Virus record (IMG/VR): IMGVR_UViG_3300038420_000029
Coordinates: 1-36,977 of that record
Length of the DNA stretch: 36,977 bases
Reading direction: 5' to 3' (one strand)
DNA from: a virus
The position numbers were made by a program, and so were the translations under genes. This document shows positions 1-36,977 of the stretch, piece after piece; the stretch's first letter is position 1; every line of letters begins with the position of its first letter. A model generated the notes under the pieces. The model did no database searches. It had not been told where the DNA came from and saw nothing but the letters and a program-made list of their open reading frames with translations.

Positions 1-327
1 CAGAAGACCTACGACGACGCCATGGCCGCGATCCAGAAGACCTACGACGACGCCATGGCCGCGATCCAGAAGACCTACGACGACGCCATAGCCCCGATCC
101 AGAAGACCTACGACGACGCCATGGCCGCGATCCAGAAGACCTACGACGACGCCATGGCCGCGATCCAGAAGACCTACGACGACGCCATAGCCCCGATCTG
201 GAAGACCTACGACGACGCCATGGCCGCGATCTGGAAGACCTACGCCGACGCCATGGCCGCGATCCATGCCCGCGAGTGCCCGAACTGCCCGTGGGACGGG
301 GAGAGCATCTTCGGAGGTGCCGCATGA
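1..327 (+). CDS. Hendecad-repeat protein, C-terminal part (5' end off window)
   Basis: The frame is open from base 1, so the gene begins outside the window; the ATG at 22 is only an internal repeat Met. It encodes eight 11-residue repeats of the type DAMAAIQKTYD, with Q or W alternating at position 7, and ends in a CPNCPW knuckle and ESIFGGAA tail. The same tail is present at 35302-35784 and 35915-36481, and a variant at 1637-2068. Eleven-residue periodicity is typical of hendecad coiled coils, so a rod or oligomerisation region is inferred. The last window gene (36612-36977) stops in the same repeat in the same phase and is probably the 5' part of this gene. It overlaps the next ORF by ATGA. 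Function unknown. Confidence 0.8.
   Translation, partial: QKTYDDAMAAIQKTYDDAMAAIQKTYDDAIAPIQKTYDDAMAAIQKTYDDAMAAIQKTYDDAIAPIWKTYDDAMAAIWKTYADAMAAIHARECPNCPWDGESIFGGAA
16..279 (+). repeat. 33-bp in-frame tandem repeats (8 units)
   Basis: Eight consecutive 33-bp units starting gacgcc and containing aagacctac, each coding for 11 residues. Units differ mainly at the codons for M/I/R, A/P and Q/W; the last unit degenerates into HAREC. Long identical stretches between units mean the copy number in an assembly may be collapsed or expanded. Confidence 0.95.
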
Positions 328-434
328 CACCCCAGGCACACCGCCGCGTCATCACGGTTATCAATGGCGACCAAGCGCGCCTCCTGCTCGCGGCGTTCAC
401 CAAGCCGCGCGTGGCGCGGAAGCCCGCGCGATGA
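324..434 (+). CDS. Chimeric 36-aa ORF: head of the 45-aa Cys module joined to other sequence
   Basis: ATGA overlap with the upstream repeat gene and ATGA overlap with the downstream fragment at 431. The first 16 residues (MTPQAHRRVITVINGD) are identical to the 45-aa ORFs at 35781 and 36478. After the aspartate the sequence switches to QARLLLAAFTKPR, losing the cysteines. The DNA breakpoint lies at about base 376. It is best read as a recombination scar still carried as an ORF; expression is possible because the coupling overlaps are intact. No function can be assigned. Confidence 0.5.
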   Translation: MTPQAHRRVITVINGDQARLLLAAFTKPRVARKPAR

Positions 435-625
435 ACGACCCGCGAAGCGCTAGCGCTGGCAAGGCCGCCTTCCTTGAACGGATGGCCGCCTCTGAGGCCG
501 GCGTTGAACCCGACGTGGGTCGAGTGGCTCATGGGGTTCCCTCTCGGGTGGACCGACTTAGGGCCCTCGGCAACGCCGTCGTCCCGCAGGTCATCGAAGT
601 CATCGGGCGGAGGCTGATCGCATGA
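431..625 (+). pseudogene. Remnant of a cytosine-5 DNA methyltransferase C-terminus, frameshifted
   Basis: The 64-aa ORF ends with LRALGNAVVPQVIEVIG, which matches motif X of C5-cytosine methyltransferases (Dcm family). Just upstream, a different frame (435-618) reads NPTWVEWLMGFPLGWT, the usual phage methyltransferase sequence that precedes motif X. The two halves belong together but are now in different frames, switching at about 549-565, and the catalytic PCQ, SAM-binding and target-recognition parts are absent. So an intact methyltransferase is not encoded. The ORF still has ATGA overlaps at both ends and could make a short peptide. Confidence 0.7.
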
Positions 626-816
626 CTAATCCTGGCGTCCCCTCCTCCACCACCCCGGCTGCGCCCGTCACGCAGCCGGGGCACTTCTGCGCGAAGCGCC
701 GCGCCGGCGGTATCTGCGGGATACCGCTGCGGCCGAGCTGGCTGGCGGGCTACCTCGACCACGCCGAGGCGCCGCGCTTCCGGCACTATCCCGAACCGCT
801 GAAGGAGCCGAAGTGA
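622..816 (+). CDS. Small hypothetical protein, 64 aa
   Basis: ATGA overlap with the methyltransferase remnant; its TGA overlaps the GTG of the exonuclease (GTGA at 813). The protein has two cysteines (GHFCAKRRAGGICG) followed by a Leu/Trp/His-rich tail. No family recognised. Tight coupling on both sides supports expression. Confidence 0.55.
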   Translation: MTNPGVPSSTTPAAPVTQPGHFCAKRRAGGICGIPLRPSWLAGYLDHAEAPRFRHYPEPLKEPK

Positions 817-1640
817 GCGCCCGCCCCGACCTGTCCGAGCGCACCGGCTTCTCCAAGTCCGCCTTCGGCACCTTTGAGTGGTGCCAGCAGGCAAGCTGGT
901 TCGATAAGCACGAGCGCCGGCCGGTCATCCCGAACCCCCGCATGACGTTCGGCTCCGCGGTGGACGCGGGCGTGGAGGTTGCCATCAAGTACGCGCGGAT
1001 AGGGAAGGAGCCGGACTTCGAGCGCATGGCCGACGCAGCCGACGCGGCGCTTGTGCGTGACGGCATAGAAGTGGACATGGGCGAAGTGATAGTTGCGCTG
1101 GAGGACTTTACCAGCGCCGTCCTGCCCTCCTTTGATTGGTCCCACGCCGAGCTACAGAAACACCTCACCGTCACGCTAGGCGGCATCGGCGAGGTCGACG
1201 GACACCCCGACATCATTCTGCCCGGCGAGGTGTGGGACGTGAAGACATCCACCCGCGCCCGCGAGACGGCCAAGACGGTTGAGCTCGGCACCTACGCCCT
1301 GATGCTCGAAGAGGATACCGGCAGGCCGGTGACGCGCGTCGGCTATCTCACCTGGGTCCGGCGCCTGCGGACGCCCGGCTGGCAGGTGCTCGACTTCGCC
1401 GTGGACGACGAGTTCCGCGACTGGACGCGCGCCCGCTGGGGCGGCTACGTCCGGGCGAACGCGGCCGACGATCTGCTGAATGCGCGCGGCGCCGCCCTTG
1501 GGATGGCGCCCGTGAACTACTCCTTCCCCGGTGGCCCGATCAATGGCGACCGCTGCCGGACGTGCCAATACAGCCCCGCGCTGGGCGGGCGATGCGAGAT
1601 GGCGGTGCTAGAGCCACTGCCGGGAGGTAACGACGAATGA
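813..1640 (+). CDS. Cas4/RecB-like PD-(D/E)XK exonuclease with four-cysteine Fe-S site
   Basis: 275 aa with a GTG start overlapping the previous stop. The nuclease core is visible as GEVDGHPD (D133) then WDVKTST (D142-x-K144), with an ELGTYAL segment in place of the QxxxY helix. One cysteine near the N-terminus (FEWCQQ, C24) and three at the C-terminus (C248, C251, C261) have the spacing logic of the [4Fe-4S] cluster of Cas4/AddB-type nucleases. Known relatives resect DNA 5' ends. The probable annealing protein two genes downstream suggests an exonuclease plus annealer recombination pair. The last ~100 bases are repeated identically at 35819-35918 and 36516-36615. Confidence 0.8.
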   Translation: MSARPDLSERTGFSKSAFGTFEWCQQASWFDKHERRPVIPNPRMTFGSAVDAGVEVAIKYARIGKEPDFERMADAADAALVRDGIEVDMGEVIVALEDFTSAVLPSFDWSHAELQKHLTVTLGGIGEVDGHPDIILPGEVWDVKTSTRARETAKTVELGTYALMLEEDTGRPVTRVGYLTWVRRLRTPGWQVLDFAVDDEFRDWTRARWGGYVRANAADDLLNARGAALGMAPVNYSFPGGPINGDRCRTCQYSPALGGRCEMAVLEPLPGGNDE

Positions 1641-2068
1641 CGACCCGTGAGCCGCCGCTCGGAACACCGGAAGAGGAAGCCGCCCTCTGCCGCGCCGCGT
1701 TCAAGGGCGTCAAGGTCGGCGCAATGGTCTGGCACCTACACCATGACCAACTCTGCGAGCCGCTGACCAAGCCGCCAGAGAACCGTATCGCCTACATCCT
1801 GACCCATAAGCGAAACAAGGAGCGGGCCGCGCGCCTGCGCCTGATGCGGCCGGTCTACGCCGAGGCCGTGGCTCCTGCCCAGAGGGTCCGCGTCGAGGCC
1901 GAGGTTGCCGCTCGGAAGCTCTACGACGAGGCCGAGGCTGCTGCCTGGGCGGTCTGCGCCGAGGCCGTGGCTGCTGCCCGGAAGGCCTACCACGAGGCCG
2001 TGGCTCCTGCCCATTCCGCCGAGTGCCCTAACTGCCCGTGGGACGGGAAGAGCATCTTCAATGCCTGA
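1637..2068 (+). CDS. Hendecad-repeat protein paralogue, 143 aa
   Basis: Overlaps the exonuclease by ATGA. The N-terminal ~70 residues start MTTREPPLGTPEEEAA and include a WHLHHD segment and ERAARLRLMRPV; they are shared with genes at 35302, 35915 and 36612. Then come five 11-residue repeats of an EAVAAARKAYH type, less uniform than in the other copies, and an ECPNCPWDGKSIF end. This is probably the ancestral copy, because it follows a full exonuclease gene whereas the other copies follow only the exonuclease tail. Role unknown; a coiled-coil partner of the recombination proteins is an untested idea. Confidence 0.75.
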   Translation: MTTREPPLGTPEEEAALCRAAFKGVKVGAMVWHLHHDQLCEPLTKPPENRIAYILTHKRNKERAARLRLMRPVYAEAVAPAQRVRVEAEVAARKLYDEAEAAAWAVCAEAVAAARKAYHEAVAPAHSAECPNCPWDGKSIFNA

Positions 2069-2732
2069 CCGCAAGGAGTTCGATCTCGGGGACTACATCG
2101 AGGTCAAGGACCGCATCGCCCGTTTTTACGAACTCTACGCGGGCGGCCGCCTCGTCACCGAGGAAGTCCGCGCCAGCACCGAGCCGGACGGCAAGCCGCG
2201 TATCTGGGTCAAGGCCGCCGCCTACCGCACCGCCGATGATCCGCGCCCCGGCATCGGCTGGTCATGGCTGGAACTGCCGGGCACCACGCCGTATACCAAG
2301 GGCTCCGAGTTGGAGAACGCGGAGACGAGCGCTTGGGGCCGCGCCATCGGCTCACTCGGCATCCTCATCGACAAGAGCATCGCGTCGGCGCAGGAGATCA
2401 AGAACAAGGCCGAGCCGAAGTCGGCCGCGCCGGTACGTCAATCTGAGCCAAGTAAATCGCACGACACAGTTTCTCGGCCGCCCGTTGCGCCGCAGAGGCC
2501 AGCCGCGCCCACTCCCCTACCTCGGCCTGACGCGCCGTCTGCGGCCGACGCGGACATTGACTCCCTGCTCCGCACGGCCCCCGGCGGCCCACCACGACGG
2601 CCCATTCCCATGATGTGCGGCGCCCTCAGCGACGCCCGCCTCGGGCCGGTGGAGACGTGCGTCCTGCCGCGGACACACCGCGGCCAGCATGAGGCGACCA
2701 GCGGCCACGCATGGCCGGGGGTGACGGCGTGA
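2061..2732 (+). CDS. Probable single-strand annealing (ERF/Rad52-like) phage protein
   Basis: 223 aa; the ATG at 2061 overlaps the previous stop by 8 bases and removes a long spurious N-terminal extension. Residues 84-102 read ELENAETSAWGRAIGSLGI, like the NAETSAxGRAL signature seen in phage ERF-type annealing proteins. An A/P-rich linker (about 120-180) follows, then a Cys/His tail (CGALSD..ETCVLPRTHRGQHE) that could bind metal. Annealing proteins act with an exonuclease, and one sits just upstream. The family call rests on one motif, so moderate confidence. Confidence 0.6.
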   Translation: MPDRKEFDLGDYIEVKDRIARFYELYAGGRLVTEEVRASTEPDGKPRIWVKAAAYRTADDPRPGIGWSWLELPGTTPYTKGSELENAETSAWGRAIGSLGILIDKSIASAQEIKNKAEPKSAAPVRQSEPSKSHDTVSRPPVAPQRPAAPTPLPRPDAPSAADADIDSLLRTAPGGPPRRPIPMMCGALSDARLGPVETCVLPRTHRGQHEATSGHAWPGVTA

Positions 2733-3061
2733 AGATCCCGATGTCTAAGTGGATATGGTGCGGCTATCCCGGCCACTTGATGGTTGCTGACAGTTGCCGC
2801 TTCCGACTCCACACACGCATTGGCAACTATCGGATTAGCACGGTCGGGGACCGGCATAAGAACGGACGCCGCGACGAGCCAGCCAAAGAGATAGGAGCGA
2901 ACTGTCTATTCGAGACCTATGTGTTCCGTGTCCACGATGGCGAATACGCCTGCGGAGAAATGGATGAGGGCCTAGAGATTGATTCCGAGTCATACAACGA
3001 CGGAGAGAAGGCAAACGAGGGGCACATGGCAATGTGCCGAAAGTACGCGAGGCTCCCGTGA
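2729..3061 (+). CDS. Conserved phage hypothetical protein (SKWIWCGYPGH type)
   Basis: 110 aa from the GTG at 2729, which gives a GTGA overlap; the ATG at 2711 would overlap far more, and the ATG at 2741 is another option. The sequence SKWIWCGYPGHLMVADSC plus FRLHTRIGNYRISTVGD is a pattern I associate with uncharacterised phage proteins carried by many actinobacterial and proteobacterial phages. No catalytic motif is evident. It overlaps the next small gene by GTGA. Confidence 0.65.
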   Translation: MKIPMSKWIWCGYPGHLMVADSCRFRLHTRIGNYRISTVGDRHKNGRRDEPAKEIGANCLFETYVFRVHDGEYACGEMDEGLEIDSESYNDGEKANEGHMAMCRKYARLP

Positions 3062-3147
3062 ACCCGCTGGTCGGCGTCCTCTTGCTCTGGGTCGCCGCGG
3101 ACCTGCTTGTGGTGCTGCTGGCCATCATCGGAGGAAGAAACAGATGA
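3058..3147 (+). CDS. Single-pass small membrane protein, 29 aa
   Basis: GTGA overlap at the start and ATGA overlap at the end. Almost all of the peptide is one hydrophobic segment (LVGVLLLWVAADLLVVLLAI) followed by basic residues GGRNR, predicting one membrane helix. A gaggaag stretch near its 3' end is the ribosome-binding site for the next gene. Confidence 0.5.
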   Translation: MNPLVGVLLLWVAADLLVVLLAIIGGRNR

Positions 3148-3854
3148 GCGACCATACCGGCATCGCCTGGACGGACGCAACCTGGAACCCCGTGACCGGC
3201 TGCTCCAAGGTGAGTCCTGGCTGCGCCCACTGCTACGCCGAGGCACTGTCGCACCGTTTCTGGCAGGCGGTCACACCCTGGACGCCCGCGAACGCTCATC
3301 TCAATGTACGGCTCCATCCTGAGCGGCTGGACGAGCCGCTCCATTGGCGGAAGCCGCGTCGGGTGTTCGTCTGTTCGATGAGCGACCTATTCCACCCGCT
3401 TGTCCCGTGGAGGTTCATCGACGACGTATTCGATGTAATGGACCAAACCCCGAGACACACCTACCAAGTCCTGACGAAGCGACCAGACCGGATGCGAGAC
3501 ATTGAGCGGCTGGCCGCGCCGAACGTCTGGCTGGGCGTCAGCATCGAGAATGACCGCTGGGTTAGGCGCGCGGATCTCCTACGCCGGACTCCCGCTGCCG
3601 TCCGCTTCGTCAGCGCCGAACCGCTGCTGGGGCCGCTACCCTCCCTGGATCTGACCGACATCGACTGGCTCATCATCGGCGGCGAGTCTGGCCCCAAAGC
3701 AAGGCCGATGAAGCCGGAGTGGGCGCTTGACCTGATCGGCCGCGCCCACGACGCGGCCGTCGCGGTGTTCGTCAAGCAAGGCTCTGGGCCGCGTCCCGGG
3801 ATGCAGGGCGACCTGCCGGATTGGGCGTTCGCGCTGCGGGAGTACCCAGCATGA
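3144..3854 (+). CDS. DUF5131 / phage Gp37-Gp68 family protein
   Basis: 236 aa from the ATG at 3144 in the ATGA overlap; SD gaggaag lies upstream. The start IAWTDATWNPVTGCSKVSPGC followed by AHCYAE gives a C-x6-C-x2-C cluster, the family hallmark, related to radical-SAM-type iron-sulfur binding. Later landmarks are VCSMSDLFH, LTKRPDRM, WLGVSIEN, RFVSAEPLLGP and IIGGESGPKARPM, all conserved in this family. Length is normal for the family. The biochemical role of these phage proteins is not established. Confidence 0.9.
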   Translation: MSDHTGIAWTDATWNPVTGCSKVSPGCAHCYAEALSHRFWQAVTPWTPANAHLNVRLHPERLDEPLHWRKPRRVFVCSMSDLFHPLVPWRFIDDVFDVMDQTPRHTYQVLTKRPDRMRDIERLAAPNVWLGVSIENDRWVRRADLLRRTPAAVRFVSAEPLLGPLPSLDLTDIDWLIIGGESGPKARPMKPEWALDLIGRAHDAAVAVFVKQGSGPRPGMQGDLPDWAFALREYPA

Positions 3855-4021
3855 GCCGCTGGAACCGCCCCATGCGCCAGTTTCGCCCCGTCGTCCCGAA
3901 GTGCGCCGTCTGCGGCAAGCCGTTCACCGGGGCGCTCGTATACGACAGCGTACGCAAAGCGTACGTACATGCGTACGACTGCACGGCGCCCGCGCGGCGT
4001 CGCCCGAAGGTGGCGCCATGA
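3851..4021 (+). CDS. Small zinc-finger-like protein, 56 aa
   Basis: ATGA overlaps on both sides. The centre reads CAVCGKPFTG, a CxxC knuckle, followed by HAYDC, together a possible C2-H/C zinc site; the tail is basic (ARRRPKVAP). Likely a small nucleic-acid-binding or structural zinc protein; no family assigned. Confidence 0.6.
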   Translation: MSRWNRPMRQFRPVVPKCAVCGKPFTGALVYDSVRKAYVHAYDCTAPARRRPKVAP

Positions 4022-4353
4022 GCCACGCCGGTCACTTTCCCGTTCAGACGATGGGCGTGATGTACGCGCCGCCGGCCCCGCAAGCCGCCGAGCCGGACTG
4101 GTTCGAGGCGTGGCTGGCCGAGTTCCGAGCCGCGCGGCATCCGCGCAACGTCCGCTACTACTCCGCCCATCGCTCCGAGATGCTTGTCAAGAGCAACGCC
4201 TGGCATCGCGCCCACCCCGAGGCGAACCGGGAGGCAGCTCGCCGCTGGCGCGCATCTCACCGAGAACAGAACGCCGCATACCGCCGCGAGAAGTATTGGC
4301 GAGATAAGGCGACCCGCTGCTCGCAGGGCGTGCTGGGACTGGAGACGGCATGA
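4018..4353 (+). CDS. Basic hypothetical protein with repeated Trp/Arg/His helices
   Basis: 111 aa, ATGA overlaps at both ends. The C-terminal half is very basic with repeating YxxxHxxxM / WHRAHPEANREAARRW / RREKYW blocks, resembling the repeated basic helices that precede HNH domains in some phage nucleases. No HNH catalytic residues follow, so no nuclease is claimed. DNA binding is plausible. Confidence 0.55.
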   Translation: MSHAGHFPVQTMGVMYAPPAPQAAEPDWFEAWLAEFRAARHPRNVRYYSAHRSEMLVKSNAWHRAHPEANREAARRWRASHREQNAAYRREKYWRDKATRCSQGVLGLETA

Positions 4354-4817
4354 GAATCCGCCAAATCAAGCCCTCCTTCTGGACCGACGCCGTGATGTCG
4401 GGCCTGCCCTACGCGACCCGCCTGTTCTACATCGGCCTGTGGGGCCAGGCAGATGACGCCGGCTGGATGCGCTGGGATGTCTACCGCATCGGCTGCGAGC
4501 TCTACGGCGGCGAGCCGCGCAGAGCCCGCGAGCGGCGCATCGAGGCCTGGCGCGGGCAGCTCGAAGTGGCCGGGCGGCTCGAACCGCACCCTTGCGGCCA
4601 TGCCCAGATACCCCACCTGGCAGAGCACCAGCGAGTCGGGGGCCGCGCCGTCTACACCGTGCGAGACGAGCATGCGCGCGGATGCGCGCGGATGCGCGCG
4701 GATGCGCGCCCTGGTAAGGAAAGGGTAATGGTAAGTAACGGTAAGGGTACGGACGGATTGAAAGAGCGACTCGGACCCTTCGAGGAGGTCATCAAGCCGA
4801 AGGAGACAACGCCATGA
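4350..4817 (+). CDS. Phage replication-initiator / replisome-organizer N-domain protein
   Basis: 155 aa, ATGA overlap. The opening MRIRQIKPSFWTD..., then LPYATRLFYIGLWGQADDAG, is the standard N-terminal winged-helix pattern of phage replication initiators. The usual C-terminal DnaD-like part is missing: after about residue 105 the sequence becomes HARGCARMRADARPGKERV, coded by a 10-bp tandem repeat, then a short acidic/basic tail. It may be a short form or one truncated by repeat slippage. It would act at the phage origin to recruit host helicase; no origin was seen nearby. Confidence 0.7.
   Translation: MRIRQIKPSFWTDAVMSGLPYATRLFYIGLWGQADDAGWMRWDVYRIGCELYGGEPRRARERRIEAWRGQLEVAGRLEPHPCGHAQIPHLAEHQRVGGRAVYTVRDEHARGCARMRADARPGKERVMVSNGKGTDGLKERLGPFEEVIKPKETTP
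4671..4710 (+). repeat. 10-bp tandem repeat inside the replication-initiator gene (4 units)
   Basis: Four consecutive units of about gatgcgcgcg. The unit length is not a multiple of three, so gain or loss of a unit changes the reading frame of the gene at 4350. In the current state the gene stays open and reaches the ATGA overlap at 4814. Confidence 0.85.
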
Positions 4818-5041
4818 AGAGCCACATCGTTGAGGCGGGTGAATGTCTCGCCTGTGGTCACATTCTGCCGTTTGCCATCTACAAGCCGATTGAGGGTCGG
4901 GCATCGGTCGGTGTCTGCGCGGCCTGCGCCCGGTTGGCCGAACCCAACCGAGGCCCCTGCTCTAAGAAACGCGGCTGCGGTTGTGCGCAGTTCTCAGCTA
5001 ACGGCTTTGAGATTGAGGAGTTGTGTGATGCCTCGGACTGA
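4814..5041 (+). CDS. Cysteine-rich zinc-ribbon-like protein, 75 aa
   Basis: ATGA overlap with the replication gene. Cysteines fall in pairs: CLACG, CAACA, then CSKKRGCGC, enough for one or two zinc sites. The 3' end overlaps the next ATG by 14 bases. No family recognised. Confidence 0.6.
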   Translation: MKSHIVEAGECLACGHILPFAIYKPIEGRASVGVCAACARLAEPNRGPCSKKRGCGCAQFSANGFEIEELCDASD

Positions 5042-5453
5042 GCCACGCACCGGGGCGGGACGACGACTGTTGGAGCATCCCTACATGGCGACAGCGGTTG
5101 CCGCCATCCTCGCCATCGAGGCCGAGGCAGCCGCGCCCGTAGCGGCGCTGGTAGGGGCGCTGCGGAAATGCGCCTACACGCTTTGGGAAGAATGGGACGA
5201 CCAGAGCAAGATGGTGACCCGCGAGGAAGTCGATGTTCTGCTTTCCGACCTCTCCGCCGCCGCCGAAGCCCACGACGCCGAGGTTGCGCGGCGGGCGGTA
5301 GAAGACGCGCTGACCGTCGAGCGGATCGAAGACGCGCTCGACCTCGTTTATCCCGAGGCCGATACCACGCCGCTCCTGCGCAACTACCGGATCGCCAAAG
5401 CTCTCCGCGCCGCCATCCTCGAAGGACCGAGCGAACCCGAGGCCCGGACGTGA
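5028..5453 (+). CDS. Alpha-helical coiled-coil protein, related to the gene at 5904
   Basis: 141 aa from the ATG at 5028. The segments AAAPVAALVGALR and EAHDAEVARRAVEDAL are nearly identical at DNA and protein level to segments of the protein at 5904-6551. The whole sequence is Ala/Glu/Leu-rich and probably helical. It ends in a GTGA overlap. No known domain; the shared blocks indicate internal duplication or mosaic exchange. Confidence 0.55.
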   Translation: MPRTEPRTGAGRRLLEHPYMATAVAAILAIEAEAAAPVAALVGALRKCAYTLWEEWDDQSKMVTREEVDVLLSDLSAAAEAHDAEVARRAVEDALTVERIEDALDLVYPEADTTPLLRNYRIAKALRAAILEGPSEPEART

Positions 5454-5554
5454 GCCGCATCTTGGCGATCGACCCGGCGCCGGAAGGCCGAGCAGCTCCC
5501 CACCGCTCCGCCACCCGATGCAGAGCCGGCCAGCCCGGCGAAAGGAGACGCTGA
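5450..5554 (+). CDS. 34-aa ORF with RuvC-like N-terminal stub
   Basis: GTGA overlap at the start and TGATG at the end. The first residues SRILAIDPAPEG resemble the first beta-strand of phage RuvC-like resolvases (RxLaIDPGP), but after this the sequence is Arg/Ala/Pro-rich and stops. It may be the residue of a resolvase gene, or the likeness may be chance. An aaaggag ribosome-binding site for the next gene lies inside it. Confidence 0.35.
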   Translation: MSRILAIDPAPEGRAAPHRSATRCRAGQPGERRR

Positions 5555-5907
5555 TGTGTGCGACTGGATCTGAGCTTCGCGCCGCGTTGGAGCGGCACCA
5601 ACAGGAAGTCTGGCGGGACGATGACGGTAAGGGGGTGCTGGTAGGCACACTCTGCGCTGAGTGCGGTCGAACGTGGCCCTGCGATGCCGCCCTCGCCCTT
5701 GCCGAGATAGAGCGGCTAGAAGCGGCGCTAGAGGATGCCACGCCGGTGGTGGACGCCACTGTTCTCGCTGGCCTAGCGATCCACTACTACCAGCACCCCA
5801 CCCGCAAGGTTGGCGGCAAGGGCTGCCACTGCGGCGAGGTCGGGGCCATCGTCCTGGATCGTATCGCTCGCATTCCTCGCGCCGCCCTAGAGGAGACAAA
5901 GCCATGA
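5554..5907 (+). CDS. Hypothetical protein with two Cys pairs, 117 aa
   Basis: The ATG at 5554 is preceded by aaaggag and overlaps the previous stop (TGATG). Cysteines occur as CAECGRTWPC and KGCHCGE, possibly zinc ligands; the region between is helical (LALAEIERLEAALED). Overlaps the next gene by ATGA. The CAECG.TWPC pattern occurs in small actinophage proteins of unknown role. Confidence 0.6.
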   Translation: MCATGSELRAALERHQQEVWRDDDGKGVLVGTLCAECGRTWPCDAALALAEIERLEAALEDATPVVDATVLAGLAIHYYQHPTRKVGGKGCHCGEVGAIVLDRIARIPRAALEETKP

Positions 5908-6551
5908 CTGAGCCGCGCCTACCTCGCCTTTCGGGCGAGAGTCCCTGTGTCTTCGATCACGGCGCCGACGGGTGGGTCGTCTGTCGCGTGCACGGCTGGA
6001 CAGGGGCCCCCTCTGAGCGCTCACGGGTCCTTGTCTGTCCGGCCGTCAACGAGTTCGTGCCCGTAGCGGTGGAGTCTCTGATGACTTCTCTGGGTTCGGC
6101 CGTTGACCGCGCGAAGGCCGCCGCGCCCGTAGCGGCGCAACTGGCGGAAGCCCTCCGAGAGCGGGACGAGGCCATAGCGCATGACCGCCAACCTTACCCG
6201 ACCGCTGCTGCCTATGAGGCAGTCTGCGAGTCGCTGCATCGGCGCGAGGCCCAAGTAGCGGCGCTGGTAGAGGCGCTGCGAGACGCTCTCCTTTTGCCGG
6301 GATTTCAGTCCGACATTATCAAGGCCGTTGCCAGGATCATCGACAACTCCGACCTCTCCGCCGCCGAAGCCCACGACGCCGAGGTTGCGCGTCGGGCGGT
6401 AGAGGCGGAGAGGAAGAGGCTGCTGGACGCTCTCGTTGAGGAGATCGCACGGGTCTGGTATCAGTTCGGGGCTGAGATCGCTCACTTTGCCCTTGCGGAA
6501 GTTCAACGCTGGGAAATCAGTCAGCGCAACGTCCTTAGCGGTGGGAAATGA
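5904..6551 (+). CDS. Coiled-coil hypothetical protein, 215 aa
   Basis: ATGA overlaps both sides. The N-terminal ~45 residues hold two cysteines (SPCVFDH, VVCRVHGW), then long Ala/Glu/Arg-rich helices with repeated AAAPVAAQLAEALRERDE and AQVAALVEALRDAL segments. LSAAEAHDAEVARRAVEAE is shared with 5028-5453. It appears to have grown by duplicating helical blocks. Function unknown. Confidence 0.6.
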   Translation: MTEPRLPRLSGESPCVFDHGADGWVVCRVHGWTGAPSERSRVLVCPAVNEFVPVAVESLMTSLGSAVDRAKAAAPVAAQLAEALRERDEAIAHDRQPYPTAAAYEAVCESLHRREAQVAALVEALRDALLLPGFQSDIIKAVARIIDNSDLSAAEAHDAEVARRAVEAERKRLLDALVEEIARVWYQFGAEIAHFALAEVQRWEISQRNVLSGGK

Positions 6552-7135
6552 AACTCTACGTGAAGTGCCGACGGCACGAGCCCGAGCCAACCGTTTGCGG
6601 CGGGATGCCCTGGCCCGCCCGCTGTCGGTATTGCTCGCTCGTGACCGAAGACCCCGATGCTTTCTTTGTGCCTCAGGAGTGGGCTGAGGACTCAGGCGAT
6701 ATGGCCTATGAATGCCCTGGCGGCTCCCCCACTGGCTATCACGTCGTTGACAAACAGGTGCGCTGTCTCCGGTGCCACCACCCCATCAACCCCGCCGCCG
6801 TCCGCCGCGGTCGCACGTCGCTGCGTGCCGGGAAGGACGCGGAGCGCGCCATCGCCAAGGCATACGGCGCCGTCATCGCGGACACCCGCCGCACCGGCCA
6901 GTATGGCGGTCCCGACGACGTGCTCATTGGTGACCTATTCATCGTCCAGAGCAAAGCCGGAGGCTGGTTCAGCGAGCGCGTCTGGACCGAGCTTCAGAAG
7001 CTCTCACGGACCGGCGGCCGCATCCCGACGCTCATTGTCAGCGACCGTCCAGGCCCCGGGCATCCGACGCGGCGCTACGTCATTCGCGAGATGCGCGACG
7101 ACATCGACCTTCACGGGAGAACGGAGGAACCATGA
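6548..7135 (+). CDS. Zinc-knuckle protein with a PD-(D/E)XK resolvase-like domain
   Basis: 195 aa, ATGA overlaps. Residues 1-80 contain scattered CxxC pairs (CRYC, CLRC). From about residue 88, RTSLRAGKDAERAIAKAYG, then GGPDDVLIGDLFIVQSKAG, follows the layout of small Holliday-junction-resolvase-like nucleases: helix with E, then PDD, then xxK. The acidic residue normally two before the lysine is Gln here (Q-S-K), so activity is uncertain. It may process recombination or replication intermediates. Confidence 0.55.
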   Translation: MKLYVKCRRHEPEPTVCGGMPWPARCRYCSLVTEDPDAFFVPQEWAEDSGDMAYECPGGSPTGYHVVDKQVRCLRCHHPINPAAVRRGRTSLRAGKDAERAIAKAYGAVIADTRRTGQYGGPDDVLIGDLFIVQSKAGGWFSERVWTELQKLSRTGGRIPTLIVSDRPGPGHPTRRYVIREMRDDIDLHGRTEEP

Positions 7136-7386
7136 GGCAGACGCACATCTCCGTTGGCTTCGACGACACCGTGACAGGAGGTGACGACGGTCAGCCCACG
7201 GCGCTGCTCTGGCCGATGGCGTGGGCGTACCGCATCCTCGTCGGCGCCTCGCTGGCCTACGAGCCCGACGAGTACGACCTGGAGCGCGCCGAGGCGCTAG
7301 TCAAGGCGCTGCACAAGGTCGGCCTCAAGGTCGTGCCGGAGAACCTGGACGAGGATCTAGTCGCCAGCGAGGAAGGTATGCCATGA
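7132..7386 (+). CDS. Hypothetical protein, 84 aa
   Basis: ATGA overlaps on both sides. Acidic, soluble, with a predicted helix YDLERAEALVKALHKVG; no recognised motif. Retained as a gene because of the continuous coupling and coding-like composition. Confidence 0.55.
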   Translation: MRQTHISVGFDDTVTGGDDGQPTALLWPMAWAYRILVGASLAYEPDEYDLERAEALVKALHKVGLKVVPENLDEDLVASEEGMP

Positions 7387-7643
7387 GCCTCGCAGAGATC
7401 GCCGAGACGATCCCCGCGCGGCACGGCGGGCCGCCCCGCGTCGTCGATGAATGCCGAAAACAGCTAGAACAGCTATCAGCGGTCGACTTAGCCACCTTTG
7501 ACAGATGGCTCGCTGACCGTAAGGTTCGGCCGCCCTCGATCGTCCGGTGGATGGCGGCTTACGCCAGGGTGCGCAACCTCCCCGACTTCCCGGTCCCGAG
7601 CGAGAGTGCCATCAAGAGATACCGGAAGCGAGGCGCGGCATGA
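7383..7643 (+). CDS. Small helical protein, possible HTH, 86 aa
   Basis: ATGA overlaps on both sides. The segment VDLATFDRWLADRKVRPPSI followed by VRWMAAYARVRNLPDFPV and SESAIKRYRKRG looks like small phage proteins with a recognition-helix-like basic end, so DNA binding is possible. Directly precedes the metallophosphoesterase, suggesting a functional pair, which is inference. Confidence 0.5.
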   Translation: MSLAEIAETIPARHGGPPRVVDECRKQLEQLSAVDLATFDRWLADRKVRPPSIVRWMAAYARVRNLPDFPVPSESAIKRYRKRGAA

Positions 7644-8536
7644 TGACGCTGGACGAGATCGCCGCGCAGATGGCGCCGCCGCCCCTCAAAGACGACGAGT
7701 TGATCCGCCTCGCCGAAGAGCGCGGCTACGTCATCCACAAGCCCGCGCCGCCGATCGAGCCGATCGAGTTGGACCTGCACCGCATCCGCGGCCATCGCGT
7801 CAAGCTCGGCATCATCTCCGACCCGCACATCGGGAGCAAGTATCAGCAGGTCACTTACATGCGCCAGCACGCCCGCTTCATGGCGCGGGAGGGTTGCACG
7901 GCGATCCTCATGCCCGGCGACGTGACAGACGGCTCGCCCTCGATGCACCCCGGCTTCGTCTACGAGACGTGGGCGCAGGGCTTCGACGCGCAGGTCACCG
8001 CCGCCGCCGAGGCCATCCCCGAGGTCGGCATCCCGTACTATGTCATCGGCGGCAACCACGACGCCAGCCACTACAAGGCGGCCGGTGCCGACATCGCCAA
8101 GGCGATCTGTGATCGGCGGCCCGACATGACCTACGTCGGGCCGGAGCAGTCGGGCGCCAACTTCGCCGGTTCGGTGGGTTGGTTCAACATTGGCGAGGTC
8201 CGCCTCCAGATGTGCCATCCCCACCTCGGCAGCACCCGCACACGCTCCTACCGGCTGGAAACGTGGATTGAGAACCTCCAGCCGCCGCGGCCCAATATCG
8301 TCGTCATGGGCAATTTCCACAAGCTCGTTCAGGGCCTCTTCCGTGGCACTTGGGGCATCATGGTTCCGTCATATCAGAGCCAGTCGGCCTGGATGGCGTC
8401 GAAGGGCATCGAGAGCATGGTGGGCGGTGCGATCATTGAGTTTGGCACCGTCACGAAGGGCTTGGCACCCGAACTGGCCGTCCGCTGGCTAATCGAGTGG
8501 GAGCCGCGGGCGAACGACTGGCCGGGAGCGCGATGA
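7640..8536 (+). CDS. Calcineurin-like metallophosphoesterase
   Basis: 298 aa; ATGA overlap (an ATG at 7643 is an alternative). Metal ligands are clear: SDPHIGS (D61, H63), MPGDVTDG (D94), GGNHD (N139, H140), CHPH (H193, H195) and GNFHK (224-228) in place of the usual GHTH. The N-terminal ~50 residues are a helical extension. Phage members may act as phosphodiesterases or SbcD/Mre11-like nucleases. No SbcC partner is present, so the substrate is open. Confidence 0.85.
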   Translation: MMTLDEIAAQMAPPPLKDDELIRLAEERGYVIHKPAPPIEPIELDLHRIRGHRVKLGIISDPHIGSKYQQVTYMRQHARFMAREGCTAILMPGDVTDGSPSMHPGFVYETWAQGFDAQVTAAAEAIPEVGIPYYVIGGNHDASHYKAAGADIAKAICDRRPDMTYVGPEQSGANFAGSVGWFNIGEVRLQMCHPHLGSTRTRSYRLETWIENLQPPRPNIVVMGNFHKLVQGLFRGTWGIMVPSYQSQSAWMASKGIESMVGGAIIEFGTVTKGLAPELAVRWLIEWEPRANDWPGAR

Positions 8537-8570
8537 CCACATTGGCTGGATTAGCAGGATATTAGTCAGA

Positions 8571-8630
8571 ATGCCGCGCAAGTTTACGAGCCACGCTGCG
8601 CAATCCGAACGAACGATTGGAGGACGATGA
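8571..8630 (+). CDS. Possible 19-aa leader peptide
   Basis: In the 90-base gap after the phosphoesterase an ATG at 8571 opens MPRKFTSHAAQSERTIGGR, whose stop overlaps the next ATG (ATGA at 8627). The attggagga ribosome-binding site of the next gene lies inside it. No ribosome-binding site of its own was seen. A ten-residue ORF at 8533-8565 is even weaker. Confidence 0.25.
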   Translation: MPRKFTSHAAQSERTIGGR

Positions 8631-9112
8631 TGAACGAACCGAGGATGCGCGGCGGGTTCGTGGTCTGTCCGGAATGCGACGGACTCCTTGCGGAGCATCT
8701 CGACTCTTGCTCGCGGCTCGAACCCAACGAGGCTCTTGAACGAGCCGCAGTCATCCAGGAAGGCGGACTCCACGGCAATATGACCGTGCTCAACCTTGAA
8801 CGGGCCGGTTGGGAGGTTCGGCGCGTCACTTCTGACTCTCTCGACGCCGCATGGGCTGAGGCAGAAGCAGCCATCGAGTCAGCGGACGCGGATTGCGACG
8901 CACATCTGACCATGCATTGGGCCAAGGCCGAACTGAGCATGGAAGGCTATGAGCCTGAGGCGTGGATCGCGGAGGTCAAACTCCGGGACCTCCGCTCGCC
9001 CTGTGCTTGTTGCGGTCGGCCGTTCGGTGGCCCGCGTTATGTCAAGGCCGAAGGTCCCACCCCCGCCGCCGCTCTCCGCGCCCTGACTGCGAAGCTGCGA
9101 GGCGAAGGATGA
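8627..9112 (+). CDS. Hypothetical protein with CPEC and CACC motifs, 161 aa
   Basis: Start ATG 8627 (or 8630) with SD ggagg seven bases upstream, one of the few strong internal ribosome sites in this operon. N-terminal VCPECDGLLAEHLDSC and C-terminal SPCACCGRPFGG may form one zinc site across a helical middle. The final YVKAEGPTPAAALRALTAKL resembles the repeated C-terminus of other phage small proteins. Unknown function. Confidence 0.6.
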   Translation: MMNEPRMRGGFVVCPECDGLLAEHLDSCSRLEPNEALERAAVIQEGGLHGNMTVLNLERAGWEVRRVTSDSLDAAWAEAEAAIESADADCDAHLTMHWAKAELSMEGYEPEAWIAEVKLRDLRSPCACCGRPFGGPRYVKAEGPTPAAALRALTAKLRGEG

Positions 9113-9201
9113 AGCTCCTTCGGTGCCTCGTCTGCTCCCTTGCCTCGGCGGATCGCCTTCTACTCGACTTGGCCAGTTGGGCGGATAGACGGCTGCCATG
9201 A
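9109..9201 (+). CDS. 30-aa hypothetical peptide
   Basis: ATGA overlaps at both ends. MKLLRCLVCSLASADRLLLD then basic residues; amphipathic rather than clearly membrane-spanning. Supported only by coupling. Confidence 0.35.
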   Translation: MKLLRCLVCSLASADRLLLDLASWADRRLP

Positions 9202-9269
9202 CGCCGCCCACGCCGCGCGAGCTGGAGGTGCTGCGCTGCTACTGGCGCCTGCACTCCGGCAAGCGATAA
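9198..9269 (+). CDS. 23-aa ORF, last of the first coupled operon
   Basis: ATGA overlap with the preceding ORF. The peptide MTPPTPRELEVLRCYWRLHS resembles the start of a LuxR-type HTH (TPRELEVL) but is far too short to be one. After its TAA the chain of overlapping ORFs is interrupted for about 100 bases. Confidence 0.3.
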   Translation: MTPPTPRELEVLRCYWRLHSGKR

Positions 9270-9354
9270 TCGCCCAATCTAGCCAATCGCGGGCTATTCC
9301 CGGCGTTTATTTGCCCATCTCCTTGCGTACTTGCGCAAACTGTGAGATGATAAA
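9270..9354 (+). promoter_or_regulatory. Intergenic gap, possible promoter region
   Basis: This is the first gene-free gap after the coupled early operon. It is AT-richer than its surroundings and contains the palindrome ttgcgcaa (9331-9338), ttgcgt at 9323-9328 and a gataaa at 9349-9354. None fits a textbook promoter spacing, so transcription start here is only suspected from position and composition. Confidence 0.3.
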
Positions 9355-9375
9355 GACATGAGGACCTCTCATGTC
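9355..9375 (+). promoter_or_regulatory. Perfect inverted repeat over a start codon
   Basis: gacatgag (9355-9362), a 5-base loop, then ctcatgtc (9368-9375). The second arm contains the ATG at 9371. As RNA it would hide the start region; as DNA it could be a small operator. A purine stretch (gagga) serving as ribosome-binding site lies across the first arm and loop. Confidence 0.6.
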
Positions 9376-9604
9376 TAAAGACTACGACGACTACGACGAC
9401 TACGACGATCCAGGCCCCGGCCCCTTCTACGAGATCGCCTACCGCCACTTCGAGGACCACCGATACGAGGAGTTCGGAAGCACTGAGGATTATCCATCCG
9501 CAGTGCCGCTCGGCTCTCAGGTCAACGCCGAAAGTCTCTATCATGCCGATGATCTCAAGCCAGAAAGGTGGCCTGGCTTGAGTTTCCGAGCGCACCGCCC
9601 GTGA
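9371..9604 (+). CDS. Acidic hypothetical protein with DDYDDY repeats, 77 aa
   Basis: The ATG at 9371 lies in an inverted repeat. The N-terminus MSKDYDDYDDYDDPGPGPFY is coded by repeated gactacgac units. The rest is acidic/aromatic with no recognised domain. The acidic face could mimic DNA, but this is speculation. Ends in a GTGA overlap. Confidence 0.55.
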   Translation: MSKDYDDYDDYDDPGPGPFYEIAYRHFEDHRYEEFGSTEDYPSAVPLGSQVNAESLYHADDLKPERWPGLSFRAHRP

Positions 9605-9789
9605 CTAGCCTTCCTGTCCGGTTGGCAACCGGCCGCCCTGGCCCCCTCGGGTTGGGTTGCGACATGGCGTGGGCCCCCTCGTGGGCCCGTAGCCCTCTGT
9701 CGCGGTCCTTAGTCCCAAGCGTACTTGTTGCCACTGCCCGACTTAGCCACGGGCCGCTGGAACCTCGCTGGGGCCAGGGCGATACATGA
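9601..9789 (+). CDS. Possible 62-aa ORF in a structured GC-rich segment
   Basis: GTGA at the start and ATGA at the end, but the protein is low complexity (Leu, Pro, Ser, Arg) without motifs. The DNA carries short hairpins: ccggttggcaaccgg near 9618 and two gggccc blocks around 9674-9690. It may be a weak coding gene or a structured RNA segment between genes. Confidence 0.35.
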   Translation: MTSLPVRLATGRPGPLGLGCDMAWAPSWARSPLSRSLVPSVLVATARLSHGPLEPRWGQGDT

Positions 9790-9998
9790 ACGCCGACAAC
9801 CCGCTCGCCGCGCTGGCTGACCGCGTCTGGCTGGCTGCGAGCGATGAGGGCCTGCCAACCGACGATGCCGAGTTCCTTTTCAAAGCCGGCTTTGTCGCCG
9901 CGCTGCAACTGCCGCCGGACAACCCAGAGGTCAAGGCTGCGGTCGAGTTGGCGCGCAGCATCATGGCCGCGCCGGGTGTGAAGGTAGTACGAGCATGA
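9786..9998 (+). CDS. Hypothetical protein, 70 aa
   Basis: ATGA overlaps both sides. Mostly helical (LAALADRVWLAASDEGLPTD ... FLFKAGFVAAL) with a C-terminal helix; looks like a small soluble phage protein. No family assigned. Confidence 0.5.
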   Translation: MNADNPLAALADRVWLAASDEGLPTDDAEFLFKAGFVAALQLPPDNPEVKAAVELARSIMAAPGVKVVRA

Positions 9999-10276
9999 GC
10001 GAGTCGCTGTCAGTCCTGATCACGCAACTACGGGACGAAACCAACAAGAGCCTCGGCCGCATCGAGGGGAAGCTAGACATCGTTATCACGGACGTGAACA
10101 ACCTGAAGATCGCCCGGGCGGTTGAGGATGCGTTGGCCGAACAGCGCAGCGAGCAAGCCGAGGCGCACGCCCTCTCATTCCGCTGGCGGGTCGGACTCAT
10201 CGTTGCTATGGGCGTAGCTGCCTTCGGCGCCCTCGGGACATTGATCCTAGCGATTGCGGAGCGGGTGCCCCGATGA
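9995..10276 (+). CDS. XhlA-like membrane-anchored coiled-coil protein (holin partner)
   Basis: 93 aa, ATGA overlap. An N-terminal helix with heptad character (LITQLRDETNKSLGRIEGKL ... VNNLKIARAVEDAL) is followed by one C-terminal transmembrane helix (VGLIVAMGVAAFGALGTLIL). This arrangement is typical of haemolysin XhlA-type proteins encoded beside holins. It lies upstream of the lysis candidates. Confidence 0.55.
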   Translation: MSESLSVLITQLRDETNKSLGRIEGKLDIVITDVNNLKIARAVEDALAEQRSEQAEAHALSFRWRVGLIVAMGVAAFGALGTLILAIAERVPR

Positions 10277-10428
10277 AGCGCCTGCTCTGCCGATTGCTCG
10301 GTCACCAATGGCGTAGCGGCTGGCACTACTGGGCACCTGGCCACGGTATGGCCACCCGGGCGTGTCGGCGCTGCGACGCGATCCACCCCGATCACTGGAA
10401 CTCCGCGGGCTGGAAGGTCAAGCGATGA
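10273..10428 (+). CDS. Small Trp/Cys protein, 51 aa (duplicated family)
   Basis: ATGA overlaps on both sides. CRLLGHQW near the start and ACRRCDAIHPDHW near the end define a small zinc-like fold. The ORF at 10485-10643 has the same CR..GH.W ... ACRRC plan, and both are followed by an MxAPQVLALL ORF, so the two-gene module has been duplicated. Confidence 0.5.
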   Translation: MKRLLCRLLGHQWRSGWHYWAPGHGMATRACRRCDAIHPDHWNSAGWKVKR

Positions 10429-10472
10429 GCGCGCCGCAGGTTCTCGCCCTCCTTCGCGGCGCTGCTGTTTAG
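10425..10472 (+). pseudogene. Truncated duplicate of the membrane-protein gene at 10640
   Basis: ATGA overlap. The 15-residue ORF MSAPQVLALLRGAAV matches the first ten residues of the gene at 10640 (MTAPQVLALL) with about 28 nearly identical bases, then diverges and stops. Best read as a decayed copy from a tandem duplication. Confidence 0.5.
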
Positions 10473-10484
10473 CTCGGGGCACGT

Positions 10485-10643
10485 ATGAGCGCCAAGACAT
10501 TTAGGTTTCTGGACGCTACTCGTCGCGAACGGGCAATGGGGCTTATCTGTCGCGTAGCGGGGCACGTCTGGGAACTGAACGCCTTCGAGTATCGGGATGC
10601 CTGCCGCCGTTGTCACTGCATGCGATGGGAGACTGACCGATGA
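10485..10643 (+). CDS. Small Trp/Cys protein, 52 aa, second copy
   Basis: Start ATG at 10485 (10536 is an alternative that removes a poorly conserved N-terminus). ICRVAGHVWELNAFEYRD then ACRRCHCMRW mirrors the protein at 10273. It overlaps the next gene by ATGA. Divergence between copies is high, so the duplication is not recent. Confidence 0.5.
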   Translation: MSAKTFRFLDATRRERAMGLICRVAGHVWELNAFEYRDACRRCHCMRWETDR

Positions 10644-10894
10644 CCGCCCCGCAGGTCCTCGCCCTCCTCGTCATCTTCCTGGCCGTCTGCGCCACCGTCG
10701 GCATCCTCGACTACCGCTCCTACCGCCGCTACCTGGAGACGCTGCGCGCCGAGCTGCGCGTCGAGATGGATGCTGGCGCGCGACCGCTCAAGCATCTTGA
10801 CCGCAACCTGCCGCCGATCAGCGGATTCGGAAGAGATATCTACCCGGATCGAGAGATTGAAGTTCCTCCCGATGAATACACGAGGTTGCCGTGA
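10640..10894 (+). CDS. Single-pass membrane protein, 84 aa
   Basis: ATGA overlap. The N-terminal hydrophobic helix (VLALLVIFLAVCATVGILDY) is followed by a basic/helical region (RSYRRYLETLRAELRVEMD) and a soluble tail. In a lysis region it could be a holin or spanin-like accessory, but the sequence alone does not decide. GTGA overlap at the end. Confidence 0.5.
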   Translation: MTAPQVLALLVIFLAVCATVGILDYRSYRRYLETLRAELRVEMDAGARPLKHLDRNLPPISGFGRDIYPDREIEVPPDEYTRLP

Positions 10895-11085
10895 CTCGCA
10901 GTCAGTGGGGCATTGCCATGCCACACGGTTGGTATCAGTGGGAAGAGGACATGACGGCTCGCAAAGAGCACGCCGTACAGGTCCCAGAGAACAAAGAGGC
11001 TCGCGAGCCGCTGCTCTATGGCCCAAGGGGCGAAGTGATCCTTGAGCGGCGGCCCCGGCCCATCGGTTTCAGGAGCAAGTCATGA
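10891..11085 (+). CDS. Hypothetical protein, 64 aa
   Basis: GTG start in a GTGA overlap and ATGA overlap to the peptidase. Charged and soluble (WYQWEEDMTARKEHAVQVPE), with a basic C-terminus. No recognised motif. Confidence 0.5.
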   Translation: MTRSQWGIAMPHGWYQWEEDMTARKEHAVQVPENKEAREPLLYGPRGEVILERRPRPIGFRSKS

Positions 11086-11864
11086 CCATCGGTAGACTCG
11101 GCCGGCTGCCCGATCCAATCCCGGATCGCCCGGTCCTCATGCTCCCGTCGCGCGCCGAGATCGCCCTGCCTGTTCCGCCGCCAGCCGTGGACAACAACGG
11201 CCTGATCAAGAGGTACAACAACCTCGGCAATCTCAAGTACGGCGACTGCGTGATAGCCGCCATCGGCCACGACTGCGAGGTGGCCTACGTCGCGTCGGGC
11301 CTCAAAGACCCCGGCATCACGAGCAGCGCGACGCTGGACCTATACAAGCGCGTCAACCCCGACTTCGACCCGTCCGATCCCGGCGGACCAGGCGACCGCG
11401 GCTGCGTCAGCCAGGTCGCGCTCGATGCGCTCATGCGCTACGGGATCAGCGGTCGCAAGCCGCTTTGCTTCGCCAAGGTGCCGACGGACCTGACAGCCAT
11501 CCGCGATGCGATGGACGAGTTTCGCGCGGTCTACTTCGGCGTGCAGCTCGATACCGCGCAGCAGCGTCAGCCCGCCGTCTGGAACTACGAACCGTCACCC
11601 GTCTGGGGCGGGCACGGCGTAAGCGGCGGCTCGTACACGACCGTCCTGCCAGTCAATCCCCACTCGCCCGGCCTCGGGCCGGATCGCACCGGCATCATCA
11701 CCTGGGGCAAGCGGGTCAACATGAGCGACTCGTTCATCGCCCACCAGGTCGAGGAAGTCTTCGTCATCGTCTGGGCGGAGATCTGGCCGACCCTGACGCC
11801 AACTCGTCAAGAGCAACTTCGCGCCGACTATACGGCGCTCACCGGCAAGCAGATCGCCGCATAA
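11082..11864 (+). CDS. Papain-like cysteine peptidase, candidate lytic enzyme
   Basis: 260 aa, ATGA overlap. Catalytic-site-like motifs appear in order: LGNLKYGDCVIAAIGH (C56 in the helix start), WGGHGVSGGSY (H177) and ITWGKRVNMSD (about 205-215), the layout of papain/C39-like folds. No signal peptide is seen. It sits directly before a holin candidate, where phages normally put the endolysin; no other amidase, lysozyme or CHAP gene was found. Lytic function is inferred from position; it could instead be a structural-protein peptidase. Confidence 0.6.
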   Translation: MTIGRLGRLPDPIPDRPVLMLPSRAEIALPVPPPAVDNNGLIKRYNNLGNLKYGDCVIAAIGHDCEVAYVASGLKDPGITSSATLDLYKRVNPDFDPSDPGGPGDRGCVSQVALDALMRYGISGRKPLCFAKVPTDLTAIRDAMDEFRAVYFGVQLDTAQQRQPAVWNYEPSPVWGGHGVSGGSYTTVLPVNPHSPGLGPDRTGIITWGKRVNMSDSFIAHQVEEVFVIVWAEIWPTLTPTRQEQLRADYTALTGKQIAA

Positions 11865-11872
11865 GGAGTCCT

Positions 11873-12091
11873 ATGTCCAAGCTCGTTGCATTCTGGAACG
11901 CCCTCCCGATTCCGGTTCAGAAGTTCGTCGCTGACTTCTGGACGGCCTTCCTTGTGGGCCTGGCTGGCTTCACCATCGTCGTGCCGTCGGGTGACTACTC
12001 CGACTGGCTGTACGCCATCGGCTTGGCGCTCGGCAACGTCGTCCTGAACGCGCTCCGCCGCGCTGTCTGGGACTTCATCACAGGCGCCTAG
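11873..12091 (+). CDS. Holin candidate, 72 aa
   Basis: The ATG at 11873 is preceded by aaggag five bases away. The protein has two hydrophobic segments (FWTAFLVGLAGFTIVV and WLYAIGLALGNVVLNAL) with a short loop, and charged ends, as in class II-type holins. It follows the peptidase with an 8-base gap and its TAG overlaps the next GTG. Confidence 0.65.
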   Translation: MSKLVAFWNALPIPVQKFVADFWTAFLVGLAGFTIVVPSGDYSDWLYAIGLALGNVVLNALRRAVWDFITGA

Positions 12092-12168
12092 TGCTCGTCT
12101 TCCTCTTGCTCGGCCTTCTCATGGGCTTCTGCGGGATGTGGGTATTCGATATGTGGCGACATCGATGA
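12091..12168 (+). CDS. 25-aa membrane peptide
   Basis: GTG shares its first base with the holin stop codon and ends in an ATGA overlap. Nearly all hydrophobic (LVFLLLGLLMGFCGMWVF) with a basic C-terminus. Might modulate lysis. Confidence 0.4.
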   Translation: MLVFLLLGLLMGFCGMWVFDMWRHR

Positions 12169-12611
12169 GCGTCACCTCTGGCTCGCCCGTCGGCGTTCGG
12201 TACATCGACCATACGCCGCGCTGCCCCACCACGCTCACCGGGCGGCTCGCCTGGCTGCGCGAGGTTGCGGGCGGCGAGCCCATTCCAACCGCTCTGCACT
12301 TCGAGGATGTCGAGCCTGAGTCAGTGCTTGGCTCGCCGAAAGCCACGCCGGAGTTCCGACGCTACATCGAGAAGGTTCAAACCCGCAGCGGGGATGGCCG
12401 TTTCGTCTACCCATTCCGCGCATCGCTCTTGGAGTTCTCGCGCGGTGGTGATAGGCCCCGGCCGTTCTCAGCTCGTGTCATCGCTGAAGTAGTGCGCTCC
12501 GGCTATGACTGGGAGCGTGTGGCGGATCGGCTCAAGTGGCCGCATGAGGCGTTCGAGTTGTTCCTCTACGGCGCGCTCGGTTTGTTCGCCGGCGCTTATA
12601 CCGTCCGCTAA
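12165..12611 (+). CDS. Hypothetical protein, 148 aa
   Basis: ATGA overlap start. Soluble, no membrane segment; contains GYDWERVADRLKWPHEAFEL, an HTH-like or helical segment, near the C-terminus. No known family. Its position after the lysis genes gives no clear clue. Confidence 0.55.
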   Translation: MSVTSGSPVGVRYIDHTPRCPTTLTGRLAWLREVAGGEPIPTALHFEDVEPESVLGSPKATPEFRRYIEKVQTRSGDGRFVYPFRASLLEFSRGGDRPRPFSARVIAEVVRSGYDWERVADRLKWPHEAFELFLYGALGLFAGAYTVR

Positions 12612-12695
12612 TTGAATGTCGCGGCACTAGCCGCAGCCCCAGGAACGATACGGGTTACGTTCTCCACGATGGTTGGGCGTGCCCGGGAGGTGTGA
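12612..12695 (+). CDS. Possible 27-aa TTG-start ORF
   Basis: Directly follows the previous stop (taattg) and ends in a GTGA overlap with the gene at 12692. No ribosome-binding site and no recognisable sequence; the only support is the phase of the overlap. Confidence 0.2.
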   Translation: MNVAALAAAPGTIRVTFSTMVGRAREV

Positions 12696-13234
12696 AGGTG
12701 GCAAAGCTCACGATTACGGAAGCACTGGCAGAGATCCCGACGATTGACAAGCGGATCATCAAGAAGCAGGAGTTCATCACCCAGTTCCTCTTCCGCCAGA
12801 GCGCCGTGCGCGACCCGCACGAAAAGGACGGCGGCTCGGTCAAGCTCATCGAGCAAGAGCAGCAAGGGATCGTCGACCTGCAATCGCGGCTCATCCTCAT
12901 TCGGGCGGCTATTCAGGCGGCGAACGCTGCGACCACTATCACCATCGGCGAGACGACGCGAACCGTCGTGGATTGGTTGACATGGCGGCGCGAGGTGGCG
13001 CCGAAGCGACAAACATTCCTCCGCGCCCTCTCGAACAGCCTCAACAGCATCCGTCAGAAGGCCATGCAGCAGGGCGTGCAGGTTGTGAAGGATGACCAGG
13101 GCTTCACGGCTGACTACATCGTAAACATCAACGAAAAGGCGCTCAGCGATGAGATGGAGGCTATCGAGACGATGCTCGGCATGCTCGACGGCCAGCTCTC
13201 GTTGAAGAACGCCACGGTCACCATCGACATCTAG
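12692..13234 (+). CDS. Coiled-coil phage hypothetical protein, 180 aa
   Basis: GTG start with gggaggtg just upstream. It opens KLTITEALAEIPTIDKRIIK, typical of helical phage proteins of the TLxEALaxxxxLxkRI kind, and has further helices with little else. Predicted cytoplasmic. It is the last protein gene before tRNA-Ile. Role unknown. Confidence 0.6.
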   Translation: MKVAKLTITEALAEIPTIDKRIIKKQEFITQFLFRQSAVRDPHEKDGGSVKLIEQEQQGIVDLQSRLILIRAAIQAANAATTITIGETTRTVVDWLTWRREVAPKRQTFLRALSNSLNSIRQKAMQQGVQVVKDDQGFTADYIVNINEKALSDEMEAIETMLGMLDGQLSLKNATVTIDI

Positions 13235-13282
13235 GAAAGGGGCACGCTTCGTCGGCGAACTGGGAGAAGACCGGAACCCCAA

Positions 13283-13355
13283 GACACGCTAGCTCAGTTG
13301 GTAGAGCATCGCCCCGATAAGGCGAGTGTCACTGGTTCGAGTCCAGTGCGTGACT
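13283..13355 (+). tRNA. tRNA-Ile (anticodon GAU)
   Basis: A full cloverleaf folds: acceptor GACACGC/GCGTGAC with one A-A mismatch at pair 2-71, D arm GCTC...GAGC, anticodon stem TCGCC/GGCGA with loop CCGATAA, 5-base variable loop, T arm ACTGG-TTCGAGT-CCAGT. The anticodon is GAU. The base before it is C, not the near-universal U33. The 3' CCA is not encoded. Confidence 0.85.
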
Positions 13356-13565
13356 GCTTTGCTATAGCAGCCTTGCTATGTTGGAAAGCTAAAAGGGCAA
13401 CGGTCAAAGCTCCTGAATTGGAAGGCTGAAAGCGAAGACCTCAAAGCTGCATCAAATCCACCGGATGCCGGATCGGCCCAGAGATGGACCGGGCTTCCAC
13501 CGGACGGAAGCTCTCGCGGCGGTGGCTGCAGTCTGGAGCGTGTCAAACAAACATCGGAGGTGCTC
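13356..13565. other. Non-coding spacer after tRNA-Ile
   Basis: About 210 bases with no convincing gene. It holds a 10-bp palindrome tgctatagca at 13360-13369, repeated caaagct words and, at the end, the ribosome-binding site cggagg for the next ORF. No second tRNA or clear promoter was found. Confidence 0.5.
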
Positions 13566-13866
13566 TTGAGAATAGGTCTACTGCCAGCCGGGAGCGACCC
13601 GTTCCTCCTGGCCTACTGGCTGCGCCATTACCGGACGTGGGCGGACGAGATCGACGAACTGCGCGTCCTGGTCTGTGGGCAGTGCGAGCCGGAAGTGCAG
13701 CAGTATCTCGCGGATCTCGCCGCAAACCTGCTGGCACGGTGAATGGCACAACACCGCAGACCACTCGCGGTCCGATCTGGTGGCACTGCTGCCGGGATTC
13801 GATGTGACATTTACCGGACCAGAGGCAGGACCGGGCGGGTTTCACGCGGTGCGACGTGACGCTTGA
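13566..13866 (+). pseudogene. Glycosyltransferase-like N-terminal fragment, frameshifted
   Basis: TTG start at 13566 five bases after cggagg. The frame reads RIGLLPAGSDPFLLAYWLRH, then ELRVLVCGQCEPEVQQYL, stopping at 13742. The +1 frame continues with coherent sequence (GEWHNTADHSRSDLVALLPG) to 13866. The first part resembles the opening of phage glycosyltransferase-like proteins (DPFLLxYWLRxY..DELRVLVCGQ). It is either a gene broken by one indel near 13737 or two small ORFs; an alternative ORF 13743-13859 has a GTGA junction to the next gene. Confidence 0.45.
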
Positions 13867-14524
13867 CGAGATGTTCGCCAAACTCGGCAAGCGCGAAGGC
13901 ACGATGCGACTCGCGCTAAAGTTGCTTGAGCAACGCGGCGGTAGTCGGATCATCGAGACGGGCTGCGCTCGGGAGCCGGACAACTGGTCTGGTGACGGGA
14001 TGAGCACGTTGGTGTTCGCTCAGTGGATCAGGGAGCATGGCGGTAGCCTCCGAACCATCGATAACGATGTGGACCATCTAGCGGCGTGCAAGTTGATGGT
14101 TGGATACCCGATTCAATACACGCTCGCCCACTCCGTCGCGGCGCTACGGCGCAACCGCCGTCGGATAGACCTGCTCTATCTCGACAGCCTGGATTATCCC
14201 TTCGGCGCGCTTTGTGATCTATACGGTGGCAAAACGGATCTTGATGTCGCAATCGCCACGCTAAGGGCCATGCCCGAGGCGGAGATTGTGGCGCAGCACC
14301 ACGAGATCATTGATCCAAGTCAGCAGCATTGTCGTGCTGAAGTATCGGCCGCGATGCCGATGCTACCCCTTGGCGCGCTCGTCCTGATCGATGACGCGGG
14401 CCTGCCCGGTGGGGGCAAGGCACGCCTGGCGAAGAAGCTGCTTTGGGATGCGGGCTGGGAATGTCTTGCGGATGAGTACCAGACGCTCTGGAGCAAGCCA
14501 TACGTAGCGGAGGCGGCTGCGTGA
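13856..14524 (+). CDS. SAM-dependent methyltransferase-like protein
   Basis: 222 aa, GTG start. RIIETGCAREPDNWSGDGMS at 31-50 resembles a SAM-binding glycine loop, LRTIDNDVDH matches the acidic end of beta-2, and IDLLYLDSLDYPFG resembles motif IV. Such proteins sit among phage and bacterial glycan genes. Overlaps the glycosyltransferase at 14521 by GTGA, so the two are co-translated. Substrate unknown; sugar or glycan O-methylation is a reasonable guess. Confidence 0.6.
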   Translation: MTLDEMFAKLGKREGTMRLALKLLEQRGGSRIIETGCAREPDNWSGDGMSTLVFAQWIREHGGSLRTIDNDVDHLAACKLMVGYPIQYTLAHSVAALRRNRRRIDLLYLDSLDYPFGALCDLYGGKTDLDVAIATLRAMPEAEIVAQHHEIIDPSQQHCRAEVSAAMPMLPLGALVLIDDAGLPGGGKARLAKKLLWDAGWECLADEYQTLWSKPYVAEAAA

Positions 14525-15567
14525 ACATCGTCCTCCTGTTGGCGCACTCAATCGAGGAGTACGACCAGGTCAAGCTGCTGTCGTCCCTCGGCTATGACGT
14601 GTTCAGCCTCGGCGCGTACAGCGACCCCGCCCATCCCGGCGACGACGCCCGCCCGCCGCTCCCCGACGTACCGGATCACCCGGAACTGCGCGAAGCCTGT
14701 GACGAGTATCGGCGGCTCATGGCGGATCTCTATGGCCCGGCGAAGGATAAGGTCGACTGGGCCAAGTACGTCCTGCCCGATGCGGTGTTCGACTGGGCCG
14801 ATGTCATCATCTGCCACCACCTTGAACATACCTGGCTGCTGCCGGACTGGCCGCGACTTCGGGAGAAGCGCGTCATCTGGCGCACGGTCGGACAGAGCGT
14901 CGAGCACAACGAGCGGCTGATGGCGCCGCTGCGCCGCCAGGGGCTGCAGATCGTCCGCTACTCGCCCAAGGAGCGCAACATCCCCGGCTATGCGGGCGAG
15001 GATGCGCTTATCCGCTTCTACAAAGACCCGGCGGAGTGGTACGGCTGGACCGGCGAGAACGCCGTCGTCCTGAACATCAGCCAGCACTCCGACAAGCCGC
15101 ACGAGCGCGACCGCTGGCTCAACTGGCCGTTCTTCCTTGAAGCCACCGCAGGACTGCCGACGCTGATCGCGGGCAACAACAGCGAGACGAGCGGCGGCAT
15201 TGGGCGCGTCGGCTATGATGACATGCGTGCGCTGCTGCGCACGTCGCGCTGCTACCTGTACACCGGCACGCAACCCGCCTCATACACCCTCGGGCTCATC
15301 GAGGCGATGATGACCGGCATCCCGGTCGTCTCGATTGGGCCGGAGCATATGCAGATCTTCCCTTACGGGCCAAAGTTGTTTGAGGGGCACGAATTGGCGG
15401 GCGATTGGGACGACAACCCGGCCGTGGTGCGTCAGCATCTTGAAATTCTGCTGAGGACACCGCTGGTCGGGGATGAGGGGCGCGACTGGGCCATTGAGAA
15501 CTTTGGTCGTGACAAGATCGCCGCGCAATGGCGGGCGTTTCTGGGTGCGCCACGAACATCCTCGTAG
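14521..15567 (+). CDS. Glycosyltransferase, GT-B type
   Basis: 348 aa, GTGA start. N-terminal MNIVLLLAHSIEEYDQVKLL and DWADVIICHHLEHTWLLPDW form the first Rossmann half. The second half holds VVLNISQHSDKPHERDRWLN and YTGTQPASYTLGLIEAMMTG with IPVVSIGPEHM, the E-x7-E-like donor-binding region of GT4-type enzymes. Cytoplasmic, no signal. Part of a glycosylation cluster; acceptor unknown. Confidence 0.75.
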   Translation: MNIVLLLAHSIEEYDQVKLLSSLGYDVFSLGAYSDPAHPGDDARPPLPDVPDHPELREACDEYRRLMADLYGPAKDKVDWAKYVLPDAVFDWADVIICHHLEHTWLLPDWPRLREKRVIWRTVGQSVEHNERLMAPLRRQGLQIVRYSPKERNIPGYAGEDALIRFYKDPAEWYGWTGENAVVLNISQHSDKPHERDRWLNWPFFLEATAGLPTLIAGNNSETSGGIGRVGYDDMRALLRTSRCYLYTGTQPASYTLGLIEAMMTGIPVVSIGPEHMQIFPYGPKLFEGHELAGDWDDNPAVVRQHLEILLRTPLVGDEGRDWAIENFGRDKIAAQWRAFLGAPRTSS

Positions 15568-16628
15568 ACCGCCACCACGCCGGGCTCTACAACTCGCTCC
15601 AGCTCCTCTTCGAGGATCGCCTCGGCCACACGCTCTACACGCCCATCGGCCACGAGTGGTGGGACGAGGGCTACTGGCGCTTCGGCCAGGTGTTCGGCGA
15701 CGACCGGCTGGCGCAGCAGTACCTCATGGCGGCGGACTTCGACCTGAGCGGGATGCGGTTCACCTACAGCGACGAACTGCGCGCCGAAACCAACCCTTGG
15801 CTACAACGCTGGCTCCTGCATAGTCAGGCTCGCACCTATGATCCCGAGTTCCCCGACCGACCGATCTATGGCGTAACGCTTGAGCGGGCTCGCAAGATGC
15901 CGTGGTTCGCCACGCTCGCCACTGTTCAGGAGAACCAGCAGGGCTTCTACCGCTTCGCCGAAGAGCACGGCGCGAAGTTCCTTTACGGCGTCGGCAACAC
16001 GAACCAGCAGATCGACTGGACGCTTGACCCGCTTGTCCTGAACAGCTCGGAGATGCCGCTGCTGGGGCGCGGCGTGCAGATCGGGCAGGAGTTCGACAGC
16101 GACGGGCTGTTCGCGTTTTGGCCGCCGCAGGAGCGTCACGTCGTCCGGTCGTTCGTCAACTGCATGCCGGAGATCTGCGTTGATCATCCCGAACTCGGCA
16201 CGGCCCTGGAAACGATGCGGATGCAGCCCGACTTCCGGTTTAGCATCCACGGGATCAGTGGACCACAAGGCAACATCAAGCCGATCAGCGACACGGCAGA
16301 GTTGATGCGCTGTTCCGGTTGGGGCTGGCACGACAAGCCGCAGGGCGACGGCTTCGGCCACGTCATTCACTACTGGGCGGCCATCGGCCGACCGCTGATC
16401 GGTCACGGCTCGTTCTACAACGGCAAGAACGCCAGCGTGTTTTGGCGCGACCTCGAAACGTGTATCGATTTCGACAAGCATCCCATCGAGGAAGCGATAG
16501 CGCTCATCCGCGAGATTAGCGCCGATCCGCCGCGCCACGAAGCGATGTGCCGTGCCATCCGCCGGGTGTTCGATGAGACGACAGACTGGGCTGGCGATGC
16601 GGAGAAGGTGCGGGAGTTGATCGCGTGA
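15528..16628 (+). CDS. Glycosyltransferase-like protein, 366 aa
   Basis: The open frame starts at ATG 15528, overlapping the previous gene by 40 bases with no good ribosome site. Coherent family-like sequence starts at 15552, where NILVDRHHAGLYNSLQLLFE is preceded by ACG rather than ATG. Features include DRHHAGLYNSL, LYTPIGHEWWDEGYW, and VNCMPEICVDHPELG; the C-terminus (HYWAAIGRPLIGHGSFYNGK) resembles the sugar-nucleotide half of GT-B proteins. Similar proteins occur beside glycosyltransferases in phages. GTGA overlap at the end. Confidence 0.6.
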   Translation: MAGVSGCATNILVDRHHAGLYNSLQLLFEDRLGHTLYTPIGHEWWDEGYWRFGQVFGDDRLAQQYLMAADFDLSGMRFTYSDELRAETNPWLQRWLLHSQARTYDPEFPDRPIYGVTLERARKMPWFATLATVQENQQGFYRFAEEHGAKFLYGVGNTNQQIDWTLDPLVLNSSEMPLLGRGVQIGQEFDSDGLFAFWPPQERHVVRSFVNCMPEICVDHPELGTALETMRMQPDFRFSIHGISGPQGNIKPISDTAELMRCSGWGWHDKPQGDGFGHVIHYWAAIGRPLIGHGSFYNGKNASVFWRDLETCIDFDKHPIEEAIALIREISADPPRHEAMCRAIRRVFDETTDWAGDAEKVRELIA

Positions 16629-16861
16629 TCGGAATTACGCTCCAGGTTCCCATAGAGGCTCAGTTCACTTGCCGTCACTGCTCTAAGACCGAGACTAGAC
16701 GCCTAGACGTGATGGATATTTACTGCCCAGCCACCTGGTTGTGTCTTCCCCGTGATCTTAGTGGGGGTTGGCCCTATCTTGGGGGAAGGTATCTGCTCTC
16801 GCCTGAGGGCGTATTCTGCTCGGTCCGCTGCGTCCTTGCTTGGATGGCAGATCACCAGTGA
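16625..16861 (+). CDS. Small zinc-site protein, 78 aa
   Basis: GTGA overlaps on both sides. FTCRHCSKTETRRLDVM near the start and FCSVRCVLAW near the end give four cysteines arranged as two CxxC/CxxxC pairs, a likely zinc ribbon. Function unknown. Confidence 0.6.
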   Translation: MIGITLQVPIEAQFTCRHCSKTETRRLDVMDIYCPATWLCLPRDLSGGWPYLGGRYLLSPEGVFCSVRCVLAWMADHQ

Positions 16862-17352
16862 TCGGCTCGCAGACGGAGATCCAGCGCGACGAACGCCGCT
16901 ATCTCGTCAAAGATCCGGCGCCGATCATCAAAGCGTTGCGGACCAAAGGCAAGCCGGACCAATACAACATCTTGACGGCGTACCTGTCGCCGCCGCGCAA
17001 CGGCGCGCGCTATCGGCTTCGCTACTACAACGATGAGCCTACGGCTTGGATGGAGCGCAAGCAGGCGCGGGGCAAGAACGTCGTGAAGCATCGCGTGCCG
17101 ACCAAACTTGGTCGCCACGACGTGCCGAATGGCTTCCGGTTCAACGGCAGAGTCACGTACAGCCGCCTGGCTTGGGACTTGCCGAACGTCCGCGTCACGG
17201 TGGATCAGAACGTCAAGAGTGGCACCGTTGCGCTGCCGTCGTCTGTCGTAGAGGTGAAGGGAGACAACGTGCCGTCTTGGCTGGCTCCGCTGCTGCCGCA
17301 GCGTGCGAAGGGCTTCAGTAAGCGGCGTTGGGCTCAGGGCAAGCTGCCATGA
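16858..17352 (+). CDS. VTC / triphosphate-tunnel-like domain protein
   Basis: 164 aa, GTGA start. Motifs appear in VTC-domain order: ERRYLV (12-17), RYRLRYYND (51-59), MERKQARGKNVVKHRV (65-80), VRVTVDQNV (111-119), VVEVKG (130-135), PSWLAPLLP and FSKRRW (153-158). These alternate charged residues like the strands of the triphosphate tunnel in polyphosphate polymerases of the VTC family. It is shorter than the usual ~220-260 residues and has no visible SPX or membrane part. It may bind or process polyphosphate, a nucleotide or a phosphorylated glycan. Confidence 0.6.
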   Translation: MIGSQTEIQRDERRYLVKDPAPIIKALRTKGKPDQYNILTAYLSPPRNGARYRLRYYNDEPTAWMERKQARGKNVVKHRVPTKLGRHDVPNGFRFNGRVTYSRLAWDLPNVRVTVDQNVKSGTVALPSSVVEVKGDNVPSWLAPLLPQRAKGFSKRRWAQGKLP

Positions 17353-18548
17353 GCCGCGTCCTCTGGTTCGGCGACAGCGCCGACACGGGCTTCGGCACCG
17401 TCACCAACAACATCGTGCCGCGTCTGCGGGCGATGGGCCATGACGTGCGGACGCTCGTGCAGAACGCCACGTGGTGGCACCACGGCGGCGCGGATTCGGG
17501 CATCCTAGCGATGGTGCCGCCGGGTGATCTGGTGAACGTCCTAACGATCGGCTTTCCCGACGACGGCTGGCTGCCGGATACCGTCGTGTTGACGGCAGAC
17601 TACGGCCAGGCGCTGCAGCAGGTCGCGGGCAACGGCCAGGCGCTCTTCGACGCCTTCTCCAAGCGCAATGTGCTTCACTACTGCCCCATCGAGGGAGATG
17701 ATCTCAGCCCGGAGCAAGGCAACTTCTGGCAGATCATCCATCCGATCGCTCTGAGTCAGTTTGGCGCTGATCAGATCGAAAAGGTAACCGGCAAGCGCCC
17801 GCCGGTCATCCCGCATGGCGTAGACACCTCGATATTTCATCCTCTGCCATTGCAGATCCCCGAGATCCGCAATGTCGTCGATGGGACGATCATCCAGAAC
17901 GGGCTGACGGTCAAGAGCAAGCGGCAGGCGCGCTTCGACTTCGGTCTTGATCCAAGCCATATCGTCCTGCTGCGCTGCGACCGCTACATGCGCCGCAAGC
18001 GCTATCCGGCGATGCTGCGCGCCCTGACGCCAACGCTGCTGCGTGGCGACGTAGATCTGGTCATCCACTGCCGCGTGCAGGACCAAGCGGGTGCGCTCGA
18101 GTATGAAACGGCCAAGATGCCGCCGGAAGCTCGCAAGCACGTTGGCTTCACCCAGAAACACAACACTTGGCGCGGCATGAGCGCCGTCAAGCTCGCCGAG
18201 CTCTACAACGCTGCGGATATCTACGTCTCGTGCGGCCCGGAGGGTTTCGGTCTGACGATCGCTGAGTCGCTCGCCTGCGGTGTGCCGGCGGTTGGTATCA
18301 ACGACTCAGCTGTGCCAGAGGTCATCGGCACGGGCGGCCTGTTGGTCAAGGTCGCTCACTATGAAGACAACGAATACAACCATCGCTGGGCGAACCCTGA
18401 CGAGGACGAGCTACGGCGAACGGTCGAGCTGCTGATAGACGATCCTGAGTTGCGTGAAGAGCTAGGACACAACGGCATCGAACACGTCAAGCGCTTCAAT
18501 TGGGATACGGCAGCAGCGCAGTTCAGCGAACTATGTAGGGTGGCGTGA
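17349..18548 (+). CDS. GT4-family glycosyltransferase
   Basis: 399 aa, ATGA overlap. N-terminal VLWFGDSADTGFGTVTNNIV is a glycine-rich GT-B opening; VIPHGVDTSIFHP is the interdomain hinge; and EGFGLTIAESLACGVPAVGI is the E-x7-E donor-binding motif, then DSAVPEVIGTGGLLV. A retaining GT-B enzyme using a nucleotide sugar is expected. Clustered with two other glycosyltransferase-like genes and the VTC-like gene. Confidence 0.85.
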   Translation: MSRVLWFGDSADTGFGTVTNNIVPRLRAMGHDVRTLVQNATWWHHGGADSGILAMVPPGDLVNVLTIGFPDDGWLPDTVVLTADYGQALQQVAGNGQALFDAFSKRNVLHYCPIEGDDLSPEQGNFWQIIHPIALSQFGADQIEKVTGKRPPVIPHGVDTSIFHPLPLQIPEIRNVVDGTIIQNGLTVKSKRQARFDFGLDPSHIVLLRCDRYMRRKRYPAMLRALTPTLLRGDVDLVIHCRVQDQAGALEYETAKMPPEARKHVGFTQKHNTWRGMSAVKLAELYNAADIYVSCGPEGFGLTIAESLACGVPAVGINDSAVPEVIGTGGLLVKVAHYEDNEYNHRWANPDEDELRRTVELLIDDPELREELGHNGIEHVKRFNWDTAAAQFSELCRVA

Positions 18549-18766
18549 TGGCTAGAGTGAGTCGGCATCCGGTCGGCTGGCGCGAGATCGTAGAGCGCGA
18601 TGAGAAGGCCGATGTCGAACTAGAAGAAGAGATCGGTCGGTCTGCATTGCTCGGCATCATCCGCGCCAACTGTGAACCAGGCAGGGTGATTGATGCGCTG
18701 ACGCTGCTAACGAACAGCGACATTATCACCAAGGATGAGGCACGAGCAGCGCTGGGTTTGCACTAG
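18548..18766 (+). CDS. Small helical hypothetical protein, 72 aa
   Basis: Starts in a TGATG overlap (a GTG at 18545 is also possible). Charged N-terminus (GWREIVERDEKADVELEEEI) and a C-terminal ALTLLTNSDIITKDEARAAL that reads like a phage portal- or capsid-linked helix. No family. Last protein gene before tRNA-Ser. Confidence 0.5.
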   Translation: MARVSRHPVGWREIVERDEKADVELEEEIGRSALLGIIRANCEPGRVIDALTLLTNSDIITKDEARAALGLH

Positions 18767-18826
18767 GGTACATACAACGACACAACGACTCTTGCTTTGG
18801 CACTAGTCCTCATGCCAACGGCGCGC

Positions 18827-18912
18827 GGATAGGTGGCCGAATGGTGAAGGCAGTCGCCCGCTAAGCGACTCGGCGCGAGTCGATGCAGGTTCGACTCCTG
18901 CCCTATCCGCCA
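18827..18912 (+). tRNA. tRNA-Ser (anticodon GCU), CCA encoded
   Basis: Acceptor GGATAGG/CCTATCC, D arm GGCC..., anticodon stem GTCGC/GCGAC with loop CCGCTAA, a long class II variable arm (TCGGCGCGAGTCGAT), T arm GCAGG-TTCGACT-CCTGC, discriminator G and an encoded CCA. The anticodon is GCU. As in the tRNA-Ile, the base before the anticodon is C instead of U33. Confidence 0.92.
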
Positions 18913-19313
18913 CCCACATGTCACCACGACTCGCCTGAGTTTGGCCTGGGTTTGTGGGTGGGTACGTAGAACGGCGCGCCGTGCATGCCTGCTGTGTGTG
19001 AGTAGTGCATGGATATGCGCGGAGTAGCATGCATAGCGCCTGCATACTGTGCAGCAGCCGACGGTCTTTTGTAGCGCGGCGCGCTCCAAATTGAAGACCG
19101 AACCCAACAAAAACAAGTGACCCCCTTACGTTTAGCGACCCGCAGCGCATGGTGCCTTCGTTTCGTAGGCTGATGGTCGCATTTACTCTCTATTCGTAAG
19201 GCATCCTGAAACCGCCTATCCGTTCACCGTCTCCGAACGTTCAGCAAACGTTCAGGAACCACTCAGCACTTTATGCAGTCCCGAGGCGGCGCATGCATGC
19301 GCTTGCATAATCC
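18913..19313. other. 400-bp non-coding region before the packaging genes
   Basis: No credible gene on either strand. It contains the palindrome acggcgcgccgt (18971-18982), a stem cggtctt/aagaccg (19062-19068 and 19094-19100), a 9-bp inverted repeat ccacccaca/tgtgggtgg (18910-18918, 18953-18961), many tgcat/gcatgc words, and two 11-bp-spaced aacgttcag copies. A tactct at 19184-19189 equals the -10 boxes at 34885-34936, but the -35 is poor. Its place before the terminase genes suits a packaging (cos/pac) or regulatory site. Confidence 0.6.
19236..19255 (+). repeat. Two direct repeats aacgttcag, 11 bp apart
   Basis: Copies at 19236-19244 and 19247-19255 lie one helical turn apart, about 60 bases before the small-terminase-like gene. 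Each contains the palindromic aacgtt core. A protein-binding site, perhaps for the terminase small subunit, is inferred. Confidence 0.6.
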
Positions 19314-19718
19314 ATGAGATGCAAAGTCTGCCTGGACGAGCGCGTGCAGGACGTGGACGCAGCGCTCGCCGCGGGCCGCAGCGCGCATTCGCTCGCCGTC
19401 GAGTTCGGCTTGCCGCCGGAGTCCATGAAGCGCCACGCTCGCAGCCACGCCCGCAGGTTCGACGCGCCGGTCAACCGACCCGGCACCGACCCGCTGGTCG
19501 AGCTTACCACCGCCCTACGGACGCCCGCCCTTGGGGGCGACACGGCCGCGGCACGCGAGTACCGCCTCGCGCTCCACGCCGTCGCGGCGCAGAGCGCCGA
19601 GCGGCCCGCCTACAACGTCCTAATCGACCCGGAGTGGATCGCGCTGCGCACCGCCATCCTGCGGGCGCTTGAACCCTACCCCGAAGCACGCCAGGCGGTG
19701 GCCGATGCGATACGGTAG
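19314..19718 (+). CDS. HTH protein, probable terminase small subunit
   Basis: 134 aa from ATG 19314. The N-terminus has CKVC followed by VQDVDAALAAGRSAHSLAVE and FGLPPESMKRHARSH, a zinc-pair plus resolvase-like helix-turn-helix pattern often found in genes next to the terminase large subunit. The rest is helical. No Shine-Dalgarno is visible before the ATG; a cataat lies only a few bases upstream. Assignment rests on HTH plus position. Confidence 0.6.
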   Translation: MRCKVCLDERVQDVDAALAAGRSAHSLAVEFGLPPESMKRHARSHARRFDAPVNRPGTDPLVELTTALRTPALGGDTAAAREYRLALHAVAAQSAERPAYNVLIDPEWIALRTAILRALEPYPEARQAVADAIR

Positions 19719-20013
19719 GCAGCGGATCATCGGATCGAACGACTCTCGCGCTCCGGTTCGCCGACGTAAGCACGGCCTGACCGCCGACGAACAGGACGCG
19801 CTGCTCGTCCTTCAAGGCGGTCACTGCGCCGCCTGCCCGGAGACGCGGGGACTGCAGCTCGATCACGATCACCGTCACTGTCCCGGCGCGGTCGGCTGCC
19901 GCCATTGCGTCCGCGGCTATCTCTGCCGTGGCTGCAACCAGGCGCTCGGCGGAGTGGAAGACAATCCCGCCACCCTGAAGGCGCTTATAGCCTACCTGGA
20001 GCGAACGGCATGA
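19705..20013 (+). CDS. Endonuclease VII-like HNH nuclease
   Basis: 102 aa, starting at ATG 19705 inside the end of the previous gene (14-base overlap). GGHCAACPETRGLQLDHDH then CRHCVRGYLCRGCNQALGG and NPATLKALIAYLE match the recombination endonuclease VII family, with the LDHDH catalytic core and four zinc cysteines. These enzymes resolve branched DNA, useful before packaging. Overlaps the terminase by ATGA. Confidence 0.85.
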   Translation: MRYGRQRIIGSNDSRAPVRRRKHGLTADEQDALLVLQGGHCAACPETRGLQLDHDHRHCPGAVGCRHCVRGYLCRGCNQALGGVEDNPATLKALIAYLERTA

Positions 20014-20735
20014 TCCGCGAGGATCTGCTGGCCGCGCTGGACCCGGTCGCCGTGTTCGAGCGGGCGTTCGGCTTCCCAGCGCTGGACTGGCAGAAGCGCT
20101 ACCTGCGGGAAGACCGCCCGGCGCTCGTCCTCAAGGGTCGGCAGATCGGTGCGTCGCTCGCTGCGGCGGCGCTCTGCATCCACCAGGCGATCTACGTCCC
20201 CAACTCGCTGGCGGCGATCGTCTCACCGAGCCTCAAGCAGTCCACCGAGATCTGCACTCGAGCCCGGATGGGCCTGCGGGCACTCGGCGAAGCGCTACCA
20301 CAGGACTCCGCCTCGCTCTTGCGGCTCCGCAACGGCTCACGCATCCTGTCCCTGCCGGGGTCGGCGCGCAGCGTCCGCGGTTGGTCGGCGCGCCTGCTCA
20401 TTCTCGATGAGGCGGCGTACCTAGAGCACGACACCGTAGTCGCCGCGCGGGCGCTGGTTGCCACCGGAGGCCGGCTGGTAGTCCAGTCCACGCCGGCCGC
20501 GGAGACGGGCGACTTCTACGACATGTACCGGGCCAACGACCCGGCATGGGCGCACTTCCGCGTCCGCTCCGCCGACGTATCGACGATCAGCGCCGACTTC
20601 CTGGCCGGTGAGCGCCGCGCCATGAGCGCTGACGCCTACGCCGCCGAGTACGAATGCACCTTCGGACGGACGGGCGCGTCATTGTTCACCGCCGACCGGA
20701 TCGCCAGCCTGATACTGCCGAAGGCGCGGCCATGA
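20010..20735 (+). CDS. Terminase large subunit, ATPase domain only
   Basis: 241 aa, ATGA start. Walker A-like LKGRQIGAS (41-49), Walker B LLILDEAAYL (129-138) and a VVQSTPAAETGDFYDMY coupling segment are clear, and DWQKRYLR is the usual adenine-side start. The protein stops right after FGRTGASLFTADRIASLILP, where the nuclease domain normally begins. It powers DNA packaging into the prohead. The nuclease half is the next gene. Confidence 0.85.
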   Translation: MIREDLLAALDPVAVFERAFGFPALDWQKRYLREDRPALVLKGRQIGASLAAAALCIHQAIYVPNSLAAIVSPSLKQSTEICTRARMGLRALGEALPQDSASLLRLRNGSRILSLPGSARSVRGWSARLLILDEAAYLEHDTVVAARALVATGGRLVVQSTPAAETGDFYDMYRANDPAWAHFRVRSADVSTISADFLAGERRAMSADAYAAEYECTFGRTGASLFTADRIASLILPKARP

Positions 20736-21241
20736 ACAACGTGGGCATCGCGATCACGACTACCGGCGCCGGGGTCATCGTCGTTGACCAGGATGTCCAG
20801 GGGAACAACGTCGTCACTGACATCCGCGTCCTGCCGTTCAACGTCGAGGAAGTGGTGCGGTGCGTCGAGGGGCTTGAGGCCGACGCCACGACGCAGTTCA
20901 TCGTGGACTCTGAGGGGCTGGGCGGCGCGCTCTGGGACCTCCTGGCACCTAAGACGGTCAAGCGCTCGTTCCCGTCTGAGACAGAACTGGCGAAGCGCGA
21001 CCGCTGGCGGCTCTACGAAGTCCACGGCACCGCCCGCCAGGAGCTCGTGAACATCCTGGTCATCAAGATCCACAACGAGCAGCTCCACTTCATGCCGGAC
21101 CTCGAAGGGCAGGACGCTCTCACCGCCGACCTGCTCCACCCGCCGCAGGTTGGCCCGGACGGCTTGGTCGGCTCGGCGCTCGTGGTGGCGCTGGCGCTCG
21201 CCGTCACGCAGCGGCCACGCCGTAGGCATGGATGGGCATGA
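20732..21241 (+). CDS. Terminase large subunit, separate nuclease domain
   Basis: 169 aa, ATGA overlap with the ATPase gene in another frame. TQFIVDSEGLGGALWDLLAP (54-73) matches the second acidic motif of the RNase H-like TerL nuclease, and GLVGSALVVALALAV the last helix. The first aspartate expected in strand one is not obvious (NVGIAITTTGAG), and the last helix lacks the usual DALALA acid. It should cut concatemers at packaging if active. Confidence 0.7.
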   Translation: MNNVGIAITTTGAGVIVVDQDVQGNNVVTDIRVLPFNVEEVVRCVEGLEADATTQFIVDSEGLGGALWDLLAPKTVKRSFPSETELAKRDRWRLYEVHGTARQELVNILVIKIHNEQLHFMPDLEGQDALTADLLHPPQVGPDGLVGSALVVALALAVTQRPRRRHGWA

Positions 21242-21405
21242 AAGAGCGACCCAGGGCCAAGGCCGAGCGACCCAAACCCAAGCGTAACGACGGCGTATGT
21301 CGCTGCCCGCAGCCCGCCGTGGACAGCGATTACGACCTAGACGGGGACGATTCCTTCTGCTGGCGCTGTCACCGCCCGATCTTCATCGAAGGGAACGACC
21401 AATGA
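21238..21405 (+). CDS. Small Cys-rich protein, 55 aa
   Basis: ATGA overlaps with the terminase nuclease and the portal. Basic Lys/Arg/Pro N-terminus (ERPRAKAERPKPKRN) then CRCPQP and FCWRCHRPIF, a small zinc site. It lies between terminase and portal; many phages carry an uncharacterised zinc protein here. Confidence 0.55.
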   Translation: MKERPRAKAERPKPKRNDGVCRCPQPAVDSDYDLDGDDSFCWRCHRPIFIEGNDQ

Positions 21406-23027
21406 TGCAGCCTCCCATGCTTGTGATGAACGGGACGGCACCAGCATTCCGTGACGCGAACACCTGGAAAGTGTTCATGGGGATCACGGAAGAGAACCAG
21501 GACCAATACAACCTCCTGGCTGACTACGCCAGCGCGCCCGCCGACGAGGCGTGGGTTCATGCCTGCGTCAATCGGCTCATCGAGGCGGCGCAGAGCGTGC
21601 CGCTGCGGGTCTACCAGTACCAGAGCGACGGCCTTGACCTCATGCCGGTCATGGGTACGGACAACCAGGCGGGCAAGGATCTGCAGCACCTGCTCGATTG
21701 GGTCAACCCCGTCGACATGAACGGGTCGGATCTCAAGGCGTACACGATCGCATCGTGGGCCATCTGGGGCGGCTGCTACTGGATGAAGGTTCGCGGCAAG
21801 CTCGGCGGCCCGCCGCAGGAGTTGTTCTGGCTGCCGGCGCCATCGGTGCGCTATGACGCACCGGACGGCCGCATGGTGCTGCAGTACCACTACACGCCGA
21901 AGTCCGGCATCGCCACGGACATCGCGCCCAAGGACATCGTCGCGTTTCGCAGCGTCAACCTCGCCAGTCCGCTCGACCTCGTGAGCCCGCTGTCCGCCGC
22001 GCGCAACGACATGACCGTGCAGCGTGAGGCGTCCATCCACACCGCCGCGACCATCCGCAACTGGAGCGTGCCGCCGGGCGCGTGGATACCCGCCAAGGGA
22101 ACGGAGATCACCAGCCAGGACAAGGGCATCATCGAGCGGATGATGGCCCGCCTGCGGGGACCGCACAACGCGGGTCGCGTCCCAATCCTGCCCATCGAAA
22201 TGCAGTGGGTGCCGCTGGCGATGCACCCGCAGGACGCCGAGTGGCTGCAGGCGCGGCGAGTATCGCGTATGACCGTCTGTGCGGTCCTAGGAGTGCCCCT
22301 AGTGCTCGCCGGAGACGACGAGAAGCTAACTACCTATGCCAGCCTGCGCGACGCCCGCAAGATCTTCTGGGAGGACACGGTAGTCCCGAAGCTCAACTGG
22401 ATCGCCGATGTCATCAACGGCTGGCTCGTGCCGGACTTCGATCCCTCAGGGGTGACCAAGGTGGCCTTCGACTACTCCACCGTCGTCGCCCTCAAAGAGC
22501 CAATGAGCGTTGAGAAGAACATCGCGCTCTCCGAGGTGCTCAACCAAGTCCGCACGCCGGACGAGTACCGCAGCCAGTTCCGCATCGGGAAGAAGCTCAA
22601 GGGCGGCATGGGCAACCGCGTCCTGCCGAAGACCACCGTCACGCTCCGGCCCGATCCGAGCGCCGACCCGGCCCTGTTGGCGACGCTGTTCCCGGCGATG
22701 AACGTCAACAGCGGCGTGAAGAACCCGCAGTCCACCGCCGAACTGTTCCAGCCCGGTATGAGCCAGGGCGATTACTTCGACCTGCCGGCCGACCTGCGGA
22801 CGCCGGAAACCGTCGCCGGCCCCGGCGGCGCGCCGGCCGCTATGAGCGCCTACGGCAAGCACCTCTACCAGCAGCAGGCCGTGCGCGCGTTCGTCAAGTT
22901 CGGCGGGCCGCTTGACGTAGAGGCGCTCGGGTTCACGGAAGAGGATCGTCAAGTCATAGAAGACGGGCTCCGGCGGCGAAAGAGCGCCGCGCAGATCGCC
23001 GCCGCACTAGGAGAGAGTCATGCCTGA
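21402..23027 (+). CDS. Phage portal protein (HK97 type)
   Basis: 541 aa from ATG 21402 (ATGATG; 21405 possible). The sequence shows VHACVNRLIEAAQSVPLRVY, LLDWVNPVDMNGSDL, AIWGGCYWMKVRG, LSAARNDM and a long wing-to-stem region (LQARRVSRMTVCAVLGVPLV), standard portal landmarks. The C-terminus is helical and ends in an 8-base overlap with the protease gene. It forms the dodecameric ring at the head vertex through which DNA is packaged. Confidence 0.9.
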   Translation: MMQPPMLVMNGTAPAFRDANTWKVFMGITEENQDQYNLLADYASAPADEAWVHACVNRLIEAAQSVPLRVYQYQSDGLDLMPVMGTDNQAGKDLQHLLDWVNPVDMNGSDLKAYTIASWAIWGGCYWMKVRGKLGGPPQELFWLPAPSVRYDAPDGRMVLQYHYTPKSGIATDIAPKDIVAFRSVNLASPLDLVSPLSAARNDMTVQREASIHTAATIRNWSVPPGAWIPAKGTEITSQDKGIIERMMARLRGPHNAGRVPILPIEMQWVPLAMHPQDAEWLQARRVSRMTVCAVLGVPLVLAGDDEKLTTYASLRDARKIFWEDTVVPKLNWIADVINGWLVPDFDPSGVTKVAFDYSTVVALKEPMSVEKNIALSEVLNQVRTPDEYRSQFRIGKKLKGGMGNRVLPKTTVTLRPDPSADPALLATLFPAMNVNSGVKNPQSTAELFQPGMSQGDYFDLPADLRTPETVAGPGGAPAAMSAYGKHLYQQQAVRAFVKFGGPLDVEALGFTEEDRQVIEDGLRRRKSAAQIAAALGESHA

Positions 23028-24048
23028 CAATCCCTTTGGCCCCATCGTGGCCGTCCGCACTCTTGAAGAGACGGATGACACCCGCACTATCGAGGGACGG
23101 GCGATCCCCTACGGCGGCCCGTTCAATGGTAAGGACATCTACCGGACGTACTTCTCGGCCCGGACCGACCTTGCCATCGATCTGCCCATCAAGATCTGGT
23201 ATAACCACGGCTTCGACCCCGACTTCGGCTTCTCGACTCTCGGGCATGCCACTTCCGTCCGCGACGCGGACGACGGCAGGTGGGTGCAGGCGCAGATCGA
23301 CAAGCGACATAAGTATTACGAGACGCGGGTCAAGCCGCTGCTAGATCAGGGGATGCTCGGCTTCTCGCCAGGCAGCGCAGAGCACTCCTACCAGGAAGAC
23401 CCCAAAACCGGCGAGCTGCTCGCCTATCCCGTCCACGAGATAAGCCTCACGCCGACCGAGGCGAACCCGTGGGCGCAGATCGCCGCGCGCTCCGCCGAGG
23501 TCATCACCATCGTCGCCGAACGCGCCGCGATGGCGACTGCGGACATCAACGACCTGCCGGACTCGGCGTTCGCCTACATCGAGGATGGCGGCGACAAGGA
23601 CGAGCAAGGCAAGACCACACCGCGCTCCAAGCGCCACTTCCCGATTCATGACGCCGCGCACGTCCGCAACGCTCTCGCCCGCGCGCCGCAGTCGCCCTTC
23701 GGGGACAAGGCCATGCCCGCCATTCAGGCGGCAGCTAAGAAGCTCGGCATCGGCGATGCGGCGAAGTCCGCCGTGCGCGCCGGCAAGCGCAACGCCAAAG
23801 CCGATCAGGACAACCTCGATGCGGCGCACCAGGCCGCGCACACCATTCTCGACCACACCACTGCTGCAGGTGCCAACTGTGACGCCTGCACTCCCCCTGA
23901 CGGTGATAGCGATGAGGGGGCTTCCCGCTCGGCTGACTCCCCGCCCACGATCAAGATCGTGGAACGGGAGAACGCAGCGTTCCGCCCGGACATCGACGCA
24001 ATCGCCGCCCGTGCTGCGAAGGAGGCCGTGTCCCGCTTGACCGGCTGA
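23020..24048 (+). CDS. Prohead maturation protease with C-terminal DUF6582-like domain
   Basis: 342 aa. TRTIEGRAIPYGGPFN, IKIWYNHGFD (His), QGMLGFSPGSAEHSY (Ser) and EISLTPTEANPW are the HK97/S78 protease hallmarks. From about residue 178, LPDSAFAYIEDGG, then SKRHFPIHDAAHVRNALARA and KAMPAIQAAAKKLGI, matches the DUF6582-type domain common in actinophage proteases. An acidic linker and a short helical tail follow. It cleaves capsid scaffold sequences during head maturation. A terminator follows. Confidence 0.88.
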   Translation: MPDNPFGPIVAVRTLEETDDTRTIEGRAIPYGGPFNGKDIYRTYFSARTDLAIDLPIKIWYNHGFDPDFGFSTLGHATSVRDADDGRWVQAQIDKRHKYYETRVKPLLDQGMLGFSPGSAEHSYQEDPKTGELLAYPVHEISLTPTEANPWAQIAARSAEVITIVAERAAMATADINDLPDSAFAYIEDGGDKDEQGKTTPRSKRHFPIHDAAHVRNALARAPQSPFGDKAMPAIQAAAKKLGIGDAAKSAVRAGKRNAKADQDNLDAAHQAAHTILDHTTAAGANCDACTPPDGDSDEGASRSADSPPTIKIVERENAAFRPDIDAIAARAAKEAVSRLTG

Positions 24049-24074
24049 CAGCTCGCGCACCTTCTCCCAAACCG

Positions 24075-24097
24075 ACCCGCCAAACGGCGGGTTTTTT
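24075..24097 (+). terminator. Intrinsic terminator between protease and capsid genes
   Basis: Stem acccgcc (24075-24081) / ggcgggt (24086-24092), loop aaac, then a run of T to 24097. It lies in the 67-base gap before the capsid gene, so it may lower upstream read-through or mark a change of transcript. Confidence 0.85.
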
Positions 24098-24115
24098 GAT
24101 GCCCAAGGAGCACCA

Positions 24116-25498
24116 ATGGAGATCACTCAAGCAGACCTGGAGAAGATGGTCACGGAGGCGGCCGCCAAGGGCGCCACCGAGGCCGTCCGCTCCCTCAACC
24201 CGGTCAAGGAAGAGGACCGGCCCGGCGGACCTAAGCCCGTCGAGAAGCCCAATGTCATCGTTCATCGGCCCCGGCCGCTGAACATGGCCCGTGCCGTCAA
24301 CGCCCTGCGCTACGGCTCGTGGAAGAAAGCTAGCGCTGAGCTCGAAAAGGACTTCACCGAGGCGACTCGGGCGATGTTCCCGTTTACCGCTGCGCCTAAT
24401 GAGAAGGACGAGGGCGGCAACTCGTTCTCCTGGCCCGCCAACGTGGACGCCTACCGCGCCGTTCTCTCTGAGGGCTCGTTCAAAGACACCGACTCCGAGT
24501 TCCAGAAGATGGCCGTCCGCGCCATGACCGAAGGCACACCGACCACGACCGTCGCTGGTGCTGGCGCGTTGACCCCGATCCAGTACCTGCAGGACGAGTT
24601 CGTGCTCGCGCTCACGTCGGCGGTCGTGATTCAGAACATCCCCGGCGTCGAGACGATCCCGATCACCTCGCCCGTCGTGGCCCTCCCGCGTGAAAGCACG
24701 GCGGCCACGTCGACCATCGTGGCGGAAGCCGGAACGCTCACCGCGAGCGACCCGACGTTCACCCAGCAAACGTTCACGACCAAGAAGATCTACGGCTACA
24801 AGCAGTATTCGAACGAGCTGCTTGCCGACGCCAACCCGGCCCTGAACGCCTACCTCGGCAGGACCCTCGCCCGCGACGTGGCCTTGCAGAAGGACTACCA
24901 GTTCCTCGTCGGCTCTGGCTCCGGCGCGAACCTGACGGGCCTCGCTTCGTACTCCGGCTTGACCACGCCCACCGGCTCCGGCATCCCGGTCACCAACGGC
25001 TCCCCAGCGACCTACGACAGCATCGTCCAGATGATCTGGGCGCTGCGCCGGGTCAACGCGGAGCCCACGGCCTTCGTCATGCACCCGGCGCTCGGCCAGT
25101 TCCTGGCGACGATCAAGGATGCTGCGGGCCGCCCGCTCTTCCTCGACGGCAACATGTATTCGCTCGGCGGAGCGAACATGCCGATCAGCACGGTCGGGGC
25201 TTCGACTTGGACGTACCCGGCCGCTGCCCGCGGCACGATCCTCAATGTGCCGGTGTTCTTCTCGACCCAGCTCAGCTACACGGCGACGTTGGGCACGGCC
25301 ACGGCCAACACGACCTCGGCCTTCATCGGCAACTTCAACTTCTGCAAGATCCTTGAGCGCGCCGCGGTAGATATCGCTATCAGCGAGCACATCCTGTTCA
25401 CCACGGACCAGACCGCGATGCGCGCCATCTGGCGTGGTTCCCTCGCCCTTACTCAGCCAACCGCCTTTGCGGTCGTGCCTGGGTTCGTCGTTCAGTAG
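24116..25498 (+). CDS. Major capsid protein (HK97 fold)
   Basis: 460 aa with SD aaggag six bases before the ATG. The N-terminal ~110 residues are helical and charged (a scaffold-like delta region); VETIPITSPVVALPRESTAA and TFTTKKIYGYKQYSNELLAD are the E-loop/P-domain start; FLVGSGSGANLTGL, NAEPTAFVMHP and the C-terminal FNFCKILERAAVDIAISEHI are standard HK97 landmarks. It builds the icosahedral head after proteolysis. Confidence 0.9.
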   Translation: MEITQADLEKMVTEAAAKGATEAVRSLNPVKEEDRPGGPKPVEKPNVIVHRPRPLNMARAVNALRYGSWKKASAELEKDFTEATRAMFPFTAAPNEKDEGGNSFSWPANVDAYRAVLSEGSFKDTDSEFQKMAVRAMTEGTPTTTVAGAGALTPIQYLQDEFVLALTSAVVIQNIPGVETIPITSPVVALPRESTAATSTIVAEAGTLTASDPTFTQQTFTTKKIYGYKQYSNELLADANPALNAYLGRTLARDVALQKDYQFLVGSGSGANLTGLASYSGLTTPTGSGIPVTNGSPATYDSIVQMIWALRRVNAEPTAFVMHPALGQFLATIKDAAGRPLFLDGNMYSLGGANMPISTVGASTWTYPAAARGTILNVPVFFSTQLSYTATLGTATANTTSAFIGNFNFCKILERAAVDIAISEHILFTTDQTAMRAIWRGSLALTQPTAFAVVPGFVVQ

Positions 25499-25527
25499 GC
25501 GGGTAACCCCCCGAAGGAGTAACCGCT

Positions 25528-25983
25528 ATGCCGAACCCGCAAGACACGAACTATCCGTCAGGTCGTCAGGTCGTCCAGTTTATGAACGTCCTGAACGTCA
25601 ACGACTCGACCGCCAAATTGCTCTTCACGATTCCGGCGGGCAGCATCATTACGAATGGCCGGCTCATCCCGTGGGCTACGCCCTCCAATATGACGTACTG
25701 CCTCATGTCCATCGGCGTCGTCGGTGGCACGGGTACAGAGTACCTCGACCACTACGACCTGAAGAACGCCACTAGTGGCGGATCTAACGGGGCGATCATC
25801 AACCCTCACATTCTTTGGAAGAACTTTGGGGCGCAGTCGTCTAACTACGGCTACGGGTCCGAGTACCGCGGCGGCGTGAGCTATGGCTCCAATGCCGTCG
25901 GCGTCACTGGACAGATCACCAGCTCCGGCACGGCCGGAGGCGCTGGACCCTGGACGGTGATTTTCGACGTAATCACCATCTAG
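25528..25983 (+). CDS. Structural protein, possible head decoration, 151 aa
   Basis: The ATG is preceded by gaaggagtaaccgct. Beta-rich, Gly/Ser/Asn-rich, without membrane segments; VLNVNDSTAKLLFTIPAGSI is a sandwich-like segment. Its place directly after the capsid gene, with its own strong ribosome site, suggests a virion decoration or cement protein. Confidence 0.55.
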   Translation: MPNPQDTNYPSGRQVVQFMNVLNVNDSTAKLLFTIPAGSIITNGRLIPWATPSNMTYCLMSIGVVGGTGTEYLDHYDLKNATSGGSNGAIINPHILWKNFGAQSSNYGYGSEYRGGVSYGSNAVGVTGQITSSGTAGGAGPWTVIFDVITI

Positions 25984-25993
25984 CCATTTCCCC

Positions 25994-26028
25994 GGCCGGG
26001 GCGTAGTCCACCTCCCTGCGCCCCGGCC
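25994..26028 (+). terminator. GC-rich 10-bp hairpin without T-tract
   Basis: Perfect arms ggccggggcg (25994-26003) and cgccccggcc (26019-26028) with a 15-base loop, in the gap between two structural genes. There is no T run, so it is more likely an RNA-stability or partial-attenuation element than a full intrinsic terminator. Confidence 0.45.
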
Positions 26029-26046
26029 ACCTCCCCTGGAGAAGCC

Positions 26047-26331
26047 ATGCCCGGCGTATTCGGCAATTCCGTTCAGGACTCTGTTCAAACCCTCCAGAGC
26101 ACTACGACCGCCGTGGCCTTGGGTTCCAACGGCTTCACGGGGCGGTTCCAGATGAGTGTCTTCAACGCCGCGGGTTCCAACGGCGCAACCCTCTTCATCG
26201 GCGGGCCGAACACGACCGTGGCCTCCGGTACCGCCGTTGCGTCAAACGCCCAGTGGGGGCCGTATGCGGCTCAGCCGGGCTCGATCTACGGCGTCGGCCT
26301 GACCAACGTCCGCATCATCGAATGGTCCTGA
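26047..26331 (+). CDS. Small beta-rich structural protein, 94 aa
   Basis: Weak SD ctggagaag. Sequence GSNGFTGRFQMSVFNAAGSN then LFIGGPNTTVASGTAV is like small head-fibre or decoration proteins of siphoviruses. No catalytic motif. Co-located with capsid genes. Confidence 0.55.
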   Translation: MPGVFGNSVQDSVQTLQSTTTAVALGSNGFTGRFQMSVFNAAGSNGATLFIGGPNTTVASGTAVASNAQWGPYAAQPGSIYGVGLTNVRIIEWS

Positions 26332-26334
26332 TCT

Positions 26335-27204
26335 ATGGCCGCCACCGCTGTAGGCACCTACGCCACATTAGCGAACCTCAAGTCACGCCTCGGCGATCAG
26401 GACACGCTGGACGATACGCTACTCCAGCTCTGCTGTGACCAGTCGAACATGTGGATCGAGACGCGGACGGGGCGCATCCTCGCGCCGATCCCCGCCTTCG
26501 CGACCACGGTGGCGTCGGGCTTCACGGCGGGAACGAGCACCGGCACGCTCACGACGGTAGCGGGGCTCAACGTCGGCGATGTGCTGTGCTTCGAGGCGCT
26601 CGGCGCGGCGACGCGCGAGTCGGTCCTGGTAACTGGTATCTCCGGCTCGACCGTTACCACGGCAACAAACGTCGCCTCCACGCATACCGGGGCCGTCAAG
26701 CGGGTCTACGTCTTCGATGGCTTCAACTCCTATGAGAACGGCAAGGTGTTGCCCATTCCGCTGGGCATCATCTCGCTAACGAGCCTTGAGGTGGCGACGT
26801 TCTCAGCGGGCTCGGGCGGCTGCAACACCGTCAACGTCGTGTGGTACACGATCCCCAACTCTGACACGTTCATTAGGCCGAACTATCAAGAGCGCGTGCC
26901 GGGCTGGCCGGGAACTGAACTCTGCATCACCAACGTCCCGCTCCCCGGCGACATCACGCCCTCGTTCTACCCCGGTTACAACAACTGCCGCGTGGATGCC
27001 GCGATGGGCTGGCCCGCGACCCCCGATGACCTCGCCGAGGTCGGGCTGAATATGGCCGTCGCTTTGTACCGCGGCCGCGGTAGCACGGGTGGCGAGATGG
27101 TGTCAGTCGGTACTGACGGCACGCAGGTCATCAACCGCGCCCTCACGTATGAGGACAAGTGGACGCTCTCGCGCTACGCGCGTAAGGACGTGAGGATCAT
27201 CTAA
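26335..27204 (+). CDS. Head-tail connector (gp6/adaptor-like) with insertion
   Basis: 289 aa. ATLANLKSRLGDQDTLDDTL and LCCDQSNMWIETRTGR at the start resemble head-tail adaptor proteins, and VRDAA-like helices recur at the end (LAEVGLNMAVALYRG). The middle carries a beta-rich insert (FTAGTSTGTLTTVAGLNVGD) not typical of the short adaptors, which are 100-200 residues. It would seal the portal to the tail. Its stop shares one base with the next start. Confidence 0.65.
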   Translation: MAATAVGTYATLANLKSRLGDQDTLDDTLLQLCCDQSNMWIETRTGRILAPIPAFATTVASGFTAGTSTGTLTTVAGLNVGDVLCFEALGAATRESVLVTGISGSTVTTATNVASTHTGAVKRVYVFDGFNSYENGKVLPIPLGIISLTSLEVATFSAGSGGCNTVNVVWYTIPNSDTFIRPNYQERVPGWPGTELCITNVPLPGDITPSFYPGYNNCRVDAAMGWPATPDDLAEVGLNMAVALYRGRGSTGGEMVSVGTDGTQVINRALTYEDKWTLSRYARKDVRII

Positions 27205-27668
27205 TGGCCGATGCGCTACACAACCAGATCGCCGCTGGGCTCGCCACCGTCGCCGCAGGCATCACGGGCGGTAGCGCCTACATCTCGACCATGCGCGGGG
27301 CTCACGCCGCGCCGATGAGCAACCTGCCACCCGCGCCGCAGACAGTCATCGGGCCGCCTTCGGGTCGCCTTACGGCTGCAGCCCATGAGTCGCTGGCGAT
27401 CCGGTTCCCGATGCGCGTCTATTTGGGCAAACTGCGAAACCTGGAGCAGACGCAGCACGATACGAACGAGTGGATCGACGCCTTCATTGTGGCGTTCCGC
27501 GGATCGGCCGGCATGGGGATTGACCTCGGTCTTGCAGCGCTGGGGGTAACTGCGGCGCTGATCGAGTCGTGGGACAGCGACAAGTATTACGAGATCAACA
27601 ACGAGCCGATGCAGCTCATCGACTTCGTCGTGGCCGTGTTCGTCGATCGGCCCGTGGTCTACCAATGA
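27204..27668 (+). CDS. Head-tail/tail completion protein, 154 aa
   Basis: taatg overlap with the connector. Contains PPAPQTVIGPPSGRLTAAAH, HDTNEWIDAFIVAFRGSAGM and a KYYEINNEPMQLIDFVVAVF end, resembling tail-terminator/completion proteins between connector and gp10-like genes. Overlaps the next gene by ATGA. Confidence 0.55.
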   Translation: MADALHNQIAAGLATVAAGITGGSAYISTMRGAHAAPMSNLPPAPQTVIGPPSGRLTAAAHESLAIRFPMRVYLGKLRNLEQTQHDTNEWIDAFIVAFRGSAGMGIDLGLAALGVTAALIESWDSDKYYEINNEPMQLIDFVVAVFVDRPVVYQ

Positions 27669-28189
27669 GTGGCGAGGTCATCATCCACGGCGTCCAGCAG
27701 CTCGTGGCGAACATGAACAAGCGTGAGGCGGCCATCGAAACAAACAAGATGCGCGCCGCGCACTCCGCCGCGAACATCTTCCGCAAATACATTCGGCTTG
27801 AAGCGCGGTTGATCCGGGGCAAGGGTGTCGCTGCGGGGTTCACCGCCAAAGGCAAGCGCAAGACCAACAAGCACCTCCTAGAGACGCGGGTAGTCGTGGT
27901 GCCGGTCCCCGGCGGCTATGCGGCTAAGGATGTTGCGCCGCACGCCCACCTCGTCGTTCACGGCCATAACCCGCCGTCCAGCCCGATCACGCCGCACCCC
28001 GCCTGGTTCAGCGGCGGCGCTGGCGCTAAGGCGCTGTCCTTCGCCGGCGTGGCCCGCGCATCGTCCCCCGGCGGAGTCGCCAGAGGCAATCCGTTTGTTC
28101 ATCGTGCCTTCATCGCAGCAGGCAAAGAACCGTTGATAGCCGCCCGGGTCGTTCTATTCGAGGGCGGACCGGAAGTACCGGACGAATAG
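27665..28189 (+). CDS. HK97 gp10-like tail completion protein
   Basis: 174 aa, ATGA overlap. GEVIIHGVQQLVANMNKREA then HSAANIFRKYIRLEARLIRG and a mid-protein HAHLVVHGHNPPSS, with PFVHRAFIAAGKEPL at the end, follow the gp10-like layout (helix bundle, EFGT-like HLVEHG, PFLRPA). It helps join tail to head. Confidence 0.75.
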   Translation: MSGEVIIHGVQQLVANMNKREAAIETNKMRAAHSAANIFRKYIRLEARLIRGKGVAAGFTAKGKRKTNKHLLETRVVVVPVPGGYAAKDVAPHAHLVVHGHNPPSSPITPHPAWFSGGAGAKALSFAGVARASSPGGVARGNPFVHRAFIAAGKEPLIAARVVLFEGGPEVPDE

Positions 28190-28198
28190 GAGAGAAGC

Positions 28199-29191
28199 AT
28201 GGCCGGTGCAATAGCCCTAGAGCGACTCCAGGCAGGACTGGAGACTGTACGGTTTACCCCCGTTCCCGCCACCCGCAAGGTCTACGGCGAACGGGGCACT
28301 ACATGGTACGAGGAAGTCAAGACCGAGGAGTTCCTCGCCGAGAACACGGGCTCCTACATTGCGAACTTCCGCCACGTCGTGGCCGAGAAGCACGCCACGC
28401 TGAACGTGCCGTTCTTCGTCACGGGCGCGGATCTCGCGTGGTGGGGCCAACTGGCGTGGAAAGGCAGCGTGGCCGCCACCGGCCCGACATCGGGCTCCGT
28501 CTACACCTATGCCTTCACCCCGTCCCTCGTCGCGGATGATCTCAAGTTCGCCACGTTCGAGGGCTACAGCGACACGCAGGGTGTCCAGTTGCCCGGCTGC
28601 ATAGTCAATAAGCTGGAGATCAGTTGGCAGGCCGGCTCGTCCGTCAAGGGCACGGCCGACATTCTCTGCCAGCAGGCCACCTACCAGGCCGTTACGGCGG
28701 CCGTGCCGGAGCGCACCGGCCTCAACGTCTGGCCCGGAACCACCGCCAAGGTCTACATAGATGCGGGCGGCGGCACGATCGGCACCACGCAGGCGCTCAA
28801 TGTCCTCTCCGGCAAGATCACCTGGGACAATCAGGGCAAGCAGATCTACCACAACATCGGCAACCTGTACCCCGACGATCTGTACCGCCTGCCGCGCTCC
28901 GTTCAGGTAGAACTCGACGTTCACTACAACACGCAAACCGAACTGACGGCCTTCGATGCGGACACGGAGCGGCTCATCCGCGTCGTGCTCACCGGGCCGA
29001 TGATCCCCGCCAGCAACCCGTCCACACCCGAGTCGGCCACGATGGACTTCTACGGCTACTGGCAGACCGCGGCGTTCGGCGTCTCCGACGCCATCCGTAC
29101 GGTCAAGCTGACCGGCACTAGCCAATACGACACGACCGCGCTGTACGACTGGAAAGTCAGCATCGCAAACGCGCTGGCGACGCTGCCATGA
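28199..29191 (+). CDS. Major tail tube protein, 330 aa
   Basis: SD aggagag nearby. Beta-rich with EVKTEEFLAENTGSYIANFR, VKGTADILCQQATYQAVTAA and TFEGYSDTQGVQLPGCIVNK, typical of siphovirus tail-tube proteins, and it lies in the standard place just before the tail chaperone. About 330 residues is within range; the fold is inferred from position and composition. Confidence 0.75.
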   Translation: MAGAIALERLQAGLETVRFTPVPATRKVYGERGTTWYEEVKTEEFLAENTGSYIANFRHVVAEKHATLNVPFFVTGADLAWWGQLAWKGSVAATGPTSGSVYTYAFTPSLVADDLKFATFEGYSDTQGVQLPGCIVNKLEISWQAGSSVKGTADILCQQATYQAVTAAVPERTGLNVWPGTTAKVYIDAGGGTIGTTQALNVLSGKITWDNQGKQIYHNIGNLYPDDLYRLPRSVQVELDVHYNTQTELTAFDADTERLIRVVLTGPMIPASNPSTPESATMDFYGYWQTAAFGVSDAIRTVKLTGTSQYDTTALYDWKVSIANALATLP

Positions 29192-29541
29192 GCGGCTGGG
29201 ATGAAGTGCGGCGGATCTATCTCCCGCCGCCCTGGGACAACTGCTGGGTGGAGTGCCACTCCAACGTGCCTATCGGCCAATGGCTCGACCTAAAGGATGC
29301 GGTGGCACTCGCCCAGGGCGACCCCCGGGTCGAAAACATCGAGCCCCTTGTGACGATGCTCGGCGGGTTCGTGGTGGCACACAACATCCCCGACGTAGAG
29401 GGCAACCCGCTCACGTTCACGCTGCGCTCGATGAGTAGCAAGCTCATCACCGCTGTCTCGCAGGCCGTAGCTATCGCCCAGGAGGGCGGCGGCGCAGCTG
29501 TGGACCCTTTAGCGAAGACGGAGCCATTGCCCGCGCCCTGA
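29188..29541 (+). CDS. Tail assembly chaperone, short form (gpG-like)
   Basis: 117 aa, ATGA overlap. The zero-frame product ends ...GGGAAVDPLAKTEPLPAP. Near its 3' end lies the slippery heptamer ccctttA at 29505-29511 in frame. Chaperones at this position coat the tape measure before tube assembly. Confidence 0.8.
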   Translation: MSGWDEVRRIYLPPPWDNCWVECHSNVPIGQWLDLKDAVALAQGDPRVENIEPLVTMLGGFVVAHNIPDVEGNPLTFTLRSMSSKLITAVSQAVAIAQEGGGAAVDPLAKTEPLPAP

Positions 29542-29738
29542 TCGCCGGACAGCCCGTGCCGCCGCGCTTCACGCTCTTCGAGCTGGCGCACGGCGACCCC
29601 GGCCTTTACTTCGAGCTGCTCCGCACTCCCCATCGTCAGATCGCGGAAGTTCTGCGCTTCCGCAACGAGCTAACCATGTTCGAAAACTGGCAGACCGAGA
29701 GCGCGCGCTTCCGCGCGGAAAGGACGCACTGACATGCT
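29188..29738 (+). CDS. Tail assembly chaperone, -1 frameshift product (gpGT-like)
   Basis: Slipping by -1 at CCC-TTT-A (29505-29511; zero-frame codons cct tta) gives a fusion of about 183 residues continuing SEDGAIARALIAGQPVPPRF and YFELLRTPHRQIAEVLRFRN to 29738. The -1 frame has no start of its own and only makes sense as an extension. Arrangement, position before the tape measure and heptamer form match the widely conserved G/GT frameshift. Confidence 0.82.
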
Positions 29739-31335
29739 AAGCGCCCTCTCCGGCGGCGACAGCCTGCAGATCATCGTCGAAATGAAGAACCTGACCTCGG
29801 CCGGGTTCAAGCAGATCCAATCCGACATCGCCAAGACCGAGACAGCCGCCGGGAGCGTCAATCTCTCAGGCGTCTCAACGGCGACAAAGAACGTCGAGAA
29901 GGACGCCACCGCGGCCGAGGGTAAGAGCGGCGGCGGCGGCATCATGGGGCTGGTCAGCGGCTTGACCGGCCTCGGCCCGCAGGGCATGGCGGTCGGCGCC
30001 GCCATCGCCGGTATGGCGGTACTCACGGGTGCCGCCATCGAACTCGGCAAGACTTACGACAGCATCGAGGCTCAGGACAAGGTACTGGATGCCGCCCTGA
30101 AGGCGCACGGCGACAGCCTCGCAAATGAAAAGACCAACCTCGACAGCCTCATCGCCTCGAATGAGAAGTACGGGCAGAACGCCGACGCCACACGCGGCGC
30201 CGTAACGACTCTGGCGCAGGCTGGGCAGAGCTGGGCAGACATCCAGAAGTCGATGCCGGCCATCCTCGACCTAGCGGCGGCGAAGCACTTGAGTCTCGCC
30301 GATGCTGCGAAGGCCGTTGAGCTGGCCGAGATGGGCAACTCACGGTCCCTCAAGCAGCTCGGCATCGTCCTTCCGACTCTCACGGCGCCCACTGCTGCGG
30401 TTACCAAAGCACAGAACGGGGTCACGACGGCGACAAAGGATCTCGCGAGTGCGCAGGCCGCCCTGACGCTCAAACAGACCGAACTCGCCGGTAAACACAA
30501 GCTGACGGCCGCGCAGTCGCTGGAACTCAAGGCGGCTGAGGACAAGGTCACCCAAGCCTCGCTGAACCTCCACGGCGCACAGAACAAGCTCGACACGGCC
30601 CAGCAAGCCGCAGCCAAGTCGGGCGACCGCCAGACCCTCGTCCTGACGGCTCTTGAAAAGCGGATCGGCGGCACGCGCAATAGCGCGACCGAGATGCAGA
30701 AAGCGCAAGCGAAGCTCTCCGACGAGTGGCAGAAGGCAGCCACGACGTTCGGGCCGGGAATAGAGCAGGTCATGTCCGCTATCACGACGGACTTCGCCCT
30801 GCTAATCGACAAGGCGATAGACCTCACCAACTGGCTCGCTAGCGTCTTCGGCTGGTTCGCCAGCCTCGCCCCGGTCCAAGCGTTCGGGACGGTCATCGGC
30901 GCGCTCGTGGGCCACTTTGGCGACCTCTGGAACATGATCCAAACCGTCATTCAGAAGCTGGCGGATCTCATCAAGGGAGTTGAGGACGCTGGCCAGGCCA
31001 TAGCCAATAGCCCCATCGGGCAACTTGCCGGAGGGCTTGGCAACCTTGGCGGCTCAATCGGCGGGGCGCTCGGCGGCATCCACCTCGCAGGCGGCGGCTA
31101 CGTTCCACCCGTGCCCGGCGGCACGCTCGCCACGTTGGCCGAGGCCGGGGTCGGCGAGTACGTCATCCCCGCCAATCAGATGAGCGGCGGCGGCGGCACA
31201 ACTTTCAACATCGTCATCGGCTCAACATTCCCGCCCACCGCCGCGCAGGCACGCGACCTCGCCAATGCACTTGAGGCTGAACTCGGCCGGCGCTTCGCGC
31301 TGCATGGCAGCTCTGCATCCTTTGGAGGCTTCTGA
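29734..31335 (+). CDS. Tape measure protein, 533 aa
   Basis: The ATG overlaps the end of the GT frame. N-terminal IIVEMKNLTSAGFKQIQSDI, a Gly/Ala hydrophobic segment (GLGPQGMAVGAAIAGMAVLT), long alpha-helical Ala/Lys/Leu repeats from 190 to 330, further hydrophobic stretches near 370-420 and a C-terminal GGYVPPVPGG / FNIVIGSTFPP end. It is short for the family, so a short tail is expected (length scales with residue count). It spans the tail lumen during assembly. Confidence 0.85.
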   Translation: MLSALSGGDSLQIIVEMKNLTSAGFKQIQSDIAKTETAAGSVNLSGVSTATKNVEKDATAAEGKSGGGGIMGLVSGLTGLGPQGMAVGAAIAGMAVLTGAAIELGKTYDSIEAQDKVLDAALKAHGDSLANEKTNLDSLIASNEKYGQNADATRGAVTTLAQAGQSWADIQKSMPAILDLAAAKHLSLADAAKAVELAEMGNSRSLKQLGIVLPTLTAPTAAVTKAQNGVTTATKDLASAQAALTLKQTELAGKHKLTAAQSLELKAAEDKVTQASLNLHGAQNKLDTAQQAAAKSGDRQTLVLTALEKRIGGTRNSATEMQKAQAKLSDEWQKAATTFGPGIEQVMSAITTDFALLIDKAIDLTNWLASVFGWFASLAPVQAFGTVIGALVGHFGDLWNMIQTVIQKLADLIKGVEDAGQAIANSPIGQLAGGLGNLGGSIGGALGGIHLAGGGYVPPVPGGTLATLAEAGVGEYVIPANQMSGGGGTTFNIVIGSTFPPTAAQARDLANALEAELGRRFALHGSSASFGGF

Positions 31336-31958
31336 TGGCTACAGGTTCTCACATCCAGGTCACCAACGGCGGCGGCCCGTTCATCGCCACTGGCCCCACC
31401 TACACTGAAGCCTCCACAACCGTTCAGGATCAGAAGGTCATCGCGGGGCTGCCGTATCTCGCCACATATCGCATCGTTACCAGCAACGGCGCGCCGCTCT
31501 CCACCAGCACGGCGAACTCGCATCTCATGGAGATCATGGCGGGCGCGTCCCTGAACGTCTACGTTCATCATATCTGGGTCCGCCAGTTTAACGCGGCGTC
31601 CGCCTCTACTGCGGCGCAGATGGATATCTACCGCCTGACTAGCGCTGGCTCTAACGGCACCGCGATGATACCGCAGGCTCTCGATCTGAGTGATGGTGCA
31701 GCGGGCGCGACGTGTCAGACCCTGCCGTCCTCGAAGGGCACCGAGAGTGGTTACGTGCTCGACCATACAAGCGCGATCTTCTGGGGTAATTCTAGCGGTG
31801 CGACCGCGCTCATCTGTGAGTGGGACTTCGGCGACGACCTGACCAAGATGCTCAAGATCGCGGCCGGGACTTCGAACGGCATCGCGGTAAAGAACACGAC
31901 GGCCGTGGCGTCGGCCACGGTGTACGTCACGGCCGAGATCATCGAGGCGCCGTTCTAA
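31335..31958 (+). CDS. Virion structural protein, 207 aa
   Basis: tgatg overlap with the tape measure. Gly/Thr/Ala-rich beta protein (IQVTNGGGPFIATGPTYTEA, LNVYVHHIWVRQFNAASAST) without known catalytic residues. Position suggests distal tail or minor tail protein; the fold is similar in style to decoration proteins. Confidence 0.55.
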   Translation: MATGSHIQVTNGGGPFIATGPTYTEASTTVQDQKVIAGLPYLATYRIVTSNGAPLSTSTANSHLMEIMAGASLNVYVHHIWVRQFNAASASTAAQMDIYRLTSAGSNGTAMIPQALDLSDGAAGATCQTLPSSKGTESGYVLDHTSAIFWGNSSGATALICEWDFGDDLTKMLKIAAGTSNGIAVKNTTAVASATVYVTAEIIEAPF

Positions 31959-33184
31959 TGCCTGCCGCAGCTCTGGCGCAGCCGCTCGGTATCTCTACGC
32001 CGCGCTCCATCCCGTTCCCTCTGCTAATCAATGGGAATGAGATCAGCGGGATCGTGGACGGCCTCAGCTATGCCATGAGCGACCCGGGCTTCACGGGCAT
32101 CCAGACCCTTGAGTTCGACATCCACGATCACAACAATGCCGTGTTCGGGTGGCTCGCCAAGCAGCAACGCGTGCTGTGGTACGACCAGTCGAAAAGCACG
32201 TATCTCTTCCAGGGGTTCGTCAAGCAGATCCAGTCCACCGCCGCCATCGGGACTGGCGGCCCCTGGCCGGACATGCACGTCACCTGTTCGCAGATCTCCG
32301 AGGTGCTCGACTTCGCGCAGCCCCTTGACGCCTGGGACGCCGGGGCGCACGGAACGAGCGACCAGGCGCAGATCCAGTGCCTCATCGCCAACATGTGCCA
32401 GGAACCGAACGTCGGCGTCGGCGGCTACATCCAGGTCTTGAACTCGTCGACCATGCCGGCCTCCATCCCGTGCGACCGCACGACGCTGCGCAACGCTACC
32501 GACGCGGTGCTCGCAGCGAACGGCGTCAATGGCAGCGTGGCCTACGTCGACAACCTCGGCCATCTTCACACCCTGACGACGGCCGGGGACGTGGCCGCGC
32601 CCTACAACATCGCAGAGCAGGCGGACCTCGTTCACAGCGTTCCGGCGCTCGTGAGCGTCGACGATCAGGGCGCGGCGGACATCGACGCGCTGTGGGTCAT
32701 CGGCGGAACCGAGGCGGCCACCGGCGCGGTAACCGCCTCAGTCTGCGGCATTACCACGCTGCCACGTTCGCCGATGCGCTGGGATACGCTGGAAGCTCCC
32801 TCCGCCGTAGACCGCAACGGCGCCATCGCTGCGGCGACGGCCGAGTTCTACATGCGCCAGAACATGTTGACGGTGACCGCGGTAGTCACGGGGTTCGACG
32901 GGTGGGCCAAGGGCCAGTCGCTCACCATCACTTCGACGCCGTTCGGCTGGACGGCTAAGTCGTTCATCATCACCGGGGTCGACATGAAGGTGCTCTCCGG
33001 TACGGGCATCCGCCAATACACCCTGACGTGTGGAACGCAGACACGCCTCATTCCCCAGGCGAAGGCCCTGACGGTGGCAATCAAGAAGGCCGCCCACAGG
33101 GCCAAGTCCAAGCCCGTCTCTGCCCGCAAGGTCACCGGCCAGACCGGACAGACCGGACAGGGCGGAACGATGCATCCCATCTGA
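31958..33184 (+). CDS. Tail tip / baseplate-like protein, 408 aa
   Basis: taatg overlap. Contains INGNEISGIVDGLSYAMSDP, LEFDIHDHNNAVFGWL, YLFQGFVKQIQ and GWAKGQSLTITSTPFGWTAK, resembling gp27-like/tail-associated hub proteins that carry virus-host contact modules. The C-terminus is basic and ends in TGQTGQTGQGG repeats. Probably the central tail tip protein. Confidence 0.6.
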   Translation: MPAAALAQPLGISTPRSIPFPLLINGNEISGIVDGLSYAMSDPGFTGIQTLEFDIHDHNNAVFGWLAKQQRVLWYDQSKSTYLFQGFVKQIQSTAAIGTGGPWPDMHVTCSQISEVLDFAQPLDAWDAGAHGTSDQAQIQCLIANMCQEPNVGVGGYIQVLNSSTMPASIPCDRTTLRNATDAVLAANGVNGSVAYVDNLGHLHTLTTAGDVAAPYNIAEQADLVHSVPALVSVDDQGAADIDALWVIGGTEAATGAVTASVCGITTLPRSPMRWDTLEAPSAVDRNGAIAAATAEFYMRQNMLTVTAVVTGFDGWAKGQSLTITSTPFGWTAKSFIITGVDMKVLSGTGIRQYTLTCGTQTRLIPQAKALTVAIKKAAHRAKSKPVSARKVTGQTGQTGQGGTMHPI

Positions 33185-33191
33185 GGTCAGC

Positions 33192-34337
33192 ATGGCAACG
33201 ACTCAGCAGATCGCCTCGCCCGGAACCTACTTCACAAACGACGTGGGCGTTGAGGTCACGGATGGGACGTACAGCCGCGTCAAGATCGGCGTGGTGATTC
33301 CGGGAGCGAACCCGTCGAACGCCTACGGCCTGGGGTTCACCGACCCCTACGGCAACCCAACGTACATCACCGGCTCCGGCTTTGGCCCGTCGTACATGTC
33401 GCTCATTCAGAGCGGCATCTACAACAACATGTTCCAGCAGGCCGTGCCCGGAACGCTGGCGCTCGGCATATCGCGCGATGATGCGACGGGCCACACGACC
33501 GGGCTGCCCTACTGGACGGCATGGTCTGCCGGGTCGAGCTTCGGCACGGCGACGGTCGTGGCCGATACGACCTGGCCGGGCGGAAACTACGTCAAGTTCA
33601 CCTTCGCCACGACGGGCTCGTCCGTGAGCGGCAACGTCGCGCTGACGAACGACCTGTCCCCGGTAATGCCGCTGGACCAGTGGAATACGGACATCATTCG
33701 GGCAGACAACATCCCGGCTGGTGTTACCCTAAACTGTGCGCGCTCCATCCTTTGGTACGACTCCACAAGCACCTACATCTCTACCTCATCAGACACTAGC
33801 ACGTACACATCGGGCCATGCTCTTACAAACTTCGGAGGCTCGGCATTTATCGCCCCATCGAATGCCCGCTACGCACGGCTTGAACTGAATGTCTGGGAGA
33901 CGGTGCTGCACAGCGCCTCAACTTATTTCGAGCTGGGTGCAGTCGCTCTCACACACACCGGCAACGGCAACGTAGGGACTGTCTACCAGATAAACGCCGG
34001 GACATCTATTTCTGCCGGGACTAGCGTTACTGCCGGCAGTAACGTTGTTTCTACGATGGCGATGGAGCTCCTCGACAGCGGCGGGACGCCAGCCGGCGGC
34101 ATTATCTTCGGTACGCCGGTCGACACACAACTCTACCGCAGCGCAGCGGGGGTGCTGACGACGCCAAACCAACTGGCGGCCACAGATGGAGTGACCAGCA
34201 GGTACAAGGCCGGCACCATCTCAGACGCCGACTTTGTGACCACTCCGCCCGATGGGACCATCGCCGTCGACGGTACGGATGGCCGGATCTACTTCCGCTA
34301 CGGTGGCGCCTGGCACTACGTCAACAAGACTCTCTGA
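33192..34337 (+). CDS. Tail fibre / receptor-binding candidate, 381 aa
   Basis: Starts six codons of spacing after the tail-tip gene. N-terminus TQQIASPGTYFTNDVGVEVT; middle is a carbohydrate-binding-like beta region (TTWPGGNYVKFTFATTGSSV, YARLELNVWETVLHSASTYF); repeated INAGTSISAGTSVTAGSNVV stalk; C-terminus TPPDGTIAVDGTDGRIYFRY plus GGAWHYVNKTL, a common fibre end. Last tail gene, followed by a terminator, so it is the likely host-recognition protein. Confidence 0.7.
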   Translation: MATTQQIASPGTYFTNDVGVEVTDGTYSRVKIGVVIPGANPSNAYGLGFTDPYGNPTYITGSGFGPSYMSLIQSGIYNNMFQQAVPGTLALGISRDDATGHTTGLPYWTAWSAGSSFGTATVVADTTWPGGNYVKFTFATTGSSVSGNVALTNDLSPVMPLDQWNTDIIRADNIPAGVTLNCARSILWYDSTSTYISTSSDTSTYTSGHALTNFGGSAFIAPSNARYARLELNVWETVLHSASTYFELGAVALTHTGNGNVGTVYQINAGTSISAGTSVTAGSNVVSTMAMELLDSGGTPAGGIIFGTPVDTQLYRSAAGVLTTPNQLAATDGVTSRYKAGTISDADFVTTPPDGTIAVDGTDGRIYFRYGGAWHYVNKTL

Positions 34338-34339
34338 AC

Positions 34340-34381
34340 GAAACGCCCCCGGTGGTCCTGCGAGACTGCCGGGGGCGTTTC
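34340..34381. terminator. 13-bp hairpin terminator after the tail fibre gene
   Basis: Perfect arms gaaacgcccccgg (34340-34352) / ccgggggcgtttc (34369-34381) with a 16-base loop and a short T run. It sits between the + strand fibre gene and the convergent - strand lipoprotein gene, so it can end both transcripts. Confidence 0.85.
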
Positions 34382-34386
34382 TGTGT

Positions 34387-34845
34387 CTAGGGCGTGATGG
34401 TCACCGTGCCGGACGCGAGCACGGTGCTGCCGCGGATGTAGCGCAGTGTATAGGTCCCGGCACCGAGCGATCCGAGCGTGTCGTCAGGGGCGTGAGCGAA
34501 CTCGTTGTCGCCGGGGTTTGCGACTGCCATCGGCTCGGTCGTGATCGTCGTCTCTGCGCCGCTGGCATCCACTGAAGCGAGGGTTAGCGTGAGGCTTGTG
34601 CCGTTGACTGAGTCGGACAGCATGGCGACCCAGCCAACAAGGTCCGTGCTGGCGAACGCCGTGCCGGGGTCGGTCACCGTCATGGCGCTGGTATCGACCG
34701 ACGCGCCAAACCAGATCGTCCCTGACGGTTGCGTAGGCGCTGCGGTTGGGCCAGGAGTGGCGGTCGGGCCAGCCGGTGCGGCGGAACTCGTCGCCGAACA
34801 GGCTGCCAGCAACAGGATCGGGAGCAGAACTAGGACTCGTTTCAT
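34387..34845 (-). CDS. Phage-encoded lipoprotein, 152 aa
   Basis: Start at CAT 34843-34845, preceded on the - strand by a strong ggaggt site. MKRVLVLLPILLLAAC gives a short basic n-region, hydrophobic core and lipobox ending at C16; a TATPGPTAAPTQPSG linker follows, then a ~110-residue beta-rich domain ending YTLRYIRGSTVLASG. It would be lipidated on the host surface. Phage surface lipoproteins often block superinfection; this is a hypothesis here. It is the only clear gene on the - strand. Confidence 0.85.
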   Translation of the reverse strand: MKRVLVLLPILLLAACSATSSAAPAGPTATPGPTAAPTQPSGTIWFGASVDTSAMTVTDPGTAFASTDLVGWVAMLSDSVNGTSLTLTLASVDASGAETTITTEPMAVANPGDNEFAHAPDDTLGSLGAGTYTLRYIRGSTVLASGTVTITP

Positions 34846-34884
34846 GACTTTACCTCCAGGGCGCAGGGCTTCCGCGCATCGGAA

Positions 34885-34914
34885 AGAGTACTCTCCCCAA
34901 TAGGTGGTTGACAA
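34885..34914 (-). promoter_or_regulatory. Promoter for the lipoprotein gene
   Basis: On the - strand, TTGTCA (reverse of 34909-34914), an 18-base spacer, and TACTCT (reverse of 34885-34890). The expected start near 34878 leaves a ~30-base leader with the ggaggt site before 34845. Confidence 0.7.
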
Positions 34915-34936
34915 GCGGCCCGCGGTCCCCTACTCT
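34908..34936 (+). promoter_or_regulatory. Promoter with TTGACA-N17-TACTCT, leaderless start
   Basis: TTGACA at 34908-34913, spacer 17, TACTCT at 34931-34936, then six bases to the ATG at 34943. The predicted +1 falls on the ATG itself, so the transcript would be leaderless. Its -35 overlaps that of the divergent lipoprotein promoter. Confidence 0.75.
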
Positions 34937-34942
34937 CTCGCT

Positions 34943-35311
34943 ATGAGCCAAAGGCGCGGTCGCGGGGAGCCGATCGCAGCTTCCGATAATGAGCGTTATG
35001 TCCGCTTCCTGCGGCCCCTCGGCCTCGGAGCGCTGCTCTTCTCCGGCCTCGCCGACTGGGCGACCTTCACCGCCTGCCCGCTCGCGGTGCGCCTGACCGA
35101 CGAGTCCGCCGGAGCGCGCGAGTACGCCGCGGCGCCCATCGTCCTGCTTGGCGTGAAGCTGCTGCTCGTGGCCTGCGCCGCGCTGGTAGCGCTCGGCTTC
35201 CGCTGGGCGCGGGAGCGCGAGCTCGAAGTGGCGTGGCTGCTGTGCCTGCTCCCCGCTGCGGCCCTCTGGTTCTACGGCGCGTGGACGAACATCGAGTTTG
35301 GTTGGAGGTAG
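34943..35311 (+). CDS. Three-helix membrane protein, 122 aa
   Basis: Start at 34943 fixed by the leaderless promoter; the longer ATG at 34904 lies upstream of the promoter's -10. Hydrophobic segments at about 28-45 (LGLGALLFSGLADWATF), 68-88 (APIVLLGVKLLLVACAALVA) and 97-115 (VAWLLCLLPAAALWFYGA) predict three helices. A multi-pass inner-membrane protein of unknown role, paired with a surface lipoprotein across a divergent promoter; superinfection exclusion is possible. Confidence 0.7.
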   Translation: MSQRRGRGEPIAASDNERYVRFLRPLGLGALLFSGLADWATFTACPLAVRLTDESAGAREYAAAPIVLLGVKLLLVACAALVALGFRWARERELEVAWLLCLLPAAALWFYGAWTNIEFGWR

Positions 35312-35784
35312 CCACGACCAAGTTCACCCCGCCGCTCGGCACACCCAAGGAGGAAGCGGCCCTCTGCCGCGCTGCGTTCGAAGGCGTTCAGGTGGGCGCG
35401 ATGGTCTGGCACCTACACCACGACAGCCTCTGCGAGCCGCTGACCGAGGCGCCAGGGAACCGCATCGCCTACATCCTGACCCAGAAGCCGCCCAAGGAGC
35501 GGGCCGCGCGCCTGCGCCTGATGCGGCCAGTCCGCGACGAGGCCGTGGCTCCTGCCTGGGGGGTCTACGACGAGGCCGTGGCTGCTGCCTGGGAGGTCTG
35601 CGCCGAGGCCGTGGCTGCTGCCCGGAAGGCCTACCACGAGGCCGTGGCTGCTGCCTGGGAGGTCTGCGCCGAGGCCGTGGCTGCTGCCCGGAAGGCCTAC
35701 CACGAGGCCGTGGCTCCTGCCCATTCCGCCGAGTGCCCTAACTGCCCGTGGAACGGCAGGAGCATCTTCGGAGGTGCCGCATGA
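35302..35784 (+). CDS. Hendecad-repeat protein paralogue (six repeats)
   Basis: Frame open from before 35233; the homologous start is missing: where sister copies have ATG, this has GCC then ACG ACC, the ACG at 35314 lying five bases after a ggagg. Start set at the TTG 35302 as a compromise. The N-domain TPPLGTPKEEAALCRAAFEG ... ERAARLRLMRPV is near-identical to 1637-2068; six 11-residue repeats (EAVAAAWEVCA / EAVAAARKAYH) and the ECPNCPWNGRSIFGGAA end follow. ATGA overlap with the 45-aa ORF. Confidence 0.65.
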   Translation: MEVATTKFTPPLGTPKEEAALCRAAFEGVQVGAMVWHLHHDSLCEPLTEAPGNRIAYILTQKPPKERAARLRLMRPVRDEAVAPAWGVYDEAVAAAWEVCAEAVAAARKAYHEAVAAAWEVCAEAVAAARKAYHEAVAPAHSAECPNCPWNGRSIFGGAA

Positions 35785-35918
35785 CACCCCAGGCACACCG
35801 CCGCGTCATCACGGTTATCAATGGCGACCGCTGCCGGACGTGCCAATACAGCCCCGCGCTGGGCGGGCGATGCGAGATGGCGGTGCTAGAGCCACTGCCG
35901 GGAGGTAACGACGAATGA
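35781..35918 (+). CDS. 45-aa Cys module, copy of the exonuclease tail
   Basis: ATGA overlaps at both ends. MTPQAHRRVITVINGD is new, then from base 35819 the DNA is identical to the last ~100 bases of the exonuclease gene, coding DRCRTCQYSPALGGRCEM with all three Fe-S ligand cysteines. It could bind metal or form part of a cluster with another protein, or be only a carrier for translation coupling. Confidence 0.6.
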   Translation: MTPQAHRRVITVINGDRCRTCQYSPALGGRCEMAVLEPLPGGNDE

Positions 35919-36481
35919 CGACCTGTGAGCCGCCGCTCGGAACGCCCGAGGAGGAAGCGGCCCTCTGCCGCGCCGCATGGGACGCCCATCCCTCGAAGTG
36001 GGGCTGGCACATCCATCACGAGATCCTCTGCGAGGACCGGCTCTACCCGATTGAGGAACGCATCGCCTACATCTTGACGAGCAAGGCACCCAAAGAACGA
36101 GCGCTTCGCCTGCGGCTGCTGCGCCCGGTCATTGACGACGCCATGGCCGCGATCCAGAAGACCTACGCCGACGCCATGGCCGCGATCCAGAAGACCTACG
36201 ACGACGCCATAGCCCCGATCTGGAAGACCTACGACGACGCCAGGGCCGCGATCCAGAAGACCTACGACGACGCCAGGGTCCCGATCTGGAAGACCTACGA
36301 CGACGCCAGGGCCGCGATCCAGAAGACCTACGACGACGCCATGGCCGCGATCCAGAAGACCTACGACGACGCCATGGCCGCGATCTGGAAGACCTACGCC
36401 GACGCCATGGCCGCGATCCATGCCCGCGAGTGCCCGAACTGCCCGTGGGACGGGGAGAGCATCTTCGGAGGTGCCGCATGA
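35915..36481 (+). CDS. Hendecad-repeat protein paralogue (nine repeats)
   Basis: 188 aa, ATGA overlap. N-domain MTTCEPPLGTPEEEAALCRA, WGWHIHHEILCEDRLYPIEE and ERALRLRLLRPV, then nine 11-residue repeats (DAMAAIQKTYD with R/I/M and W/Q variants) and HARECPNCPWDGESIFGGAA. The repeat region is 33-bp periodic (36137-36433). N-domain is nearly identical to 36612. Role unknown; an elongated helical rod ending in a CxxC knuckle is inferred. Confidence 0.8.
   Translation: MTTCEPPLGTPEEEAALCRAAWDAHPSKWGWHIHHEILCEDRLYPIEERIAYILTSKAPKERALRLRLLRPVIDDAMAAIQKTYADAMAAIQKTYDDAIAPIWKTYDDARAAIQKTYDDARVPIWKTYDDARAAIQKTYDDAMAAIQKTYDDAMAAIWKTYADAMAAIHARECPNCPWDGESIFGGAA
36137..36433 (+). repeat. 33-bp in-frame tandem repeats (9 units)
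   Basis: Nine 33-bp units in phase with the gene at 35915. Same repeat as at 16-279 and 36834-36977. Sub-types differ at atg/agg/ata and cag/tgg codons, indicating repeated unit shuffling. Confidence 0.95.
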
Positions 36482-36615
36482 CACCCCAGGCACACCGCCG
36501 CGTCATCACGGTTATCAATGGCGACCGCTGCCGGACGTGCCAATACAGCCCCGCGCTGGGCGGGCGATGCGAGATGGCGGTGCTAGAGCCACTGCCGGGA
36601 GGTAACGACGAATGA
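36478..36615 (+). CDS. 45-aa Cys module, second copy
   Basis: Identical in sequence and ATGA contacts to the ORF at 35781. The spacing between the two starts is 697 bases, the length of one duplicated unit. Same three-cysteine end as the exonuclease. Confidence 0.6.
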   Translation: MTPQAHRRVITVINGDRCRTCQYSPALGGRCEMAVLEPLPGGNDE

Positions 36616-36977
36616 CGACCTGTGAGCCGCCGCTCGGAACGCCCGAGGAGGAAGCGGCCCTCTGCCGCGCCGCATGGGACGCCCATCCCTCGAAGTGGGG
36701 CTGGCACATCCATCACGAGACCCTCTGCGAGGAGCGGCTCTACCCGATTGAGGAACGCATCGCCTACATCTTGACGAGCAAGGCACCCAAAGAACGAGCG
36801 CTTCGCCTGCGGCTGCTGCGCCCGGTCATTGACGACGCCATGGTCCCGATCTGGAAGACCTACGACGACGCCATGGCCGCGATCCAGAAGACCTACGCCG
36901 ACGCCATGGCCGCGATCCAGAAGACCTACGACGACGCCAGGGTCCCGATCTGGAAGACCTACGACGACGCCAGGGCC
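36612..36977 (+). CDS. Hendecad-repeat protein paralogue, 5' part (runs off window)
   Basis: 122 codons with no stop. The N-domain matches the gene at 35915 with few changes (HHETLCEERLYP). Four repeats and four residues (DARA) follow before the window ends. The phase is such that two missing residues (AI) would join it to the open frame at base 1, giving a protein of about 230 residues in a closed genome. Confidence 0.75.
   Translation, partial: MTTCEPPLGTPEEEAALCRAAWDAHPSKWGWHIHHETLCEERLYPIEERIAYILTSKAPKERALRLRLLRPVIDDAMVPIWKTYDDAMAAIQKTYADAMAAIQKTYDDARVPIWKTYDDARA
36834..36977 (+). repeat. 33-bp in-frame tandem repeats, cut by the window end
   Basis: Four full 33-bp units plus 12 bases, in phase with the gene at 36612. 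Same family as the repeats at 16-279. Confidence 0.92.

Follow-up and report, generated by a model that had tools for sequence, protein, structure and literature searches.

An uncatalogued family of phage and Patescibacteria proteins with repeat-built stalks, duplicated in one viral genome by recombination at short identities

The described systems closest to the genes reported here are recombination modules of the RecE/RecT-like and Sak4-like kinds, hendecad coiled-coil proteins, the Rad50-type zinc hook (a CxxC motif on a coiled coil), variable tandem-repeat proteins and IS607-family transposons. These genes, which we call R, occur four times in a viral DNA of 36,977 bp, the entire IMG/VR record IMGVR_UViG_3300038420_000029 (hereafter the window). 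R lies between or beside genes of RecE/RecT-like or Sak4-like modules in the window and in other records (L116, L022, L118 and L028), but it is neither a nuclease nor an annealing protein, and we found no known third component of its shape. With hendecad coiled-coil proteins R shares the period of 11, the 3-4-4 hydrophobic spacing and a confidently predicted single helix, whereas its family also includes heptad and non-repetitive members, always between constant N- and C-terminal parts. Like the zinc hook, R ends a coiled-coil stalk with a CPxC motif; however, it has no ATPase head, its motif is C-terminal and follows a histidine, and no sequence relation was found. As in variable tandem-repeat proteins, whole units are gained or lost between near-identical genomes, and R adds to this that the gene itself is duplicated in tandem, through recombination at short identities, together with the 3′ end of a neighbouring gene. 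The likeness to IS607-family transposons comes from two circular contigs (L088 and L091) with a MerR-HTH and serine-recombinase TnpA, although the element there has an MT-A70 methyltransferase instead of TnpB and R lies outside its ends.

All four R genes of the window are on the plus strand. R1 (35302–35784, also present in the sibling contig locus L004) has six hendecads and an A/W-type body, R2 (35915–36481) has nine of I/Q-W type, and R4 (1637–2068) has five and overlaps the stop codon of an exonuclease gene by ATGA; R3 starts at 36612, is truncated where the record stops at 36977 and probably resumes at 1–327, a 3′ part with eight hendecads. They share an N-domain of ~70 amino acids (WHxHHxxLxE), 11-residue coiled-coil repeats and an LHxxECPNCPW end, found in the longer form LHxxECPNCPWDGxTIF in R1, R2, R4 and the 1–327 fragment. 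The R ORFs are exactly 33-bp periodic (TRF scores 168–469, far above chance), with arrays at 35535–35721 in R1, which also has a 66-bp higher-order repeat, at 36134–36420 in R2 and at 1852–2012 in R4. A preliminary description of the window, made from its letters alone, had reported these related proteins, their common parts and their differing repeat numbers (5, 6 and 9 in the complete genes), and our analysis bears it out. Its 697-bp tandem unit agrees with the start-to-start distance between R2 and R3, but the first unit, from R1 to R2, is 613 bp. Because substitutions and a different order of units set R2 apart from R3, the two are distinct copies. R1 is without a canonical start: the codon matching the ATG of R2 is ACG, and the ORF start at 35302 is a TTG sitting on the ribosome-binding sequence.

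The preliminary description had also joined the gene at 36612 to positions 1–327. Repeat arrays of one kind occupy both ends of the record and a naive end-to-start join is in frame, but it is 6 bp short of the 33-bp period. Because the record is linear in IMG/VR's classification, shows no end repeat and is out of register when plainly joined, we infer the join rather than read it; the two parts are probably pieces of one gene, with any number of units between them. On the minus strand, between the late genes and the array, an ORF at 34387–34914 has a lipoprotein-like signal (LLAACS) and could encode a superinfection-exclusion lipoprotein.

Two identical 45-aa ORFs (35781–35918, also found in L004, and 36478–36615, both on the plus strand) join the R genes through ATGA overlaps. 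Each reads MTPQAHRRVITVINGDRCRTCQYSPALGGRCEMAVLEPLPGGNDE, which is the MTPQAHRRVITVINGDQ... start of a short plus-strand ORF at 324–434 continued in frame by an exonuclease tail, ...INGDRCRTCQYSPALGGRCEMAVLEPLPGGNDE. The short ORF has no family match in a PHROG search. The tail consists of the last 30 codons of a PD-(D/E)XK exonuclease gene (813–1640, plus strand), whose product passes the PDDEXK_1 profile (PF12705, E = 2.4e-5, 24.8 bits against a cut-off of 22). The switch from one parent to the other lies inside a 13-bp sequence, ATCAATGGCGACC (encoding INGD), which occurs at 360–372 and again at 1539, 35817 and 36514. The exonuclease tail has GGGAGGTAAC ahead of the ATG of the R gene that follows and overlaps it, so that R2 and R3 each receive their start signal from the fusion in front of them; in the first fusion ORF this ribosome-binding site of R2 sits at the 3′ end. 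R2 and its preceding fusion are ~97% identical to the exonuclease-tail/R4 start over ~160 bp, after which identity drops to 50–73%; thus, R2 and R3 are mosaics. R1 has an R4-type body and a different upstream sequence. The array was built by recombination, as it had looked to the preliminary description, and this took place at short identities; both the 13-bp junction and the mosaic genes record it. The 45-aa Cys ORFs that it saw alternating with the repeat genes do exist, with their ATGA overlaps, but they are not a separate module: they are recombination scars made of exonuclease tail.

A second contig, IMGVR_UViG_3300017931_000027 (22,431 bp), matches window positions 30302–36271 at 99.6%, carries R1–fusion–R2 and ends within R2. 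The two differ by six substitutions, one 12-bp deletion and an array difference. Two of the substitutions are adjacent (window 35315–35316) and fall on the lost start codon of R1, which is ACG in the window and ATC in L004, while the sibling R2 (L012) is without exactly units 4–7, a four-unit difference for which assembly collapse is possible. This variation does not point to a diversity-generating retroelement, since whole 33-bp unit loss, a 12-bp deletion and six mixed substitutions are not the adenine-directed variation of a template/variable repeat pair. In a further pair, L015 and L019, a ~830-bp cassette with 96.5% DNA identity lies between unrelated flanks, and the stalks measure 59 and 147 residues, 8 units apart and both 4 mod 11; the stalks of R1, R2 and R4 (63, 96 and 52 residues) are all 8 mod 11. 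Stalk length changes in whole units. The preliminary description's term “rapidly evolving” suits the near-clonal window and sibling, four units apart, and L015/L019, eight units apart, but in the pairs L019/L021 and L024/L026 the arrays are identical or almost identical, and therefore the family is not hypervariable everywhere.

We searched for relatives with single proteins and with alignments, in viral records and in 84,980 genomes of bacteria and archaea. The family was found in ~42 viral contigs and in MAGs of Candidatus Yanofskybacteria, in whose order 4 of 45 genomes have it; two other MAGs gave short C-terminal matches only, and a plasmid search gave none. The window proteins align with 26–29 members over the N-domain (WHxHHxxLxE...RLRLxKPV), with R genes detected at E-values down to 2e-45. 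Near-invariant positions are HxHH, R50, I54, K58, E62, RLxL, H126, C130, C133, W135 and G137. N-domain dN/dS is 0.15–0.49 for most paralogue pairs, which indicates purifying selection in these; it is near 1 for L008 and L015/L019, and the R2/R3 pair has too few changes for an estimate. This is a real, uncatalogued protein family of phages and Patescibacteria. We found no relative in Pfam, PHROGs, NCBIfam, PADLOC, PDB sequences or named phages, and literature searches on hendecad/phage and variants returned no described family or relevant paper, in agreement with the preliminary description, which knew of no system of this form. R itself matches no annealing family by profile or fold, its members having no Pfam, PHROG or NCBIfam family in common, and the LEA_4 profile of the LEA group 3 11-mer proteins is absent from the Pfam matches listed for 29 members. 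The Pfam and PHROG matches of R2 (tape measure, OmpH and others) were discarded as coiled-coil noise, a different family appearing for each member. Five Corynebacterium phages (Cruella, Kimchi1738, PeteyPab, Stickynote and Zion) were likewise rejected as isolate relatives: the match is an 11-bp intergenic minisatellite read in frame, without the N-domain. In the Corynebacterium phage loci (L082–L086; for example, 6534–6743 of L082), this minisatellite, TATGGGCGCAC, has 12–19 copies, varying between isolates, and is followed by long A/T-rich repeats.

Family members keep both ends, and their stalks are heptad, hendecad or non-repetitive. The period is 11 in the window, L005, L015, L017 and L019, 7 in most others, and not clear in L010, L034 and L072. 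In the window proteins, self-identity at lag 11 is 0.44–0.87 compared with at most 0.21 at lag 7, and DDAMAAIQKTY shows the 3-4-4 hydrophobic spacing that fits a hendecad coiled coil, the repeat type named in the preliminary description. AlphaFold2 predicts R4 (pLDDT 91.5) as a small N-domain, one continuous straight helix from 75 to 129 and a C-terminal knuckle; the N-domain alone is predicted with a pTM of 0.79. No significant fold match was obtained for the whole model or the N-domain against the PDB, or for the N-domain against BFVD. The C-terminal Cys-Cys/His end probably binds zinc. If the stalk is one helix, we would guess that only an antiparallel dimer could bring the HxHH of the N-domain and the C-terminal H-x3-C-x2-C together. 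It is unusual for a family to hold its ends constant while the stalk is freely heptad, hendecad or neither, its length set by the number of DNA repeats.

Genes next to R gave a suggestive picture. The exonuclease overlaps R in L022 as it does R4 in the window; in L116 a RecT-like annealing protein, R and an exonuclease stand in a row with gaps of 2 and 9 bp; in L118 R is 12 bp from a Sak4-like annealing protein; and in L120 it adjoins a primase. Immediate neighbours elsewhere include endonuclease VII (L099) and RNA ligase (L104). Whole-record scans with five exonuclease/annealing families left most records without a match, and in 8 of the 9 positive records the match was at most 2.5 kb from R (median gap 980 bp). 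Under a uniform null this proximity has P = 2.5e-5; under a clustered null, in which R may fall anywhere within 7 kb of genes from these families, P = 0.034, and P = 0.12 for the median gap. A location of R beside exonuclease/annealing genes is thus suggested. The preliminary description had set the window array beside an exonuclease and an annealing protein. The exonuclease holds, but the ORF downstream of R4 (2061–2732, plus strand) matches only PHROGs of unknown function (phrog_23738, E = 2e-30) and hypothetical proteins, with no annealing-family profile, Pfam or PDB match; that it encodes an annealing protein is plausible. We rejected a DNA methyltransferase as a constant neighbour: one lies immediately downstream of R in L005 and L009, and R is near one in L033 and near the remnant of one in the window, but most methyltransferases in the whole-record scans are far from R. 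The window has, at 431–625 and 474–617, a frameshifted remnant of the C-terminal part of a DNA cytosine methyltransferase with its motifs spread over two frames.

We tentatively propose, and would give it nearly an even chance, that R is a dimeric or oligomeric spacer or adaptor rod in the phage exonuclease/annealing recombination module, diversified by recombination. Each paralogue has a small N-domain, a predicted helical coiled-coil stalk and a Cys-Cys/His end as a putative zinc binder, and the assembled rod may serve as spacer or adaptor within the exonuclease/single-strand-annealing module, the length of the stalk setting that of the spacer. Through the 33-bp (or 21-bp) repeats, the phage recombination machinery might lengthen and shorten the stalks; the same machinery, at short identities such as the 13-bp ATCAATGGCGACC, might have duplicated the R gene in the window, each new copy bringing along the exonuclease tail and its ribosome-binding site. 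That R so often stands beside exonuclease/annealing genes points to a structural partner still missing from the picture of phage recombination. However, the neighbourhood P value under the clustered null is only 0.034 and genes for replication and recombination cluster in any case, most records match none of the five families, the Yanofskybacteria gene stands alone with no recombination gene adjoining in the loci read, and no fold or sequence match offers a biochemical clue. A more far-reaching form of this proposal, in which the array diversifies itself without a reverse transcriptase, is improbable in our judgement. Exonuclease/annealing machinery would there keep resizing the 33-bp (or 21-bp) tracts and shuffling paralogues, a population would hold many stalk lengths, and length, as a feature of the recombination machine, would be tunable and under selection.

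R could instead be a selfish or mobile DNA cassette, spread through easily recombining repeats and short flanking identities, with any role of the protein secondary. In Yanofskybacteria (L036–L041) it is a dispersed solo cassette, in several copies per genome at unrelated chromosomal loci, and homology between the paralogues reaches no further than about −54 to +75 bp relative to the gene; in MGJU01 the homology ends at a terminator-like hairpin. The L015/L019 cassette with its unrelated flanks fits as well, as do two 2.1-kb contigs from different samples (L088 and L091, end repeats of 39 and 32 bp), which give the same 2,068-bp circle, closing head-to-tail inside an R gene. Besides this R gene (~11 hendecads), the circle has a 56-aa ORF and genes for an MT-A70 methyltransferase and an IS607-type recombinase. 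These other three make up a mobile element of ~1,408 bp, and insertions at other sites (L123/L147) place its ends 6 bp before the R gene and ~21 bp after it. We therefore rejected R as cargo of an IS607 circle; because the element ends exclude R, the collapse during assembly of tandem R copies flanking an insertion explains the circle better than a transposon circle does. These element ends, the purifying selection on the N-domain in most pairs and the rarity of a recombinase travelling with R (PF00239 in 3 of 38 records) all argue against a selfish cassette, which we consider unlikely. The IS607-type elements of ~1.4 kb, in which a TnpA (MerR HTH and serine recombinase) is accompanied by an MT-A70 adenine methyltransferase and not by TnpB, occur in L088, L091, L123, L141, L147 and others; L126 has an IS607-type element with another methyltransferase-like ORF. 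Such elements are common in viral contigs, with 62 TnpA relatives, and a literature search on IS607/MT-A70 returned nothing relevant.

Copy number may also be in part a product of assembly: if the population was mixed, short reads could have been looped through 33-bp units and common ~70-bp sequences, and the phage would then have fewer R genes than its record. The window is broken inside the array at both ends, the sibling ends in R2, and G020 (38,474 bp) is broken like the window, with an R N-terminal part at one end and a C-terminal part at the other. Contig ends fall inside R genes 8 times against 1.6 expected (6 of 40 viral records, P = 3e-4), and 5 times against 1.45 with the window and its sibling left out (P = 0.016). 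Moreover, ~70 bp are common to the ends of R1 and R2, which would permit a loop at small k, and the R2–fusion–R3 step is seen in the window record only. The preliminary description had itself named a single copy, duplicated in assembly, as the alternative to its array; R1–fusion–R2 is reproduced in the 99.6% contig, and the substitutions and unit order that distinguish R2 from R3 also speak against looping. The related arrays that it expected in other phages are present: several unrelated viral records have two to four clearly diverged tandem copies, which collapse or looping could not create (two in L106, 7 bp apart; two in L102; two in L008/L027; four in G016; three in G017; also L033 and L034). 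We regard assembly as a quite unlikely source of the copies; since short-read assemblies seem to break in R genes, viral databases may undercount the copies. In G020, paralogous ORFs (..ALPVPALDALL..) lie on both sides of the R gene (L077 710–1039, and after R in L076), as if a neighbour had been duplicated with the array.

As a stalk protein of structural or envelope/virion type (a fibre, a scaffold or a lysis accessory), R would tune host interaction through its length. This would suit a coiled coil with variable repeats, the position of R1–R3 after late genes and a membrane-protein-like ORF (34904–35311), and weak repeat matches to tape-measure and tail families; it is very unlikely, as those matches are coiled-coil noise in which members share no family, the members read have no obvious signal peptide or membrane segment, and small DNA-metabolism genes are the neighbours in many records. 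Equally improbable is a counter-defence or host-takeover protein made in several variants with stalk lengths for different host targets, which the small, often multicopy genes and the divergence of the R1/R4 N-domains from those of R2/R3 would allow, but PADLOC gave no defence family common to members, just scattered weak coiled-coil matches, the family is also in bacterial chromosomes, and selection on the N-domain is purifying rather than diversifying in most pairs.

Away from the R genes, the window has two perfect short tandem repeats within ORFs, one of 10 bp (ATGCGCGCGG, 3.8 copies, 4672–4709) and one of 9 bp (GACTACGAC, 3.2 copies, 9380–9408).
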